Assembly (NCBI GenBank): GCA_015680905.1
Contig: CM027379.1
Location: 92,465,501 to 92,529,500, forward strand
DNA length: 64,000 bases
Reading direction: 5' to 3'
From: Coptis chinensis
Lineage: Eukaryota > Streptophyta > Magnoliopsida > Ranunculales > Ranunculaceae
Shown: piece by piece, positions 1 to 64,000 of the stretch
Position numbering within the stretch: the stretch's first letter is position 1
Layout: the number at the start of each line of letters is the position of its first letter
Program-made: the position numbers and the translations under genes
The notes under the pieces: model-generated
Databases searched by the model: none
What the model saw: only the letters and a program-made list of their open reading frames with translations
What the model was told of the DNA's origin: nothing

Positions 1-520
1 AACACATATTCCATTAGAGTACTTATAGTATATGCATTTGTCACTTTCGTTTATGTAAAAACCATTAGCAATCATAAAGTTATCAAAATTTTCATGCCAT
101 TGTTTCGGTGCCTGTTTTAAACCATAAAGTGACTTCGCTAACTTGCATACCTTTTTACTATTACCTTGTTCAACATAACCTGCTAGTTGTTCAATGTAAA
201 TCTCCTCTCCTAAATCCTCATTTAAAAAGGTTGTCTTAACATTCATCTGATGAACAACTAGATTATGAACAGCAGCAATAGATAATAATACTCTGATTGA
301 AGTTATCCTAGTAACTGGTGAATATGTATCAAAAAAAGTTAAAGTTCTCCTTTTTGTCGAAAACCTTTGACAACTAGTCTGGCCTTGAACTTTTCTACTA
401 AACCATCGGTTTTAAACTTTCTTTTTAAAACTCATTTGCTTCCTATAGTCTTACAACCAGGAGGCAAATCCACTAACTCCCAAGTCTTGTTTTCCATGAG
501 AGAATCTATCTCACTCTGAA
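1..520 (-). pseudogene. Copia reverse transcriptase (N-terminal part)
   Basis: Translation of the minus strand gives a typical Copia RT opening: a PPGCK/GSKWVFKKK-like stretch, then KARLVVKGF, a YSPV block, a VHQMNVKTTFLN block corresponding to the first catalytic aspartate region (the usual D appears as N), and SLYGLKQAP near the left edge. The reading frame is interrupted. The YxDD catalytic box is beyond the window edge. It follows the integrase without a clear border, as expected for a single polyprotein. Confidence 0.85.
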
Positions 521-524
521 TGGC

Positions 525-1520
525 TTATCTCCAAAACTTAGAGTCAGAAGAGGCAAGAGCTTCTTCTATGGAGGAGGGATCTCCTTCCAAAGAAAACGTC
601 ACAAAATCAGATCCTAGATCTTTAGTGACCCTAGCTCTTTTACTTCTTCTTAGTTCAGTTACAGTGTCTGTGTCCCTATCATGCAATCTAGATACATAAG
701 TAGCAGAAACATCTTTGGTAGAGGTCTTAGAGGAAGATGCACCCCCACTATTTGTAGATAAATAGGGAAAACTATCTTCTAAAAACTGAGCATCAGATGA
801 TTCAATAATAACATTACTCTTTATATCTAGAAATCTATAGGCCTTACTATTCATAGCATAGCGTAAAAAGACACACTCATAGGCCTTACTCTCAAGCTTA
901 GAGATTTTGGGGTCACGCTTCCTTATAAAGGCCAGACAACCCCATGTCCTGAAATAACTCAGGTTGGGTTTTTTGTTTTTCCATAGCTCATAAGGTGTAA
1001 CCTTAGTCTTAGAACTAGCAATCATATTCAAAACATAGTATACAGTTAAAATAGCTTCACTCCATAAACTTGAGGATGCTCCAGAACTAAGCAACATAGC
1101 AACAGTTAATTCCTTAAGTATTCTGTTTTTACGTTCAGCTACTCCATTCATTTCAGGTGAATAAGGAGCTGTCATCTTGTGAATTATACCATGTGATTGT
1201 AAGAAAAGATTAAAATCAGTAGAATCATACTCAGTACTTCTATCACTTCAAATTACTTTAATGTTTCTATCATGCTGATTTTGAACCTCAATAACATAAG
1301 TTTTAAAAGCACTTAAAACATCACTCTTATTCTTCAACAAATAAACATAGGTAAATTTTGAGAAATCATCAATGAAGATAATAAAATATCTTTTACCACC
1401 TCTAGTTAGAACACCTTCAAGTTCACAAATATAAGAATGTACTAATGCCAGCAGATTTCTACGTACTTCTCTCAACTGATTTGTGAGGTTTCTTAGTGAT
1501 TTTGGTTGTAGTGCATGCAT
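525..1520 (-). pseudogene. Copia integrase
   Basis: Two open segments (1248-1520 and 525-1175) cover the DDE integrase core. The first holds a FIIFIDDFSKFTYVY block with a catalytic aspartate. The second begins at the TAPYSPEMNGVAERKNR block carrying the catalytic glutamate and continues into the WGCLAF and YRFLD motifs of the Copia integrase C-terminus. Between them (about 1176-1247) the frame contains a stop near 1250, so the protein is broken. It belongs to the same polyprotein as the flanking protease and RT. Confidence 0.9.
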
Positions 1521-1621
1521 GATTCACAGTGCACAAAACCATCATTCTTCAAGATAGGAATTAAACTTAGTATGCTCATGTTCTTAACATACATCCTATT
1601 AATATGACATAATCTACCATG

Positions 1622-2020
1622 CTAAACATTAACAGAATAAGCAATCATGTAAGTAGAAGTAGAAGTTTTATTTATATCAACAACATTCAACTTAAACATC
1701 CCATTACATACATATTCCTTGCTAACAAAAATTCCAGACTTAGTGGTCACATACTGATCACTACCTATCACTTGCTGAAAACCATCATTGTTCAAAATAA
1801 AACCAGAAACTAAATTCTTCCTAATATCAGGTGTATGAAGAACATCTTTCAAAACCAGTTTCTTCCCAGAAGTAAACACCAACTCCACACCACCAGAACC
1901 TACAACCTTGATAGTATGGTTGTCGCCTAATAGAACTTCCTGGTTCACAATTGTGGTATAACTCTTGAACCAGTTTCTATCAAAACAGACATGCCTAGAA
2001 GCACCAGTATCAGCTTACCA
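1622..2020 (-). pseudogene. Copia aspartic protease region
   Basis: The minus strand encodes a DTGASRH active-site motif near 1990-2011, followed by an open segment (1622-1948) typical of Copia protease: GDNHTIKVVGSG, VLKDVLHTPDIRKNLVS and a late YVTTKSGIF block. A TAA lies directly upstream of the active site in the same frame, and the link into integrase is also interrupted, so this would not be made as a full polyprotein. Confidence 0.85.
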
Positions 2021-2106
2021 TCCCTCAGAGACATTGGCAGAATTGACTTCAGTTATCATTGCCACAAAAGTGTCCTCGGTCACATTAGCCTCATTCCAGT
2101 TCTTGT

Positions 2107-2953
2107 AGTTACAAGAATAATGTCCCTTCTTTTTGCATGTATAACAAACAACTTATGTCATGTCTACTGGTGGCCTTTGGTTCATATTAACCTGGTTTTG
2201 GTTCTTATGTGGAGCTTTCTTTTTGTTATTAGGTTTGTTCTTCATTGCCTTTTTATTAGGTTTCAGATTAGAGTTGGTTTTATTAGCATGCTGATTTATG
2301 ATATTAACTTTAGCCTTGGTAGATGACATAGCCACTTCCTCATTGTGGTCATTTTTTCGGGATTCTTCTTCAATCCAGAGTCTCATAGTGAGACTTACCA
2401 TCGAAAACTCCTTGGATTTATGTCTAAGAATGTTTATGAAATCCTTCCATGAGGGAGGAAGCTTATCAATGATGAATGCAACTTGAAATTGCTTGTCAAT
2501 CTTCATTCCCTCAGAAAGTATTTCATGAACAATTATTTGTAGGTCGTGACACTGAGTCACAACCGACTTATCATCTACCATCTGGAATTTAAGGTAACGA
2601 CTTACATCGTACTTTTTCGAGCCATCCTCCTTAGTATCATACTTCTTCTGTAGGGCATCGTCCCACACATTAGAAGCAGTTAGAAGATAGCAATACAGGT
2701 CGTTAGTAAGTGCATTCAGGATATAGTTCTTGCACTTGAAATCCGCAGTATTCCATTTGTTGACAACAACAGTAAGAGCAGGTTCTAACATATCTTCCGC
2801 CGTAGGTCGTTTATCTGTCAGAACATTATCAACCTTCACCAAAGTTAGATAAAATGTCATCTTTGCTTTCCACCGTTTGAAGTTTTGACTAGCAAACTTG
2901 AAAGGGCGATTATTGTTGTCGTCGTTTCTGAACTGGTTTATTTCCTTCCTCAT
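2107..2953 (-). pseudogene. Copia gag with CCHC zinc knuckle
   Basis: The open frame 2153-2953 (266 residues) is the gag polyprotein: an N-terminal NFKRWKAKMTFYL block of the Copia gag family, a VTQCHDLQIIVHEI segment, PPSWKDFINIL, and a lysine/asparagine-rich tail. An in-frame TAA at the tail separates it from a CCHC knuckle (CYTCKKKGHYSC) encoded at about 2107-2150. It starts 34 bases inside the LTR border at 2988, the usual position for gag. Confidence 0.88.
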
Positions 2954-2987
2954 GGTCCATTGTTAAATAGACAAAATACCTTAAAAT

Positions 2988-3541
2988 TGTTGGAAAACAA
3001 TCTTTAACAAATAGGATTAACAATGGAAATTGGAAGCTGAGGCACGGACTAGGTCAGCTCTCTTTAAGGTATTGCGGGTTTGTTCCTTTTGGTGCAGACA
3101 GACACGGAACCTCTAGGATACAACAGCCTCTATAAACGTCTTGATGATCACTGCAGAGCAAAAACCAAAACCAGAAAAGAGAGCAAGAACTAATAGTCTA
3201 CTGCCATTATAAGTGAGAGAAGTTTTTCTTAAAGAGAGAGAAGATGTGAAAAACTGGTGTGTTTTGGACTGCTGTGTAGCCTGGTTTTTATAGGTAAGTG
3301 AAAACACAAAAAGGGGATATGAGCGGAAGATTGGTAACGTTCCTACCAAAGCAAAACGTCTTCTCCATTTAACCAATTGGTTATGCGAGAAGAATGTATC
3401 AAGAGCTCAAGCCCAAGACCAAGCCTAATTTAAAATAACCAACATAAACTCTTTACCCACTGCCGTGGCTACTCCATATCCAGCGAAGTCCTGAAACTTG
3501 TTTAAAAATTCCAATACTTAGGTCATAATCTATCCATAACA
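2988..3541 (-). repeat. Copia 5' LTR (554 bp)
   Basis: The segment begins TGTTGGAAAA and ends CCATAACA on the plus strand, so it has TG...CA ends on both strands. It lies directly upstream of gag in the minus orientation. It contains a TATA-type promoter on the minus strand. The second LTR is not in the window, so the borders rest on the terminal dinucleotides and position rather than on an alignment of two LTRs. Confidence 0.75.
3285..3292 (-). promoter_or_regulatory. TATA box of the Copia LTR
   Basis: The minus strand reads CTATAAAAACC here, a good plant TATA box, about 300 bases upstream of the gag-side LTR end. Transcription would be expected to start around 3250-3260. Confidence 0.6.
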
Positions 3542-4585
3542 TAGCTCAGAAAATATAAGTATGTGTGCTTTAATAGGCAGGGAGAGAGAGTATGTCTACT
3601 AGTAAGCATTCATATGTCCTATATAAAAGAATTGATATCCAGCCATTCCAATTCTGTAGCGAAAGAACGAGCATATCGAATTGTGTGCAAACTTCAGAGG
3701 TGCACATGTAGATAATAAAGTATGGGTGGACAGACATAACAATCAGTGGTAAACAAAAATGCAGTCTGAAAGCACTGCACTGCAAAAATTCGGGATACGG
3801 CAAAAATTTGGTATGGGAATAATTCAAGAATTATTCAGCGACTCAAAAAAATGGTACGGTCAAATATTCAGTCAAAAATTCGCAATACGGCAATTATACA
3901 GTGTTTAATTAATACGTGTTTTAAACGTTTTGTTGCAAAAATTCGGAAGTAAAAAATTCATGATATTATGTTAATAAATCTCTACTAGTAGCATATCCTA
4001 TAATGATCCTGACCTCTTAAATTCATCCGGGTATTTTTCTTACGCATAATACCCCCAAATGAATAATTAAATCAAACACCTAAATACTATTAAGAATGAC
4101 TATTTGGTCTTTTTACACCCATGTCAATTCTTAGTACCGATATTGTCCTTCAATTAAAGTGTTGTTTAACACTGTTTGTAATCGGTCATTTCATGAGGTG
4201 GTTAATTAAAAAACCAAATCCACGCCATTTTGAATTATACGCACACAATAAATATCCACTTAATATTAATTACGATGTCATTAATTACTATAAATACACA
4301 TAGCCCTTTCACTTTCCGTCTTGCTCTCAATCTCCACTTTACGTCTCTCCCACTTTCTTTTGCCAACAATAAAAGATAACCAAATAAAAAAATTCATATT
4401 TTCTCCTGCTCATGCATCATATACACTATACAATATGAAGGTTAGTGACACGCAAATCACATGCTCTCAAATTTGAACTACAGTTTTCTTTTTTGAGCTA
4501 TAGATCGTCTACTCAATAGTAAAAAAAAAACAGAGCCAATAGTAGCAATAAGTTGTGTTCTACTTGAGTGTACTTTTTCCCATCA
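3542..4585. other. Non-coding stretch with an AATTCG-rich repeat remnant
   Basis: No gene is recognised. At about 3777-3960 there are repeated AAAATTCG, ATACGGCAA and ATTATTC words. Similar words recur at 32020-32170, suggesting two remnants of one AT-rich transposon family. The rest is AT-rich flank leading to the 5-phosphatase pseudogene. Confidence 0.4.
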
Positions 4586-6118
4586 ATGAAATCAAACTCA
4601 AGGAAACAAGCTGAGGTATGTACTTGGTGTACTCTTTTTACTATGTTAATGGGTATCCTCACTTGGTTGATGTGTTATGTTTTTTAATTATCAGATCCTC
4701 TAGCCAAAAATTGTTCTGAAGAAATTGCTTAATATTAGCACTAAGGATTCTGATTTCTTGGCTTACTCAGATGAAGGTGAAAGTGACTCCAATTATGATG
4801 ATGAAGGTGAGAATGGACTACTTTAACTCATTCAACAATACCCATAGTGTTATCAGTAACAATTTCTTAACTTTAGCTGAAATTTTAGTCCCAGTTATGT
4901 GTTTTTCTTTTGGCAGAAATTGGTGGGTGTAGTGAGAAGTTCATTACTGGGAAGTCAGGCTTGAATTACAACTAGGAAGGTGAAGTTGGCTTTGAATCTA
5001 ATGGTAATTTGTTTTATAACTCAAAGTTGATTCATTTTTAGTCTCATTTATTGGCAATGTTATTCTATCTTGAAAAATAAACTTATTCATAAAAAAACGA
5101 GGCCTTATGTTCCTGGAGGTTCACCTTTACAGCTATACTCTTAAAAAGTGTAGATACTTTGATGGATTTCCTTTTCCATTAAAGCTTCCACCTCATTAAA
5201 GTGATTGAGATTTGAGAATGATAAAAGGATATCAGCTTTGGAAGTCACATGGATTTTTCGCCTTTTCCATTATATGTCTCTTGGGAATTTATTTTCTTTC
5301 TTCTTTAATTTTCCTTTTGAAGTGTCATTATATATGTGCAATGACACGTTTTTGTATTCCTTGTAGTTTTTGATTGAAGAAGTTATTATATTCAAGAGTC
5401 TTGTGGTACAATTTTAGTAAAATGGAACTACTTATGAGTTATGAATGAAGTTATCAAAACCTTATATGGAGAATTTTGAAATATTCTGTTAGTCACATAT
5501 GGCTTACGTAAAATGATTAGTTATCATTATTTCACCGTTGTTAACTATTACCAGTTTGAGCAGCTATCTTGGTGTTGCTCCTTTATTATGTTTCTTTTTT
5601 GCTTCATTTGGTGGTTTTTAATTGAAAACACCAATTTAGTTGTGTAGTTTGAAGTGATCAATATCTTTTTTTATTCATCTTTCATATTATTTATTGTTGC
5701 TGCTAAAAGTTCCAGTTAGATGTGTTATTCTATTGATTAACTTCTGGGCATTACTCTGCGGGGATATTCTCTCGAGACTATTCCCAAGTTAAGACGGCAA
5801 AATTCAGAGACCCTTCGAGCTCAATATATCAATAGCAAAGAACTTAGGTAGGCTTCTTCATCCTTTGTTGTAAAACTGTGCCTTTTTACACTATATTGAA
5901 ATCTTTGCTGTTAATGTGTTTTCCCCTGAATCAACATCATCGAAATTATATAAGAAGATCATGGAGTTAGGACCTAAGGTGGTCCTATATTTCTAATCGT
6001 TGGTGTGTATTTTTATTCAAGAATTTGTGTTGGGACATGGAATGTTGGAGGAAAATTACCAGTAGATGACTTGGATATAAGTGATTGGTTAGATATGAAC
6101 CAGCCTGCAGATATCTAT
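4586..6118 (+). pseudogene. Inositol-polyphosphate 5-phosphatase pseudogene, N-terminal exons only
   Basis: Five exon-like blocks with good GT-AG borders: 4586-4615, 4695-4806, 4917-5003, an exon ending at 5847, and 6022 to about 6118. Together they match the N-terminus of plant type I/II inositol polyphosphate 5-phosphatases: an acidic SDEGESDS block, PKLRRQNSETLRAQYI, and CVGTWNVGGKLP...DISDWLD...PADIY. Exon 2 has a TAG where the family usually has tryptophan, and exon 3 has a second TAG. Similarity stops inside the PADIY block and the catalytic motifs (WxGDxN and PxWCDR) are absent. Introns are retained, so this is a truncated duplicate, not a processed copy. The family removes 5-phosphates from inositol phosphates and phosphoinositides. 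Confidence 0.8.
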
Positions 6119-6468
6119 TTATGCATTTTCTTTAACGCCAACGACTAACATCCTCATTGCGAATTGCTAGAGACATAAACGCATATGTAGGTGACATTTA
6201 CTGCACTCTTCGTCTATTTTTTGGTTTTGTTATTTTTGTTTTGACACGTTAAGATAGATGCTTTTAGTTTTTCTACGTCGTTTGCTAAAACTGCTAAATT
6301 CGAACATTTTAATAAAAAGATTTTTCCTTTCAGTTGAAAATACTTTTTATGCATTTTCTTTACATTTCTTTAGCGTCAATGACTAACATCCTCATTGCGA
6401 ATTGCTAGAGACATAAACACAGATTTAGGTGACATTTACTGCCAACTTCGTTTATTTTTTTGTTTTAT
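6119..6468 (+). repeat. Imperfect direct duplication (~110 bp x 2)
   Basis: The block 6119-6229 (from TTTATGCATTTTC to the TTTTTTGGTTTTGT region) is repeated at 6346-6468 with a few substitutions and a small insertion. Shared words include GACTAACATCCTCATTGCG and GAATTGCTAGAGACATAAAC. The first copy begins exactly where 5-phosphatase similarity ends, so the duplicated unit marks the pseudogene breakpoint. Confidence 0.75.
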
Positions 6469-8239
6469 AAAAAATTCTGCTGTTTTATGGAATTTATATT
6501 AATTCAGACCAAAGCACATGCTCTCCTTCCTTATTCATCTGCTTCTTAATTGGTTATATCTCTTTGTTTTGTCTGCATTCTAATCTTCTTCACTTGGACT
6601 AGCAAGTGGACTGGTAGCCCATGTTGAGCACAAAGTCTTCACTCTCTTTTCTGCATCAGAGTAATAGCTCTTGAAACTTGATCTAGAAGAGTTATGGGTG
6701 AAATGATGGTAGAGACTCTCATAAATGAATTTGAGGTAAACCCATATCTCCTTTGTATGATATTTGCAATACCCTTTGTTTAATTTGATCTCAGTATTAT
6801 TTTATGAACTTTCTTTATTTTTCATACTACCTACATGAATTTTGATTCATGATTGTTGAATTCTTATATTGTGATTCTCAATTGAATTTTTAGATGATGT
6901 TCATTGTTTTTGAAAATTGTTGATGGGGTTTGCACTGAAAATGATATAAACAGATAGAAAAACCAATTGCATCTCATCCTAGATTCAAGCAAATCGGGTT
7001 TCATAGGAAGATTTGAGAACGATTTATTATCTTGGGAAAGATGGTCGTCGTTTTCGCAGAACAAGAACTTGGAAGAAGTTGAGAAGTGTTCAACCCCTGG
7101 ATCAGTAGCTATGAAAAAAGCTTACTTTGAAGCTATAACACCCCTATTTTTACTCTCCTTTTTAATTAAATATATATAAAGTTAAATAGTAATAATAATA
7201 ATAATAATAGATGAAAAAAAAAAGGATAAACATTAGAAAGAGATAAGGTAAAGAGGATAAACCCCATTCCCTATTTTTAAGGTTTTTTTTAAAAAAAAAA
7301 AGGTTTTACACAGGAGTTCACACGTAGAGTTTAATTTACACACAGAAAATAAAATAAAAAATGAGTTTTTCACATAAAGGAGAAGGGAGGATTCTTGCTG
7401 GAAATCTACTGATAGATAGCTGCCGGAGCATATCACGAGTGAGTAGTCTAAATCTTTTCTTTACAACTTTATTTGATTGATGATCATATAACTTCTTTTA
7501 GTTATTTACTTAATTTATTAATTGGAATTTTGGGATGAAAAATTATTAATTTGATCAAAAGAGATAAATGGCGTACTGAGTTACTGACTCAAGGTTTACG
7601 TCTGCTATATCTAGATATTCGTGGGTATGTTGTTGTAGCCATGGGTGTTCTGTAGGCTATTGGTTGCTTTGAAGTATTTCATTATATATGTGAGATGTTT
7701 AGATTTCTTTTGTCATGCTTCGACTATAGCTACTGTTGGAACTATTAATGAATTGTATAAGTGGTAATGATTGATATGAATGTTATGCATGAGATGGCTA
7801 CAGGTGCAAACCTTACCGAATACTATTTCAATTAATGATATGTGATCATGAGTATAAATGATTTACTGATGTACATGCATTTTATCCCGTTCCATGAATT
7901 TATTCAATGTTGTCTCTTTTGTTTTGACACACCATATGGTAGAATGGTGCTAGTGAAGTTGTGAGTAATAATTCTACCAATTTCTTGTGGATTTTGAAAT
8001 TTGAAATTTTGGGTTTACATATATCATTTGCCTTTACCTATATATGGTTACTGTCATACTGAAACGTGGACTGAGGTGGAGATGGTATTTGAATCAATGA
8101 ATATTGCTTAGTTGGTTTAATTGTTTGAGTTCATACATATATTGATTTCATGAAACTAAAAACTGGAACACTTATACTTATGTCCTGTTTTGGAGCTGTT
8201 TTTTTTTTATACCTTGAGTTTAAGTTAGATTTTCCTCTA

Positions 8240-9030
8240 AACACGTAAAAGTAAGGTCTGAAAGTCTGCTTTCCAACCCAATTGACCTCGTTGCATTCTG
8301 AGGTTTGTGGATATGGTTACGGTGTTCGGAAGTTAGCATGTCAGAATTTTCTGACTGCAGAAATCCGGTCTGTGTCTGGTTTGGAATTGAGTTTTCACAT
8401 AGTTAGGTTCAGTTTCAAAATCTCACCAAAACATGAAAAAGTGAGTTTTCTGAGTCTTATTTCCAATCCAATTGGCCTCGTAGCATTCCAAGGTCTGTAG
8501 AGATAGATATAATGTATAGAAGTTTGGTTGACAGAAAACAGTGCGTCAGAAATCAGTTTTTGTGCATTGTGTTCAAGTCCAGTTTTAATTTAGTTAGAGT
8601 TTGAACTAGATTTTTATGAAAACATGAAAAGTAAGATCTGGAAGTCTGCTTTCTATTCCAATTAGCCTCATCGTATTCCAAGGCCTGTGGAGTTAATTAT
8701 GGTGTTTGGAATTTTGACTGGCAGAAAACAGTGCATTAGAAATCAGTTTCTGTGCACTATGTTCGAGCTTAGTTTTTGAACATTTAGAATGAGATTGAGT
8801 GTTTTTTGTAAAACATAAGAAAGTAAGTTCTGTATGTTAGCTTTTCAACGCAAAAAGACTCGATGCATTTAGACACCTGTGGAAAATGTTGTGTCATTCA
8901 GAAGATAGTCCGTCAAAAACCTAGTTTGCTAAAAATTAGGATTTTTACCAACTTTGAACTATTTTTACTCCGAGATAGAATGACATTGGGACTTTGAGTT
9001 CGACATGAAAAAGTAAGTATACCTATCCTA
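8240..9030 (+). repeat. ~190-bp tandem repeat array in element 1
   Basis: The word ACATGAAAAAGTAAG followed by TCTG recurs near 8241, 8431, 8622, 8810 and 9003, a period of 189-193 bp. Each unit also carries CCAATT(G/A)(G/A)CCTC, CATTCCAAGG(T/C)CTGTGGA-like and CAGAAAACAGTGC words. About four diverged units are present. No counterpart was noticed in the other two elements of the family. Confidence 0.8.
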
Positions 9031-9479
9031 GTTTTCAAATAATCAAGTGGGGTATCATTTGGATGGCTATAGAAAATGTTATTGTTTTGGCAAGTTACTT
9101 AGATAACCTACCATGTTTTCTTTTTAGGGGAACTCTAGTTAATTGTTCTTATTGTAATGAGATAAATGATTTTACTTAGACATACGAGTGTCTTGAATCT
9201 TGATTGCTTAATTTCACATTTGTATTATATTCCAAGTACAATTATTGCATATACACTAAATGTTAATATAGATTTATGTTATCTCACGTGACATATTACA
9301 TTAAAGTTTGTGTTTAATATATATACAATTGAGGAGTGAAAGGGAAATGAAGTGTGCAACCTTAAAGCATGAATTCTTATTGTTCTTTGACTTTGACATT
9401 GTGGCTGATAAGAACTACGAAGACTTGATTCTAATCTTGAAAGATTTGGATACGTAGGCAGTTTTGAGCAAAAGTGCAG

Positions 9480-9482
<3 letters not shown>

Positions 9483-9546
<64 letters not shown>
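9483..9546. repeat. (TA)n microsatellite
   Basis: About 30 uninterrupted TA units inside LTR-like element 1. Confidence 0.97.
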
Positions 9547-9547
<1 letters not shown>

Positions 9548-9965
9548 TAGTTTTTGTGATAACTATATGTGTACAATGTTAGTACTTAATTGTGTACGTG
9601 ATTGTGGTTGTTTAAAATGTATTCACGAGATATTTAACTAATGCGTTATTCTTGATTAAATTTTTTGATATCTAATAAGATTTATATAATTGATAATGAG
9701 GTTAGTTGATTAGTTATTGTGTTTGGAATCTTTAATAATGAATTATTGTTTGAGATTATGTTTGTTTTGTAATGAAAATATTATAATAAATGAGAACTCT
9801 TGAGTGTTAAAATCTGGTGTAAAAGTGTCCGGTGAAAATTTAATGTGTCACCCATATCTTTAGATCTCTCCACGCCTCTTTGATGAAAAAAATTTATAAC
9901 TAATGATGTCATGTGAAAAGCCGCCTTAAAGAGGAACTAAGGCATTCGCCTTGCGGGTTGGCTGT

Positions 9966-10135
9966 ATTTCTTGAATGTACGGGAATGTTGGTGGGTATTC
10001 CTTGAATATGGCGGGAATGACCTAATGTATTCATTGAATGTGCCATGAATGACCTGTTAGTGTTATGATGGGTATTCCTTGAATGTGGTGGGAATGACCC
10101 AAGGTATTCATTGAATGTGTCATGAATGACCTGAT
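9966..10135 (+). repeat. GAATG-word short repeats in element 1 (also in element 2)
   Basis: Alternating units of the form GGTATTCCTTGAATGTGG...GGGAATGACC and TATTCATTGAATGTGCCATGAATGACC recur here. The same words occur at 17825-18155 in element 2. This shows the two elements are related over this part and that the block is internally repeated. Confidence 0.75.
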
Positions 10136-11004
10136 ATTTTGTTATGCCTAAAAGAGGCTTTGTGTATGTATATGGAAAGCCCAGAGATGGCTATGACTCA
10201 CAAGTTACGAGTTTACAAGATGAAAATATGTTTCCTGGAGGCGATATTCCCGCTTGGGACATATGTCTTGTAGTGGTACTCGGTGTGGGTGAGGCACACG
10301 GATATGTGTGATTTGGCAAATGTGTTTAGTACAAATCGTGGAGTAAGGACTAAAGGTTGGGTTAATAAATGAGTCAACGAGATAATTAATAAGCAAAGTA
10401 AAATATTGATTTTTCGTGTGATGGAATTATTGCATATGATGTATATGATTTCTTATGATAAATGTTTATGTGGTTTGTGTGAGTTGATACTCACGATGGA
10501 TGAATGTACTCCCTGGTTGTGATTTTTTCCTCGTTCTCATAAGTAAACAAGTGATATTAAAGTAAAATATTGATTTTATGTGTGACAGAGTTATTGCATA
10601 TGAATATTTATGCATTATGATGTACATGATTTTCTTACAAGGAAATGTATGTTTGGTTTGTGTGAGTTGATACTCACGAGGGATGAATGTACTCCCTAGT
10701 TGTGATATATTTTCTCGTTCTCATAAGTAGACGAGTGGTTTTTAAGAAAAATATTGGGTTTAAGTATGAACGAGTGGTTGGATATGATTGGTGATATATT
10801 ATGATATAATGCATATAATTTCTTATGAAGGAATGTGAATATGGTTAGCGTGATATGATAGATATGGTGGTGTGATATGAATGTTAATTAATATTGGTGA
10901 TATATTATGCCAAATTATATATACCTATGATGGTTGTAGTGAGAGTGAAATAGATGTATACTATAAATGATTACATTTGGGAAATCTAACTTTGTTTTGC
11001 AGGA

Positions 11005-11048
11005 GGGTAGGACTTATTAACTTTTTATGCAGAGACGTTGTCCTACCC
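11005..11048 (+). other. Conserved hairpin, element 1 copy
   Basis: A 9-bp perfect stem (GGGTAGGAC / GTCCTACCC) encloses a loop containing GCAGAGACG. It sits just after a TTTTGCAG word. Equivalent hairpins occur in elements 2 and 3, with compensating base changes in element 3. Confidence 0.7.
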
Positions 11049-12671
11049 TAAGACGACGTGCTGGCTTAAAGGTAAAATATATCAAACTCATATTTAAATA
11101 AGTTATCATATGTGTATGTAATAAGTGGAAATTATATTGTGAGTTATTTTAGAAAGTGAGAATAATGAATATTGTTATATGAGGTTTTTTTGGAAATGTA
11201 TATTGGGGGTTGAAATATAACTTGGGAAGAAACTACATGCCATGTTGAGAAAACGGAACTAACTTGTCTTCCAAGTTGAAATAATTGAATAGTATATTGC
11301 TTTATTTGAAATAGATGAACGTATTGCTATTTTATATTTAGTCTTACTCATACCAGCAAATTCAATTTGCTGACCCATGTTTGCTTTGTTTTGCAACGTG
11401 GGTGTGTTCTTGGAAACATAGATGGTGGAGTGCAGTGGATGAGGACACGTGATTTGGAGTTGTTCTTGGAGTCTTCTGGTTTAAGTTTTTTTGAAGTGTA
11501 CGGTTTTGTTTTGAGACAGATGTAATAGAGTTGGTTAGTTTCTTTGTAGTTTAATAATGTGATGAAGAGTTGATCATTTAAATTTTCTTTTGATTTCAGT
11601 TTTTTTTATCATGTTTGATAACAGGGTATTGGGTTTTGTTTCACCCTGGGTTTCCAGATGATTGAATATCATTGTTTTAAATATTGTCTGGAAATTTGGG
11701 GTGTGACAGAAGCCCATTACAAGAAGATTGCTGCTCGAAAGGTGGAGATCATGGAAGAAGAGCAGAAGATGGGAGAAGATTTATTCAGATTGGATACTCC
11801 ATGTAAGGAAAATTCCATTAACAATGATTATGGCACGAAAGTTGAATTCGGTACATTGGGCGTCAATGGAATTACTTGCTCAATGGAGCCAAATAAAAAC
11901 TCGTTGGCAACGACCTATTGCACTTTAAATGAGGAGCTAAACCATGATAGGAGTGGTGTCAATCGTCAAGGCTCATTTGTGGAGGGGGTTGAAGAAGAAG
12001 GGGATGACTTACCAGATAGTCCAAAGTCAAGTGAATTTGAGGGAGCAGTCTTGGTTTCAGATGAAAATCAGTATGTTGAACCACAGGCTCAACTGGAAGT
12101 AGAGTTCAATTCAACAAATGAAGACTGCAGAGTTATGTAGGTTTTCCAGTACAATCAGAACATATGGATGTTTTAGTACAAGAGAACCATCTAATTAGAT
12201 ATTTAGATCCATTACAATAGCCACATCAGTTAGACATAGAGACAAGCTGCACTCAAGAAGAAAAGCACCTGATCAGAGCACAAGATCCTTTAGAACATTC
12301 ACAGCTGTGCAATGAGACAAGCCACACTGAACAGAAGCATGTTATTGGATCACTAGATCTATTACAGCAGTCACAACAGTTGGACATAGCTCAAGAAGAG
12401 GCAGCTGATTGGATCACAACATTCATTAGAACATCCACATCTGTACAATGAGACAAGCCATACTGAAGCACAAAAGCATGTGATTGGATCACTAGATCCA
12501 ACAGTCGCACCAGCTGGATAATGAGACAGGCAATGTCCAAAAGAATAAGTCAGAGGATTCTAAATCAAAGCCACAGAGGGAAGCCCAAAAGGTGAAATGC
12601 CAAAACTCTTCTTCACAATATGTTTTCCAGCTTATCTATAACACCCCGTCTTTTTCTTTTATTTTTCCTGG

Positions 12672-12708
<37 letters not shown>

Positions 12709-15700
12709 GGTAAAACAAGATATATGATACTATTAGTTAAGGATAAAGTCCCCGTAGGTAAAGAGATAACTTTCATCCTTGTTTTTCGGTGCGGGGTTTT
12801 TAAAAATAAAAAGGAGATTCTCACGTAGAGTTTTTGGGGGGAAAAAAAAACACAGAGAGTTTTATACAGAGAAAAAAAAAAGAGTTTTACTGAAAGAAGA
12901 AAAGGAAGATTTTTCTGATAGCTAGCTGATAGTCGGAGCGTACTACGGGTGAGTAGATATTTTATGTTTTTTTATTTCTCATTTACTGTAGACTTTATGA
13001 TACGAGGAAAAGGAAATATATGATTTTTACTGTTCATACTGCTCACATGCTGCTTTATTCAGTATTGTATGTCATTTAGTGTTAATTGCATGTACATGAC
13101 TATCGTTTGAAGAACGTCTGTCTCCGGAAAACTTGTCCATATCCAGTGATAAAATAAGGGTAATAAATCTATTATGGTGGCTGTAAACAAAGTGGTCGAC
13201 TTATGTATTGGCTACGCGCTTTCGCGTTTTCGCCAAAAGAACCAAATCGCACTGTTTTGTTTTGTTTGAATGAATTGTTTTGGTTGAATTTTGTTGTGAT
13301 GTGATACTGTGGGTTTGATGTTGATTATTGAGGATTGATTGGGTGTTGGAGAGTGTGAGGGGAAGCTTTGGAACAGGCGTTAATGGAGGTCGAAATATCG
13401 ATCCAGTTTTGATGGAGGAATTGGTGAATCAATGATTTGGGTTTTTTGTATTAACTAAAGTAGTAGGGGTTTTGGTTTAGGTTATTTTCGGTTAGGTTAG
13501 AAGTGTTGGTGGTTGGAAATTGATGGTGGCTGATCGGGGGAGAGAGCTGATGGCACTGGTGAGGGAGACGACCCTTGGTTGGGTTTGAGATTTGGCCGAA
13601 CCATTCCTATTGTGGTTTGGGTAGAACCAACTAGTCTTGTTAAATGGCCGGTGGTGGCTGGAGGTGGAGAAGAGGTGCTGTGAGGAAGGAGAAGGTGAAC
13701 AGTGAGTTTTGCTTGGGATTGGGCCGAAACAGGTAAGTGGGCTTGAGTGTTTTTTTTTTGGATATTCACCCATGGGCTTAAGTAGATTGGGCTTGGGAAA
13801 GGCGGGCCTTAGTCTTTGGGATTTTAGTTAGATTGACTTTAGGACTGGTTGCCTTTGACTGTTGACCAGAGTTGACTTTGACTCGGATGATGATTTGGTC
13901 TATTAGGATAGGTCTAGGGCTATTAGCATGCTTGGCTTTAGGCTAAGACCTTTCTATATATACGTGTGTACGTGTATTAACTACTATGTGAAATTTCAGT
14001 CTTTTATGATATACAACGTTATGACACTTAGATATTCATATAATTAATAACGCATAAACAAAAAATACATGAAACAAGATACTCCTTCGTTCTCTAAAAT
14101 AATTGTAACGCCCGTATTTAAAATACGTATTTAGTTATTAATTTATTATTTAAATTATTTATTTAAAAATTCGCTGGATTGGATTTGGATATGTGGGCCT
14201 GGTTTCTGGGCCCGAGTCTGTGTTGGGCTTGGGTTTCAAACCCAAGTATATAATCACATTGTTCTAGAGAATAGGGTTCTTGGAGAATAAAAAAATAATA
14301 AAAATGGAGGCAGAGATAGAAACTTGTTTGCTTGAGCGTTGGAGCGCGACGATTCGGAGTAGGAGGAATTCGTCGAGCTGTTAATACAGGTGAGTAGCTA
14401 TTTTTGCTATCTCACCTAATTTATGGTTTTTCGTGTATCGGTATATACTGTCTAAGATTTCTGCCTAGTGATATTGCTTATTATCTTGTTTTATTCTACG
14501 TCGTGCATGTCGTATTATTAAACTTCGTTAAATATCGAAAATTGTGTTTGAACCGTCGAACTGTGATACTGTGTGGTGGTGGCTATATTGTTTTGGAACT
14601 GTTATTTGAGTTATTTGTTGGTTGAGGTTGGGGGGTTAAGTGTTTGATATGGGATGTTAGTCGGTGGGATAGGGTGGCTGTTGGAAGCCTCGCGGAAGTC
14701 GTTAATGGTGTCAGTCCCGCAGAAATCGTGTTGCATAGTTTTAGCATTTTGTTTGGTTGTGGTTTTTAAACTCCTATTGTTATGAAGTGTTGGGCATATG
14801 GTATTTGATTGTAGATGGGTTGATTTGATGAGGTGAGTTTAGAATCGGTTGTGAGGAGCTGTTCAAGCTCTGACGGTGCATCAATGGCGTCGCCAGCGCG
14901 TTTTAATTTTGAACCCTTGTGGTTGTGTTGTTGTTCTTTGTTGGTTTGAGGTTGGGTAGTGATGTCGGATTAAAGGTTGGATTTGGTGGGGGCTGTTGAA
15001 AGCTTGAAGCAAGCCATTAATGGCGGTCTGAAATTCTTTCCACATCTAGTTTTGGTGAAATCAAGATTTAAGCATTTTGAGGTTGTTACCTTTGTTAAAG
15101 TTGGTTGGTTTAGGAGGGGGAGTCAAACCGATGTGATGAAGTGGGAGGAGGAGGAGAACCCGGTGGTGGCTGGTTTGGTGGAGGGGATGACCGAGGTTTA
15201 GATCCGGTGCTCCCAATCGCACCTATCCTAACTCTAATTCGGTTGGGCCTTGGGCCTTGGTTAGTTTTCTTTGGGCCGGTTTCAGTTCAATTTTTAGGCC
15301 AAACCCATTTGTGTTTCGGGCCAGTTCAGTTGAAGTTTTTGGGCCTAAACACTAGTTAGTTATTGGGCCGGATTAATCATTTGTTTAGGACCAGCTTAGT
15401 TTAAGTTGTGGACCAGTTTTAGTTTAAGTGTTGGGCCGGTTTCAGTTAAATTCTCTGGGCCGAACCCATTGGTGTTTTGAGCTAGTTTCTAATTTTGGTT
15501 TTTGGGCTGGTCATATAACTTAAAATATATCTAATTGGGTCTTTAAATGTTTAAACTTTTGGGGCCAGGTTTTAAGGTTTGGGCTTGGCCAGTTGGGTCC
15601 GAACCATTTCCTTAGTCATGAGCCCTTGAGCCATGCACCTTTGCCCTTAGCCATGAACCATGGCTATGACTCTGAACCTGTTGAACATGGAAATGACAGT

Positions 15701-15785
15701 TTGACTTTGACTTTGACTTTGACTTTGACCATTGATCATTGACTTTGACCATGACGTGTTGACTTTGACTTTGACCGTTGACTTT
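15701..15785 (+). repeat. (GACTTT)n / GACTTTGACC minisatellite
   Basis: Perfect and near-perfect GACTTT units, alternating with GACCATTGA-type units, inside element 3. Confidence 0.85.
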
Positions 15786-16900
15786 TTCCAATTTTTTTCA
15801 CATGTTTAAGAATACAGACAAATGTAGTAATAAAATATTGTCGAACATTGTATAACTTTGTTTGTCTAATTAAGATTTGACGTAAGTAGTGTGTAAAACA
15901 TATAAATAATGGTACATAACTAGAGGGAAATTCTGATAATAAGAATTTGATATATATGTTTTTATGAGTATTAAACTACATACGGACTTAGATTCATGGA
16001 CTTTAGATTTTTGGGATTTGATTGTGGACTGTGGACTGTTTAATTGTGCTACGTTTTATGTTATAAATTGTATAGACAAATCAAATGCTAAAATGCTGTG
16101 GAAGCTTGTATAAATTTGGTTGTTATTATCTAATTAAGATTTGACGTTGATATTGTGACATTATATAATAGGTTGGGATATATATATTAAATGCAATAGT
16201 TATGGAGAAATAAATGTATAAACCTTCCAATTATTTTATCAGTGAGATGCTAGTAGAGTATTTGTGGATATTTCCCACGGGAGTGTGGCGTAGTGCAATA
16301 ATACATTAGCACGTGAAAGAATGAAAGTGGTTACGAGATATAATTGAGATATTTCTAAATATTGTGGCTTAGTGCAATAAGGTATTTGACCCCGCGATAT
16401 AGATGGAATTATTATGAGTCATAAATGTATGACACTTGAATAAATTACGAACGAAAATCCTAGAATCTAGCTACCACAACTCATGTGATATGATTGATTG
16501 GCCCTTCCGGCGCTTCGGCGTAAGAATTTGAATGGCCTTTTCCGGGTGTATTGAATAGAATGGCGTTGATTATTCCGTTCGCAAAATTAGAACGAGACAC
16601 GCGATATTTTATGTCGAATAATAGCAGTACTTACATAATGGATTTTGTGTGAGGGTTACCTGGTGTGCGGCATCCCGCTCAGGGTAGTTACGCACGGAGT
16701 GGTTCATTATGTAAAGGGAGGCATGTTGATGTACATGTTCGGCGTTGGGAAGCGATTGTGGTAGCCAGGGAAACTAGGTAAGACATAGATACGACGTGAT
16801 TTTAGGGACACGCAAAGAAAGCCTTAAATAATATAATTATGGTAATATGTTGGTTAACTATATATCTTTAAATATATAATTGTATATGGCTTTGCAGAAA

Positions 16901-16939
16901 GGTGGGTCAAACTAATTACTTGGGCAGAGACGACCCATT
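16901..16939 (+). other. Conserved hairpin, element 3 copy
   Basis: GGTGGGTC pairs with GACCCATT (two G-T pairs), with GGGCAGAGAC in the loop. Compared with elements 1 and 2, both arms have changed together, so pairing is kept while sequence differs. It lies 3 bases after a TTTGCAG word. Confidence 0.65.
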
Positions 16940-17006
16940 CTGTAATTGAGCATGAAATGCGGTACGGATATAATATGCTTGGTTGGTTATTTGTTTAGTT
17001 AGAACC

Positions 17007-17190
17007 TAAGGCGCCTCGATGGAGGAACTACATGCCTTATTTATTATGCGTATAGTTTGTGGTGTGGTTAGTGGGAAGTTAAGGCACCTCAGTGGAGGAA
17101 CTACCTGCCATAATTATTGTACATAAGGATGTCGTATTAGTTGTTAGAAGTTAAGGCGCCTCGGTGGAGGAATTAACTGCCTTATGGATT
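17007..17190 (+). repeat. ~73-bp tandem repeat (3 units) in element 3
   Basis: AAGGC(G/A)CCTC(G/A) followed by a TGGAGGAA(C/T)TA word recurs at about 17007, 17080 and 17153. Confidence 0.8.
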
Positions 17191-18414
17191 GTGTATGTAT
17201 ATGTATAATTATATGTTGTATTTTAGAGCTACTCACACCAAGCATTTTATAATGTCAATCTAATTTGCATGTTTGCTTATCGGGTATGTTTATTAAATGA
17301 ACATAGTTGATAAGTCTTGACAGGTTTAGTGTTGAAGAAGATTGGTTGCTGCTTGTGGTTTGCGTTAGCGTCGCATTTCAAGATAGGCTTTGTTTTCCTT
17401 TGAGGTGATATAGATTTTCGGTTGAGATAAGGTTATTGGCATTTTCATTCAGTAAATTTTTGTAATGAAGATGACTTTTTTTTTAAGTTAAAATTTTTAT
17501 TGGTTTTAATTATCCGTGATATTTAAACCGTTTATGGGTTTTGGGGGTTTTCAAGGAAGAGTTGGGGAACAAATATTATTTTTCCGATTAAAATTTTTAT
17601 TGGTTTTTAACATCCCGAATGGGTTTTGGGAGTTCGAACCTCGAAGATCGAAGAAGTCGGGAACAAATATTATTTTTCCGAATTCTGTCGAAATTCGGGG
17701 TGTGACAATAATATATGCAATAAAGTTCAATAATGCGTAAACAAATTTACCGCACCATTTTAGAACTCTCCAAGCCTCAAGTTTTGGAAATGAGTTTTTA
17801 TGAGTGATGATGTCATATGCTAGGTGGGCATTTATTGAATGTGCCATAAATGGCCCGTTAGCGTTATACATGGGTATTCATTGACTGTGTCATGAATGAC
17901 CCGGGTATTCATTGAATGTGCCATGAATGACCAAATTGTTTGGACTGCCCTAGAGAGGAACTAAGGTATTCCCCTTGAGGGTTAGTTGTATTCCTTGAGT
18001 GTACGAGAATGTAGGGTTGGGTATTCCTTGAATGTGGCGGGAATGACCCAGGGCATTCATTGAATGTGCCATGAATGGCCCGTTAGTGATATGATAGGTA
18101 TTCCTTGAATGTGGTGAAAATGACCTAAAGTATTCATTGAATATGCCATGAATGGTGCCCGAAGAGGCTGTGAAATATGTGTATGAAAGCCCAGAGATGG
18201 CTATGATGTTGTGGTATTCGGTGGGAAAGAGGCACACAGGAATGTGTGTTTGGCAAATGTGTGGAGTAGGTACTAAAGGATGAGTGTATAAGAAAAATAA
18301 TTGATTAATTGATAAGAGAAATTGATTTGATTATGTGAGTGTGTTTGGGCTTACATTTGAATAATTATAGGATATCTACATATGTTATATAAAATTTCTA
18401 ACTTTTTTGCAGGA

Positions 18415-18458
18415 GGGTAGGACTTAATAATAATTTGTGCAGGGACGCGGTCTTACCC
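18415..18458 (+). other. Conserved hairpin, element 2 copy
   Basis: GGGTAGGAC pairs with GTCTTACCC (one G-T pair); loop contains GCAGGGACG. It follows a TTTTTTGCAG word at the same distance as in element 1. Confidence 0.7.
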
Positions 18459-20123
18459 TTATACAGCAGTGGATATCGGTAAGTTTTAATTTAATTACTT
18501 AGTTATTAAAACGAGTTATTATAATGAGTTAATAGAATGGAACTCTTGCTTGGGAAGAAACTATGCCGGTTGAAATGACGGAACTATCTGTTTTCCAAGC
18601 TGAGAATGATTAAGAGATGGGTACATATAAAGTGTTTGTTGAATGATTAAAGTCTGGAAAATGATTTATGTTGTTAGTCTATTTCATACCAAAGAAATTC
18701 CATTTTTCAATCCCGTTTCTTTGTTTTGGTAATGTGGGTGTGTTCTTGGGAACATAGGTGGAAGCGAAATGGAACATGGCGTGTGATTTGGATTCTTGCC
18801 TGGAGCAGTCCGTTAGTTCTTTTATTAGGTCTGATTCTTTTGGAAGGATGTAATAACGTAGTTTATTTTTAGCATGACATGAGAACATGGTAGGGAGGAA
18901 TTTTATTCTTAGAGTTTGGTTGATGTTTTGTTTTGGACGGATGATAGCTTAATAAAGTGATGGTGGAAAATTCTTGGGATTATTTTAATTTAAGTTGATT
19001 CTTTTATGATGTGGGTTTTAGATTTTGGCATGTGTTGTATCCACCCCGTCATAGCATGGGTTTTTAGACAATTGAACATAGCGATGTTTGAGGTATTTAT
19101 ATTTCAAATATTCACTTTGTAATTGTTTAGAAATTCGGGTTGTGACATAATCTGTCAATACATACATAGTGAGAAATTAACTAAAATTTTCTTTGAAAAT
19201 GAACTCATCAGAAAATTCTACGTTCTAAGGACAAGAGTACGGAAAACACAAAGAAGAAACCAGCGAATCCTACAAAGAAAATAACACATACTTCTCTCCC
19301 AAGAGCATCAAAGCCTGCACCAGCGTCCCCCAGTATATCAGCATCCAAGCTTTAAACCAGGAAGGAAATTGGTCCATCTGTAATAAAGAAGAACACTATG
19401 CTGGCTGTTAAAAAGAAGACACCCTCGCCTAACTCACTGCATATGTGCATGTCACTTTGTTTGGAACCCACAAAATCTGATTTCGCTCTTCCTGCCTCAA
19501 CAAGAAGATCTTTTATTGTGGAGAAAATGGGAGATAAGGATATTGTAAAATGAGCTTTCAGGGGATTTCTAAATAATTTCAGCTTATCTAAACCTTCTAT
19601 TGAATAAAAGTCCTCTGCTTCTCCGCAGGTTTGTCTTAATCAAATTTTCATTTTCATTTAAATATTGATCATGTGTAGTTGTATATTTGCTAGATTTATC
19701 CATGGCAATAAGAAAATGGGTGATAAAAGGTTGTTCCTTTTACAGCTCTCTGCAGAGCGAACAACAAGACTTGCTTCTTCTGTAATGACTCCACAAAAGG
19801 ATAAGGAAAGGTAATCCATGTGGATTACAAGTACATACTTATTGGCTGCCAGTCCATGCACATCTTTTTATCTGATACTGGTATCGTAATGAACTAGTGC
19901 AGGTACATAATCTTAATCTTATTTGTGTGTGCGCGTGTGTGTATGTTTATTTTTCAGAAGTTCAATTTTGTTGGTTCCATGTGTTTATATATAAAAGTGC
20001 TTTCTTATTAAGTTGTACAGATTCTTATGTTATAATTTTTTATTTATTGGTGTCGAGTTATGAGCTGTCCTTCCAGGGAATGATTTGTTCTTACTGTTTC
20101 TAACTGAAATGTATAAATGTAGA

Positions 20124-20880
20124 TGATGGGCAAATTCATCAAGAAGAACATTTGTTGCAAATGTTATCTAGAATCATACAATGAATTGACCCACCTCATT
20201 AGATTTCAGCCACTATTGAAGATGGAAAAACTGAAAAGTTCTATGTTGGGGTCAATTTGAGTTGTCAGTCTTTGTACTATTTATTAATTGCCATGCATGC
20301 TCACAATTTCTTCTGATTTGTCTTAGTGAAATGCTTGATGGTTGTCGTGTGTTGCTTTCTGTAGCCCCTCTAACTACTCCCTTGGAGTTTGACGAGCTAC
20401 TAAAATCATTAAGGTTAGGATCATCCTCCTCGATATATCACTACTACAACACTTCTCAATACCACTGCTACAGTAACATATATATATATATATATATATA
20501 CATGCTTAAGAACCCGGAGGCGCCAAGCCTTTTAGAGCTTAGGGAGAGTGTCAAAGGTAATTGAGGTGTAAATGTGTAAGCCTCAAAGTTTATCTGTCTT
20601 CAAGGTATGATCCAACTAAATAGAGTCACCACCTATTTATATCCAACATTCAGATATTAAATCTCAGTGATACCATGCAATTGCCCAAGTCTTTCTGTAC
20701 AACAATCCTTTTATATTATTTTCTGTTGTTCTATAGAACGAAATGATAGATTATGCAGACAGTGAAAGTTCTCCTGAACGTGAAGTTGAGGTGGGAGGTG
20801 CATCAAAGATGGGAGTCATAACCTCATGGTTATGGAATTGTCATCTGGTGGCTGGTGTAGGTTGCTCAAAGCCAAATGGG
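20124..20880 (+). pseudogene. Unidentified exon-like fragments
   Basis: Several short blocks have exon character but I do not recognise the family. One at about 20328-20416 encodes EMLDGCRVLLSVAPLTTPL... and is followed by a GT. One at about 20741-20880 encodes NEMIDYADSESSPER...SKMGVITSWLWN and ends at GTAAGT. A (TA)n run near 20478-20502 separates them. The first part (20124-20260) has stops in every frame tried. These could be a second decayed gene downstream of WDL. The MULE at 20916 lies just after the last block, in what would be its intron. Confidence 0.35.
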
Positions 20881-20915
20881 GTAAGTCTCTTTAAATACTT
20901 ATTAGATTTATGTTT

Positions 20916-21356
20916 CGGTTTGGCTAGGATGACATTCTTACCGTGACATACTTAGAGTGACATCCTACTGTTCACGTCCTTAAAGCCCGGCCCACGAACC
21001 AACAAAACACAAAACAGAATTTTGTTTACAAACCTTCGTCAAACAGTCCAAACTCCAAACTCCAAATTCAAACCGAAACCAAACTCCAAAAACTCCACAC
21101 TCCAAACTCCAAATTGATCACCCCACTCCGGCATCCCACTCCGACATCTCCCGTCATCGCAAGCTTGAAGAGGACAGGATAGTTACTTCCCTTGTTTTGG
21201 TACTTTTCGAGTTTTGATATAGTAATGGCTATTGTATCAATGTTCATGACATTTGATGCTGTAGAGTGTGGACTGTAGTTGAACAATACCGTATATCAGT
21301 GTATGGACTAAAGATGCTAGAATTTTTCATGCAAAGGTGAAAATTTGCATGAGTTT
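20916..21356 (+). repeat. Left terminal inverted repeat of MULE (441 bp)
   Basis: It pairs with 27938-28378. Differences are a handful of substitutions, such as AAAGATGCTAG against the AAAGCTGCTAG complement. It includes repeated CAAACTCCAAACTCC words and likely carries promoter activity for the inward genes, which is usual for MULEs but not shown here. Confidence 0.93.
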
Positions 21357-21803
21357 GTGAATTTTTAGACTTGTATCCAAATTGAAAATCAGCTGCTAGA
21401 ATGCTTTCAATGGGGTAAAAAATTTGATGATTGAGTTTTCAATGGGGTACAATCCCACGTCATCGTATATGAAGCAGCTTTCAATGGGGTAAAAATTTGG
21501 AGTTTGCAGTTTTCTAAATGCTTGCTAGAATAATATTTGATCAATTTTCACGCTAATCATGAAATAAAACTTTAAGTGAAATTATTATATTGCGTGCTTA
21601 TGTACCAAATTATTTAACTCCAAATGCTATATATTTATGAAATTTTAAGGCATATTAATTCTAGAAGCAAATTTGTATTGGCAAATTTATCGAAATAAAT
21701 TTTATTACTTTCAGTCAATATGTGTAGTCTCCCTTGTCATGCTAGTCTGATGTTGAATTTTACAGTAATTGTCTTTTAAACTTTCTGTAGTATTTCTACA
21801 TCC

Positions 21804-22184
21804 ATGAATAAGAGCAAGTGTCCATTCTGTGGAAGCACCGTATTCCATAGAACTTCAAGAACCGAGTTGAATCCTGAACGGCGTTTCTTCATTTGCACAA
21901 GAAATACATATCATTTACCAATAGAACATAGATGTAGATATTTTATATGGGAGGATGAGATAAATTATGGAAGTTGTTCGTTTGCCCCAGCACTAACTCC
22001 ATCCACAAATTCTTTTGCGGCAGCTCGAACTGAAAGTGAAGTTTCCATTTGCGCAAGGAAGATAAAGACTGATTCATTTATTCACTGGATTGGCATGCTC
22101 ATTTTGAGGTTGTTGTTGGTGTGTATGCTTTTAGTGGTTATCTGTATTATCAAATACCAAATTAAGGTGATATGGTGCTTTTGA
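21804..22184 (+). CDS. GRF-type zinc-finger protein with C-terminal membrane segment, in MULE
   Basis: A 126-residue intact frame. Residues 6-49 form a GRF-type zinc finger: C6, C9, C31 and C44, with ERRFFIC and CRYFIWEDE around the last two cysteines. Such fingers bind nucleic acid in topoisomerase 3 and APE2 and occur in many small uncharacterised plant proteins (At4g04775-like). Residues about 94-117 are strongly hydrophobic (a predicted membrane segment). It lies on the plus strand, opposite the transposase, 450 bp inside the left TIR. It may be a standard accessory gene of this MULE family or another capture; its role is unknown. Unlike the transposase, it has no visible lesion. Confidence 0.7.
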   Translation: MNKSKCPFCGSTVFHRTSRTELNPERRFFICTRNTYHLPIEHRCRYFIWEDEINYGSCSFAPALTPSTNSFAAARTESEVSICARKIKTDSFIHWIGMLILRLLLVCMLLVVICIIKYQIKVIWCF

Positions 22185-22195
22185 TGGTTTTGAAG

Positions 22196-22450
22196 AGGAT
22201 GGTATAACTGCTCGGTTATCTGTTAAGAATATGTTATGAATCTGTTACCTGTTGAATTTTTTCGGTTATCTGTTAAGAATCTGTTGAATCTGTTATCTAT
22301 TGAATTTTTTCGGTTATCTGTTAAGAATATGTTATGAATCTGTTGAATCTGTTATCTGTTGAATTTTTTCAGTTATCTGTTAAGAATCTGTTATGAATCT
22401 GTTGAATCTGTTGAATTTTTTGGTTATCTGTTATGAATCTGTTGAGTGTG
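22196..22450 (+). repeat. TCTGTTAAGAATCTGTT-type tandem repeats
   Basis: Units built from CGGTTATCTGTTAAGAAT, (A/C)TGTTATGAATCTGTTGAATC and TGTTGAATTTTTT words are repeated about four times downstream of the GRF ORF. Confidence 0.85.
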
Positions 22451-22456
22451 TATTGA

Positions 22457-22890
22457 ATGTGTGTTATGAAACTCGACGTGGATTTGAAGTGTCTTAGAGA
22501 GAAAGTTTATAGTAGGCTCGAGAATCTCGCATCATCGTCGTCAACGTTTTCGTCCGAGGTTGGCTTGAAAAGTGTTGTTGATCTTGTTGCTGAAGAGAGT
22601 AGTACAATCACTGAAGCTGGAATTATCATCAAAAGGAGCCAGGTGAATGTCATGTTTTTGGTGTACATATATCAAGTATTTTTTTGTTTCAAATATTGAC
22701 ATCTAGTTTTTCTTTCATGAGTTATCTTCACCTGAACTGTTGCTTATTCTCTGTTGTGCAGACTCGTATCCCTGCGAAAGCCTAGAGAAAGGTTGCGAAG
22801 GAGATCAAGACTGCTCGAGCTTTTGGCCTGATGCCTTTCACGACAATGGGAGAATACCCATTTCGTTTTGATCATTCTAGGGGGCACACT
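22457..22890 (+). pseudogene. Captured ribosomal protein S18 (bS18m-like) fragment
   Basis: Two blocks separated by a GT-AG intron (donor after 22642, acceptor before 22762). The first ends ITEAGIIIKRSQ. The second reads TRIPAKA, a TAG stop, then RKVAKEIKTARAFGLMPFTTMG, the conserved C-terminus of bacterial-type S18 as found in plant organellar (probably mitochondrial) ribosomes. Retention of the intron shows capture from genomic DNA. The in-frame TAG, replacing an expected arginine or lysine, and the loss of the normal C-terminal residues after TMG make it non-functional as S18. It sits between the GRF ORF and the RPI fragment inside the MULE. Confidence 0.8.
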
Positions 22891-23074
22891 GATTCTGATT
22901 GGGAGCAAGTGTTGTAGTGACTGGTACTGCTGCCTTGTTGCCTGCCTGCTACTGCTGGAAAGCAAGTGCTGCTGCTGCCGCCTACTGCTAGAAAGCAAAT
23001 GGTTCAGAGCTGATTGTATACCCCAAAACTTGTTGCCTTGTTGCTGCCTTGCTTTCCATTGTATATGAACAAAA

Positions 23075-23455
23075 ATGGTTGAGGCCGCGTCGGCGAAGTT
23101 TGTCGTGGTTGTTGATGATACTAAGTTGGTTAGTGGTTTGGGTGGTAGTGGACTTGCAATGCCAGTTGAGGTTGTGCAGTTTTGTTGGAAATATAATTTG
23201 GTTAGATTGCAAGAGATTTTTAAGGGTGAAGGTTGTGAAGCTAAACTTAGAGTTGATGGTGATGGGAAGCCTTATGTTACGGATAATTCAAACTACATTG
23301 TTGATTTGTATTTCAAGACGCCGATTAAGGATGCGGGGTCAGCTGGGAAGGAGATTTCGTCCTTGGAAGGAGTAGTGGAACATGGGTTGTTTCTCGATAT
23401 GGCGACTGATGTTATTGTTGCTGGAAAGGAAGGAGTGACTGTGCAAACTAAATGA
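23075..23455 (+). CDS. Captured ribose-5-phosphate isomerase C-terminal fragment (open frame)
   Basis: An uninterrupted 126-residue frame matches the C-terminal half of plastid ribose-5-phosphate isomerase A (RPI3-type), which interconverts ribose-5-P and ribulose-5-P in the Calvin cycle and pentose phosphate pathway. Visible family blocks: KFVVVVDDTKLV, LGGSGLAMPVEV, YVTDNSNYIVDLYF and EGVVEHGLFLDMA, with a normal-looking C-terminus. The substrate-binding N-terminal half and plastid transit peptide are missing, so isomerase activity is unlikely. The start at 23075 is simply the first in-frame ATG. The frame is free of stops even though the neighbouring S18 piece is broken, hinting at recent capture. 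Confidence 0.85.
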   Translation: MVEAASAKFVVVVDDTKLVSGLGGSGLAMPVEVVQFCWKYNLVRLQEIFKGEGCEAKLRVDGDGKPYVTDNSNYIVDLYFKTPIKDAGSAGKEISSLEGVVEHGLFLDMATDVIVAGKEGVTVQTK

Positions 23456-25468
23456 AGTTGGAGTTGAACTGTTGAAGTAAGACATTCTATGCTTCCTGAA
23501 TTTTTATTTTTTTTGAGCTGTTATAGTGTAGTTTGTTGTTTAATTATATGAAACTTATTGAGAAGTCTATATTTTTGTTGTGCTTTTTGTTAATTTAGAA
23601 GTTGAACTTCATTGATGTTATTGGAATCGAATAATAAGGAAATCTAAGGAAATGGAGATATTCCATTTGAATGATTAGACATGTAGATTATATAGTGCTG
23701 GAAATGTATATGAAATAAGATAGATAATGGATAGTGGTGTTTTAGCTTTTAATGCTATATTTCATTTTCCTTTTTTCCTTGGGCAAAACATAGTAGACAT
23801 ATTGGATGATTTCATTCCGTAACCTTTTAATAAGAAAACAGTGATAGAGTTCTTGTTGGAGATTCAATATGCTTCTTCAATTCTACTTCCGTTTTAGAAC
23901 ATCGAAAGAAAGATTGCAGATACCTTGAAACCAAGCTCAGAACCTATTCGTTGTAATCTAGAAACAAATGTTGAACAATAACTTGATCACTTAGTATCTT
24001 CTTTCCATCTATGGTTTATCTCTTTCAATACCTTGCAAAAGACCTTCGTGCGGCTAATAATAATTCATCCCAAGTCATTAAAAAATAAACCAAACCCTCT
24101 CATGTAACGTCTTTGGGAATGGTTGGCAAAACCAAAATACCCTTTTGTTCATGGGTGCCCTAGCTTCTGAGAGCCAAATAACAAATCTGTTTTTTCTACT
24201 TTCAAAGATGTTTCTAAATGTATAAGTCTCGAAGATTATTTTCCAGCTTTATGTAAAAGTTTCGAAAATTACAAAAAGAGCTTTTAACAGAAACTTTCTA
24301 AACAAAAGAGTTTTTAACTAAAAGAAACTTTTAACATGAAATGAAACTTGATGAATGAAACAAAAAGAAGCATCACACGATGAATGAAACAAAAAGAAGC
24401 AAACTTGATGAATGAAACTTAATTCTGCAAATACGAAAAACTGTCGGCCCAAAACTGCCAGACAGATTATTACAAATCAACTTTACAAAATTCTGACATA
24501 TCATCAAAATTTCTAACAGAACTGCTGAAAGTCTGTAGGCCTTCTGCCAAGAGCTTTAAGACCTTCTGCCAAGACCTTATGTCAGGACCTTCTGACAGCT
24601 TAGTGTTTTCCTACTTCTTGACCCTCAACATGCATTAAGCAACATAACCATGTCTTCAATCTCCACCGACATATATGCCTTGATAAAGACTAATTCCTAT
24701 TAACCAAAAAAAAAAAGGAACCATCTCTTTAGTACATTAAACAACAACTTCATACAGTCCACACCTAAAACATTGTCTCTAACTAACTTCGACTAACTTC
24801 AATCACACTATGGAAAATACAACACATGGCATTCACATTTAAAGCCACTATAGACCTTACACTGCAAGTACATAACCTTTGTCAGATCGCCTGATTAAAG
24901 ACAAATCAATACAGCGAAGTATCAAAATTCAAAATTGCATATTAAAAACATCATAGTTCACGCTATTTCTATTTGTTCTAAGAACCACGTCCGAAGGAAA
25001 ATATAAAATGCATCAAGGAAAATATAAAATGCATAAGCCTCAGGATCTCATATGTCCGAAGGCCATCCCGTTATGGATATTTATACAACAAAATGAAAAA
25101 AAAACATGCCTCTAATACTTCCATACTTCTAAGATTACATCAAGAAAGTCATACAATAGTGGAAAGTATTGACAACACAAAAATACTTACATTTCACAGA
25201 TTACTTGTTATTTTTCTCTCGGACAATTTCTCGAGTCATGCTTAGCAATCTTTCTACTGGGATTTACACATTCTTCTGGATTGTTTAGAGCTATCTCCCA
25301 GGAGATTGAAATCTCTCCTCGTTCTTCTTCCCCCTCCCTTTTGTTTGAGAAATGTTGGGATTCAAAATCAATATCTGAAATAAAGATTTGAAAATCAAAA
25401 TAAAAAAAACTATTTATATTAAATTAAACATTAAAATCAAATAACATTAAACATTAAAATCAAATAAC
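23456..25468. other. MULE interior without recognised genes
   Basis: AT-rich sequence between the captured fragments and the transposase 3' end. Short repeats such as AAACTTGATGAATGAAAC (24346-24420) and GACCTTCTGCCAAGA-type words (24536-24600) are present. No coding block was recognised. Confidence 0.6.
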
Positions 25469-27431
25469 CTATGAGGTATTAACCGAAGGAATTGAAGGCT
25501 CTGCAACTGGAGGAATTGAAGGCTCTGCAAACGGAGGCTCTTCATTATATGCATCTCCTTCGCAAGAAGTTTCATTAAACTTTGAAACTCCAATAGCCAT
25601 TTCTCCAATCTTTTCTATAAAATATGAATAACCCTCAACAGTATGCGATGCAATGTAAGCCAGTTGAGAAGCAACCTTGATATAATGAGCCACTCTCAAA
25701 GGTTCATGGTTTTCATGGCCGACCACTAATCCAGTATCAAACTCCGCTCTATACGTGTTTGTCTTTTGCATCCACCGCTTCAAAAGAAAATGCCTTGGAA
25801 TCTCTTCAATCTCATAACGCATAAAAAACTTTAACATATGACCACAAAGCAACCCCATAAATTGAAAGTACTTGCATTCGTAGTCTCCCTCTAAAGTTCC
25901 TCTATCGAAACTCACTCTCCAAACAGACTTCTTCAGCGGGTCTCTCCATTTCACCATGTAGCTTCCAGTTCCATACCTATCAATCTGTTCCCCATCAATT
26001 TTGTACTCCATCTTTGCCTTCTGGTATTGCTCCTTAAATTTATTGAATACTTTAATCGTATAGACCTTCGCAGCATGCATAAGGAGGAAAGCATCTTCAG
26101 CCACAATTCATGAACTATGCTCGGTGCGGTAATCAGAATCTCTTTCATTCCTAGCAATCGAGGCCAGAGACTTCTCATTACCATGTACAAACTGCATCAG
26201 TGTAGTTCTCGAATTGACAAATTGGTCATAATGAGAATTCATCGATTCACTTCTCCCAGTCGTATGCATACCAGCAAAAAAGGTGTCACTGAGATAACAC
26301 GGAACCCATTTCTCCTGAATATTATATATTTCTGTCAACCAACGATTTTCAGACAACTCGTTCTTCTCTATGATTGTACACCATCTCTTTCAAAATCAGC
26401 AATCATATACGAGAAAGAAATAGTGTTCTTCAGGTCAGTTACCAATGTCTCAATTTTAGTAAAGGACAGCTTCTCTTGGAATTTCTGCATAACATGCCAA
26501 AGACAGTAATGATGACGAGTATCAGGAAACACTTTAGCAATGGCTGCAGTCATCACTCTATCCTGGTCAGTGATAATTGTAGTTGGCGCACGACCACTCA
26601 TGGTTGCAAGCCACGCCTTAAACAGCCATATGAATGTATGTCCTGTCTCATCAAGCAATAGCGCGCAACCAAACTGAACCGACTGCAAATGATGGTTGAC
26701 TCCAGTAAAGGGGGCAAAAGGCATAGAGTATGCATTGGTACGATATGTGGTATCAAAAGAGACAACATCCCCAAAGTATTCATACTGGACTCGAGACCTC
26801 CCATCAACCCAGAAAAAGTTTAGTGCAGTCCCATTTTGATCTAGATCAATGGCGGAGTAGAATTGGGGATCCTCCACACTCCTCTGCATAAAATAGTTTA
26901 GCACGGTTGTTACATCACCTTCTTTAGGCATCTTTCTAGACAAACCATAATGATGGTTCCAACAATCCTTCTTTGTAAACCCAACTTCCTCCCCATGAAA
27001 AACAGATGCCACTTTCCCAACAGGTAAATTGTTATCACTGAAAATCTCAATCAAGCTCTTTGCTGCTTCAGGCATAGTTTTGTTAATTTTCATACAAATT
27101 CTCTTCGCTGGAGTCACGCAACCGTGGCTATGTTCATTATGAGCAATGTTGACATCGTATATCTCTTCATGTAGTATTTTCTTAACACGCATTTTAGCTT
27201 CGCAACCGCACCGGATAGTCGATGTATTTCTTAATCTCACTGAATCTCTCTTGTTAGGGGCACCTTCCGTGCGCAAACAAATAAACAATTAGTAACCACA
27301 TTCACATCGGGTTCCTCTTCTTCTCCGTCATCCGAACACGAAGTCTCAAATCCCTCTTGTTGACCATACTCTCTGTAGTAAGTCTTTGCCTCGTCAATAC
27401 TTCTAAAAGTCATACCTACATAACGGAGCAA
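25469..27431 (-). pseudogene. FAR1-type MULE transposase, frameshifted
   Basis: On the minus strand, right to left: a FAR1 DNA-binding domain (GMTFRSIDEAKTYYREYG, 27237-27431) and the MULE DDE core (VVSFDTTYRTN, TIITDQDRVMTAAI, then GRSESMNSHYDQF holding the glutamate). A SWIM zinc finger follows (YECKYFQFMGLLCGHMLK). Four open segments are needed: 27237-27431, 26368-27288, 26108-26356 and 25469-26104. Between the first two and between the second and third the frame shifts. Between the last two an in-frame TGA (26108-26110) interrupts. Total length would be about 650 residues, normal for the family. Plant FHY3/FAR1 factors derive from this family, but the TIRs show this copy is a transposon gene. 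Confidence 0.92.
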
Positions 27432-27937
27432 CTAATATCGTGCTTTGAGCGGGGAGATTTAGTAGACAAAGAACCAACTACATCTTCTTCGATTTCTATC
27501 GATTCATATCGGCGTCAAGAATGAACACCGACCATTATATCAAGACTATATAATACCTGCATGGTAAATTCAACATCAGACTAGCATGACAAGGGAGACT
27601 AAAACAATAAATAAACCAATGAAACAGACGAATGAAAGAGAGGAAGAATATTAGTTTATTGGTAAGGTAAAGAAGCATGAATCAAGCATGAGCTCTCAAA
27701 ACAAGCATGAATCAAGCATGAGCTCTCAAAACTCAATTTACCCATACAAATAAACAAAGAATATCAGGAAACTCAATTTACCCATACAAATAAACAAGCA
27801 TGAATCAAGCATTTTTTAGACGCCAATATTAGTTGTAAGGATACATTACATTTTTAAGCATACATTGATAAATCTATGGCTCTTACACTAATATACGGTA
27901 TTGTTCATATACTGCTATACGGTATTGTCCAAACTCC

Positions 27938-28378
27938 AAACTCATGCAAATTTTCACCTTTGCATGAAAAATTCTAGCAGCTTTAGTCCATACACTGATA
28001 TACGGTATTGTTCAACTACAGTCCACACTCTACAGCATCAAATGTTGTGAACATTGATACAATAGCCATTACTATATCAAAACTCAAAAAGTACCAAAAC
28101 AAGGGAAGTAACTAACCTGTCCTCTTCAAGCTTGCGATGACGGGAGATGTCGGAGTGGGATGCCGGAGTGGGGTGATCAATTTGGAGTTTGGAGTGTGGA
28201 GTTTTTGGAGTTTGGTTTCGGTTTGAATTTGGAGTTTGGAGTTTGGACTGTTTGACGAAGGTTTGTAAACAAAATTCTGTTTTGTGTTTTGTTGGTTCGT
28301 GGGCCGGGCTTTAAGGACGTGAACAGTAGGATGTCACTCTAAGTATGTCACGGTAAGAATGTCATCCTAGCCAAACCG
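27938..28378 (-). repeat. Right terminal inverted repeat of MULE (441 bp)
   Basis: Reverse complement of 20916-21356, followed directly by the second copy of TTTATGTTT. Confidence 0.93.
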
Positions 28379-28673
28379 TTTATGTTTTGCTTATAACTTC
28401 AGTCTACTGTTAATAAGACTCCATGTAGAGAAGAACACTTACAGTCAAGAGACATCTTCAGACTATTGGGTGATTTTTGTGTGTTTGGGTAACCATTATG
28501 CTATTCCAAATTGTTATCACTTTCACCCACTTGATTTGATGTTTTTAAATTCTGAACTTAAAATAAATCATTTGGAATTTGTACAAATGTAAGTGCAAAG
28601 CAACTGACGGAGAATTGCAGATATGTTCTATGGGTATGAGCCTATTTCGATCTCTCTTTTAAGTTTAAGTTTA

Positions 28674-28675
<2 letters not shown>

Positions 28676-28709
<34 letters not shown>
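28676..28709. repeat. (CT)n microsatellite
   Basis: About 17 perfect CT units. In plants CT tracts are common in 5' leaders, but no gene start was recognised downstream. Confidence 0.97.
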
Positions 28710-28713
<4 letters not shown>

Positions 28714-31156
28714 TTAAAAAAATTAAAAGACCTGGATAAGAAAACCATCAGTCTATTTCTCTAAATCAGGTTTGATTGTTACTTTCAATTCTCTAAATCA
28801 TGCAAATTTCCTTTTATTCATCAATTCTTCAAATTTTTATTTTTTTGAGATCTTGATTGGTTGATTGTTTCATTTAAGTACTAATTATTTGATGAATTGA
28901 TAAAAAAAAAATTAATATGAATTCATCTTTGCTTGGATTAATTCACTGCTCAAAAGTTATTTGAAATGTGAAACAGGGTTGGTCATAGATTGTAATCAGG
29001 TAATCCACCAACTTAAGAATTAGGTAAGAGTGCGTAATTGTAATCCCTTTGACTTGAATTTTAGATGTTTCAGTTAACTTAGTGTTGGTATCCATTTTAA
29101 AGAAGTCGATTTGGGGATTTGATGAGATCCTTTTTGAAATTGGGATTTGATTTATACGTTTAGTTTATAAAATTGAGTTTTGGGTATTGCTTACAACATG
29201 TAGTTTTTGAAATTGGGTTTTGGGATTGAATTAAGAAGTAGGAACTAAAGTGGCTTTCAGTTTTTTTTTCCCAGACTTTATGTTTTTGAATTATATTATG
29301 AAATATTTTTTCATGTTTTCTATCTGATATGGCCATTCGCTTCTCATTTCTTGATTAGGAATTATTTTTCTTGGCCATGGAATATGATTGTTGTTGTTTG
29401 TGTTGTAAACCAGTAACTAAAAAAATCAATATTTACTTACCGACAAATGTTATTAAGTTTCTAATATTGTTGGAATATGGTTGGAACGTTTCATTCATTT
29501 TTTCTTCAAATTTCACAGAGTTCTCTTTTGAGCTTGCAATAAACACTACCCTTTTGGTGGTGATCATGTTGATTCTTTACTTGATTCAATGTACTTTTAT
29601 TGCGGCCTTGCAGGTTTCCTTCCATTTGGGGGCAACAAATTTTGCGCTATTATAGGTACTCTTTTTCTAAGCTTCACTATTGTTTTCTTTTTCTTTTATA
29701 TACAATGTTCAACTTTATAGCATCCTATCCCATATTGATCTATGCTTGCAATCTGTAATTGAAACTGCTCTCATAAGAACCTTTACAACCTATTTTTGAA
29801 ATACATTTAATATCTTATGCTTGCTCTTGCGTACAATCTAAATGGGAGTCTAAATAGGTTTGATATCTACATAGGTTAGACTATAAAACCTAACCTCTAT
29901 TTCTTAATGGGAGTCTAAATAGGTTATGGAGCATTGAGCGTTTCATAACCATGTGAACTAATAGATTGTACTCCATGAACCCCTCTTGAATCTCCAGTAC
30001 GCAGAGTTCCAGCAGCCCCTAGATCTGCGATGGCACGAGGGACTCAATTGAATTACCATAGGTTGCATTGTTAATGACGAATATATAGAACAAAGAATAA
30101 TTGCTACCTCTGCTGCCCTGACACATTCATACTATGCATTTTACAAGAATGGACTAGGGGGAAATGATAGTATCACTAGCCATGAAATACCTATAACTCT
30201 ATAAGGGCTTGTGCTATGGCGTTGTGCCGTTGCATAAGTTGGCGTACAACGTACTCCTCAATCATGAAAAAATGACCTGCAAGTAGCAATATAACACTTG
30301 AAGGCATGTAGTTACCATTCTTGATTTACTTCCCCTTTTTTTTTTGTGTTATTATTATATTGGATATATGGTTTTATTAAGATGGGTTTTTGATATTTGT
30401 AGCAGCGTTGCAATTGGTTATATCATAATGCAAACCTGGAGCGAGTGGATTTGTGCGAGAATAACGATTCATTTATCAGAGAGTAAGCTTTATTTATTTA
30501 TTTTTTGGGCTTAATTGAATGCTTAGTACAATGGTTTAGTGTCTCACTGTTACTTCACAACTTTAAATTGTGTTAATCAATCCTTGGTGGCATGGCAAGA
30601 ATAATGTGGGAAGCCCATTGAGAGAACCTTAAGTTTCATAGTAATTGAGTACTTGGTCTGTTGGCCATTTGCATTGGTGTTGTAGTATGACAATTGGGTA
30701 TATCAATTTAATGGGCGCACCCAAAAAATTGCAATGGAATATTAATAATTTGCACTTAATGTTAATGTTGTCGGAGTTTGGCATTTTCTTTGTTTACCGT
30801 ACCAAGATGATTCATGCTTTGGGTAAATAGTCACATAGTACATAATAACATGGCCAATTCTGCTAACATCAACCCGTCTTACAGCTCATCTCTCCTTGGA
30901 AACCGATGATGAAGCCTTACATACTTTGGTTGAAGCTATTGAGATAACCCATAAATTTAGTCATTTACTTTATGCACATGACCTGATGATGCACAATCAA
31001 TTGAGTGAGTAGAATATGATATTTGCTTCAATCAAGCTGTATATTTTGTCTGTGTGTGTAGCAATATAACACTTGAAGGCATGCATACTATTTAAGAGCT
31101 TAGAAATCTGAATGTGTTATGCACATTTTCAAAATATTGCAACCAAACAACTTCCC

Positions 31157-31713
31157 AGTATGAAGACATTTATTCCACTGCCATATTAGATGGTGGTGTA
31201 GTGTATAATTGCATATTTCTTGAATTTAAAGTTGTTTCTCATCTATTTTTTTGCGCCAAATTGTTTTGTAGGTAGTAATCATTCATTCATTGAGCAAACA
31301 TACTTTGAATTCTTGAGAATTCTATAACATAAAACATTAGGGTTTAGGTTGCCTCTTAAATCTATTTAAAACATTGGAATTTTACACTCTTCGGTAAGTT
31401 TTGTTTGACATCACGTGCATAGCATGTGCATCTTGCTAGTATGAAGACATTTATTCCACTGCCATATTAGATGGTGGTGTAGTGCATAATTGCATATTTC
31501 TTGAATTTAAAGTTGTTTCTCATCTATTTTTTTGCGCCAAATTGTTTTGTAGGTAGTAATCATTCATTCATTGAGCAAACATACTTTGAATTCTTGAGAA
31601 TTCTATAACATAAAACATTAGGGTTTAGGTTGCCTCTTAAATCTATTTAAAACATTGGAATTTTACACTCTTCGGTAAGTTTTGTTTGACATCACGTGTA
31701 TCTTGCTAGTATT
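31157..31713 (+). repeat. 281-bp tandem duplication
   Basis: The block starting AGTATGAAGACATTTATTCC at 31157 is repeated at 31438 almost without change. Visible differences are one base (TAGTGTATA against TAGTGCATA) and loss of about 11 bases around the GTGCATAGCATGTG word in the second copy. The near identity implies a young duplication. A short CATCTTGCTAGTAT word lies at both junctions. Confidence 0.93.
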
Positions 31714-32019
31714 AATAATAGTTGTCATTCTTTACAACATAACAAACATATCCAAGCAATTTAGCTACGAAAACATTGAAACCAATTGAACGGTCTACAT
31801 AAGTACCTTCATTTATTTGTTCTTGGATTGAAATTACAGTTCAAACTTCAAAATACACATACCATGACATGACAATTTAAATATTGCCCAAAAAGTATAA
31901 AATGAAAGCTTTTGGATTAATTTATTACTAAGAATGTAAGAGTGGGGCACTTAAAGTAAGAGTGAGGATATAAAATACATAAAAAATAACAAAAGCACAA
32001 CTGAATTTTCATTATTTTT

Positions 32020-32170
32020 TTTAGCCGAATTTTTGAAAAATTCGCCAAAAACCGAATTATTCGTTTAAAAGCAAAAAATCACAAATTATTCCGAATCTTT
32101 GAAACATTCGGAAGTATTATACGTATTGCCCTTCAAAAATTCGATTCGCGAATAATTCGGCGAATTGCTA
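32020..32170. repeat. AATTCG-rich transposon remnant
   Basis: Dense AATTCG, ATTATTCG and ATTCGGAA words, similar in composition to 3777-3960. Probably a MITE or hAT end fragment; no terminal repeats or duplication were established. Confidence 0.4.
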
Positions 32171-32579
32171 ACAAGGTTGCAGGGTGCCTATGTGTGTGCT
32201 TTCAATAGGTATGATAGTAGTACTACTACATTTTGAATCCAGGTTTGTGGTAACAACTCCCACAAACTTTATCATCTATCTGCCACCGACATGCGCTCAT
32301 TCAGCCCCTTTTTCTTCTTTTTTCTTGGTAAAATTCAAGTTTCATTGTGGATTACTAATCTAAAAATGGGACATCCTCATTTCTCATTTTATTTTCTTTT
32401 TTATGTAATTGTGTCTTTGCCCCGGCAAGTGGGGGGTTGCTAATTGAGAATACACCATCTATCTTAATAACAGCAAGCAAGTCTGTCTTAATCAATAGGC
32501 CGGCCGGGAAAGCTAGTCGATTTTACTTATTCTCTATCTAGCATTCCAGTACAGACTGAGCAACACTTCTCAATGGAGT

Positions 32580-32715
32580 TTGGAGACTTGATCTGAGAGG
32601 ACAGTTCTCAGCGAAATTTGTGTACGAGGAGACAAGGAGTAGGAATCCAAAAGTTGGATGGCACAATCACATTTGGAAGTCCTGTCTCCACCCTAAGGTT
32701 GGCAGCCACAACATT
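32580..32715 (+). pseudogene. LINE zf-RVT domain fragment
   Basis: The plus strand encodes RLDLRGQFSAKFVYEETRS...PKVGWHNHIWKSCLHPKV, which fits the zinc-binding domain (zf-RVT) at the C-terminus of plant LINE reverse transcriptases. No RT core is present upstream. The hAT element inserted a little downstream (duplication CCAGGAAG), and a possible continuation (ending WVARKAH) reads across the empty site. Confidence 0.5.
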
Positions 32716-32904
32716 AAACTTGAGCAACAAGCATGCAGCAACAGATTTGTCACTGCAAAGTAACGGAATCAAACTTGCCTCTAAATAGCAATTTGGCTAA
32801 AGAGTTGTCGGAGTGGGTTGCCAGGAAGCAGTGGCAGAGCCAGGAAAGTAAGTGAGGGTGAGCCAGCCAGACAAAAACCAAGCATACAAAATAATAATAA
32901 TAAT

Positions 32905-32978
<74 letters not shown>

Positions 32979-33371
32979 GGTGGGATAGAGGCACAGTCAT
33001 TGTAGCCACATTCTAGGCACAGTGACTCCCATCCACCGATCTGTTTCAATCCTACGGATATGGGTAGTTCAATCAGCCAAATACGAAATGTGAAATTATT
33101 TCGGGAAAACAAAATTTTTGAAACAAAAAACAAAAATCTCCAAAACAAAAAAACAAAAGATCGATCTATTTCTCTTTTCTCTCTTAAACCTTCTTCTTCA
33201 AAATTAGATCAATCTCCAAAATTAAACCTCAGCTGAGCACATGCTTCCACAAAGGGTGTTACCAAATAATTGAAGCCTGCTGTCGCTGGCTTTCTGATAC
33301 ATAAGGTAAGCTTTTTGTTTGTTTTTTTAGCTGCTATTTATTTCCATTTAGTGGTTGAGCTAGATTTAGTG

Positions 33372-33772
33372 TATGCCACAAAAATCTGCTTTTACTCTGG
33401 ATAAACGGAGACAGAGAGAATCTTGAAGGGGATTTGGGGGAAGAAGGATTTAAGTTTTGAAACAATCTGGAGGTTTTGGTGTAGCATTGAAGTTTGGGAC
33501 TGTTTTGAACTTGTGCTGGAGTTGGTACTTGTGGGGCTGTTGTTCGACATTGTAAATTTGGGCTGGAAATATCTTGAGAAGATTGAAATCTTGGGGTTGA
33601 TGGATTGTTACCACCAGAAAGAAACCTAAACTTGAGTCTACTACTACTTCTTAGGAGTACTAGGTGTACTTGGATTTGGGATTTGTTTATCTGAAAATGA
33701 AGTTTGATGATCTGAAGATGAATCTCTTGGAATAGATGTGCAGAAAGCTCTTCTCCACCCAGTTCCACCCAT
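33372..33772 (-). pseudogene. WAV3-family E3 ligase fragment, left arm
   Basis: On the minus strand the frame opens with MGGTGWRRAF and SIPRDS at 33772, the N-terminus of WAV3/WAVH RING E3 ligases (root gravitropism and waving). It continues as a Ser/Pro-rich stretch with SPNLQCRTTAPQVP and SPKLQC...TSRLFQNLNPSSPKSP. A frameshift lies within the STPSTP region. The RING, VWA and C-terminal domains are absent. It is the mirror copy of 36717-37101. Confidence 0.8.
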
Positions 33773-33872
33773 ATCACTCTGTATAAAAGATGATAGACAC
33801 AAGAATTAAAACGAAAGAAAAGGGAGTTTGTTATTTGTTGTATTCCTAGCTAGCTAAACAAGACAAAATGAT

Positions 33873-36617
33873 AAGATGGGATGATGTTATTCTATATACA
33901 GCAATAGAACTCATCTCTTTTTCTTGACTTTGCGATTACTCTGCAAGCATTTTTCCGAAACATCTTCAAAATTACTCTTTGGTAAGTGATCACTGTTATA
34001 AATTATTTTTTACTCGACAATAAGCGATTTTCTTTGCTTTGAATGTTGCCCGATATCGATCGTGGTTGCGGACAAAAGAAAGTCTTTCCATCGAGGGTTT
34101 TATCTTTGTAATAAGGTGCGCCTATATTCTTTTGTAATGTTTTTGTTCACCAAAATTGCTCGAAGTTAAAACATCTGCTCATATATATGAACTCACTTTC
34201 CAATGAATGGCGTCTTTGCAATATTATGTTTCCCACCACCAAAAAGTTGAAGGCGGCTAATCTGTCCTCATAAGTCAACATTCAAGTTTATGTTGTACTT
34301 TGGAAGAAGGAAAAAGACAAAAGAAAAAAGGAAAACGAGAGTTGGAACAACCGGGGTTACTTCCTTTTCGTTCTATACGACTAGTCATGTGAAGAGTTTG
34401 TGTCGGTATTTATACAGTGAGTTCGTTCTTTTTAAGTTTTCTCACGGCGAAAAATGAAGTTTTGTCATCATATACGCGAGAATAAATATTTGCAATAGAT
34501 TCTAAAAATACCGCTTGTTGTATGTTGGTTATTGTGAATCGATGGCCCACATTTAATCGAGCATTATATGCATCTCGTTCATTGAGCAATTATCAAGTTT
34601 CACTTTTACGATACAATTATTGTGTTCTTGGCACTTTGAGCTATCAGATTTAACACCGTTATTTATCTGCGTCCACTCTATAGTTGTTGATCTCATTGTT
34701 GTCAGGAAAATTGGATGTTTCATTTGGATTGCATGTGGTGTCATGGTTTGGAGTGACAGACACCAGTCTTTATTGGTCTGTTGACGTAGTGCTTATTTTG
34801 GATTTCGATCATGATTGTTTGTGAGGGCGATCTTGAGTTTTAAACATAATGGAAATCATCATACAAAAGATTACTTCTATTCAGAATTGTTATTTGTTAA
34901 CCTTACCAGAAAAACCTGTTCATTTCTAAAGTTTTCAGTTTCTATTGGTATGTTAGTTTTTATGGTCTCAAGATCAACCTCGCCAAACGTTACTTCCATG
35001 TTGTTTAGAAGACCCTCTAACTAGATATCTTTTAAGTGTTTTAAGCCGTGGCCAATCGCTATACTGAACATATCAGCTACATACCATTTTTTTTATGTTA
35101 CGTACCAATTTGTACCAAACTTATTGAATGTGAAGAAATACATAAAAAATGAAGCTCGGACTCTGTAAAAGAGAGGAGAGAAGAATTCACGTAGAAAACA
35201 GGTGGGAGGTTTCGATATTAAAGTTTGTAAGGACAGAGATCTAACTGACTAATGGACCGATATAACCAACAACGGGATCAGAACTTCAAAAGTATTGATA
35301 GTCTAAAACAAAGGGAAAGCCTGTCGATGACATTAGCATTATGCTCCAGACAAGATAGCACCAACTGGAATACTAATCAATTAGAAATGCAAAATTTCAC
35401 GGCATAGTGGTGACAGGCACACATTTTAAATATTTCTTTTTGCCTACACAAGTTTTCCCACACGAACCACGAAATACGCCAATCAATATTGCTGAGGAAA
35501 TAAGCACCGTAAGTGTATAAATTATCAACACAAAAACAATTTGCGATTATTATGCATGCAGTGACAAGCAAATGTTTATGCATGTTGTGATGTGTGGCTT
35601 GTGCAGGTCAGAGAGAGATAGAGAGAAGCATCAAATGTGAATAAAAAAATAAAAATAAAAAGTAAATCATGAAACTACAATTGGTTGCACATACACAATA
35701 TTCATCAAGTATGTCCAACCCTCAAAGAGTTTTCTAAATAGATCCGACCATGTAAATTTTACACGGACTTTAGTACACAAACTTTGATGTTGATTCCTAC
35801 CTGACACTAATAGATCAAACTAAGGAAGAAGTTCACTTGTGGTCTTGTGGATGTATCCTTCATTTGAAGGAGAAGTCTCATCTTTCCTTGGAATCTCCGA
35901 GTCTGACCGGACATGATTTTCTTCCCACATCTTGCTAAGTTCAGCAATCAGTTGAGTGGTCACGTGTTGGGATCCAGTGGCAACAGAGCTCTGCTTATCT
36001 TCAACACCTTTGTCCTTAATTTCAGCTGCCACAAAATGTATTCAGCATCTACATGGCTGCCGTTGAGGTCAACAGGTTGGCCATTCAATGTCCCATCTGT
36101 TCTCTGTTCTATCCCCGCAAGAACTGGGGTGGAGCCTCGAGATCAGTAGCAATGGTCCCATTGTCCGGAAAAATCTCAATGGATGTCAAAGTGAGTTCTA
36201 GCTTCAAATCTTTAGTTTCATCTCCATTGGCTGCTCCTTTTAAACATGATATTCCGCTACCCCGCAACAATTGACTTGGTTGAGGTTATCATGTCCTCCT
36301 TTGAGGGGTGTATGCGAGTCTTTTGACAATGCATCTAATGACTGAGAAAGAAGTTGAATCACCGACTGACCTCATTTTTGCCTGTTCTCCAGGGTGTATG
36401 TGAGGAGAGCGTACAATTCTACTCACCGCTTGCCGCAAAGCCTGATGTGAAGGCTGAGGAATTTGGTTCATGTCAAATGGAGCCCCCTTTGACGACATAG
36501 TGGGACTAGACTGAACTGGAGAGGAAGATAATTCGCAACTTTAGATACTGGTCTACAGATGCCATCGCCTTCAATGGAAGAGACTTCGGGAACCTTCACT
36601 ACTTGTTCGGTCTTTTG
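33873..36617. other. Spacer between the WAV3-derived arms
   Basis: Mostly AT-rich and non-coding. Two short minus-strand frames have coding-like composition: 35820-36032 (KDKGVEDKQSSVATGSQ...) and 36289-36498 (APFDMNQIPQPSHQALRQ...). They may be pieces of one further captured gene broken by stops around 36033-36288. I do not recognise the family. Confidence 0.4.
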
Positions 36618-36716
36618 ATCATTTTGTCTTGTTTAGCTAGCTAGGAATACATCAAATAACAAACTCCCTTTTCTTTCGTTTTAATTCTTGTGTCTATCAT
36701 CTTCTATCAGAGTGAT

Positions 36717-37101
36717 ATGGGTGGAACTGGGTGGAGAAGAGCTTTTACGACATCTATTCCAAGAGATTCATATTCGGATCATCAAACTTCATTTTCGGAT
36801 AAACAAAGCCCAAATCCAAGTACACCTAGTACTCCTAGAAGTAGTAGTAGACTCAAGTTTAGTTTTTCTTTCGGTGGTAGCAATCCATCAACCCCAAGAT
36901 TTCAATCTTCTCAAGATATTTCCAGCCCAAATTTACAATGTCAAAAACAACAGCCCCACAAGTACCAACTCCAAAGACAAGTTCAAAACAGTCCCAAACT
37001 TCAATGCTACACCAAAACCTCCAGATTGTTTCAAAACTTAAATCCTTCTTCCCCAAATCCCCCTTCAAGATTTCTCTGTCTCCGTTTATCCGAGTAAAAC
37101 A
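36717..37101 (+). pseudogene. WAV3-family E3 ligase fragment, right arm
   Basis: The plus-strand ATG at 36717 opens MGGTGWRRAF, SIPRDS, SDKQSPNPSTPSTPRSSSRL and a GGSNPSTPRFQSSQ block; after about 36945 a small indel shifts the frame. The similarity covers only the disordered N-terminus of WAV3-type E3 ligases, before the RING domain. In this arm the STPSTPRSSSRL stretch is intact, unlike the left arm, so the two arms have diverged independently. Confidence 0.82.
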
Positions 37102-37516
37102 GATTTTTGTGGCATACACTAAATCTAGCTCAACCACTAAATGGAAATAAATAGCAGCTAAAAAAAAACAAACAAAAAGCTTACCTTCTCAGATCGGAAA
37201 GCCGGTGACAGTGAGCTTCAAATATTTGGTAACACCCATTTGTGGAAGCATGTGCTTTCGATGAGGTTTAATTTTGGAGATTGATCTAATTTTGAAGAAG
37301 AAGGTTTAAGAGAGAAAAGAGAAATAGATCGATCTTTTGTTTTTTTTGTTTTGGAGATTTTCTGTGTTTTTTGTTTCGAAAACTTTGTTTTCTCGAAATA
37401 ATTTCGCATTTCGTATTTGGCTGATTGAACTACCCATATCCGTAGGATTGAAACAAATCGGTGGATGGGAGTCACTGTGCCTAGAATGTGGTTCAAAGTT
37501 GGATCGTGCTTCTATC

Positions 37517-37570
<54 letters not shown>

Positions 37571-37639
37571 GTATTAGAAAAAAAATTAAATCTAAACAAG
37601 TACTTGTTCATAGTTGTCCTAGGGAGCCCTCTTTTTCGT

Positions 37640-40065
37640 CATCTTTCTTCATCTTCTGGAAGCGTTGTAAGATCAACTCGGTATCAATGCTATCAAAAAC
37701 TTATTTTTCAATGTATGTTATTAAATAATTATTCAACCATTCATCTGTCATCCGATTGCACAGACAATTCTTTATGATATTCAATTCATAGCAGAAAATG
37801 CCCTCTCCACAGTGGCAGTAGCAACAGGTAAAATCAGCACCAACTCAATCAACAAATAAACAAGTGGGTACACAATGTCTTTCTTCGTCTCAACCATTTT
37901 TTTGGTTAGGCCGCTAATTCCATTTACTGCACCAAACTTAGTATCGAAACGCACATCAATGGTATAATTCTCAAGTTGATCCGCTAATTCCATCTGATCT
38001 ATCTCTGAAAAATCATCGGAATAAAGTCGAGCAAAATGGATCAACTATTGCTTATCGAAAGAAACAAACGATTCACTAGGATCAAGACATGCCATACAAA
38101 GAAGTAATTCTGTATTTGCTTCATTAAACCGGTCGTTTAACTCTTGAAGTTGCAAATCAATACAGTGATAGAATAATCCAACACGATAGTAATGTAAATT
38201 GGTGTTTCCTTCTGCTTTTCGTCAAGACCTCCCTCGAGCCATATACCTCTTTTCCATATTTGGAACAACCGCATCATGTTTGGCACATAGTGAAGAAACT
38301 TCAGTCAGGAGACTATCCCATCCATTATCTCTCATCGCCTGTAAGCATACCTTTGTTATTTTAACAAGAGCCATGACATTGATAATGTCTTGGTCTTCAC
38401 GTTGCAAAGCCTTTGACAAATCATTGCTAATTCCTAGTATCGCTTTCATCAAATGCAAATTGAAGATAAATTCAAAAGACTGTACTAAATCTAATAATCT
38501 GTAAGCCTCACCTCTTTGTTCCGAGCTTAAACCATTTTCCGCTACATTATCAAGTACATCAACTACTGAACCATAAGTGGTTATCATGCCAAGAAGTGTA
38601 TAATAGTGTGAGCCCCATCGAGTGTCACCATATCGTTTAAGACTAGTCTCTTGATTCAACCCTTTGCCACTTGAAATTTCTCCGCTTTGTAACGCTGCAA
38701 GAACTCTAGCCTTCATTGCATCGCGCAACATATCTCGTCGCTCACATGATGCTCCAACAGTATTTACCACATTAGAGAGAATACTAAAAAGGTTAGCAAT
38801 TGACTCATGGTTCTTTGAATTGCAACTGATACAAGGGCTAACTGAAGCTGATGAGAAAAATAATGAACATAAAATGCAGACTCATTCTCCTTCATTACAA
38901 GTGTTTTTAGGTCATTCAAATCACCTTGCATATTGCTGGCCCCATCATACCCTTGTCCACGCAGTCTAGATATGCTCAACCTATACTTGGAGAACAACTC
39001 ATCGATTGCCTTTTTAAGTGTTACTGCACTAGTTTCCTTAACATGCACAACTCCAAAAAATCTCTCAATCACGCAACCTTTCTTGTCGACATAACGCAAA
39101 ACAACTGTCATTTGCCCCTTAATTGATATATCACGTGCTTCATCAACTAAAATAGCAAACAATGAATTTCCATAATATTTTAGAATAGCATTTGTAGTTT
39201 CCACAGTAGCCGAATTCACAATATCTTTTTAGATATCAAGTGAGGTCAATTTCCGATTTTTAGAAGCATTATTAAGAACTTTCTTAATGACTTTGTTATG
39301 ATCTTTCAGAAACCGTATAAGTTCAAGAAAATTACCTTTATTGATCGACTCATCTGATTCATCATGGCCATGGAAAGCTAAACCTTGTCTCAAAAGAAAC
39401 CTAATGCAATCAGTTATTGCAGTTAGGTGTATTTGATAATCCCTTCGAACTTGGTCAGATTGTCTGTGAAGAAATGTCTCGATATGTTGCTCTTGATTTA
39501 ACAAAGCCTGTGCTGCCCTATAAGCAATATTATGAGCACTATTTGGTCCTCCAATGTGTTCTTTTAATTTGGTTTTCCTTTCCCAATTAGTAAACCCCCT
39601 GTGAGAAAAAACATCCCCACCTCCTTGTGCCCCCTTATTAGGTTTAAAGAGATAACAATATAGACAAAACGCGGCATCCTCGTGAATACTATATTCCAAC
39701 CAACTAAACTCCTCATACCACTCTTTCTGAAAGTGTCGGATTCTCTTGCCTCTTGTTCTTGGAGGAAAAGTATGATTAGGCTGGCAAGGACCCCTAAGCA
39801 AATATGCTCTTCTCACCGAGTCTTGATTATTAGGATGATAATCGGAAATATTTTTCCTCGGTGCAGGGTCTCCCTGAAGACTAGACAAGTCAAGTTCTTC
39901 ACGTTGAACCCTCTTTGACGTGGGTTGTTCAACACCACCATCCTCAGTTTCTTGGTGACTTCGCTTTTAGGAGGATCCTACTTCAACACTAGCAACATTA
40001 TTTGTGTTATTAGGTGGCTGAGTAGGTTAAGCGGGCAACGACTTTCCTTTGATCAAATTCTTTAA
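37640..40065 (-). pseudogene. hAT transposase, TTF-type zinc finger with dimerisation domain
   Basis: Right to left on the minus strand: a start near 40065, a TTF-type finger region (FPPRTRGKRIRHFQKEWYEEFSWLEYS...AAFCLYCYLF), a DUF4371 region (KNRKLTSLDI, VETTNAILKYYGNSLFAILVDEARDIS), a catalytic-core block with GYDGASNMQG, and a C-terminal hAT dimerisation block (PVATATVERAFSAMN, then CNRMTDEWLNNYL in another frame). Lesions: two early stops (about 39970 and 40030), a stop at 39226-39228, a frameshift near 38765, stops near 38221 and 38045, a frameshift at about 37780, and a late TAA. Family proteins are about 700-800 residues, consistent with this span. Confidence 0.9.
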
Positions 40066-40688
40066 CATATCTGTTTAAATAATTAAAATAAGCCATTAAT
40101 CAACTGAATTGAAATTGCACTAATTAAAATAAACCACCAATGTTATTATGATATTTACAAAATTAAATTAAATAAAAATATGTGGTTTAATGAATTCACA
40201 AAAAGAATACAAAAAAATTAAAAAATATGGTTTAGGAATCAACATGAAAAGATAAAAAATAAGACAAGAAATTTAATAATATTAGGCTTACCTAGAAAAC
40301 TTTAGAATAAAGAGGCAAAGAGTCAAAGTCGAGTACGGTCCCAGGGTTTTTGTTTCGTTGTTTGTCTTGGGGTATTGGGGTTTTTTGTTTCGGTGTGTGT
40401 GGGCTTTGCTTGTTTTTTTGTCTTTTGTGGGTTATGGGTTTGGGTTTTTAGTTGAGGCAAATAATGTTGAGGGTGGTATTCTTAAATTTGTCCTGACTCA
40501 TGAGAAAGTGAGAAGTATGATAGACTTTACTCTTTAGTCTTTTATACTGTTGAGTCCCTTTTTGGTTACTGCTTTTTAGTTTCTGCCAAACACTCAAACA
40601 GTAAAAAAAAAAAAAAATTTTGTTTGCCGAAAGTTGCGGGTGAGCCAGGGCGTACCCTGGCCCTTCTGGCTCCGCCACCGCCAGGAAG

Positions 40689-42096
40689 GCACACTAAAAC
40701 AATACAATATTTTAGTAATTTTCATATATAAATGTGAGATATAAATTTATTTGTGGAGTTCAAAATATGAATATTGTTAAATAAATGCTACAATTAGATT
40801 AATTAGATTATAAAAGTTAAAACCAACGTCTATATAAAAGTTACTTTTAAGTAAACAATGAAAATTATTAGTAAAACATAACCAGGTCGGATTCTAGTCA
40901 CAGACATAAAAACCATATTCAACCCAATTTGTAAATTGGATCTATTTTTTATATCCAAATTCGGTAAAATAGATTTGGATTTAGTCGGATTCGGATTGAA
41001 ACATGTACCATTCCCAGCCCTATTTTCACCTCACAAGTCACAACCCAATACTCTAGCAATGTCACCCAATTAACCTTTCCACTATTCCCACTTTCTTGAT
41101 CTTTGATTTAACAAGTTAATTCTAAGGCCAGATGCCAATCCAAACAAACCAAAAATTTTGAGTGCATTAGCATTTCCCATAGTGACACTTGTGAAAAAAT
41201 TTGTATCATCCGCGAATTGACATGTGTAGTGGATGTAGATCCCACATACATGATGATCTAAAGTCTAACCTGGACGGCTGGACTCTTCAATTCATCCGCC
41301 TTTTGTCCTTCTAGAAAATTCACTTGAATGAGTTGAATCAAAGTTTAAATCAGACTACCTTATTACTCGTTTGAAATGGAAAACGACCCTAACTTAGTTA
41401 TTTCATCTCTAATAAGTTTTTGCTTCCGATAATACCCTTGAATTAAAATACTACTTGCAAGGACTATTTTGAAATTTTAAGCTTCTAAAAATTACCAAAC
41501 CAAATGCACACAACAATATGAATTGTACTCTACCAGTTGGAAACCCAGACCATCGCGGGTTTCCTCTAGAGAATGAACCAGGTTTCTGGCTATTAAACCA
41601 AAATCTCTAAAACCTTAAAGAACAGCTCCTCTTCAGTCTGTTGCTTTCAACTCTCCTATGGAGGTTGCTCGACGACTCTCCAAAAAGATTCCATTTAAAA
41701 TGGCTTCTTAAAGTTTTTCTTTCAGAAATTTCTCCATAGTGTTGTTTTCTACGGAATGGCCGTATGTGAAGTGCAGAAAATTGAGGCTTGAGCAATTGGG
41801 ATTTGAAGCATATCAAAACTTTTTGGCACATACGGAACAGTAGACTTCAATTTTGAGTTTGCATTTTTCAAATAATGATTGGTTGTTCAAATTTTAATTT
41901 TCCTAATTTTCATGTCATGTTAGTAGAACCTTAAAAACTTTGTAACAAAAAAAAATACGAAATATACTAACTCGCATAAGGTTGAGAATGCTTTGAGGTG
42001 ACTATATGACTATATCTACTAGCTAGTACTTGGAGACTTGGAGTTTACGTAGGTTTCGTGCATTTGAGAATTGTGTTTATGTGCTAATGGAAATTT
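40689..42096. other. No gene recognised
   Basis: AT-rich host or old repeat sequence right of the hAT. Only weak features, for example TCGGATT words at 40885-41010. No open frame of interest on either strand. Confidence 0.5.
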
Positions 42097-42654
42097 GGCT
42101 ATGTTTGATTGGAGGTGTGGCAAAGGCAAATTTTGTCACCATTTGCCACTGGCAAATTTGTAATGTGACAATTGCAAATAATTTATGGCAAATTTAAATT
42201 ACCACTGTTTGATGATACTGTGGTAAATATCATTTGCCCTGATTTGTAACCATTTGCTGCTGTTTGATTGTCCAAATTTGCTACGGCAAATATTTCATTT
42301 TTTTTTCGTGTTTTTAAAATATTTAAGATTTAAAAATGATAGCTACTCTTATTTGTAAATTTATTTTATTTGTATATGGTTTTATTTGTGTAGTTTTTTC
42401 CCACGGCAAGTAGTATTTCAACTTTTAGTTTTTTTTTTTTTTGTTTTCAAACTCAATGAAATATAAGAAAAAGCAAAAAAAAAATTATAAACAAGATCAG
42501 TCTCGGCGAACTTCTCAACAATCTACCAACGATAACATACACAATACTAAATAATTTTTATGTACTATTGTGCAGAATAGTACTAAAAACATATTCAACC
42601 ATATAGTTTTATCCATTAACACCAATGTTACATAATAAAAGACCAATGAATGAA

Positions 42655-42740
42655 GGATCTTGGTGGATTTGAACCACCACCACCTTGGGATACATGAAGA
42701 TGCAATCTCCCAAGTGCTCTACCATTTGAGCTAAAGATCC
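42655..42740 (-). tRNA. tRNA-like sequence (86 nt), anticodon uncertain
   Basis: The minus strand can form a full cloverleaf: acceptor stem GGATCTT/AAGATCC (7 bp), D arm GCTC/GAGC with AAATGGTA loop, T arm GGTGG/CCACC with loop TTCAAAT. The anticodon arm CTTGG/CCAAG encloses 21 nt, so it would need a 14-nt intron or be non-canonical. A box (TAGCTCAAATGG) and B box (GGTTCAAATCC) are near consensus. TTGCATC inside the large loop could place GCA as anticodon, but the position-32/33 rule is not met with the outer stem. It may be a tRNA-derived relic carried by the element. Confidence 0.55.
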
Positions 42741-43562
42741 GTTATGTGGTAATCTACTAGTTTGCTTATCTACTAGTTGCAACTGCTGCAACACCCAGCA
42801 CACACTCCACCAAAGAAATAAGACAACACTCTCGACAAAGAATAAAGAAGCAAAGACTCCAAAGACACACTCCACCTAAACAAAGAATAAAGAAGGCAAT
42901 AACAACAAACAAGCAGCGAGCCCTTGAGAGCACCCAAAGACACTCCACCCAAAGAAACAATAGCACCACAAATGATCCAAGAAGGTCTGGAGCAGCAATA
43001 TGCTTCATTTTCTTCCATAATCGGCAATCTGAGAATAAGGAAATAGCTAAATCAGAGCTTGGAATTTAAAAGAATGTGTATACAGTTACCATAATATAAA
43101 CTCTTGATATCTCATTTGTCTAAACAACAATTCGTGCAATTAAAGTTCCAAAATATCAAGACCATACCAATGCCCTCCTCCTTTTTTCCTAATGACACAT
43201 GTAGTTATCTATAGCCATAATCCACGATTGAAACCAAGTTACACCAAACCTAACAGATCAGTTTACCTATAAACTGTGATTTCTTTTATTTTGTAACCTA
43301 CATTAAATGAAAAAATAAAGTACAGCGTAAAGCAATAATCTAAAACATTTCCCTCAACTACTTATAAGTGGTAGCCCGTTATCTCAAAAACAGCAACATT
43401 CACTTGTAAAGATGACATCAATCACATCAACTAACTAGCTAATAAAAAAATGTAATCTTTCTACAAACAATAACGTAAACTTAAATACAGTTTAGATTTC
43501 TAAAACTAAACTACTTAGTAAGAAAAAAGATAAAAAAAAATAGTAGGGCTTTTACTAGAAAT

Positions 43563-45138
43563 ACATAAAATTGCCGTTTTATACCATGAACTTTGCTGGT
43601 TTTATCAATTTGGGCCATGAACTTTTTTTTTTAGCAAATTGGGCCATGACCTTTCTTTTTTGTATCAGTTTGGGCCACCGGTGTATTTCCGTTAGAAAAT
43701 TTGCTTATGTGTACAAACGGCTGCCTATGTGTACAAACGTCTGTTATGTGTGCTGGACTTACCCATGGACCCAATGAGCCCAAATCCGCTACATAAAAAT
43801 CATGCATCATGCCCAAACTAAATAGTGATGATGTCACCATGCATCATCTCATCTTCTTCATATGAGCACGCACAGATCAAACATAACTCTAATTTCTACA
43901 TTCTTAGTTAATAAGTAGCGATACTAGGACGAAACAGCTCCTTGAAAGAAATCAGGTGGCCATGTTATACTCTTACAATGCTAAAATGGCATTACCGATG
44001 GACGGTGGCATATCGTTATCTACCACTACTGGGTTGGCTGGAAGAAATGGAAGGCTTGGGAAGTTTTCTAATGGAGAACTTATGGGGAAGAAGTTGCTGA
44101 ACTTGAGTCAACTTCACCATAGTAAGGCTAGTGGAAATAGTAATGGTTGTTTTGTGTGCATGTCCGTTCTCACTAATAATGTTGCTGCTGAGACCAAGGT
44201 ACGTAGCAAGACTAGCTCTACTATATTCCAATAGTATAAGTGCAACATGCCGTGTGCACGTCCTCTTTAATGGACAACACCATAAACGGGTTGTTTTGGT
44301 AGTGCCAGGGGTCCAAATCACTCTCCATTTTGAACGTTTATACGACAAACTCTAGATATGGAATTTTGATCATTTATATTGCTAGACTAATCAGATTATT
44401 TCGGCATTAAGATAACACCAGTGAGCTTAAATTGAAAAAGAAAAAACTAGACGTATAAATGTTTGTGTGTATCAGTTACTAACCCATGCATGATCCATCC
44501 CAACAAATGGGTGATATTTTAACCATGATAAACCTGAGCAAACAAACATTATAACATAAATGCCTCATTATGTTTCTACAATCAACACTTCCATTAATCT
44601 TTTGTAATGTTCATTATAACAGGTAATAAAGGTTGATCCAATTGAAAATGGAGATATAATAGTTGTTGGTTCAGACGGCCTATTTGACAATATGTTTGAT
44701 TACGAGATTCAAAATGAGGTGAACAAAAGAAACAAAGATAGACGTGATGAGAAAGGGAGAAGTGGTGGCCGGACGAGAGCTGATCTGGTGGTGGTTGTGG
44801 AAGCGTTGGTGAGGAAGATGAACAATGAAGTTTTTTTGGTTTTGTTGGGCTTGGGCCAAAATCAATATGTGGGCTTTGAAATTTCGGATTCGAAACACTT
44901 TGAAATTTCGATGCCACGTCACCGGTGATTAGGTGTGCACTTCCACGGTGACACATAAGCATTTGGTCGGACACATATACATCCGGCACGCCACATAAGC
45001 ATGTGAAGTAACGGAATGGTAACGATGGCCCAAACTGATACAAAAAATAAAGGTCATGGCCCAATTTGCTCAAAAAAAAAGTTCATGGCCCAAATTGATA
45101 AAACTAGCAAAATTCATGGTACAAAACGGCCATTTTTT
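43563..45138 (+). mobile_element. Pack-MULE (1576 bp) with two captured exons
   Basis: TIRs of about 125 bp share GCCGTTTT(A/G)TACCATGAA and AATTTGGGCCATGAAC words, at 43563-43690 and 45012-45138 inverted. Flanks ACTAGAAAT (43554-43562) and CCTAGAAAT (45139-45147) match at 8 of 9 positions, a Mutator-type 9-bp duplication. No transposase. Inside are the 5' exon of an AGPase large-subunit gene and an exon of a PP2C phosphatase gene, both on the plus strand. Confidence 0.85.
43986..44928 (+). CDS. Chimeric AGPase transit peptide - PP2C fragment gene (2 exons)
   Basis: Exon A, 43986-44198 (71 codons), matches the N-terminal transit and linker region of the ADP-glucose pyrophosphorylase large subunit (MALPMDGGISLS, TGLAGR, CMSVLTNNVAAETK) and ends at an intact GT donor. 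Exon B begins after an AG at 44622 and encodes KVDPIENGDIIVVGSDGLFDN, a PP2C-type phosphatase block with the DG motif, then a basic tail, ending with TGA at 44928. Splicing donor to acceptor keeps phase 0 and gives an open frame of about 172 residues. Neither parent's catalytic domain is complete. Predicted location is plastid, from exon A. Transcription is not shown by the sequence; the exon pairing is my inference from splice sites and phase. Confidence 0.65.
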
Positions 45139-45578
45139 CCTAGAAATAATGAAAGTTATACCTGAAAAAAGTTGTGAATGAGTGAATCGTAATTAGAAAT
45201 CATTCAAATCATGAATCAAATAACGAATATGTTTCCCAACACTATTCTTGTTGGGGGAGGATGAGAGATTATCGATTAAAGGGAGAGGAAGGAGAGAGAG
45301 AGACTGCGAACAGAAAGGGGGGGAGAGAGAAATGTTATCGAGCTTCTTTTTTTTTTTTTGATTGGTGGCAAATCACGGCAAATTTGGGTACAAAATTGTC
45401 ATGGAAAAATTTACTCACCTAAATTTTGGCACCAAAATCATGGCAAATAACAACTTGTGGCAAATCCAAAAAAAATTTGGTATGACTCAAAAAAAACACA
45501 TCAAACAGTAGCAAACAAGTAAATAATTCCATTTATTTGCAGTTGCCATGGCAAATGGGGCTATCAAACACAGCCTTA

Positions 45579-45912
45579 TTTTCGGTGAACTTCATCGAAG
45601 ACTATGATTTGATAAATTTGAATTTCCCAAAATAATAGGCTCAGGCTTCAGGATCAAAGAGATGTGATATACGCAAGTCTTTTTCATGGATTTTGTTTTT
45701 ATTTTCTAATAATCTCATGTGGAATTTTGTGGAGAGTGAAAGATTGTCCACGAATGAGAGATAATTTTGAGCGTTGGACTAGAATCTGCGTTTGTATTAG
45801 AATAGAAGAGAAGAGACCAAGTCCACATTTCATCTGTGGCACGTGGCCCAGGTCAGTCCAATGTGGCTGCGCTACTTAGAAGGAAACTTAACACTTTCAA
45901 CCAAATATTAGG
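45579..45912. other. Host interval between two elements
   Basis: About 330 bases with no recognised gene; its right end is the first AATATTAGG copy (45904-45912) of the next MULE's target duplication. Confidence 0.5.
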
Positions 45913-46034
45913 AGGCGCGGTATTGGCACCCTACTTGATACGATTGGCATCCTTTTGACAAAAAGTAAAACAATAATGGTTATTCTTTATATGTTCTTTT
46001 ACATTCCACATGCTTGATAGTTCTTCGACATGGA

Positions 46035-46111
46035 GTTGCCGCGAGATCCCATATCCCACGGCAGGCAGTTGTCGCGAGATCCCATATCCCACGGCAAGCA
46101 ATTGCCGCGGA
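46035..46111 (+). repeat. 33-bp tandem repeat (2.3 units)
   Basis: The 33-bp unit (GTTG(C/T)CGCGAGATCCCATATCC then CACGGCA(G/A)GCA) occurs at 46035-46067 and 46068-46100, with a partial third unit. It is a subterminal repeat of the MULE at 45913. Confidence 0.9.
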
Positions 46112-47054
46112 ATATTTTTTTTGTGTTTTTTTTTCACTTCAAATTTTGCGTATTGATACATACAACATATGGATACCTCATTTTCTTTTTTAAAGCTTCT
46201 TTATACACTCTAAGAACAACACTAAAACCATGACAAAGAAAATGTACAATCGAAGCGTAATTTTGTTATATCGCGGTAAATATTTTCAAATGCTATAAGA
46301 AAAACTTGTGATCAAATTTTAATGAAGAAGAATTTTGATAATTAACACAAGCAAAGACTCTATTTTAGTAAACACAACTATCTCGCAACAACTAACTTTT
46401 TTTATGGTGGCTATTAAAAAAAAAATAAAAAAAAAAAGGACCCACAGTAACCACCTTCAGTGGGAAATGGGATCTCGCGGCAACCCGATGTCATGGATTG
46501 TGCGATCTCGCGAAAACTCCTTTCTGAATTTGTTTTTTGTTTTTTTGGGTTGAGTTCTGACGCTTGTTTAAGAATTAAGAGTGAAATAAAGGAGGGGTGA
46601 TTAGAATTATACAAACTGACTGATTGGGCTTTTGTCCTTTGGCTATTTGTTTTAGTCTCATTAACCCACCAAACATTCAAAGACACATTTGTCCATTTTT
46701 AATGGTTTTGGACTCAAAATAAATGATAAATAATAATTTTGTAAGGACAAAGAAAAGTAAAAAAAATGTTGGTTTATTAGAATGTTGGTTTATTATTTTT
46801 TTTTATACTATTTTTTTTGTTCATTATATTCTCACTATAGTTGTGAAAATTTTGAGGGTACGGTAGTGGGAGTTTGTTAAAAAAAATTGGGGGGTGCAAG
46901 TCCTTATAGTTTGAAGATTTTTCTAGGCAATCAGTTATGTAGTAGTGGAGCTTTTCTAATCTCAGGGGGTACGACCGCCCCCACACGCACCCCCTTATAT
47001 TCATCTATGGTTGTGTTGATTCTTCTCTTCGACAATCACATTCAGTCGCTCTCT
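46112..47054. other. MULE subterminal non-coding region
   Basis: AT-rich spacer between the left repeats and the NB-LRR fragment; contains another GGGATCTCGCGGCAACCC word at about 46469 that is nearly identical to 60885 on the right side. No gene seen. Confidence 0.5.
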
Positions 47055-48131
47055 CACTTCTTTTATCTTCATTCCAATATCATGGCGAAAACCAACATCT
47101 TTAAAACAGATGATGGTTTTATTGATAACTCTATAGACGACAAATTAAGGTATCTTAGATGCAATAATCTTCCGACTTCATTTGAAAATTCTTTAAGGCC
47201 CATACAGCCACTTAAATCCAATGTCCTAAGACATGTCAATTGACGATATAACTTAATCGAAGCTGTACGACGAGCTAGTCTAGCATGCGTCAAAAACGTT
47301 CTCAACTTCTTTGCCGAGTAAACTGAGGAATTCTCCAAACCTTGTATTGCTGTTAAATGACGGACTTTGCTTTCATCAAATTTTGTATTGTTTGTCTCCA
47401 GAATGCAACATTCACTCTTTGACAGAAATTGTGCAAAATCATGAACAAGATCATACATCTTGCAACTTGTGATGTTGCCATCCGAATCTCTTTTAAAATC
47501 TTGAAAGAATGAGCGCATTGCAAGATTATCATAATATTCTTCTCCAATTATCTCAAGATCTTTGCTTTCTTCTAAGCCAAGAAAACCTTGTGCCATCCAT
47601 AACTTCACCAACCGATCCTTATCTAATTTTGTATATTTAGGAAAGATGAGACAATATACAAAACATTACTTCAAATTTGAGGGCAGAGGGTAATAGCTCA
47701 AGAAGAGAGAAGGTAAAATATCTTTTTCAACAATTTTCATACTCCAGATTTCACTTGTTAAAACATCGTTCCAATCTTTTTTGGTTTTCTTAAAGCGCAT
47801 AAGGCTTGCTAAACTCTTGACAGAGAGAGGGACCCCATTGCATTTCTCAGCAATTCGTCTGCCAACATCTTCCATTTTCTTAAGATCTTCTTCTCTTCCC
47901 TGAAATGCGATGAGTCTAAACAGCAACCAACTATCTTCTTTAGACAATTCCCCCAACTTATGGTTTTGGGTAGAGCCCATCATAAGTGCAACTTTCTCAT
48001 TATGTGTTGTGATAAAGACTCTACTACCAGAAGCACCACCATCTAGAGCAAGCTTCAAAGGGTTCCAATCATTAGCATCTTCTGTCCAAACATCGTCTAG
48101 GACTAAAAGAAACTTCTTTCCTCTGAGTGAT

Positions 48132-49609
48132 TGATAAAAGATAAAAATGAATAATTTACCTACGAAATGAACGATGAAACTCAAAACGTAAGTAAACTAA
48201 AACTATCTTATGTGCCTATGATTTATCAAAGTTTCTACTCTCAATTCTATCGAAATAGAGTGGAGTAACAAATTCGTTCCACTCCTAGTGCTCTAGCATG
48301 GAATGTTTTCTAATCTAATTAGTCGGTCTTAAGTCTAATGAGAGCTTTACGAGGGGGAATTATACTACGATGCAACTACCCACAAGATACAAACTATAAT
48401 TGATTCAACTACGGAAATACTACGTTGATTCTATAATAAGGAATTAGGGGGGATTGATTCCACCTTAACTCAACTTAACTCACTAGCTTGATTTAATCGT
48501 CAGAATCCAAATTGAATCGCTACGCAGAACAATTGGTTCTTCCTAATCCCTAATTACACATGACATTTCTACCAATTCATAACTAGCATGTGAACAATTA
48601 AACCCATTCTCATGGCGAATTAATCGTTTCTAGAGTGGAATAGAAATTACGACAACTCTACGATAATCGGAATCAAGCTTTCATCAAGGCTTCTCAACCC
48701 CCTCTAATGGATGTTTAGCCGAGAATCATTCCGCAATCATTTCCATATGAATCTAAACTAAACATAATATCAAGATTCGAAATTTACTAATCTAAATTAA
48801 ACAATAATTAAAATCTAATTAACAACTAAGAATGGTAACCAACAATAATTAAAACTAGATCTAATAGATTGAAATAATAAAAATCGAAATGACAAGAATA
48901 ATAACTATTTTATTTATCTAATGAATGATATTCAATGATTCAAGAAATTAATCTAAAACAAGAAATAAAATTCTAAAACTAAGTTCTAAAACTCATTAAT
49001 GGAGGCTAACTAATCTAATTCTAATCTAGGTCTAACTATCTACCATTAACAAAGAGTGAAGCTTTGGTTTTTATACATTCAGATCCAAAAATCGTGCATG
49101 GGCTTGGAGCCATGTTTTGGGCCAGAGAATCAGGCCCAAAACCCAATTCTTTCAGTTTCAAAAGGCCTATTCAGTTGCAGTTGGCTTCAACAGACTTTTT
49201 GTCCATTTGTGCTCCTCTGATTGGGTCAAGGCTTGGACCATTGGAAAGCTCTTTCTGAGCCGGTCGTTTTGACATAAAGTAGGCCCCATTCCGAGGTCTG
49301 AGTCAAAAGATACGGCCTTCGAAGTTTTGTCGACTTGTGTCTTTGTTTCACGCGTCGACTTTTCAGCTTTTGGTAGGGCTTTAGAAAGGCTTATCTTCTT
49401 GAATCTTGGCCTTTAATCACGGAACTCCTTAGTAACCGACCTTTGCTCCTTTATCTCGCTAAAGTGGCACATTTCTGCATATAATGGACTTTGAAGCCTG
49501 AAATGCATAAAAACACGTAATCGGTGTTAACTCTTAATTATTACTCACATAATCGGGTCTAATAGTATGATCTGTTATAGGTTAAAACTACAGTTTTGGG
49601 CTCTTATCA
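48132..49609 (-). repeat. 3' LTR of the Athila-like element
   Basis: 1478 bp, near-identical to 59158-60644 except for clustered changes in the last 350 bases (for example around 49280-49400). The same spurious 60-70 residue open frame appears in both LTRs and is not a gene. Confidence 0.93.
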
Positions 49610-49624
49610 AACCACCCCCAAACA
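49610..49624 (-). other. Polypurine tract
   Basis: The minus strand reads TGTTTGGGGGTGGTT directly before the 3' LTR, the plus-strand priming site. A similar GTTTGGGGGTGGGC lies at about 51172-51185, each preceded by a TTTG(A)GGACAA-type word, so the purine-tract region is duplicated in this element. Confidence 0.75.
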
Positions 49625-51693
49625 GCATTTTGCTTGTCCTCAAGCAAATATGAGAAATTAGCATAAGTGACAAAAATGGAGTTCTATCTACTCTCATTTC
49701 ATTTGAGTCGACATTGCATTGACCATATACAAAGCAAGGCTTTTAAACCACTAGGAATTCCCTAGTGGACGAAGTTATAGCCTCGTGAGAGTTTTCCGAT
49801 GAAGGTACTCACAAACTTCATCTATACTACAACGACTAAGAAAGAAAACTATTGTTTCCTTATTCATGCTCCAAATTATCTATACATCTCACTAGCTATG
49901 AACAAGAATAACCAAGTCAAAACCTAAGCTAATATATGCATAATAATCAATCATCTACAATAAACATATATACAATGAGTAATATTATGCAATAGCAGGT
50001 CCGTTTCAAAACTTCGGAATAGCGTCCTTAAGTAGGTTCTCACAATAATAGTCAAGATACAACACTCGATTTTTCCACTCAAGTTTATTTACTCTAAGTA
50101 CAAGTGGTGGGCACACTTTACCTTACAATCTCAATGACACACAAGGAAGCCGGAGTCGATCAAACACATCTGCCACTTACTATCACACTAACCTATTCCT
50201 AATTGAGGTAGAGGTCTTTATTAGGTGTTTCGGGGATTAGGAGATGGTTTAAGAAGAAAGGAAATGGATATTCAAAACGGACAAGTCTGAGATAAAAGAG
50301 TCTTCATATTATGTAACTAGAGAAAACCTTGTTATTTACTTTTGCTTCTACACTTTGTTTCCATCCTTAGCCATATTTTTTTTTCTTTGGCTTTTGACTC
50401 CTTTTATTCTATTTTTTTGGAGTTTTTATTTTATTTTTATTTTTATTTTTCCTTTCTTTGGATGAAAACTTCTTTTCTTTATTTCTGAAACAACTAACTA
50501 ATATTTGTTTACATAGGTTTTTCTCTTCTTCTTTCTTCCTCATTCTATTCTCAGACTTATTCTAAATTGGGTAGGTTGATTTTTTTTTTTTTTTTTTTTT
50601 TGTAGGGATTTGTGGTTTATGAAAGGCTAAAGAAAGGCTTAGAGGGCTTAATTAGCGGAAAATAATTCATAGGTTTGAATTTCTGGCTATATCGATCCAA
50701 AGAGGGCCTAAATTCTCGCTTAGGATATGGTTTAGTGATCAAACAAGTGGACGTGTGATTTCTCTATCCGGATTTTACTTCTCCCTTTGTGTCATTTCTC
50801 AAATGTTTCACTCTTTATAAGGCTTTAGGCTATATTCTCACAGGATTTGTAGAATAAGTACTCTAGCCTAGATTTTGAAAACTTATCGCTAACAATCATA
50901 GATACTCATGTAATATATTTATAGATAGATGCAAAGATTATTACCTACATATTAACCTAAGTTTCTAAAAATTATTCTAATGCAAAAGCTACATTGAGAC
51001 TTCTAGATTGTTAAAAGCATAGAGAAAGAAAACAATACCAATATTCCTAAGTGTATAGCATAACTTATTTATTTATATTTTTGAATTTATGAAATTTTAA
51101 CTAGAAAACAAGTGCATATTATACATATCTATATCCTAACAGATGCCTTAATTACACGCGTGTTTATATGCCCACCCCCAAACAAGAAGCATGCTTTGTC
51201 CTCAAAGCATTTAAATAAAGAGGGTAGAAAAGTACCATGGAAACGCGTAAAATTCGGAACATCGCAAAACAAGGTTAAAACATACTAATATAAAACCGAC
51301 ACAACTCTATAAGAGTTCCACCCATTATGGGGTTAACAGACTTAAATTGCTTGGGACATAAGCATACACTAAATGGAATTAAAAACTTACCTTATCTCCC
51401 GGACATGCATATTATCTACCCAATAGCACCATGGGTCTTGTATTTCAGCGGGCATGGCAAGTCCAAGAACAAATGCTAGCAAGAACCATAAGCGGTTCCC
51501 AGCTTACGTGTGTGATCACCTCGCGAGTCCAAGCACCATAAGTAGTGCTTGGGAACAAATCTTCGAAAAGACTGTTTCCGGTATTATTGTAGGAGATGTC
51601 ATCTCAAACTACGCCCGAACAGCTGCAAATGACCGGGAACAACCCGCAGAAAACTGGAAATTTTCGGTCGGAAGTCGGCGCGGAGTGTCGCGG
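49625..51693. other. 3' spacer of the Athila-like element
   Basis: No coding block recognised. It holds a T-rich run (50581-50602) and the duplicated purine-tract-like region. Such long 3' spacers after integrase are normal in Athila/Tat elements. Confidence 0.55.
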
Positions 51694-51759
51694 GGTTTTT
51701 TTTTTTTTTTATTTTTATTTTTTTTTAAGTGGAAATTTTATTGATAATGATAACGAGGA

Positions 51760-54700
51760 TTACAAATAATTAGGACAAGCGTGCAAAACAAGTCGCTACC
51801 GCAAGTCCTTTCGAATAGCAAATCCTATCCTTCTAAACACAAACTCGTTGGAACCAAATTGTCATAACGTTATCGTCCATAACCTTTCAAAGTCTCTTGA
51901 GAAGCTCAACCAATCGTTGTTCCAAGAAACCGAAAGTGTCAAAACTAAATGGAATGAAACAATGTTGGTTAGCTATACAAGCTTCCTCATGCTTCTCTAT
52001 CTTCCCCGCCATCGCTTCTTTAGCCGCTTCTCCCACCTCAAAGACTCCATTCCTAAGCCCTACCAACGGAGAGGCTCCGCTTACATCAACACACGATGTC
52101 TCCCCTCGGACCACCTGTAGATCAATACATCCGCAGGTCGGTGTAGATCTTCCCTCATTCGGATCGGTGAGAAAATTAACGGGAGCCTCCTTTTTCACTT
52201 GTACCCCCTCCGAATGCATCACATAAAATATCTCCGACATGATCATGTCGGTATTTGAAACCCGGAAAATGTCCGCAGAATGTGCCGCATGGTCCCCGAA
52301 AAGCATCTAGTCTACTCTTTTTGCAAACGGGGCATAGACCACCATCGAGTACAAAGGAATCATGAAGCGGTGTACCGAGAATAGAACGATACTCCACCGA
52401 CATATGTTTGCCCAAGTCCCTCCATCGGAATAGCAAGTAGAAAATCCTTTATGCGTGTTCGGATGCAAGCATCCAATGATGGCGCTTTTCGACTAGCAGA
52501 TAACACAAACTCCCTCTCAAGACCAAAGAACAATCTTACCATAGAATGCTTCCGCCAAAACTTTTTGTGGTTTTGAGGGGACGGTAGCATTCACAACCAT
52601 AGAACGAGGTCAAAATCGGGCGGATACATACTCAATGCATCGCTAGCAACATCAAGAATCTCATCCAAAGGCACCGCCCACAACTCAAGAATGTGGTTCA
52701 AGCTCGAAGTCCGACAACGAGGCCACAAAAGCAAAAGTAGAGACATCGGTGCAACAATAAATACCTAGCCTACCAAGGCGATTTGGGAGTGTCGATAAAC
52801 GCCACCGCAAATCACCGGGCAAGGACCATCGAAACCACAATACCTGCGCAGAACACCGCGGAGATGCCGATCAAAAGTCTTGGTCGCCTCTAAAAAGGGA
52901 TGGTGGACAAGTGCGAATCATAAAGACCAACTTAGAGATCCCAGCACAAGCACGTAAGAGAGCTAACTCACACTGTGGATCTTCCAAACTAGCTAAACGG
53001 TCCATCAAAGTCACAACCTTTTCAACACGCTTTGCGAAAGCAAGGCCCATGACAAAAGGATGAATCGATACCGACCGCACCTCCAAGCAATCGACTCCTG
53101 GGCGAGGACGAGATAAATCTGAAGGAAAGAGACCAGGAGTGGAGCGTCGTGGATCCAGTGATGGCCAAAATATCTCAGTTTTAGCCACATTAAGAACCAG
53201 CCCGTAAGAAGGTCCTTCTTCCTGTATCATACCCAAAGCTGTCGCCACTGCTCGTTTCTCCGATCGAGTCCCATCATCTAGATACCAAGCCTCAGTAGCA
53301 TCAACCGACAACCGGATGGATCCGCAGAATCGGGGATGCAACACACCGCAAAGAGAAGGGGACCCAAAGGGTCGCCTTTGCCGACCCCCAAAGCCGACCA
53401 TATGTAGCCATCCCCATATATATAACCTCGCGGGTTGACAATACAAGTACTCAACCCAAGGGGCAATAGGCGGGCAACGGATACTGAACCTCTCAACATG
53501 GTAGTCCGATCAACTATGTTAAAAGCATTACGAAAATCTACAAGCAAAGATCGAAGAGAGGTACTATCACTGTTAGCATACACTATGCGGTTGACAGCGT
53601 GCAAAATCGCTTCTGCTCCACCAGAAACACCAACCCCATATTGAAAATCTTGTAAGTATCCTACCACATCTTTGGAAACTCCTCTCATCGCAATCTTGGA
53701 GACCAAACGATGCCAAACCATCCCCACGGCTATAGATCTAATACTATTATCCGCATTGGAGAAGCGGAGTAAGCGGAGCACTCGCAATGAATTCTGCTAA
53801 CGGCTGTGGACATCGACCCTGTAACCAAAGATTCACCACAGGGGTCAATGCATCTAGCAAATCAGACGATATAGCTGCTGCAGCCCCACTCATGGCATCC
53901 AACAAATGCTGAGCTCGAAGACCATCCCGACCACAAGAAGTACCTTTCGGAAATGACCTAATACATGACAATAGCCTCTCTCTACCACCACTAAAGGGGG
54001 GCAAAAAGGGAATAGTCGGTCTTACAGGTGGTTGTCGCATTGGGTGCTTCTCCTCTAATGCACATATAGTCTCCGCAGTATTAGATGCAACTCCTGATGA
54101 TGATAACACTTTAACCGCTGCAGCAAAATGTCCATCAGCAACTTTCTGTAGGCATCGACGCACATTCTGAGTGGAGGCAGATTTCCGAGTTGGTTGGAAT
54201 GAAGGAGGCTCTATGACAGACTCTAAAAGACGAAACATCCCGCTAGGCTCATTCCATGTCGTCAAAGCATGGAGAATCTGTTTTTGCTGAAAGTTTTTCC
54301 TAGTGCCAGAACGACGTTCCTGACGATTCTGTGGTCGAAAAACTTGCAGGGTGCAACGTGGCAAAAGGAGGAGACGAACCCAAGGCATAACTGAACTAGG
54401 ATCAGTTGTAATATCCCAGAGAGCCGATTTCAGTGCACCAGAAAAAGCCAATCGACAAGCACGTGGTATACTTTTCACGGTTCGGAAAGGTATACGAAAT
54501 GCATCATCCAATAATTTCTCATTAAGAGAAGAAGGAACAACAAGCGGGTCGGGTATATCACCACCACCCCTACGCGGTCGTGGATGCAAGATCTATAGTG
54601 CTTAGAGGCTTAGAGGGCTGTGGTATGCCCACAATGAAACATGGGGATTCCCCGTTCTCCATTAAAACGGTGGTGATATGATAACATCCGGATGACGACC

Positions 54701-55047
54701 ACGGTATACCAAGCGCGTGGATACCAAGACAACGACCACACATCCATTTGTCAATAGACTTTAAAGAATTCTCCAATAACAAATACAAATCACAATCATC
54801 CTTAAGTTCATCCCGCACCCTATCAATACTCAACCGACAACCCACGTGTTGTTTATCAAAATGCGCGGAGAAAGTAGGGAATAGTAAAACCATTACCGCT
54901 TACCCCATTAGTGCATCCATGACGATCTCGGAAAGGGCAATGAACACGTTTCTTTAAGAGGCGAGGGGCAATAGAACTAGAAGAAACAACATTCTTCTTT
55001 CTCATATCCCAAACTGTCGCCGATAAGTAAAGAAAACCCAAATCCAA
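51760..55047 (-). pseudogene. Non-LTR reverse transcriptase with C-terminal CCHC/endonuclease region
   Basis: Blocks on the minus strand in order: a CCHH finger (C-PFRDRHG-C ... H-FDKQ-H, 54840-55047), an RT N-terminal region (53747-54589, SCGRDGLRAQHLLDAM, LAEFIASAPLTPLL), the core (VGVSGGAEAILHAVNR, LVDFRNAFNIVDR, GKGDPLGPLLFA at 53346-53383, AWYLDDGT at 53266-53292), a thumb region with KTEIFWPS and DFLLAIPMEGLGQ. Then CCHC-like CPVCKKSRLDAF...FKYRHD and KKEAPVNFLTDPNEGRS...SCVDVSGASPLVGL, in the position of the PD-D/E endonuclease of R2-like elements. At least six frame changes split it. Proteins like this occur in many plants annotated only as reverse transcriptase. Clade assignment needs a tree. 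Confidence 0.8.
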
Positions 55048-55306
55048 TCACACAAAACCCAAAATAAGCAAATCCCAAATCCCGTTGGCAAGACTACAAA
55101 CCCCAAACCTCATTTAACCAACAAACAAAACCTAAACCAAAACCCTTCCAGCCAGTAACAAGGTACCAACTAAAAAAGTTTATCTCCGACAACCAAAAAA
55201 CCAAACAAATGAGTTCACCAAACCAACCCAAACCTAACGAACCTAATACAAGTCATTTCCTACTCCCAAACTAACCCAAAACAACCGGGGAGGTAGTGGT
55301 TGGGCC

Positions 55307-55860
55307 TTATGGCGGAGGAGAGTGCGGGTGCTTGGTTTTATATAGCGAAGACGCGTAAAGAGATGGTGGTGGTGGGATGTGAGAATAGATTAGGGGATTA
55401 GAGATGGTGGTGTGCCAAAGTGCGCGTAACAATGTGGTGAAAAAATGGCGGTGGTGGGATTGGGGAAAAGATAAAAGGATGGTGGTAGTGTAGTGGTGGT
55501 GGGCTTTGTGTGGTGGATGAGGTGGTGTTGGATTACGGTGGTAGTGGGGAAGTGGGGGGTGTGGGGACGTGGAGAAATGCATTTGAAGATGGTGGTGGCG
55601 TATGGGGGTGGGCGGTGGTGGTGGTGCCAGTGAGTGCAGGAGGCGATCTGCATCGCGGTGGATGGAATTTTTTCTGCTAGTGGAGGTGCGAGGAGAGAGA
55701 GAAGGTCTTTGGTGGAGGGTCGGGATTTTGAGAGGTGGGTGGTGGTGCAGCACCGATGGTGCGCAGAGAAGGAGAAGAAAGTCTGCGCAGAAGGTCGCGG
55801 CAGAGGGTGGATGGAATTTTGAGAGGCGGTGGAGTCTTTGAGTGGAGGGTTTTTTCGAGA
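55307..55860 (-). other. GGTGGT-rich 5' leader of the non-LTR element
   Basis: Strong strand bias: the plus strand is dominated by GGTGGTGG and GAGAGG words, so the minus (sense) strand is C-rich. Long open frames here on both strands are low-complexity artefacts. It separates the RT coding region from the telomere-like repeats and is probably untranslated leader. Confidence 0.5.
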
Positions 55861-55872
55861 GGGTTTTGGGGT

Positions 55873-55902
55873 GGGTTTAGGGTTTAGGGTTTAGGGTTTA
55901 GG
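55873..55902 (+). repeat. Telomere-type (TTTAGGG)4 repeat
   Basis: Four uninterrupted plant telomere units lie exactly at the border between gypsy protease and the non-LTR leader. A diverged TTTAGG-GATGAATGG unit is repeated twice to the right (55897-55925). Confidence 0.95.
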
Positions 55903-55905
55903 ATG

Positions 55906-56362
55906 AATGGTTTAGGGATGAATGGTTGTTGGCAAGGGGGGACTCACGAAGTGGTAAAGAAGCAGTGCAAAAGAGTTGCAAGAATTCTTCTTCGATTTCG
56001 TCTACTACCAGGGAGTCATTGTTAAAGTCGGAATTTCCGAAGGAAAGGAATTTGTTAATCTGTTTCTCCGGAAACATGTTTTTGAAGTAATCTTGAGCTA
56101 AACTCTCGATCATGATAACCTCGCCATTTGTAGATGAATCGGGATATTGTGTCCTCGTTTTGAAAACATTTACCTCAACAGAAAGATGGCCAAAGGACAA
56201 GGACATCGAACCATTCGGCAGCTTTATGAGCGTTGGCAGAGCCAAGAAGGGACGCCCTAAAATGATAAGTACAGAGTCGTTAGTGACTTCTCGTCGAGGA
56301 TAACGAAGTCGGATGGGTAGTAAAAATTTTTGGACTTTAACCAAAGACGTTTTCAACCACAC
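55906..56362 (-). pseudogene. Gypsy aspartic protease C-terminal region
   Basis: The minus strand encodes VLIILGRPFLALPTLIKLPNGSMSLSFG, the late retropepsin block of Athila/Tat-type pol (usual consensus ILGRPFLATA), and then an acidic linker with IEEEFLQLF that normally leads to RT. Coding stops within 20 residues of the telomere-like repeat. The protease active-site part upstream (56363-57480) is degraded. Confidence 0.8.
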
Positions 56363-57491
56363 CCAGGATACTTAATAGACCGATCGCCTAATTGCAATGT
56401 CATTTTAGTAGGTTGCATCTCCTCTAGACCTATTTGTTTATACAAATAAAATGGGAGTAAGTTAACACTAGCCCCCGTGTCTAGTAAGCGTCGTCGTCGT
56501 GTGAGAATTTCCTAAGGTGCATTTCTGATAGGGGCGATCGGGGTCCTTGTACTTAACAATTCCATTATTTTCGGATAAAGTTGGGAACCTGTTCGGTTAG
56601 AAAAGCGTCTTTAGGTATGTTGGTCTTACGCCTAGTAGTGCACAACTCCTTAAGAAACTTAGCGTGGTTAGGTAGCTTTTTATAGCTCGAGAAAAGGAAG
56701 GTTTATCGTTAGATTTTGAAAACGTTCCTAATCTCCTCAAAATTAGTATCCCCGGGTTAGCATGGCTAATTTCTCGAGGGAACGGTGGTTTCGCTCTATA
56801 TTTAGCGTATGGCTCGACTTGATGTGTAACCTTGGCTTTCTGTTTCTTAGGTTGTGGTTTAACCGGGTACCTCTACGGTGGTAGGTTCTTTAGTTTCTAT
56901 TTCGGGTATCTAGTTCGATATCCGGTGTAGAAATCTTGATGGGGTAACTATAGGCATAGTTACTTTGTTATCAACCACTCTTCCGTAAGCGGAGAGTGGT
57001 GATGGCATTTTAGCCGACCTACGGATGTAGTTTCCGTACTAGTATTACCGTTTACCTCAAAGGCCGTGGTTTGCCGTTCTAGGGTTGGGTATCGCTTGGC
57101 ACGGAAACACGCCTTTTAGTTGGGCTTTCTCTTGGGCTAACTGTGTTGGTTTAAATTATTAACGGATTGTAGAATGTGTTGGTTAGATTGAGCCATGGTT
57201 TGGAAAGGTTGTTGGCTCACTTGTATGAAGGTGTCAAGACGATCCGGTTGTGTGGGTGCGAGTAGTCACGGGTGGTGTGGATTGGAACTATCCCGTTGAT
57301 TATTTATATGGATTGTGATAGTTATTATTTACGGAACGATACCTCTATTAGGATTATAATTATTATAACTACATTGATCTTGTGCTTGACCTTGTCGAGG
57401 TTGCTTTGGTTGTTATAATTATTATAATTACCCGATCCTATCCTTGTTGTGGTGGAGCTTGGTTATAACCGTCGTTGGCCTAACATATTGA

Positions 57492-58391
57492 TTATTGTAC
57501 CTGTAGGTGTGACTTGTTGGTTATTTCTCCAACCGAAGTTGGGATTTTGTCTCCGCGGGCGTTAGGTTCACTATTAATGGAACAAGAATGTTCATAGGCT
57601 ATAGGGACGATGGGAGTCGGGATGCTCGGGACTCCAATGAAACTATATGGATTTGAATTTACATTCATGACGGGGATAGGCTTTTGTTGTACAGAAATGG
57701 CCTCTACCTTTTTTGTGAGGGATTCAATTAGAGTTTTAAGCTCAGGATCTGATTTAACCTCAAACATACTGGTAGCCTTAACTGTTGAAGAAGAACTAGC
57801 GGAGCGGAAGTAATCGTCACTACCCCCCAATTATTATTACGCTTAGTCTGATCTTCCAAAAATTTATATGCCTCTGAGGCTCCTTTACTTAGGAAACTAC
57901 CCCCATTCATTATGTCTAGGACTTCTTTATGGTGGTGTAGAAGTCCTTTGAAAAAGGCACGAACTAACGTGTCTTTTGCTAGGTGATGGTGTGGACACTC
58001 TATAAGGAGATCGGTGAAACGATTCCAAGCCTCTGAAAATGATTCATGAGGATTCTGTCGAAAGAAGTGAATCTTGGAAAGCATTTCATCCGTCTTTAGA
58101 GGTGGGTAAAAATGTTCCATAAACAGCTGAACAAGTTTAGCCCACGAGTCCACAAAGTTAGCGCTTTGGGCGTTAATCAAGACGCGCTTTATCGGCTAAG
58201 GTGAAGGGAAATACCACCGGTTTAATTTGTTCCGCACCAACCGTAGGATGATGGAATGTTGTAAGGACTTGTTCAATCCCTACGATGTGTTGATAAGGTT
58301 TTTCATGGTCTAAACCATGGAAAACGGGTAACAAATTAAATATGTTTGGGGAATTCGAAAATCCCCAATCGGTCCCGCTAGAACGATGCAA
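57492..58391 (-). pseudogene. Gypsy gag
   Basis: Three overlapping frames on the minus strand: 58173-58391 (NIFNLLPVFHGLDHEKPYQHI...PFTLADKARLD), 57728-58180 (SWAKLVQLFMEHFYPPLKT, FFRQNPHESFSEAWNRFTDLL) and 57492-57830 (Ser/Lys-rich tail). They join into a retrotransposon gag core but frame changes occur at about 58175 and 57780-57830. The zinc-knuckle region that would follow (57300-57480) is not readable. It lies about 770 bases inside the right LTR, behind a GC-rich leader. Confidence 0.85.
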
Positions 58392-59139
58392 GATTTAAGG
58401 CTATTTCAAGGCTTTGTAAAAGCGGAGAGAGGTCTCTCTTTCTTCAGCCATTGTGTCAGGTGTGGTTGGTGGGATAGTAGTTAGAGGTGTAGTGATTGGT
58501 ATACTCGATAGATTTGTTTGTTGACGTTGACGGTTAATTACGTTCGGTGTTTTTCTCCGACCAGACCTTAATCTCATGCAAGTCTAAGTCTAAACACGAC
58601 AACAATCTAAACAATCTTGATATATTAGTAGTATGAACCTCTAACTGGAGATGTGAGGTATGGAAGAAAGGAATACCTGATAGCGTCCTTGCTTCGCTTA
58701 TGAATAGCGTCTTGTTTACGCGTGTTCAGTGTAAATAACAAGTTAGAACACTGAAAAACTTAAAAATCGAAGTTCAAACAAACCTCTAGAAATCCGGAAA
58801 ATTTTGCTTTAGCGGGGGCATCACATACAAGCGCGGTCGATCGCTCTGTGTAACTTGAAATTCCGGTGTTTTATGATGGTCGCTCTCCATGGGAGCCGGT
58901 CGCGCTCGTGTTCCAGTAACTTAGGGCGGGTCGCCGCGGTATGGGCGGTCGCTCGCGGTATACCAGTATAGAGTAGCAGTGCGCTCCTTATAGGATGGTC
59001 GGCCTTCAGTGTAATTTTGTCACGAATTTTTCAAAGTGAAACGGATAACCACAAGTATGAATCAAACAAGGGTGGGTGGGTTTAATGGGACTTAAAAATG
59101 ACTAATTCTACTATGAAAACAATGCTAAAGTGCAACTAA

Positions 59140-59155
59140 GATGGCAGCGGCGCCA
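59140..59155 (-). other. Primer-binding site of the Athila-like element
   Basis: The minus strand reads TGGCGCCGCTGCCATC two bases inside the 5' LTR, the TGGCGCCG-type site used by many plant Ty3/gypsy elements. It fixes 59158-60644 as the 5' LTR. Confidence 0.85.
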
Positions 59156-59157
59156 TT

Positions 59158-60644
59158 TGATAAAAGATAAAAATGAATAATTTACCTACGAAATGAACGA
59201 TGAAACTCAAAACGTAAGTAAACTAAAACTATCTTATGTGCCTATGGTTTATCAAAGTTTCTACTCTCAATTCTATCGAAATAGAGTGGAGTAACAAATT
59301 CGTTCCACTCCTAGTGCTCTAGCATGAAATGTTTTCTAATATAATTAGTCGGTCTTAAGTCTAATGAGAGCTTTACGAGGGAGAATTATACTACGATGCA
59401 ACTACCCACAAGATACAAACTATAATTGATTCAACTACGGAAATACTACGTTGATTCTATAATAAGGAATTAGGGGGGATTGATTCCACCTTAACTCAAC
59501 TTAACTCACTAGCTTAATTTAATCGTCAGTAATCCAGATTGAATCGCCACGCAGAACAATTGGTTCTTCCTAATCCCTAATTACACATGACATTTCTACC
59601 AATTCATAACTAGCATGTGAACAATTAAACCCATTCTCATGGCGAATTAATCGTTTCTAGAGTGGAATAGAAATTACGACGACTCTACGATAATCGGAAT
59701 CAAGCTTTCATCAAGGCTTCTCAACCACCTCTAATAGATGTTTAGCCGAGAATCATTCCGCAATCATTTCCATATGAATCTAAACTAAACATAATATCAA
59801 GATTCGAAATTTACTAATCTAAATTAAACAATAATTAAAATCTAATTAACAACTAAGAATGGTAACCAACAATAATTAAAACTAGATCTAATAGATTGAA
59901 ATAACAAAAATCGAAATGACAAGAATAATAACTATTTTATTTATCTAATGAATGATATTCAATGATTCAAGAAATTAATCTAAAACAAGAAATGAAATTC
60001 TAAAACTAAGTTCTAAAACTCATTAATGGAGGCTAACTAATCTAATTCTAATCTAGGTCTAACTATCTACCATTAACAAAGAGTGAAGCTTTGGTTTTTA
60101 TACATTCAGATCCAAAAATCGTGCATGGGCTTGGAGCCATGTTTTGGGCCAGAGAATCAGGCCCAAAACCCAATTCTTTCAGTCCAAAAAGGCCTTTTCA
60201 GCTGCAGTTGGCTTCAACAGACTTTTCGTCCACTTCTGCTCCTCTGATTGGGTCAAGGCTTGGACCATTGGAAAGCTCTTTCCGATCCGGTCATTTTGAC
60301 ATAAGATAGGCCCCATTCAGGTCCGAGTCAAAAAGATACGACGCCGGAAGTTCACCGACTTGTGTGTTGTTTTAGCCTCGGTCGACTTTTCTTTTTAGAA
60401 ATGCTTATCTTCTTGAATCTTAGCTTTTAATCACGGAACTCCTTAGTAACCGACTTTTGCTCCTTTATCTCGCTAAAGTGGCATATTTCGCACATAATGG
60501 ACTTATAATGGACTTTGAATCTTCGAAATGCAGCTTTTAAAAAACACGTGAATCGTGTCGGTGTTAACTCTTAATTATTACGCAGATAATTGGTCTAATA
60601 ATATGACTGTTACAGGGTTAAAACTACGGTTTTGGCTCTTATCA
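59158..60644 (-). repeat. 5' LTR of the Athila-like element
   Basis: 1487 bp, direct repeat of 48132-49609. Followed by GTGAT (60645-60649), the target duplication. Confidence 0.93.
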
Positions 60645-61043
60645 GTGATTCGTACAACAAATTGTGAAGAACTTCCCACACAATCACATCTCGGACTTTT
60701 TCTCCAACTTGTTCAATAATCTCCTTTGCAACCCTTAAACGATCAAACGACTCAGAAACACACACCCACATCTTCTTATCAAAGGTTGTTGTCACTTTGT
60801 CTTCCTTGAGAATTAGTTTCGCAAGTGTGGTCTTGCCGAATCTCCCGGTTCTAACTATGGAGATGACATCGACTAATATATGGGATCTCGCGGCAACCCA
60901 ATGCTGTGGATTGTGCGATCTCGCGGTAGTTTTTTACCGTCAGTATTTTTTATGTGATTAATAGAAGGGTGCCAATAACTTTGAATTGGTCAAAAGGTGC
61001 CAATTTCATAAAATGGGTGTCAATCCCGCGACCCAATATTAGG

Positions 61044-61973
61044 TAGGTGAATAAGGCCCGTTTAACATATGGTCCCCGTACTAACCCCACCCTCTAATCG
61101 ATCGAATGGCCCATAAATACACTATACTTTAGATTCTGATAGTCCAATAAACATCAAGAATCTTCAAATCAACAAATTTGATTTATTTGCGAATTGCCAC
61201 TGTGAATTTCACCCTGAATGGTTGGAACATATGAACGTTCAATGTCCAACAGGCCCACAAAGGATTCACAGCCTTTTACAGGTGTGAAAGTTCAACGAAT
61301 GCCTATCACTTTCTGACGTGTATTTAAAGTCGTGTTACTTATGCGTTCGTTCAAACTCCAAAGTGTAGTCCCTATCCCCTATAACTTATTTTTGTTATAC
61401 TTTATTTTGGTGTTGTTTTAAGGTCCAGCATGGTTTGACGCAAATGACAGAACACGCAGATCATTATAACAAAAATTAGATAAATCTGAATCTTGTGACT
61501 TCGTCGCATGTCCGCCAGAGTGATCAACAAAGAGTATATCACTATTTGACCCGTTTATTTTTCAACCATAGTTTTTAGTACTAGAAATTTTGCAAGATTT
61601 TGGCCATGTAGTTAGGATTATGGTTAAGTAACTAATTTTGGGGCTACTTGACAGCACATGTTTTTGAAGAGTATTGGCAGATAATAATAATTACTTAAAA
61701 CAAATTCAAGATATGGATTGACACATTTGTGTTCATCCTCAATGTTAGTTTTATTTCCCTCTCTTAGTATGGGTGCAACGTGCAAGTGTCTAGTCTGGTG
61801 ATATTGCCACCTTGTCTCTCCCTTCTCAGTTTTTTTTGTTTCCTTTCTTTCTTTTAAACCTTCAATGCTCATCTTATCTTCACTTCATCAGAGTATACAT
61901 TTCAACAGTATCTCTTCCTCTTGCTATATTAGCACTCTACCTAGTTTGCTTTCATAGGGGAAAGGGTGTAGCC
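61044..61973. other. Upstream region of the BCAT gene
   Basis: No coding feature. This should contain the BCAT promoter and 5' leader. A CT/T-rich stretch (61815-61870) lies shortly before the start codon. The MULE insertion ends 930 bases upstream of the ATG. Confidence 0.5.
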
Positions 61974-63293
61974 ATGATTCTTCAAAGAAACTCCAGCCTT
62001 CATTCCTTGTTCCGCTCTGCTTTATATACTGTGAGTTTTGTCTGTCAATATTCATTCATGTAGTTCTGTTACTGAAACTTATCATGCTTGTCATGAATAT
62101 ATATGACTTTGTAATTTTGTAATTATTATTTATTAGACATCCAAGAAAACTAGTTACTTGACATTGATTATGTTTAACAAAAGTAAAACAAAACCTTAAA
62201 AGTCATTCTATTTAAGAAAGAAGCAGGGGAAAAAACAGTTAGATGATCAAATTTGTTGAATGTAATATTTGGTATAATACATAAATGATAAATAGGAAAA
62301 TAGGAAGATCACCCCTCAAACAGAGGAAACAGAGAGATCACGCAACTTGCACTTGAGAAATTCATTTGGCTTGCAAGAGTGTCAACTCTGCAGTATGATG
62401 ACATGTTCAAGAGAAATATGTTTTTCGAGAGATGATAGACTGTTTACATTCTACCTTATCTAAAGAATAGTTTTGTAGTAAATGAATCAAAATATTCTTT
62501 TGACTGATGTCAACCAATTGATCTCTTTGCAGGTTGGGCTTAAGGCATTTTTCACAACACAGGCTGTATCTTCTTTGCAAGACATGTCTGGACCCACTTC
62601 TCCCAGGTTATTAGTCAACACTGGCCAACTATATGCTTCATTGCTTGATCTTAGTCTTAGGTTTATTTTAGTATGGATGATATAGTGAAGGTTCTGTGAG
62701 TTGATATGCATGTGTTTCTGTTAGTGTGTGTTGTGTTCGGGTGGGTTGGTGAAACCATGAACATAACACCGACTTACGACCATTCGGCATCAGCAGTTTG
62801 CATCGAATATCTAAATATAAAAGACCTATTTGAGCATACCACTTCCTTCAAATTTCATTATTACACAAGCTTTGTTGTCTTGTCAATTTATTTAACTATA
62901 CAAAACATGTATTAGAGGTCCGACCCGCAACTAGGTGTTAAGCCATGAAATAAGAAATGTTGTTACCACCTAAGTAATTCATTTTATTGATTGTAGGCAT
63001 TGTGTAAAATACTCATCCCGATGATTTTTCTTGCTATCTGTTCAATTCACTCACTGGTTTATTGTTGAATGCTGCAACCCCTAGGACTAATACTTTTGGT
63101 AAATAAAAAATCTATCAGTTTCGATGACGACTATGCTGATGTGAACTGGGACGAACTCGGATTCAGCCTTATGCCAACTGATTACATGTACACCATGAAA
63201 TGTTCCAAGGACGAGAGATTTTCACATGGTGAACTGAACCGATATGGAAACATTGAGTTGAGCCCATCATCTGGAGTCCTAAATTATGGGCAG
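61974..63293 (+). CDS. Branched-chain amino acid aminotransferase, first three exons (partial)
   Basis: Exon 1 61974-62030 (19 codons), exon 2 62533-62606, exon 3 63119-63293, all with GT-AG borders and consistent phase. Exons 1-2 encode an organelle transit region ([19 protein letters not shown], then FFTTQAVSS). Exon 3 encodes [23 protein letters not shown] and [20 protein letters not shown], the N-terminal signature of plant BCATs, class IV PLP enzymes that transaminate Leu, Ile and Val in plastids or mitochondria. The next expected exon (a GLFEGLKAYR-like block with the rest of the catalytic core) is not found before 64000, so it either lies beyond the edge or the copy is truncated. No lesions are seen in the three exons. 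Confidence 0.85.
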
Positions 63294-63832
63294 GTATCTG
63301 TCAAACATTTCCTTGCAATTTATATATACTTCATTTTATGTCCTTTCCTTTTAGTCCCAATATCCCTTGTTAACCATCGGGGAACTTAAACATCCAAGCC
63401 ATCCCTTAAATGGTTACTTAGGGGCTCCACAGTACTTAGCAAAGGATTGTAAAGAAGTAGAAGAGGTTGTTGACAAACTATGGCTTGTAGGAGTTAAGAG
63501 TGTGATCATTGCCTTGTTATAACATTACTCCAAATTCGTGTCGTGGATGTCAAATCGAGTAAAACATTTACTTTTTCTCAGTTTGAAGCTGCAGCACAGT
63601 TTTGAATGAATTTGCATCACCCTGGTTTGAGATGCTGGTAGTGGACTAGTAAGACCACCTACCAAGGCAAACAAATCCTCAAAACACCTTAACTTTACTT
63701 CCATTTTAACTGCCTTTTTTTTTTTTGCAGTAGCCTATATATTGATTATATTTCATTCGAAGTGCAGCCCTATAATTGCAAAACGAATATTAAATAAATC
63801 ATTCGGTCTTAAAGAATTAAGAAATTCCCTGC

Positions 63833-63870
<38 letters not shown>

Positions 63871-64000
63871 TTAGCCACATGTAGGATCTTCTCAACCTCT
63901 CCATGTACTTAGGCACTTTTTAGCGAAAGACATAATACTTATTGTAGGGGAGTGATATTCTATATCCAACACGCGCTTAACATGGTGGGAATGACACATC
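63294..64000. other. Intron 3 or flank of BCAT
   Basis: No BCAT exon recognised. Contains poly-T runs (63717-63726, 63834-63866). The end of the window shows no repeat border. Confidence 0.5.

Follow-up and report, generated by a model that had tools for sequence, protein, structure and literature searches.

The window analysed here, a stretch of 64,000 nucleotides of Coptis chinensis (contig CM027379.1, positions 92,465,501 to 92,529,500, forward strand), contains a well-resolved Pack-MULE in which the first exon of an AGPase large-subunit gene lies upstream of, and in phase with, the start of the last exon of a PP2C gene. The element is of a known kind and is a well-documented instance of it. 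The predicted fusion is probably not a new working gene but cargo carried along by the transposon. The explanation as a whole, in which a MULE captured two gene pieces, the pieces were joined inside their introns, the composite was amplified and the fusion is best read as transposon cargo, is very likely to be right.

Pack-MULEs are recognised by long terminal inverted repeats (TIRs), a target-site duplication (TSD) of 9-11 bp and fragments of host genes whose parents lie outside the element; all three are found here, which bears out the classification made in a preliminary description of this DNA. The element occupies positions 43564-45139 (1,576 bp) and is larger than the interval 43986..44928 given in that description. 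Its TIR pair (43567-43711 and 44992-45136) is 145 bp long at 87.6% identity; the MULE selection rule in the accessible part of PMC3310237 is a TIR of at least 50 bp. The 9-bp TSD CTAGAAATA flanks the element exactly (9/9, 43555-43563 against 45140-45148), and exact 9/9 TSDs, each of a different sequence, also flank the five further full-length copies. The host-gene fragments come from an AGPase large-subunit gene and a PP2C gene. No transposase family was found by Pfam in the four open reading frames of at least 100 aa that overlap the element, and its TIRs have no similarity to the MULE transposase element at 20916-28378. The features of the element are as follows.

43555..43563, no strand: left target-site duplication CTAGAAATA, 9/9 against 45140-45148
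43564..45139, plus strand: Pack-MULE element of 1,576 bp with TIR and TSD, one of at least six full-length genomic copies
43567..43711, plus strand: left TIR with internal repeats of about 30 bp, 87.6% over 145 bp to 45136-44992
43712..43978, plus strand: 5' subterminal region/leader, common to sister MULEs up to 43787, with 43811-43879 also in locus L018
43979..44444, plus strand: segment captured from an AGPase large-subunit gene, comprising 7 nt upstream of the ATG, exon 1 and the first part of intron 1, matching the reverse strand of locus L009
43986..44198, plus strand: AGPase exon 1, 71 codons, with native phase-0 donor at 44199; N-terminus with a putative transit peptide, by homology
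44435..44444, plus strand: 10-nt overlap AAAAAGAAAA at the intron-intron join, in both parents
44435..44746, plus strand: captured PP2C segment (intron end and last-exon start), matching the reverse strand of locus L010
44623..44745, plus strand: PP2C exon fragment, 41 codons, with SDGLFDN motif and native phase-0 acceptor at 44622
44741..45139, plus strand: MULE family 3' subterminal region and right TIR, common to sister elements and containing the last 60 codons of the open reading frame
45140..45148, no strand: right target-site duplication CTAGAAATA, matching the left one

Sister elements of the same TIR family have other contents. Ten regions, chosen from 51 other matches, were retrieved; both ends match the window element in eight of them, while L015 and L017 match at the 3' end only. 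L020 carries a fragment of ribosomal L28, by a Pfam match (2.1e-14) that was obtained for this element only. Its DNA is matched at 94-96% by L013 and L014 over their length; L020, L013 and L014 are located on contigs C2, C6 and C7. L012 and L016 have another interior in common. Since the interiors of the sisters differ, the TIR family took up different inner sequence more than once.

The search for parents and copies covered the host genome (935.6 Mb). Two loci match the captured parts besides the six full-length copies: L009 on contig C5 and L010 on contig C2. These are the AGPase and PP2C parents that the preliminary description had proposed to look for in the genome. Among viral contigs, no relatives of either exon were found.

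Window positions 43979-44444 match the reverse strand of L009 at 455 of 466 bases (97.6%). Downstream of exon 1, three of four L009 stretches match Pfam families (NTP_transferase at 4.3e-10 and 1.3e-8, LbH_GLGC at 9.8e-9; the fourth is below the cut-off), and conceptual exons 1-3 match PDB entry 9xuk_B, 'Glucose-1-phosphate adenylyltransferase large subunit 1, chloroplastic', at 2.6e-55, with no gap at the exon 1/exon 2 border. By these matches, L009 is an AGPase large-subunit gene. In this parent, exon 1 ends at GAGACCAAG followed by the intron start GTACGTAG, and the first codons of exon 2, after TTTTGTAG, are TTG AGA GAC, in phase 0; the element donor AAG|GTACGT at 44198/44199 is this same native border. 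Exon 1 spans the AGPase N-terminus and stops shortly upstream of the catalytic domain; the alignment with 9xuk_B is close only from TNNVAAETK onward. The position of exon 1 fits a predicted transit peptide.

Window positions 44435-44746 match the reverse strand of L010 at 307 of 312 aligned bases (98.4%); intron gaps of 30, 13 and 1 nt between L010 and the element lie outside these aligned bases. The last two exons of L010 match PDB entry 6ae9_A ('Probable protein phosphatase 2C 1') at 5.4e-18, and no Pfam family scores above the cut-off in the four L010 stretches submitted; on the PDB match, L010 is a PP2C gene. In L010 the exon upstream has the donor border GCTGAG|GTAATA, and the first codons of the captured exon, after TTCATTATAACAG, are GTA ATA AAG, in phase 0, so that the element acceptor (TTCATTATAACAG|GTA at 44622/44623) is the parent's own border. 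An AG stands immediately 5' of the homologous Val codon in the PP2C parent and in six of eight paralogs (L032 and L033 differ); this check took in the parent and eight of the nine weaker matches, with L036 left out.

A protein search with the PP2C fragment, in which all 16 candidates were scored, returned the six copies, the parent at 95% and nine others at no more than 68% identity; no better donor than L010 is therefore seen. L010 may itself be decaying: by eye, there is an apparent frame break between two conserved blocks near position 3240 of its reverse strand. Further PP2C-like matches are found near L010 on C2 (98.12-98.18 Mb), two of them with internal stops.

The parental gene models were built from homology and splice consensus. 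Aligned with them, as the preliminary description had suggested, the element has the native borders and phase of both parents. The AGPase large-subunit first exon with its intact phase-0 donor is located where that description placed it, and its PP2C exon, DG motif and phase-0 acceptor are likewise genuine; PP2C-derived coding sequence amounts to just 41 codons.

The captured introns meet at the 10-nt AAAAAGAAAA (44435..44444), which is present at that point in both parents. At 44741-44746 the PP2C piece gives way to sequence of the MULE family; here the parent has GACGTG and the sister elements have GATGTG. From about 44741 the frame reads MULE family sequence common to other elements, and the last 60 residues of the predicted fusion are transposon sequence, ending at a stop at 44926-44928. 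The predicted fusion is 172 aa long from the ATG at 43986 and 180 aa long from the in-frame ATG at 43962. The in-frame join, a predicted product of about 172 residues and a stop inside the element agree with the preliminary description, the transposon-derived end being an addition to it. A GC-rich stretch at 44735-44830 was considered as a third captured fragment, on the minus strand; this was rejected, as the sequence from 44741 is common to sister MULEs.

The arrangement suggests the following origin. A non-autonomous Mutator-like element would have copied, in the same orientation, the 5' end of the AGPase large-subunit gene and, from the PP2C gene, the boundary between intron and last exon. 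The two pieces would have been joined inside their introns at the 10-nt A-rich stretch, probably by template switching in repair synthesis; microhomology at joins is expected under template-switching models, according to the accessible part of PMC8277862. Both introns are in phase 0, so splicing of the composite intron 44199-44622 would keep AGPase exon 1 and the PP2C codons in frame and would give a product of AGPase exon 1, 41 PP2C codons and 60 transposon codons. The composite would then have transposed to at least six places. It may at most give rise to an occasional chimeric transcript, whose product would have no phosphatase activity. A PP2C phosphatase needs all metal-binding motifs of its catalytic domain; the element has 41 codons with one DG motif, and the rest of the last exon and the earlier exons are absent. 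A 41-residue piece without the rest of the domain cannot be a phosphatase.

At least six full-length copies of the fused element are present, on contigs C1, C2, C3, C5, C6 and C8. This count is a lower bound, as the DNA search scored 40 of 296 candidates. The copies have six different 9-bp TSDs, which were read from the flanks (an automated routine gave shifted near-repeats of 11-12 nt for four copies); consequently, the fused element transposed as a unit.

Four of the six copies are unable to make the predicted fusion. In L002 exon 1 is interrupted by an 8-bp insertion; L004 carries a 2-bp insertion, and its donor is changed from GT to AT; L005 (C6:41160312-41161272) has four short exon 1 insertions with adjacent base changes, the most of any copy; L006 contains an in-frame stop, and its acceptor is lost. 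The intact copies are the window copy and L003 (C1). Both keep both splice sites; their tails differ, and the fusion is 172 residues long in the window copy and 163 in L003. L003 is marked by silent changes at 44060, 44676 and 44703; the window copy has a T at 44666, found otherwise only in L004, and lacks a block after 44876. Among the copies, exon 1 has seven insertions in 213 bp, six of which are not multiples of three, and the intron has ten indels in 424 bp. Frame-breaking changes are not avoided, and the density of insertions in exon 1 is about that of indels in the intron. With all columns included, pairwise diversity reaches 0.026 in exon 1 and 0.024 in the PP2C exon, compared with 0.021 in the intron. 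For the most part, the reading frame does not constrain the decay of the copies, and the fusion is therefore most readily explained as transposon cargo. The proposal of a functional de novo gene finds no support at the level of the family, given the four broken copies, the frame breaks in exon 1 and the unlike tails.

Substitutions give a slightly different picture. When exon substitutions among the copies are polarised by the parents, five are replacement and seven silent, whereas the spectrum of mutations in the intron and leader predicts a replacement fraction of 0.76 (p=0.012). This tally was made by hand, and columns beside the L005 and L004 indels were dropped (12 L005 sites and one L004 site); with these columns restored, exon diversity is not below intron diversity. 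Polarised by majority, the exon count is six replacement to seven silent, with p=0.020 under the same spectrum and p=0.049 under a simple transition bias. There are 12 exon events where about 22 are expected from intron and leader rates (Fisher's test against the intron, p=0.17). The replacement deficit is mild and not fully explained. It is a hint only, since the events are few, the columns depend on the data and methylation context may have an effect; as such, it keeps the question of function slightly open.

The preliminary description had also proposed Ka/Ks against the parents. The ratio is indeed low for exon 1, where the window copy differs from the AGPase parent by four silent changes and one replacement. 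Since each of these differences occurs in at least five of the six copies, they may have arisen on the branch of the parent and are not very informative about selection on the element. The low ratio was rejected as evidence of selection for this reason.

Three other readings of the fusion can be set against this record. In one, it is a functional new plastid-targeted gene: a transcript starting in the MULE leader is spliced at 44199-44622, the product is imported, and the PP2C fragment and tail have a function in the plastid, such as that of a decoy or an interaction peptide. Native splice sites and an open frame in two of six copies speak for it, as does the mild replacement deficit, and Pack-type elements can give chimeric transcripts, as stated in the accessible parts of PMC8903248 and PMC13317346. 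The remaining four copies are broken, however, frame-breaking insertions in exon 1 are not depleted, and the two intact copies have unlike tails (172 vs 163 aa). Because the capture begins 7 nt upstream of the AGPase ATG, it does not include the AGPase promoter; 14 ATGs lie between the left end of the element and 43962; and the PP2C part is limited to 41 codons from one exon. A functional gene is quite unlikely on this evidence. A narrower form, in which the window copy and L003 (C1) are a young expressed gene under weak purifying selection, with the AGPase transit exon directing the product to the plastid while the other copies decay, is very unlikely.

In another reading the cargo is regulatory: transcripts of the element are processed into small RNAs, which silence the parental AGPase large-subunit or PP2C gene. 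The high identity to both parents would suit this, and captured segments in maize act as siRNA reservoirs according to the accessible part of a 2026 review (PMC13317346); in a scan of 42500-46500, however, the only inverted repeats of at least 20 nt are TIR-based and low-complexity pairs, with none in the captured parts. This reading is unlikely. Chance resemblance, with no captured gene at all, could be raised because the fragments alone are weak database matches. The PP2C fragment has no Pfam family above the cut-off (SpoIIE is below it) and matches PDB entry 6ae9_A at only 0.0015. Exon 1 alone has no match in PDB (another query gave one meaningless match, at 0.41), and its open reading frame has none above the curated cut-off in Pfam, where MCM10_OB and Beta-prop_NOL10_N score below it. 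It is the parental loci, with gene context and identities of 97.6% and 98.4%, that rule out a chance match; this possibility is already refuted, and its probability is practically nil.

The element resembles other gene-capturing transposons to varying degrees. Plant Pack-MULEs, including those with pieces of several genes (reviewed in PMC13317346), have long TIRs, 9-bp TSDs and no transposase seen inside, with exons and introns from identified parents, several copies and possible chimeric transcripts; the window element is alike in these respects. It differs in that one parent's native donor faces the other's native acceptor, both in phase 0, and in that both parents and the join are resolved to the base; this is a matter of detail, not a new kind. 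In the soybean CACTA element Tgm-Express1, captured fragments of unrelated genes also keep introns and canonical splice sites, and the captured exons are spliced into new combinations seen as cDNAs (accessible part of PMC1947982); this element belongs to another transposon superfamily, and the present one is known from DNA alone. Animal Pack-TIRs share microhomology at joins, template-switching models and multicopy spread by transposition; for one of them, Ssk-FB4, the accessible part of PMC8277862 gives peptide and selection evidence, in contrast to the genomic sequence available here. No report of an AGPase/PP2C Pack-MULE chimera was found in the literature searched, which left most subscription journals outside its coverage.

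The element provides a clean, base-resolved case of exon shuffling by a DNA transposon, with parents, splice sites, microhomology and amplification readable in one genome. Were the intact copies expressed, the element would represent a direct transposon route by which a new protein gains a plastid address. It also illustrates that an open frame across two fused exons does not amount to evidence for a gene.

The window contains several other features. A 7.46-kb MULE at 20916-28378 has 442-bp TIRs at 98.9% identity and the TSD TTTATGTTT. It carries a MULE transposase ORF on the minus strand (26368-27288, Pfam MULE 1.1e-31) and a ribose-5-phosphate isomerase A fragment on the plus strand (23069-23455, Pfam 9.9e-34); this transposase-bearing element thus seems to have captured a host gene as well. 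Two inverted arms of about 960 bp, 92% identical (32921-33872 and 36618-37574), have no clear TSD because the ends are TA repeats. Both arms have ORFs with a related Ser/Pro-rich stretch; one starts MGGTGWRRAF and presumably resembles WAV3-type RING ligases.

A direct duplication of about 1.5 kb at 93% is found at 48131-49609 and 59157-60644. The adjoining ORF 47069-47665 matches the WH_DRP disease-resistance winged helix (8.1e-26). A tRNA-Ala(TGC) gene of 87 nt (42654-42740) lies about 0.8 kb to the left of the Pack-MULE. The minus-strand ORF at 38764-39228 has a DUF4371 domain (4.5e-36), which occurs in hAT-like transposase genes.
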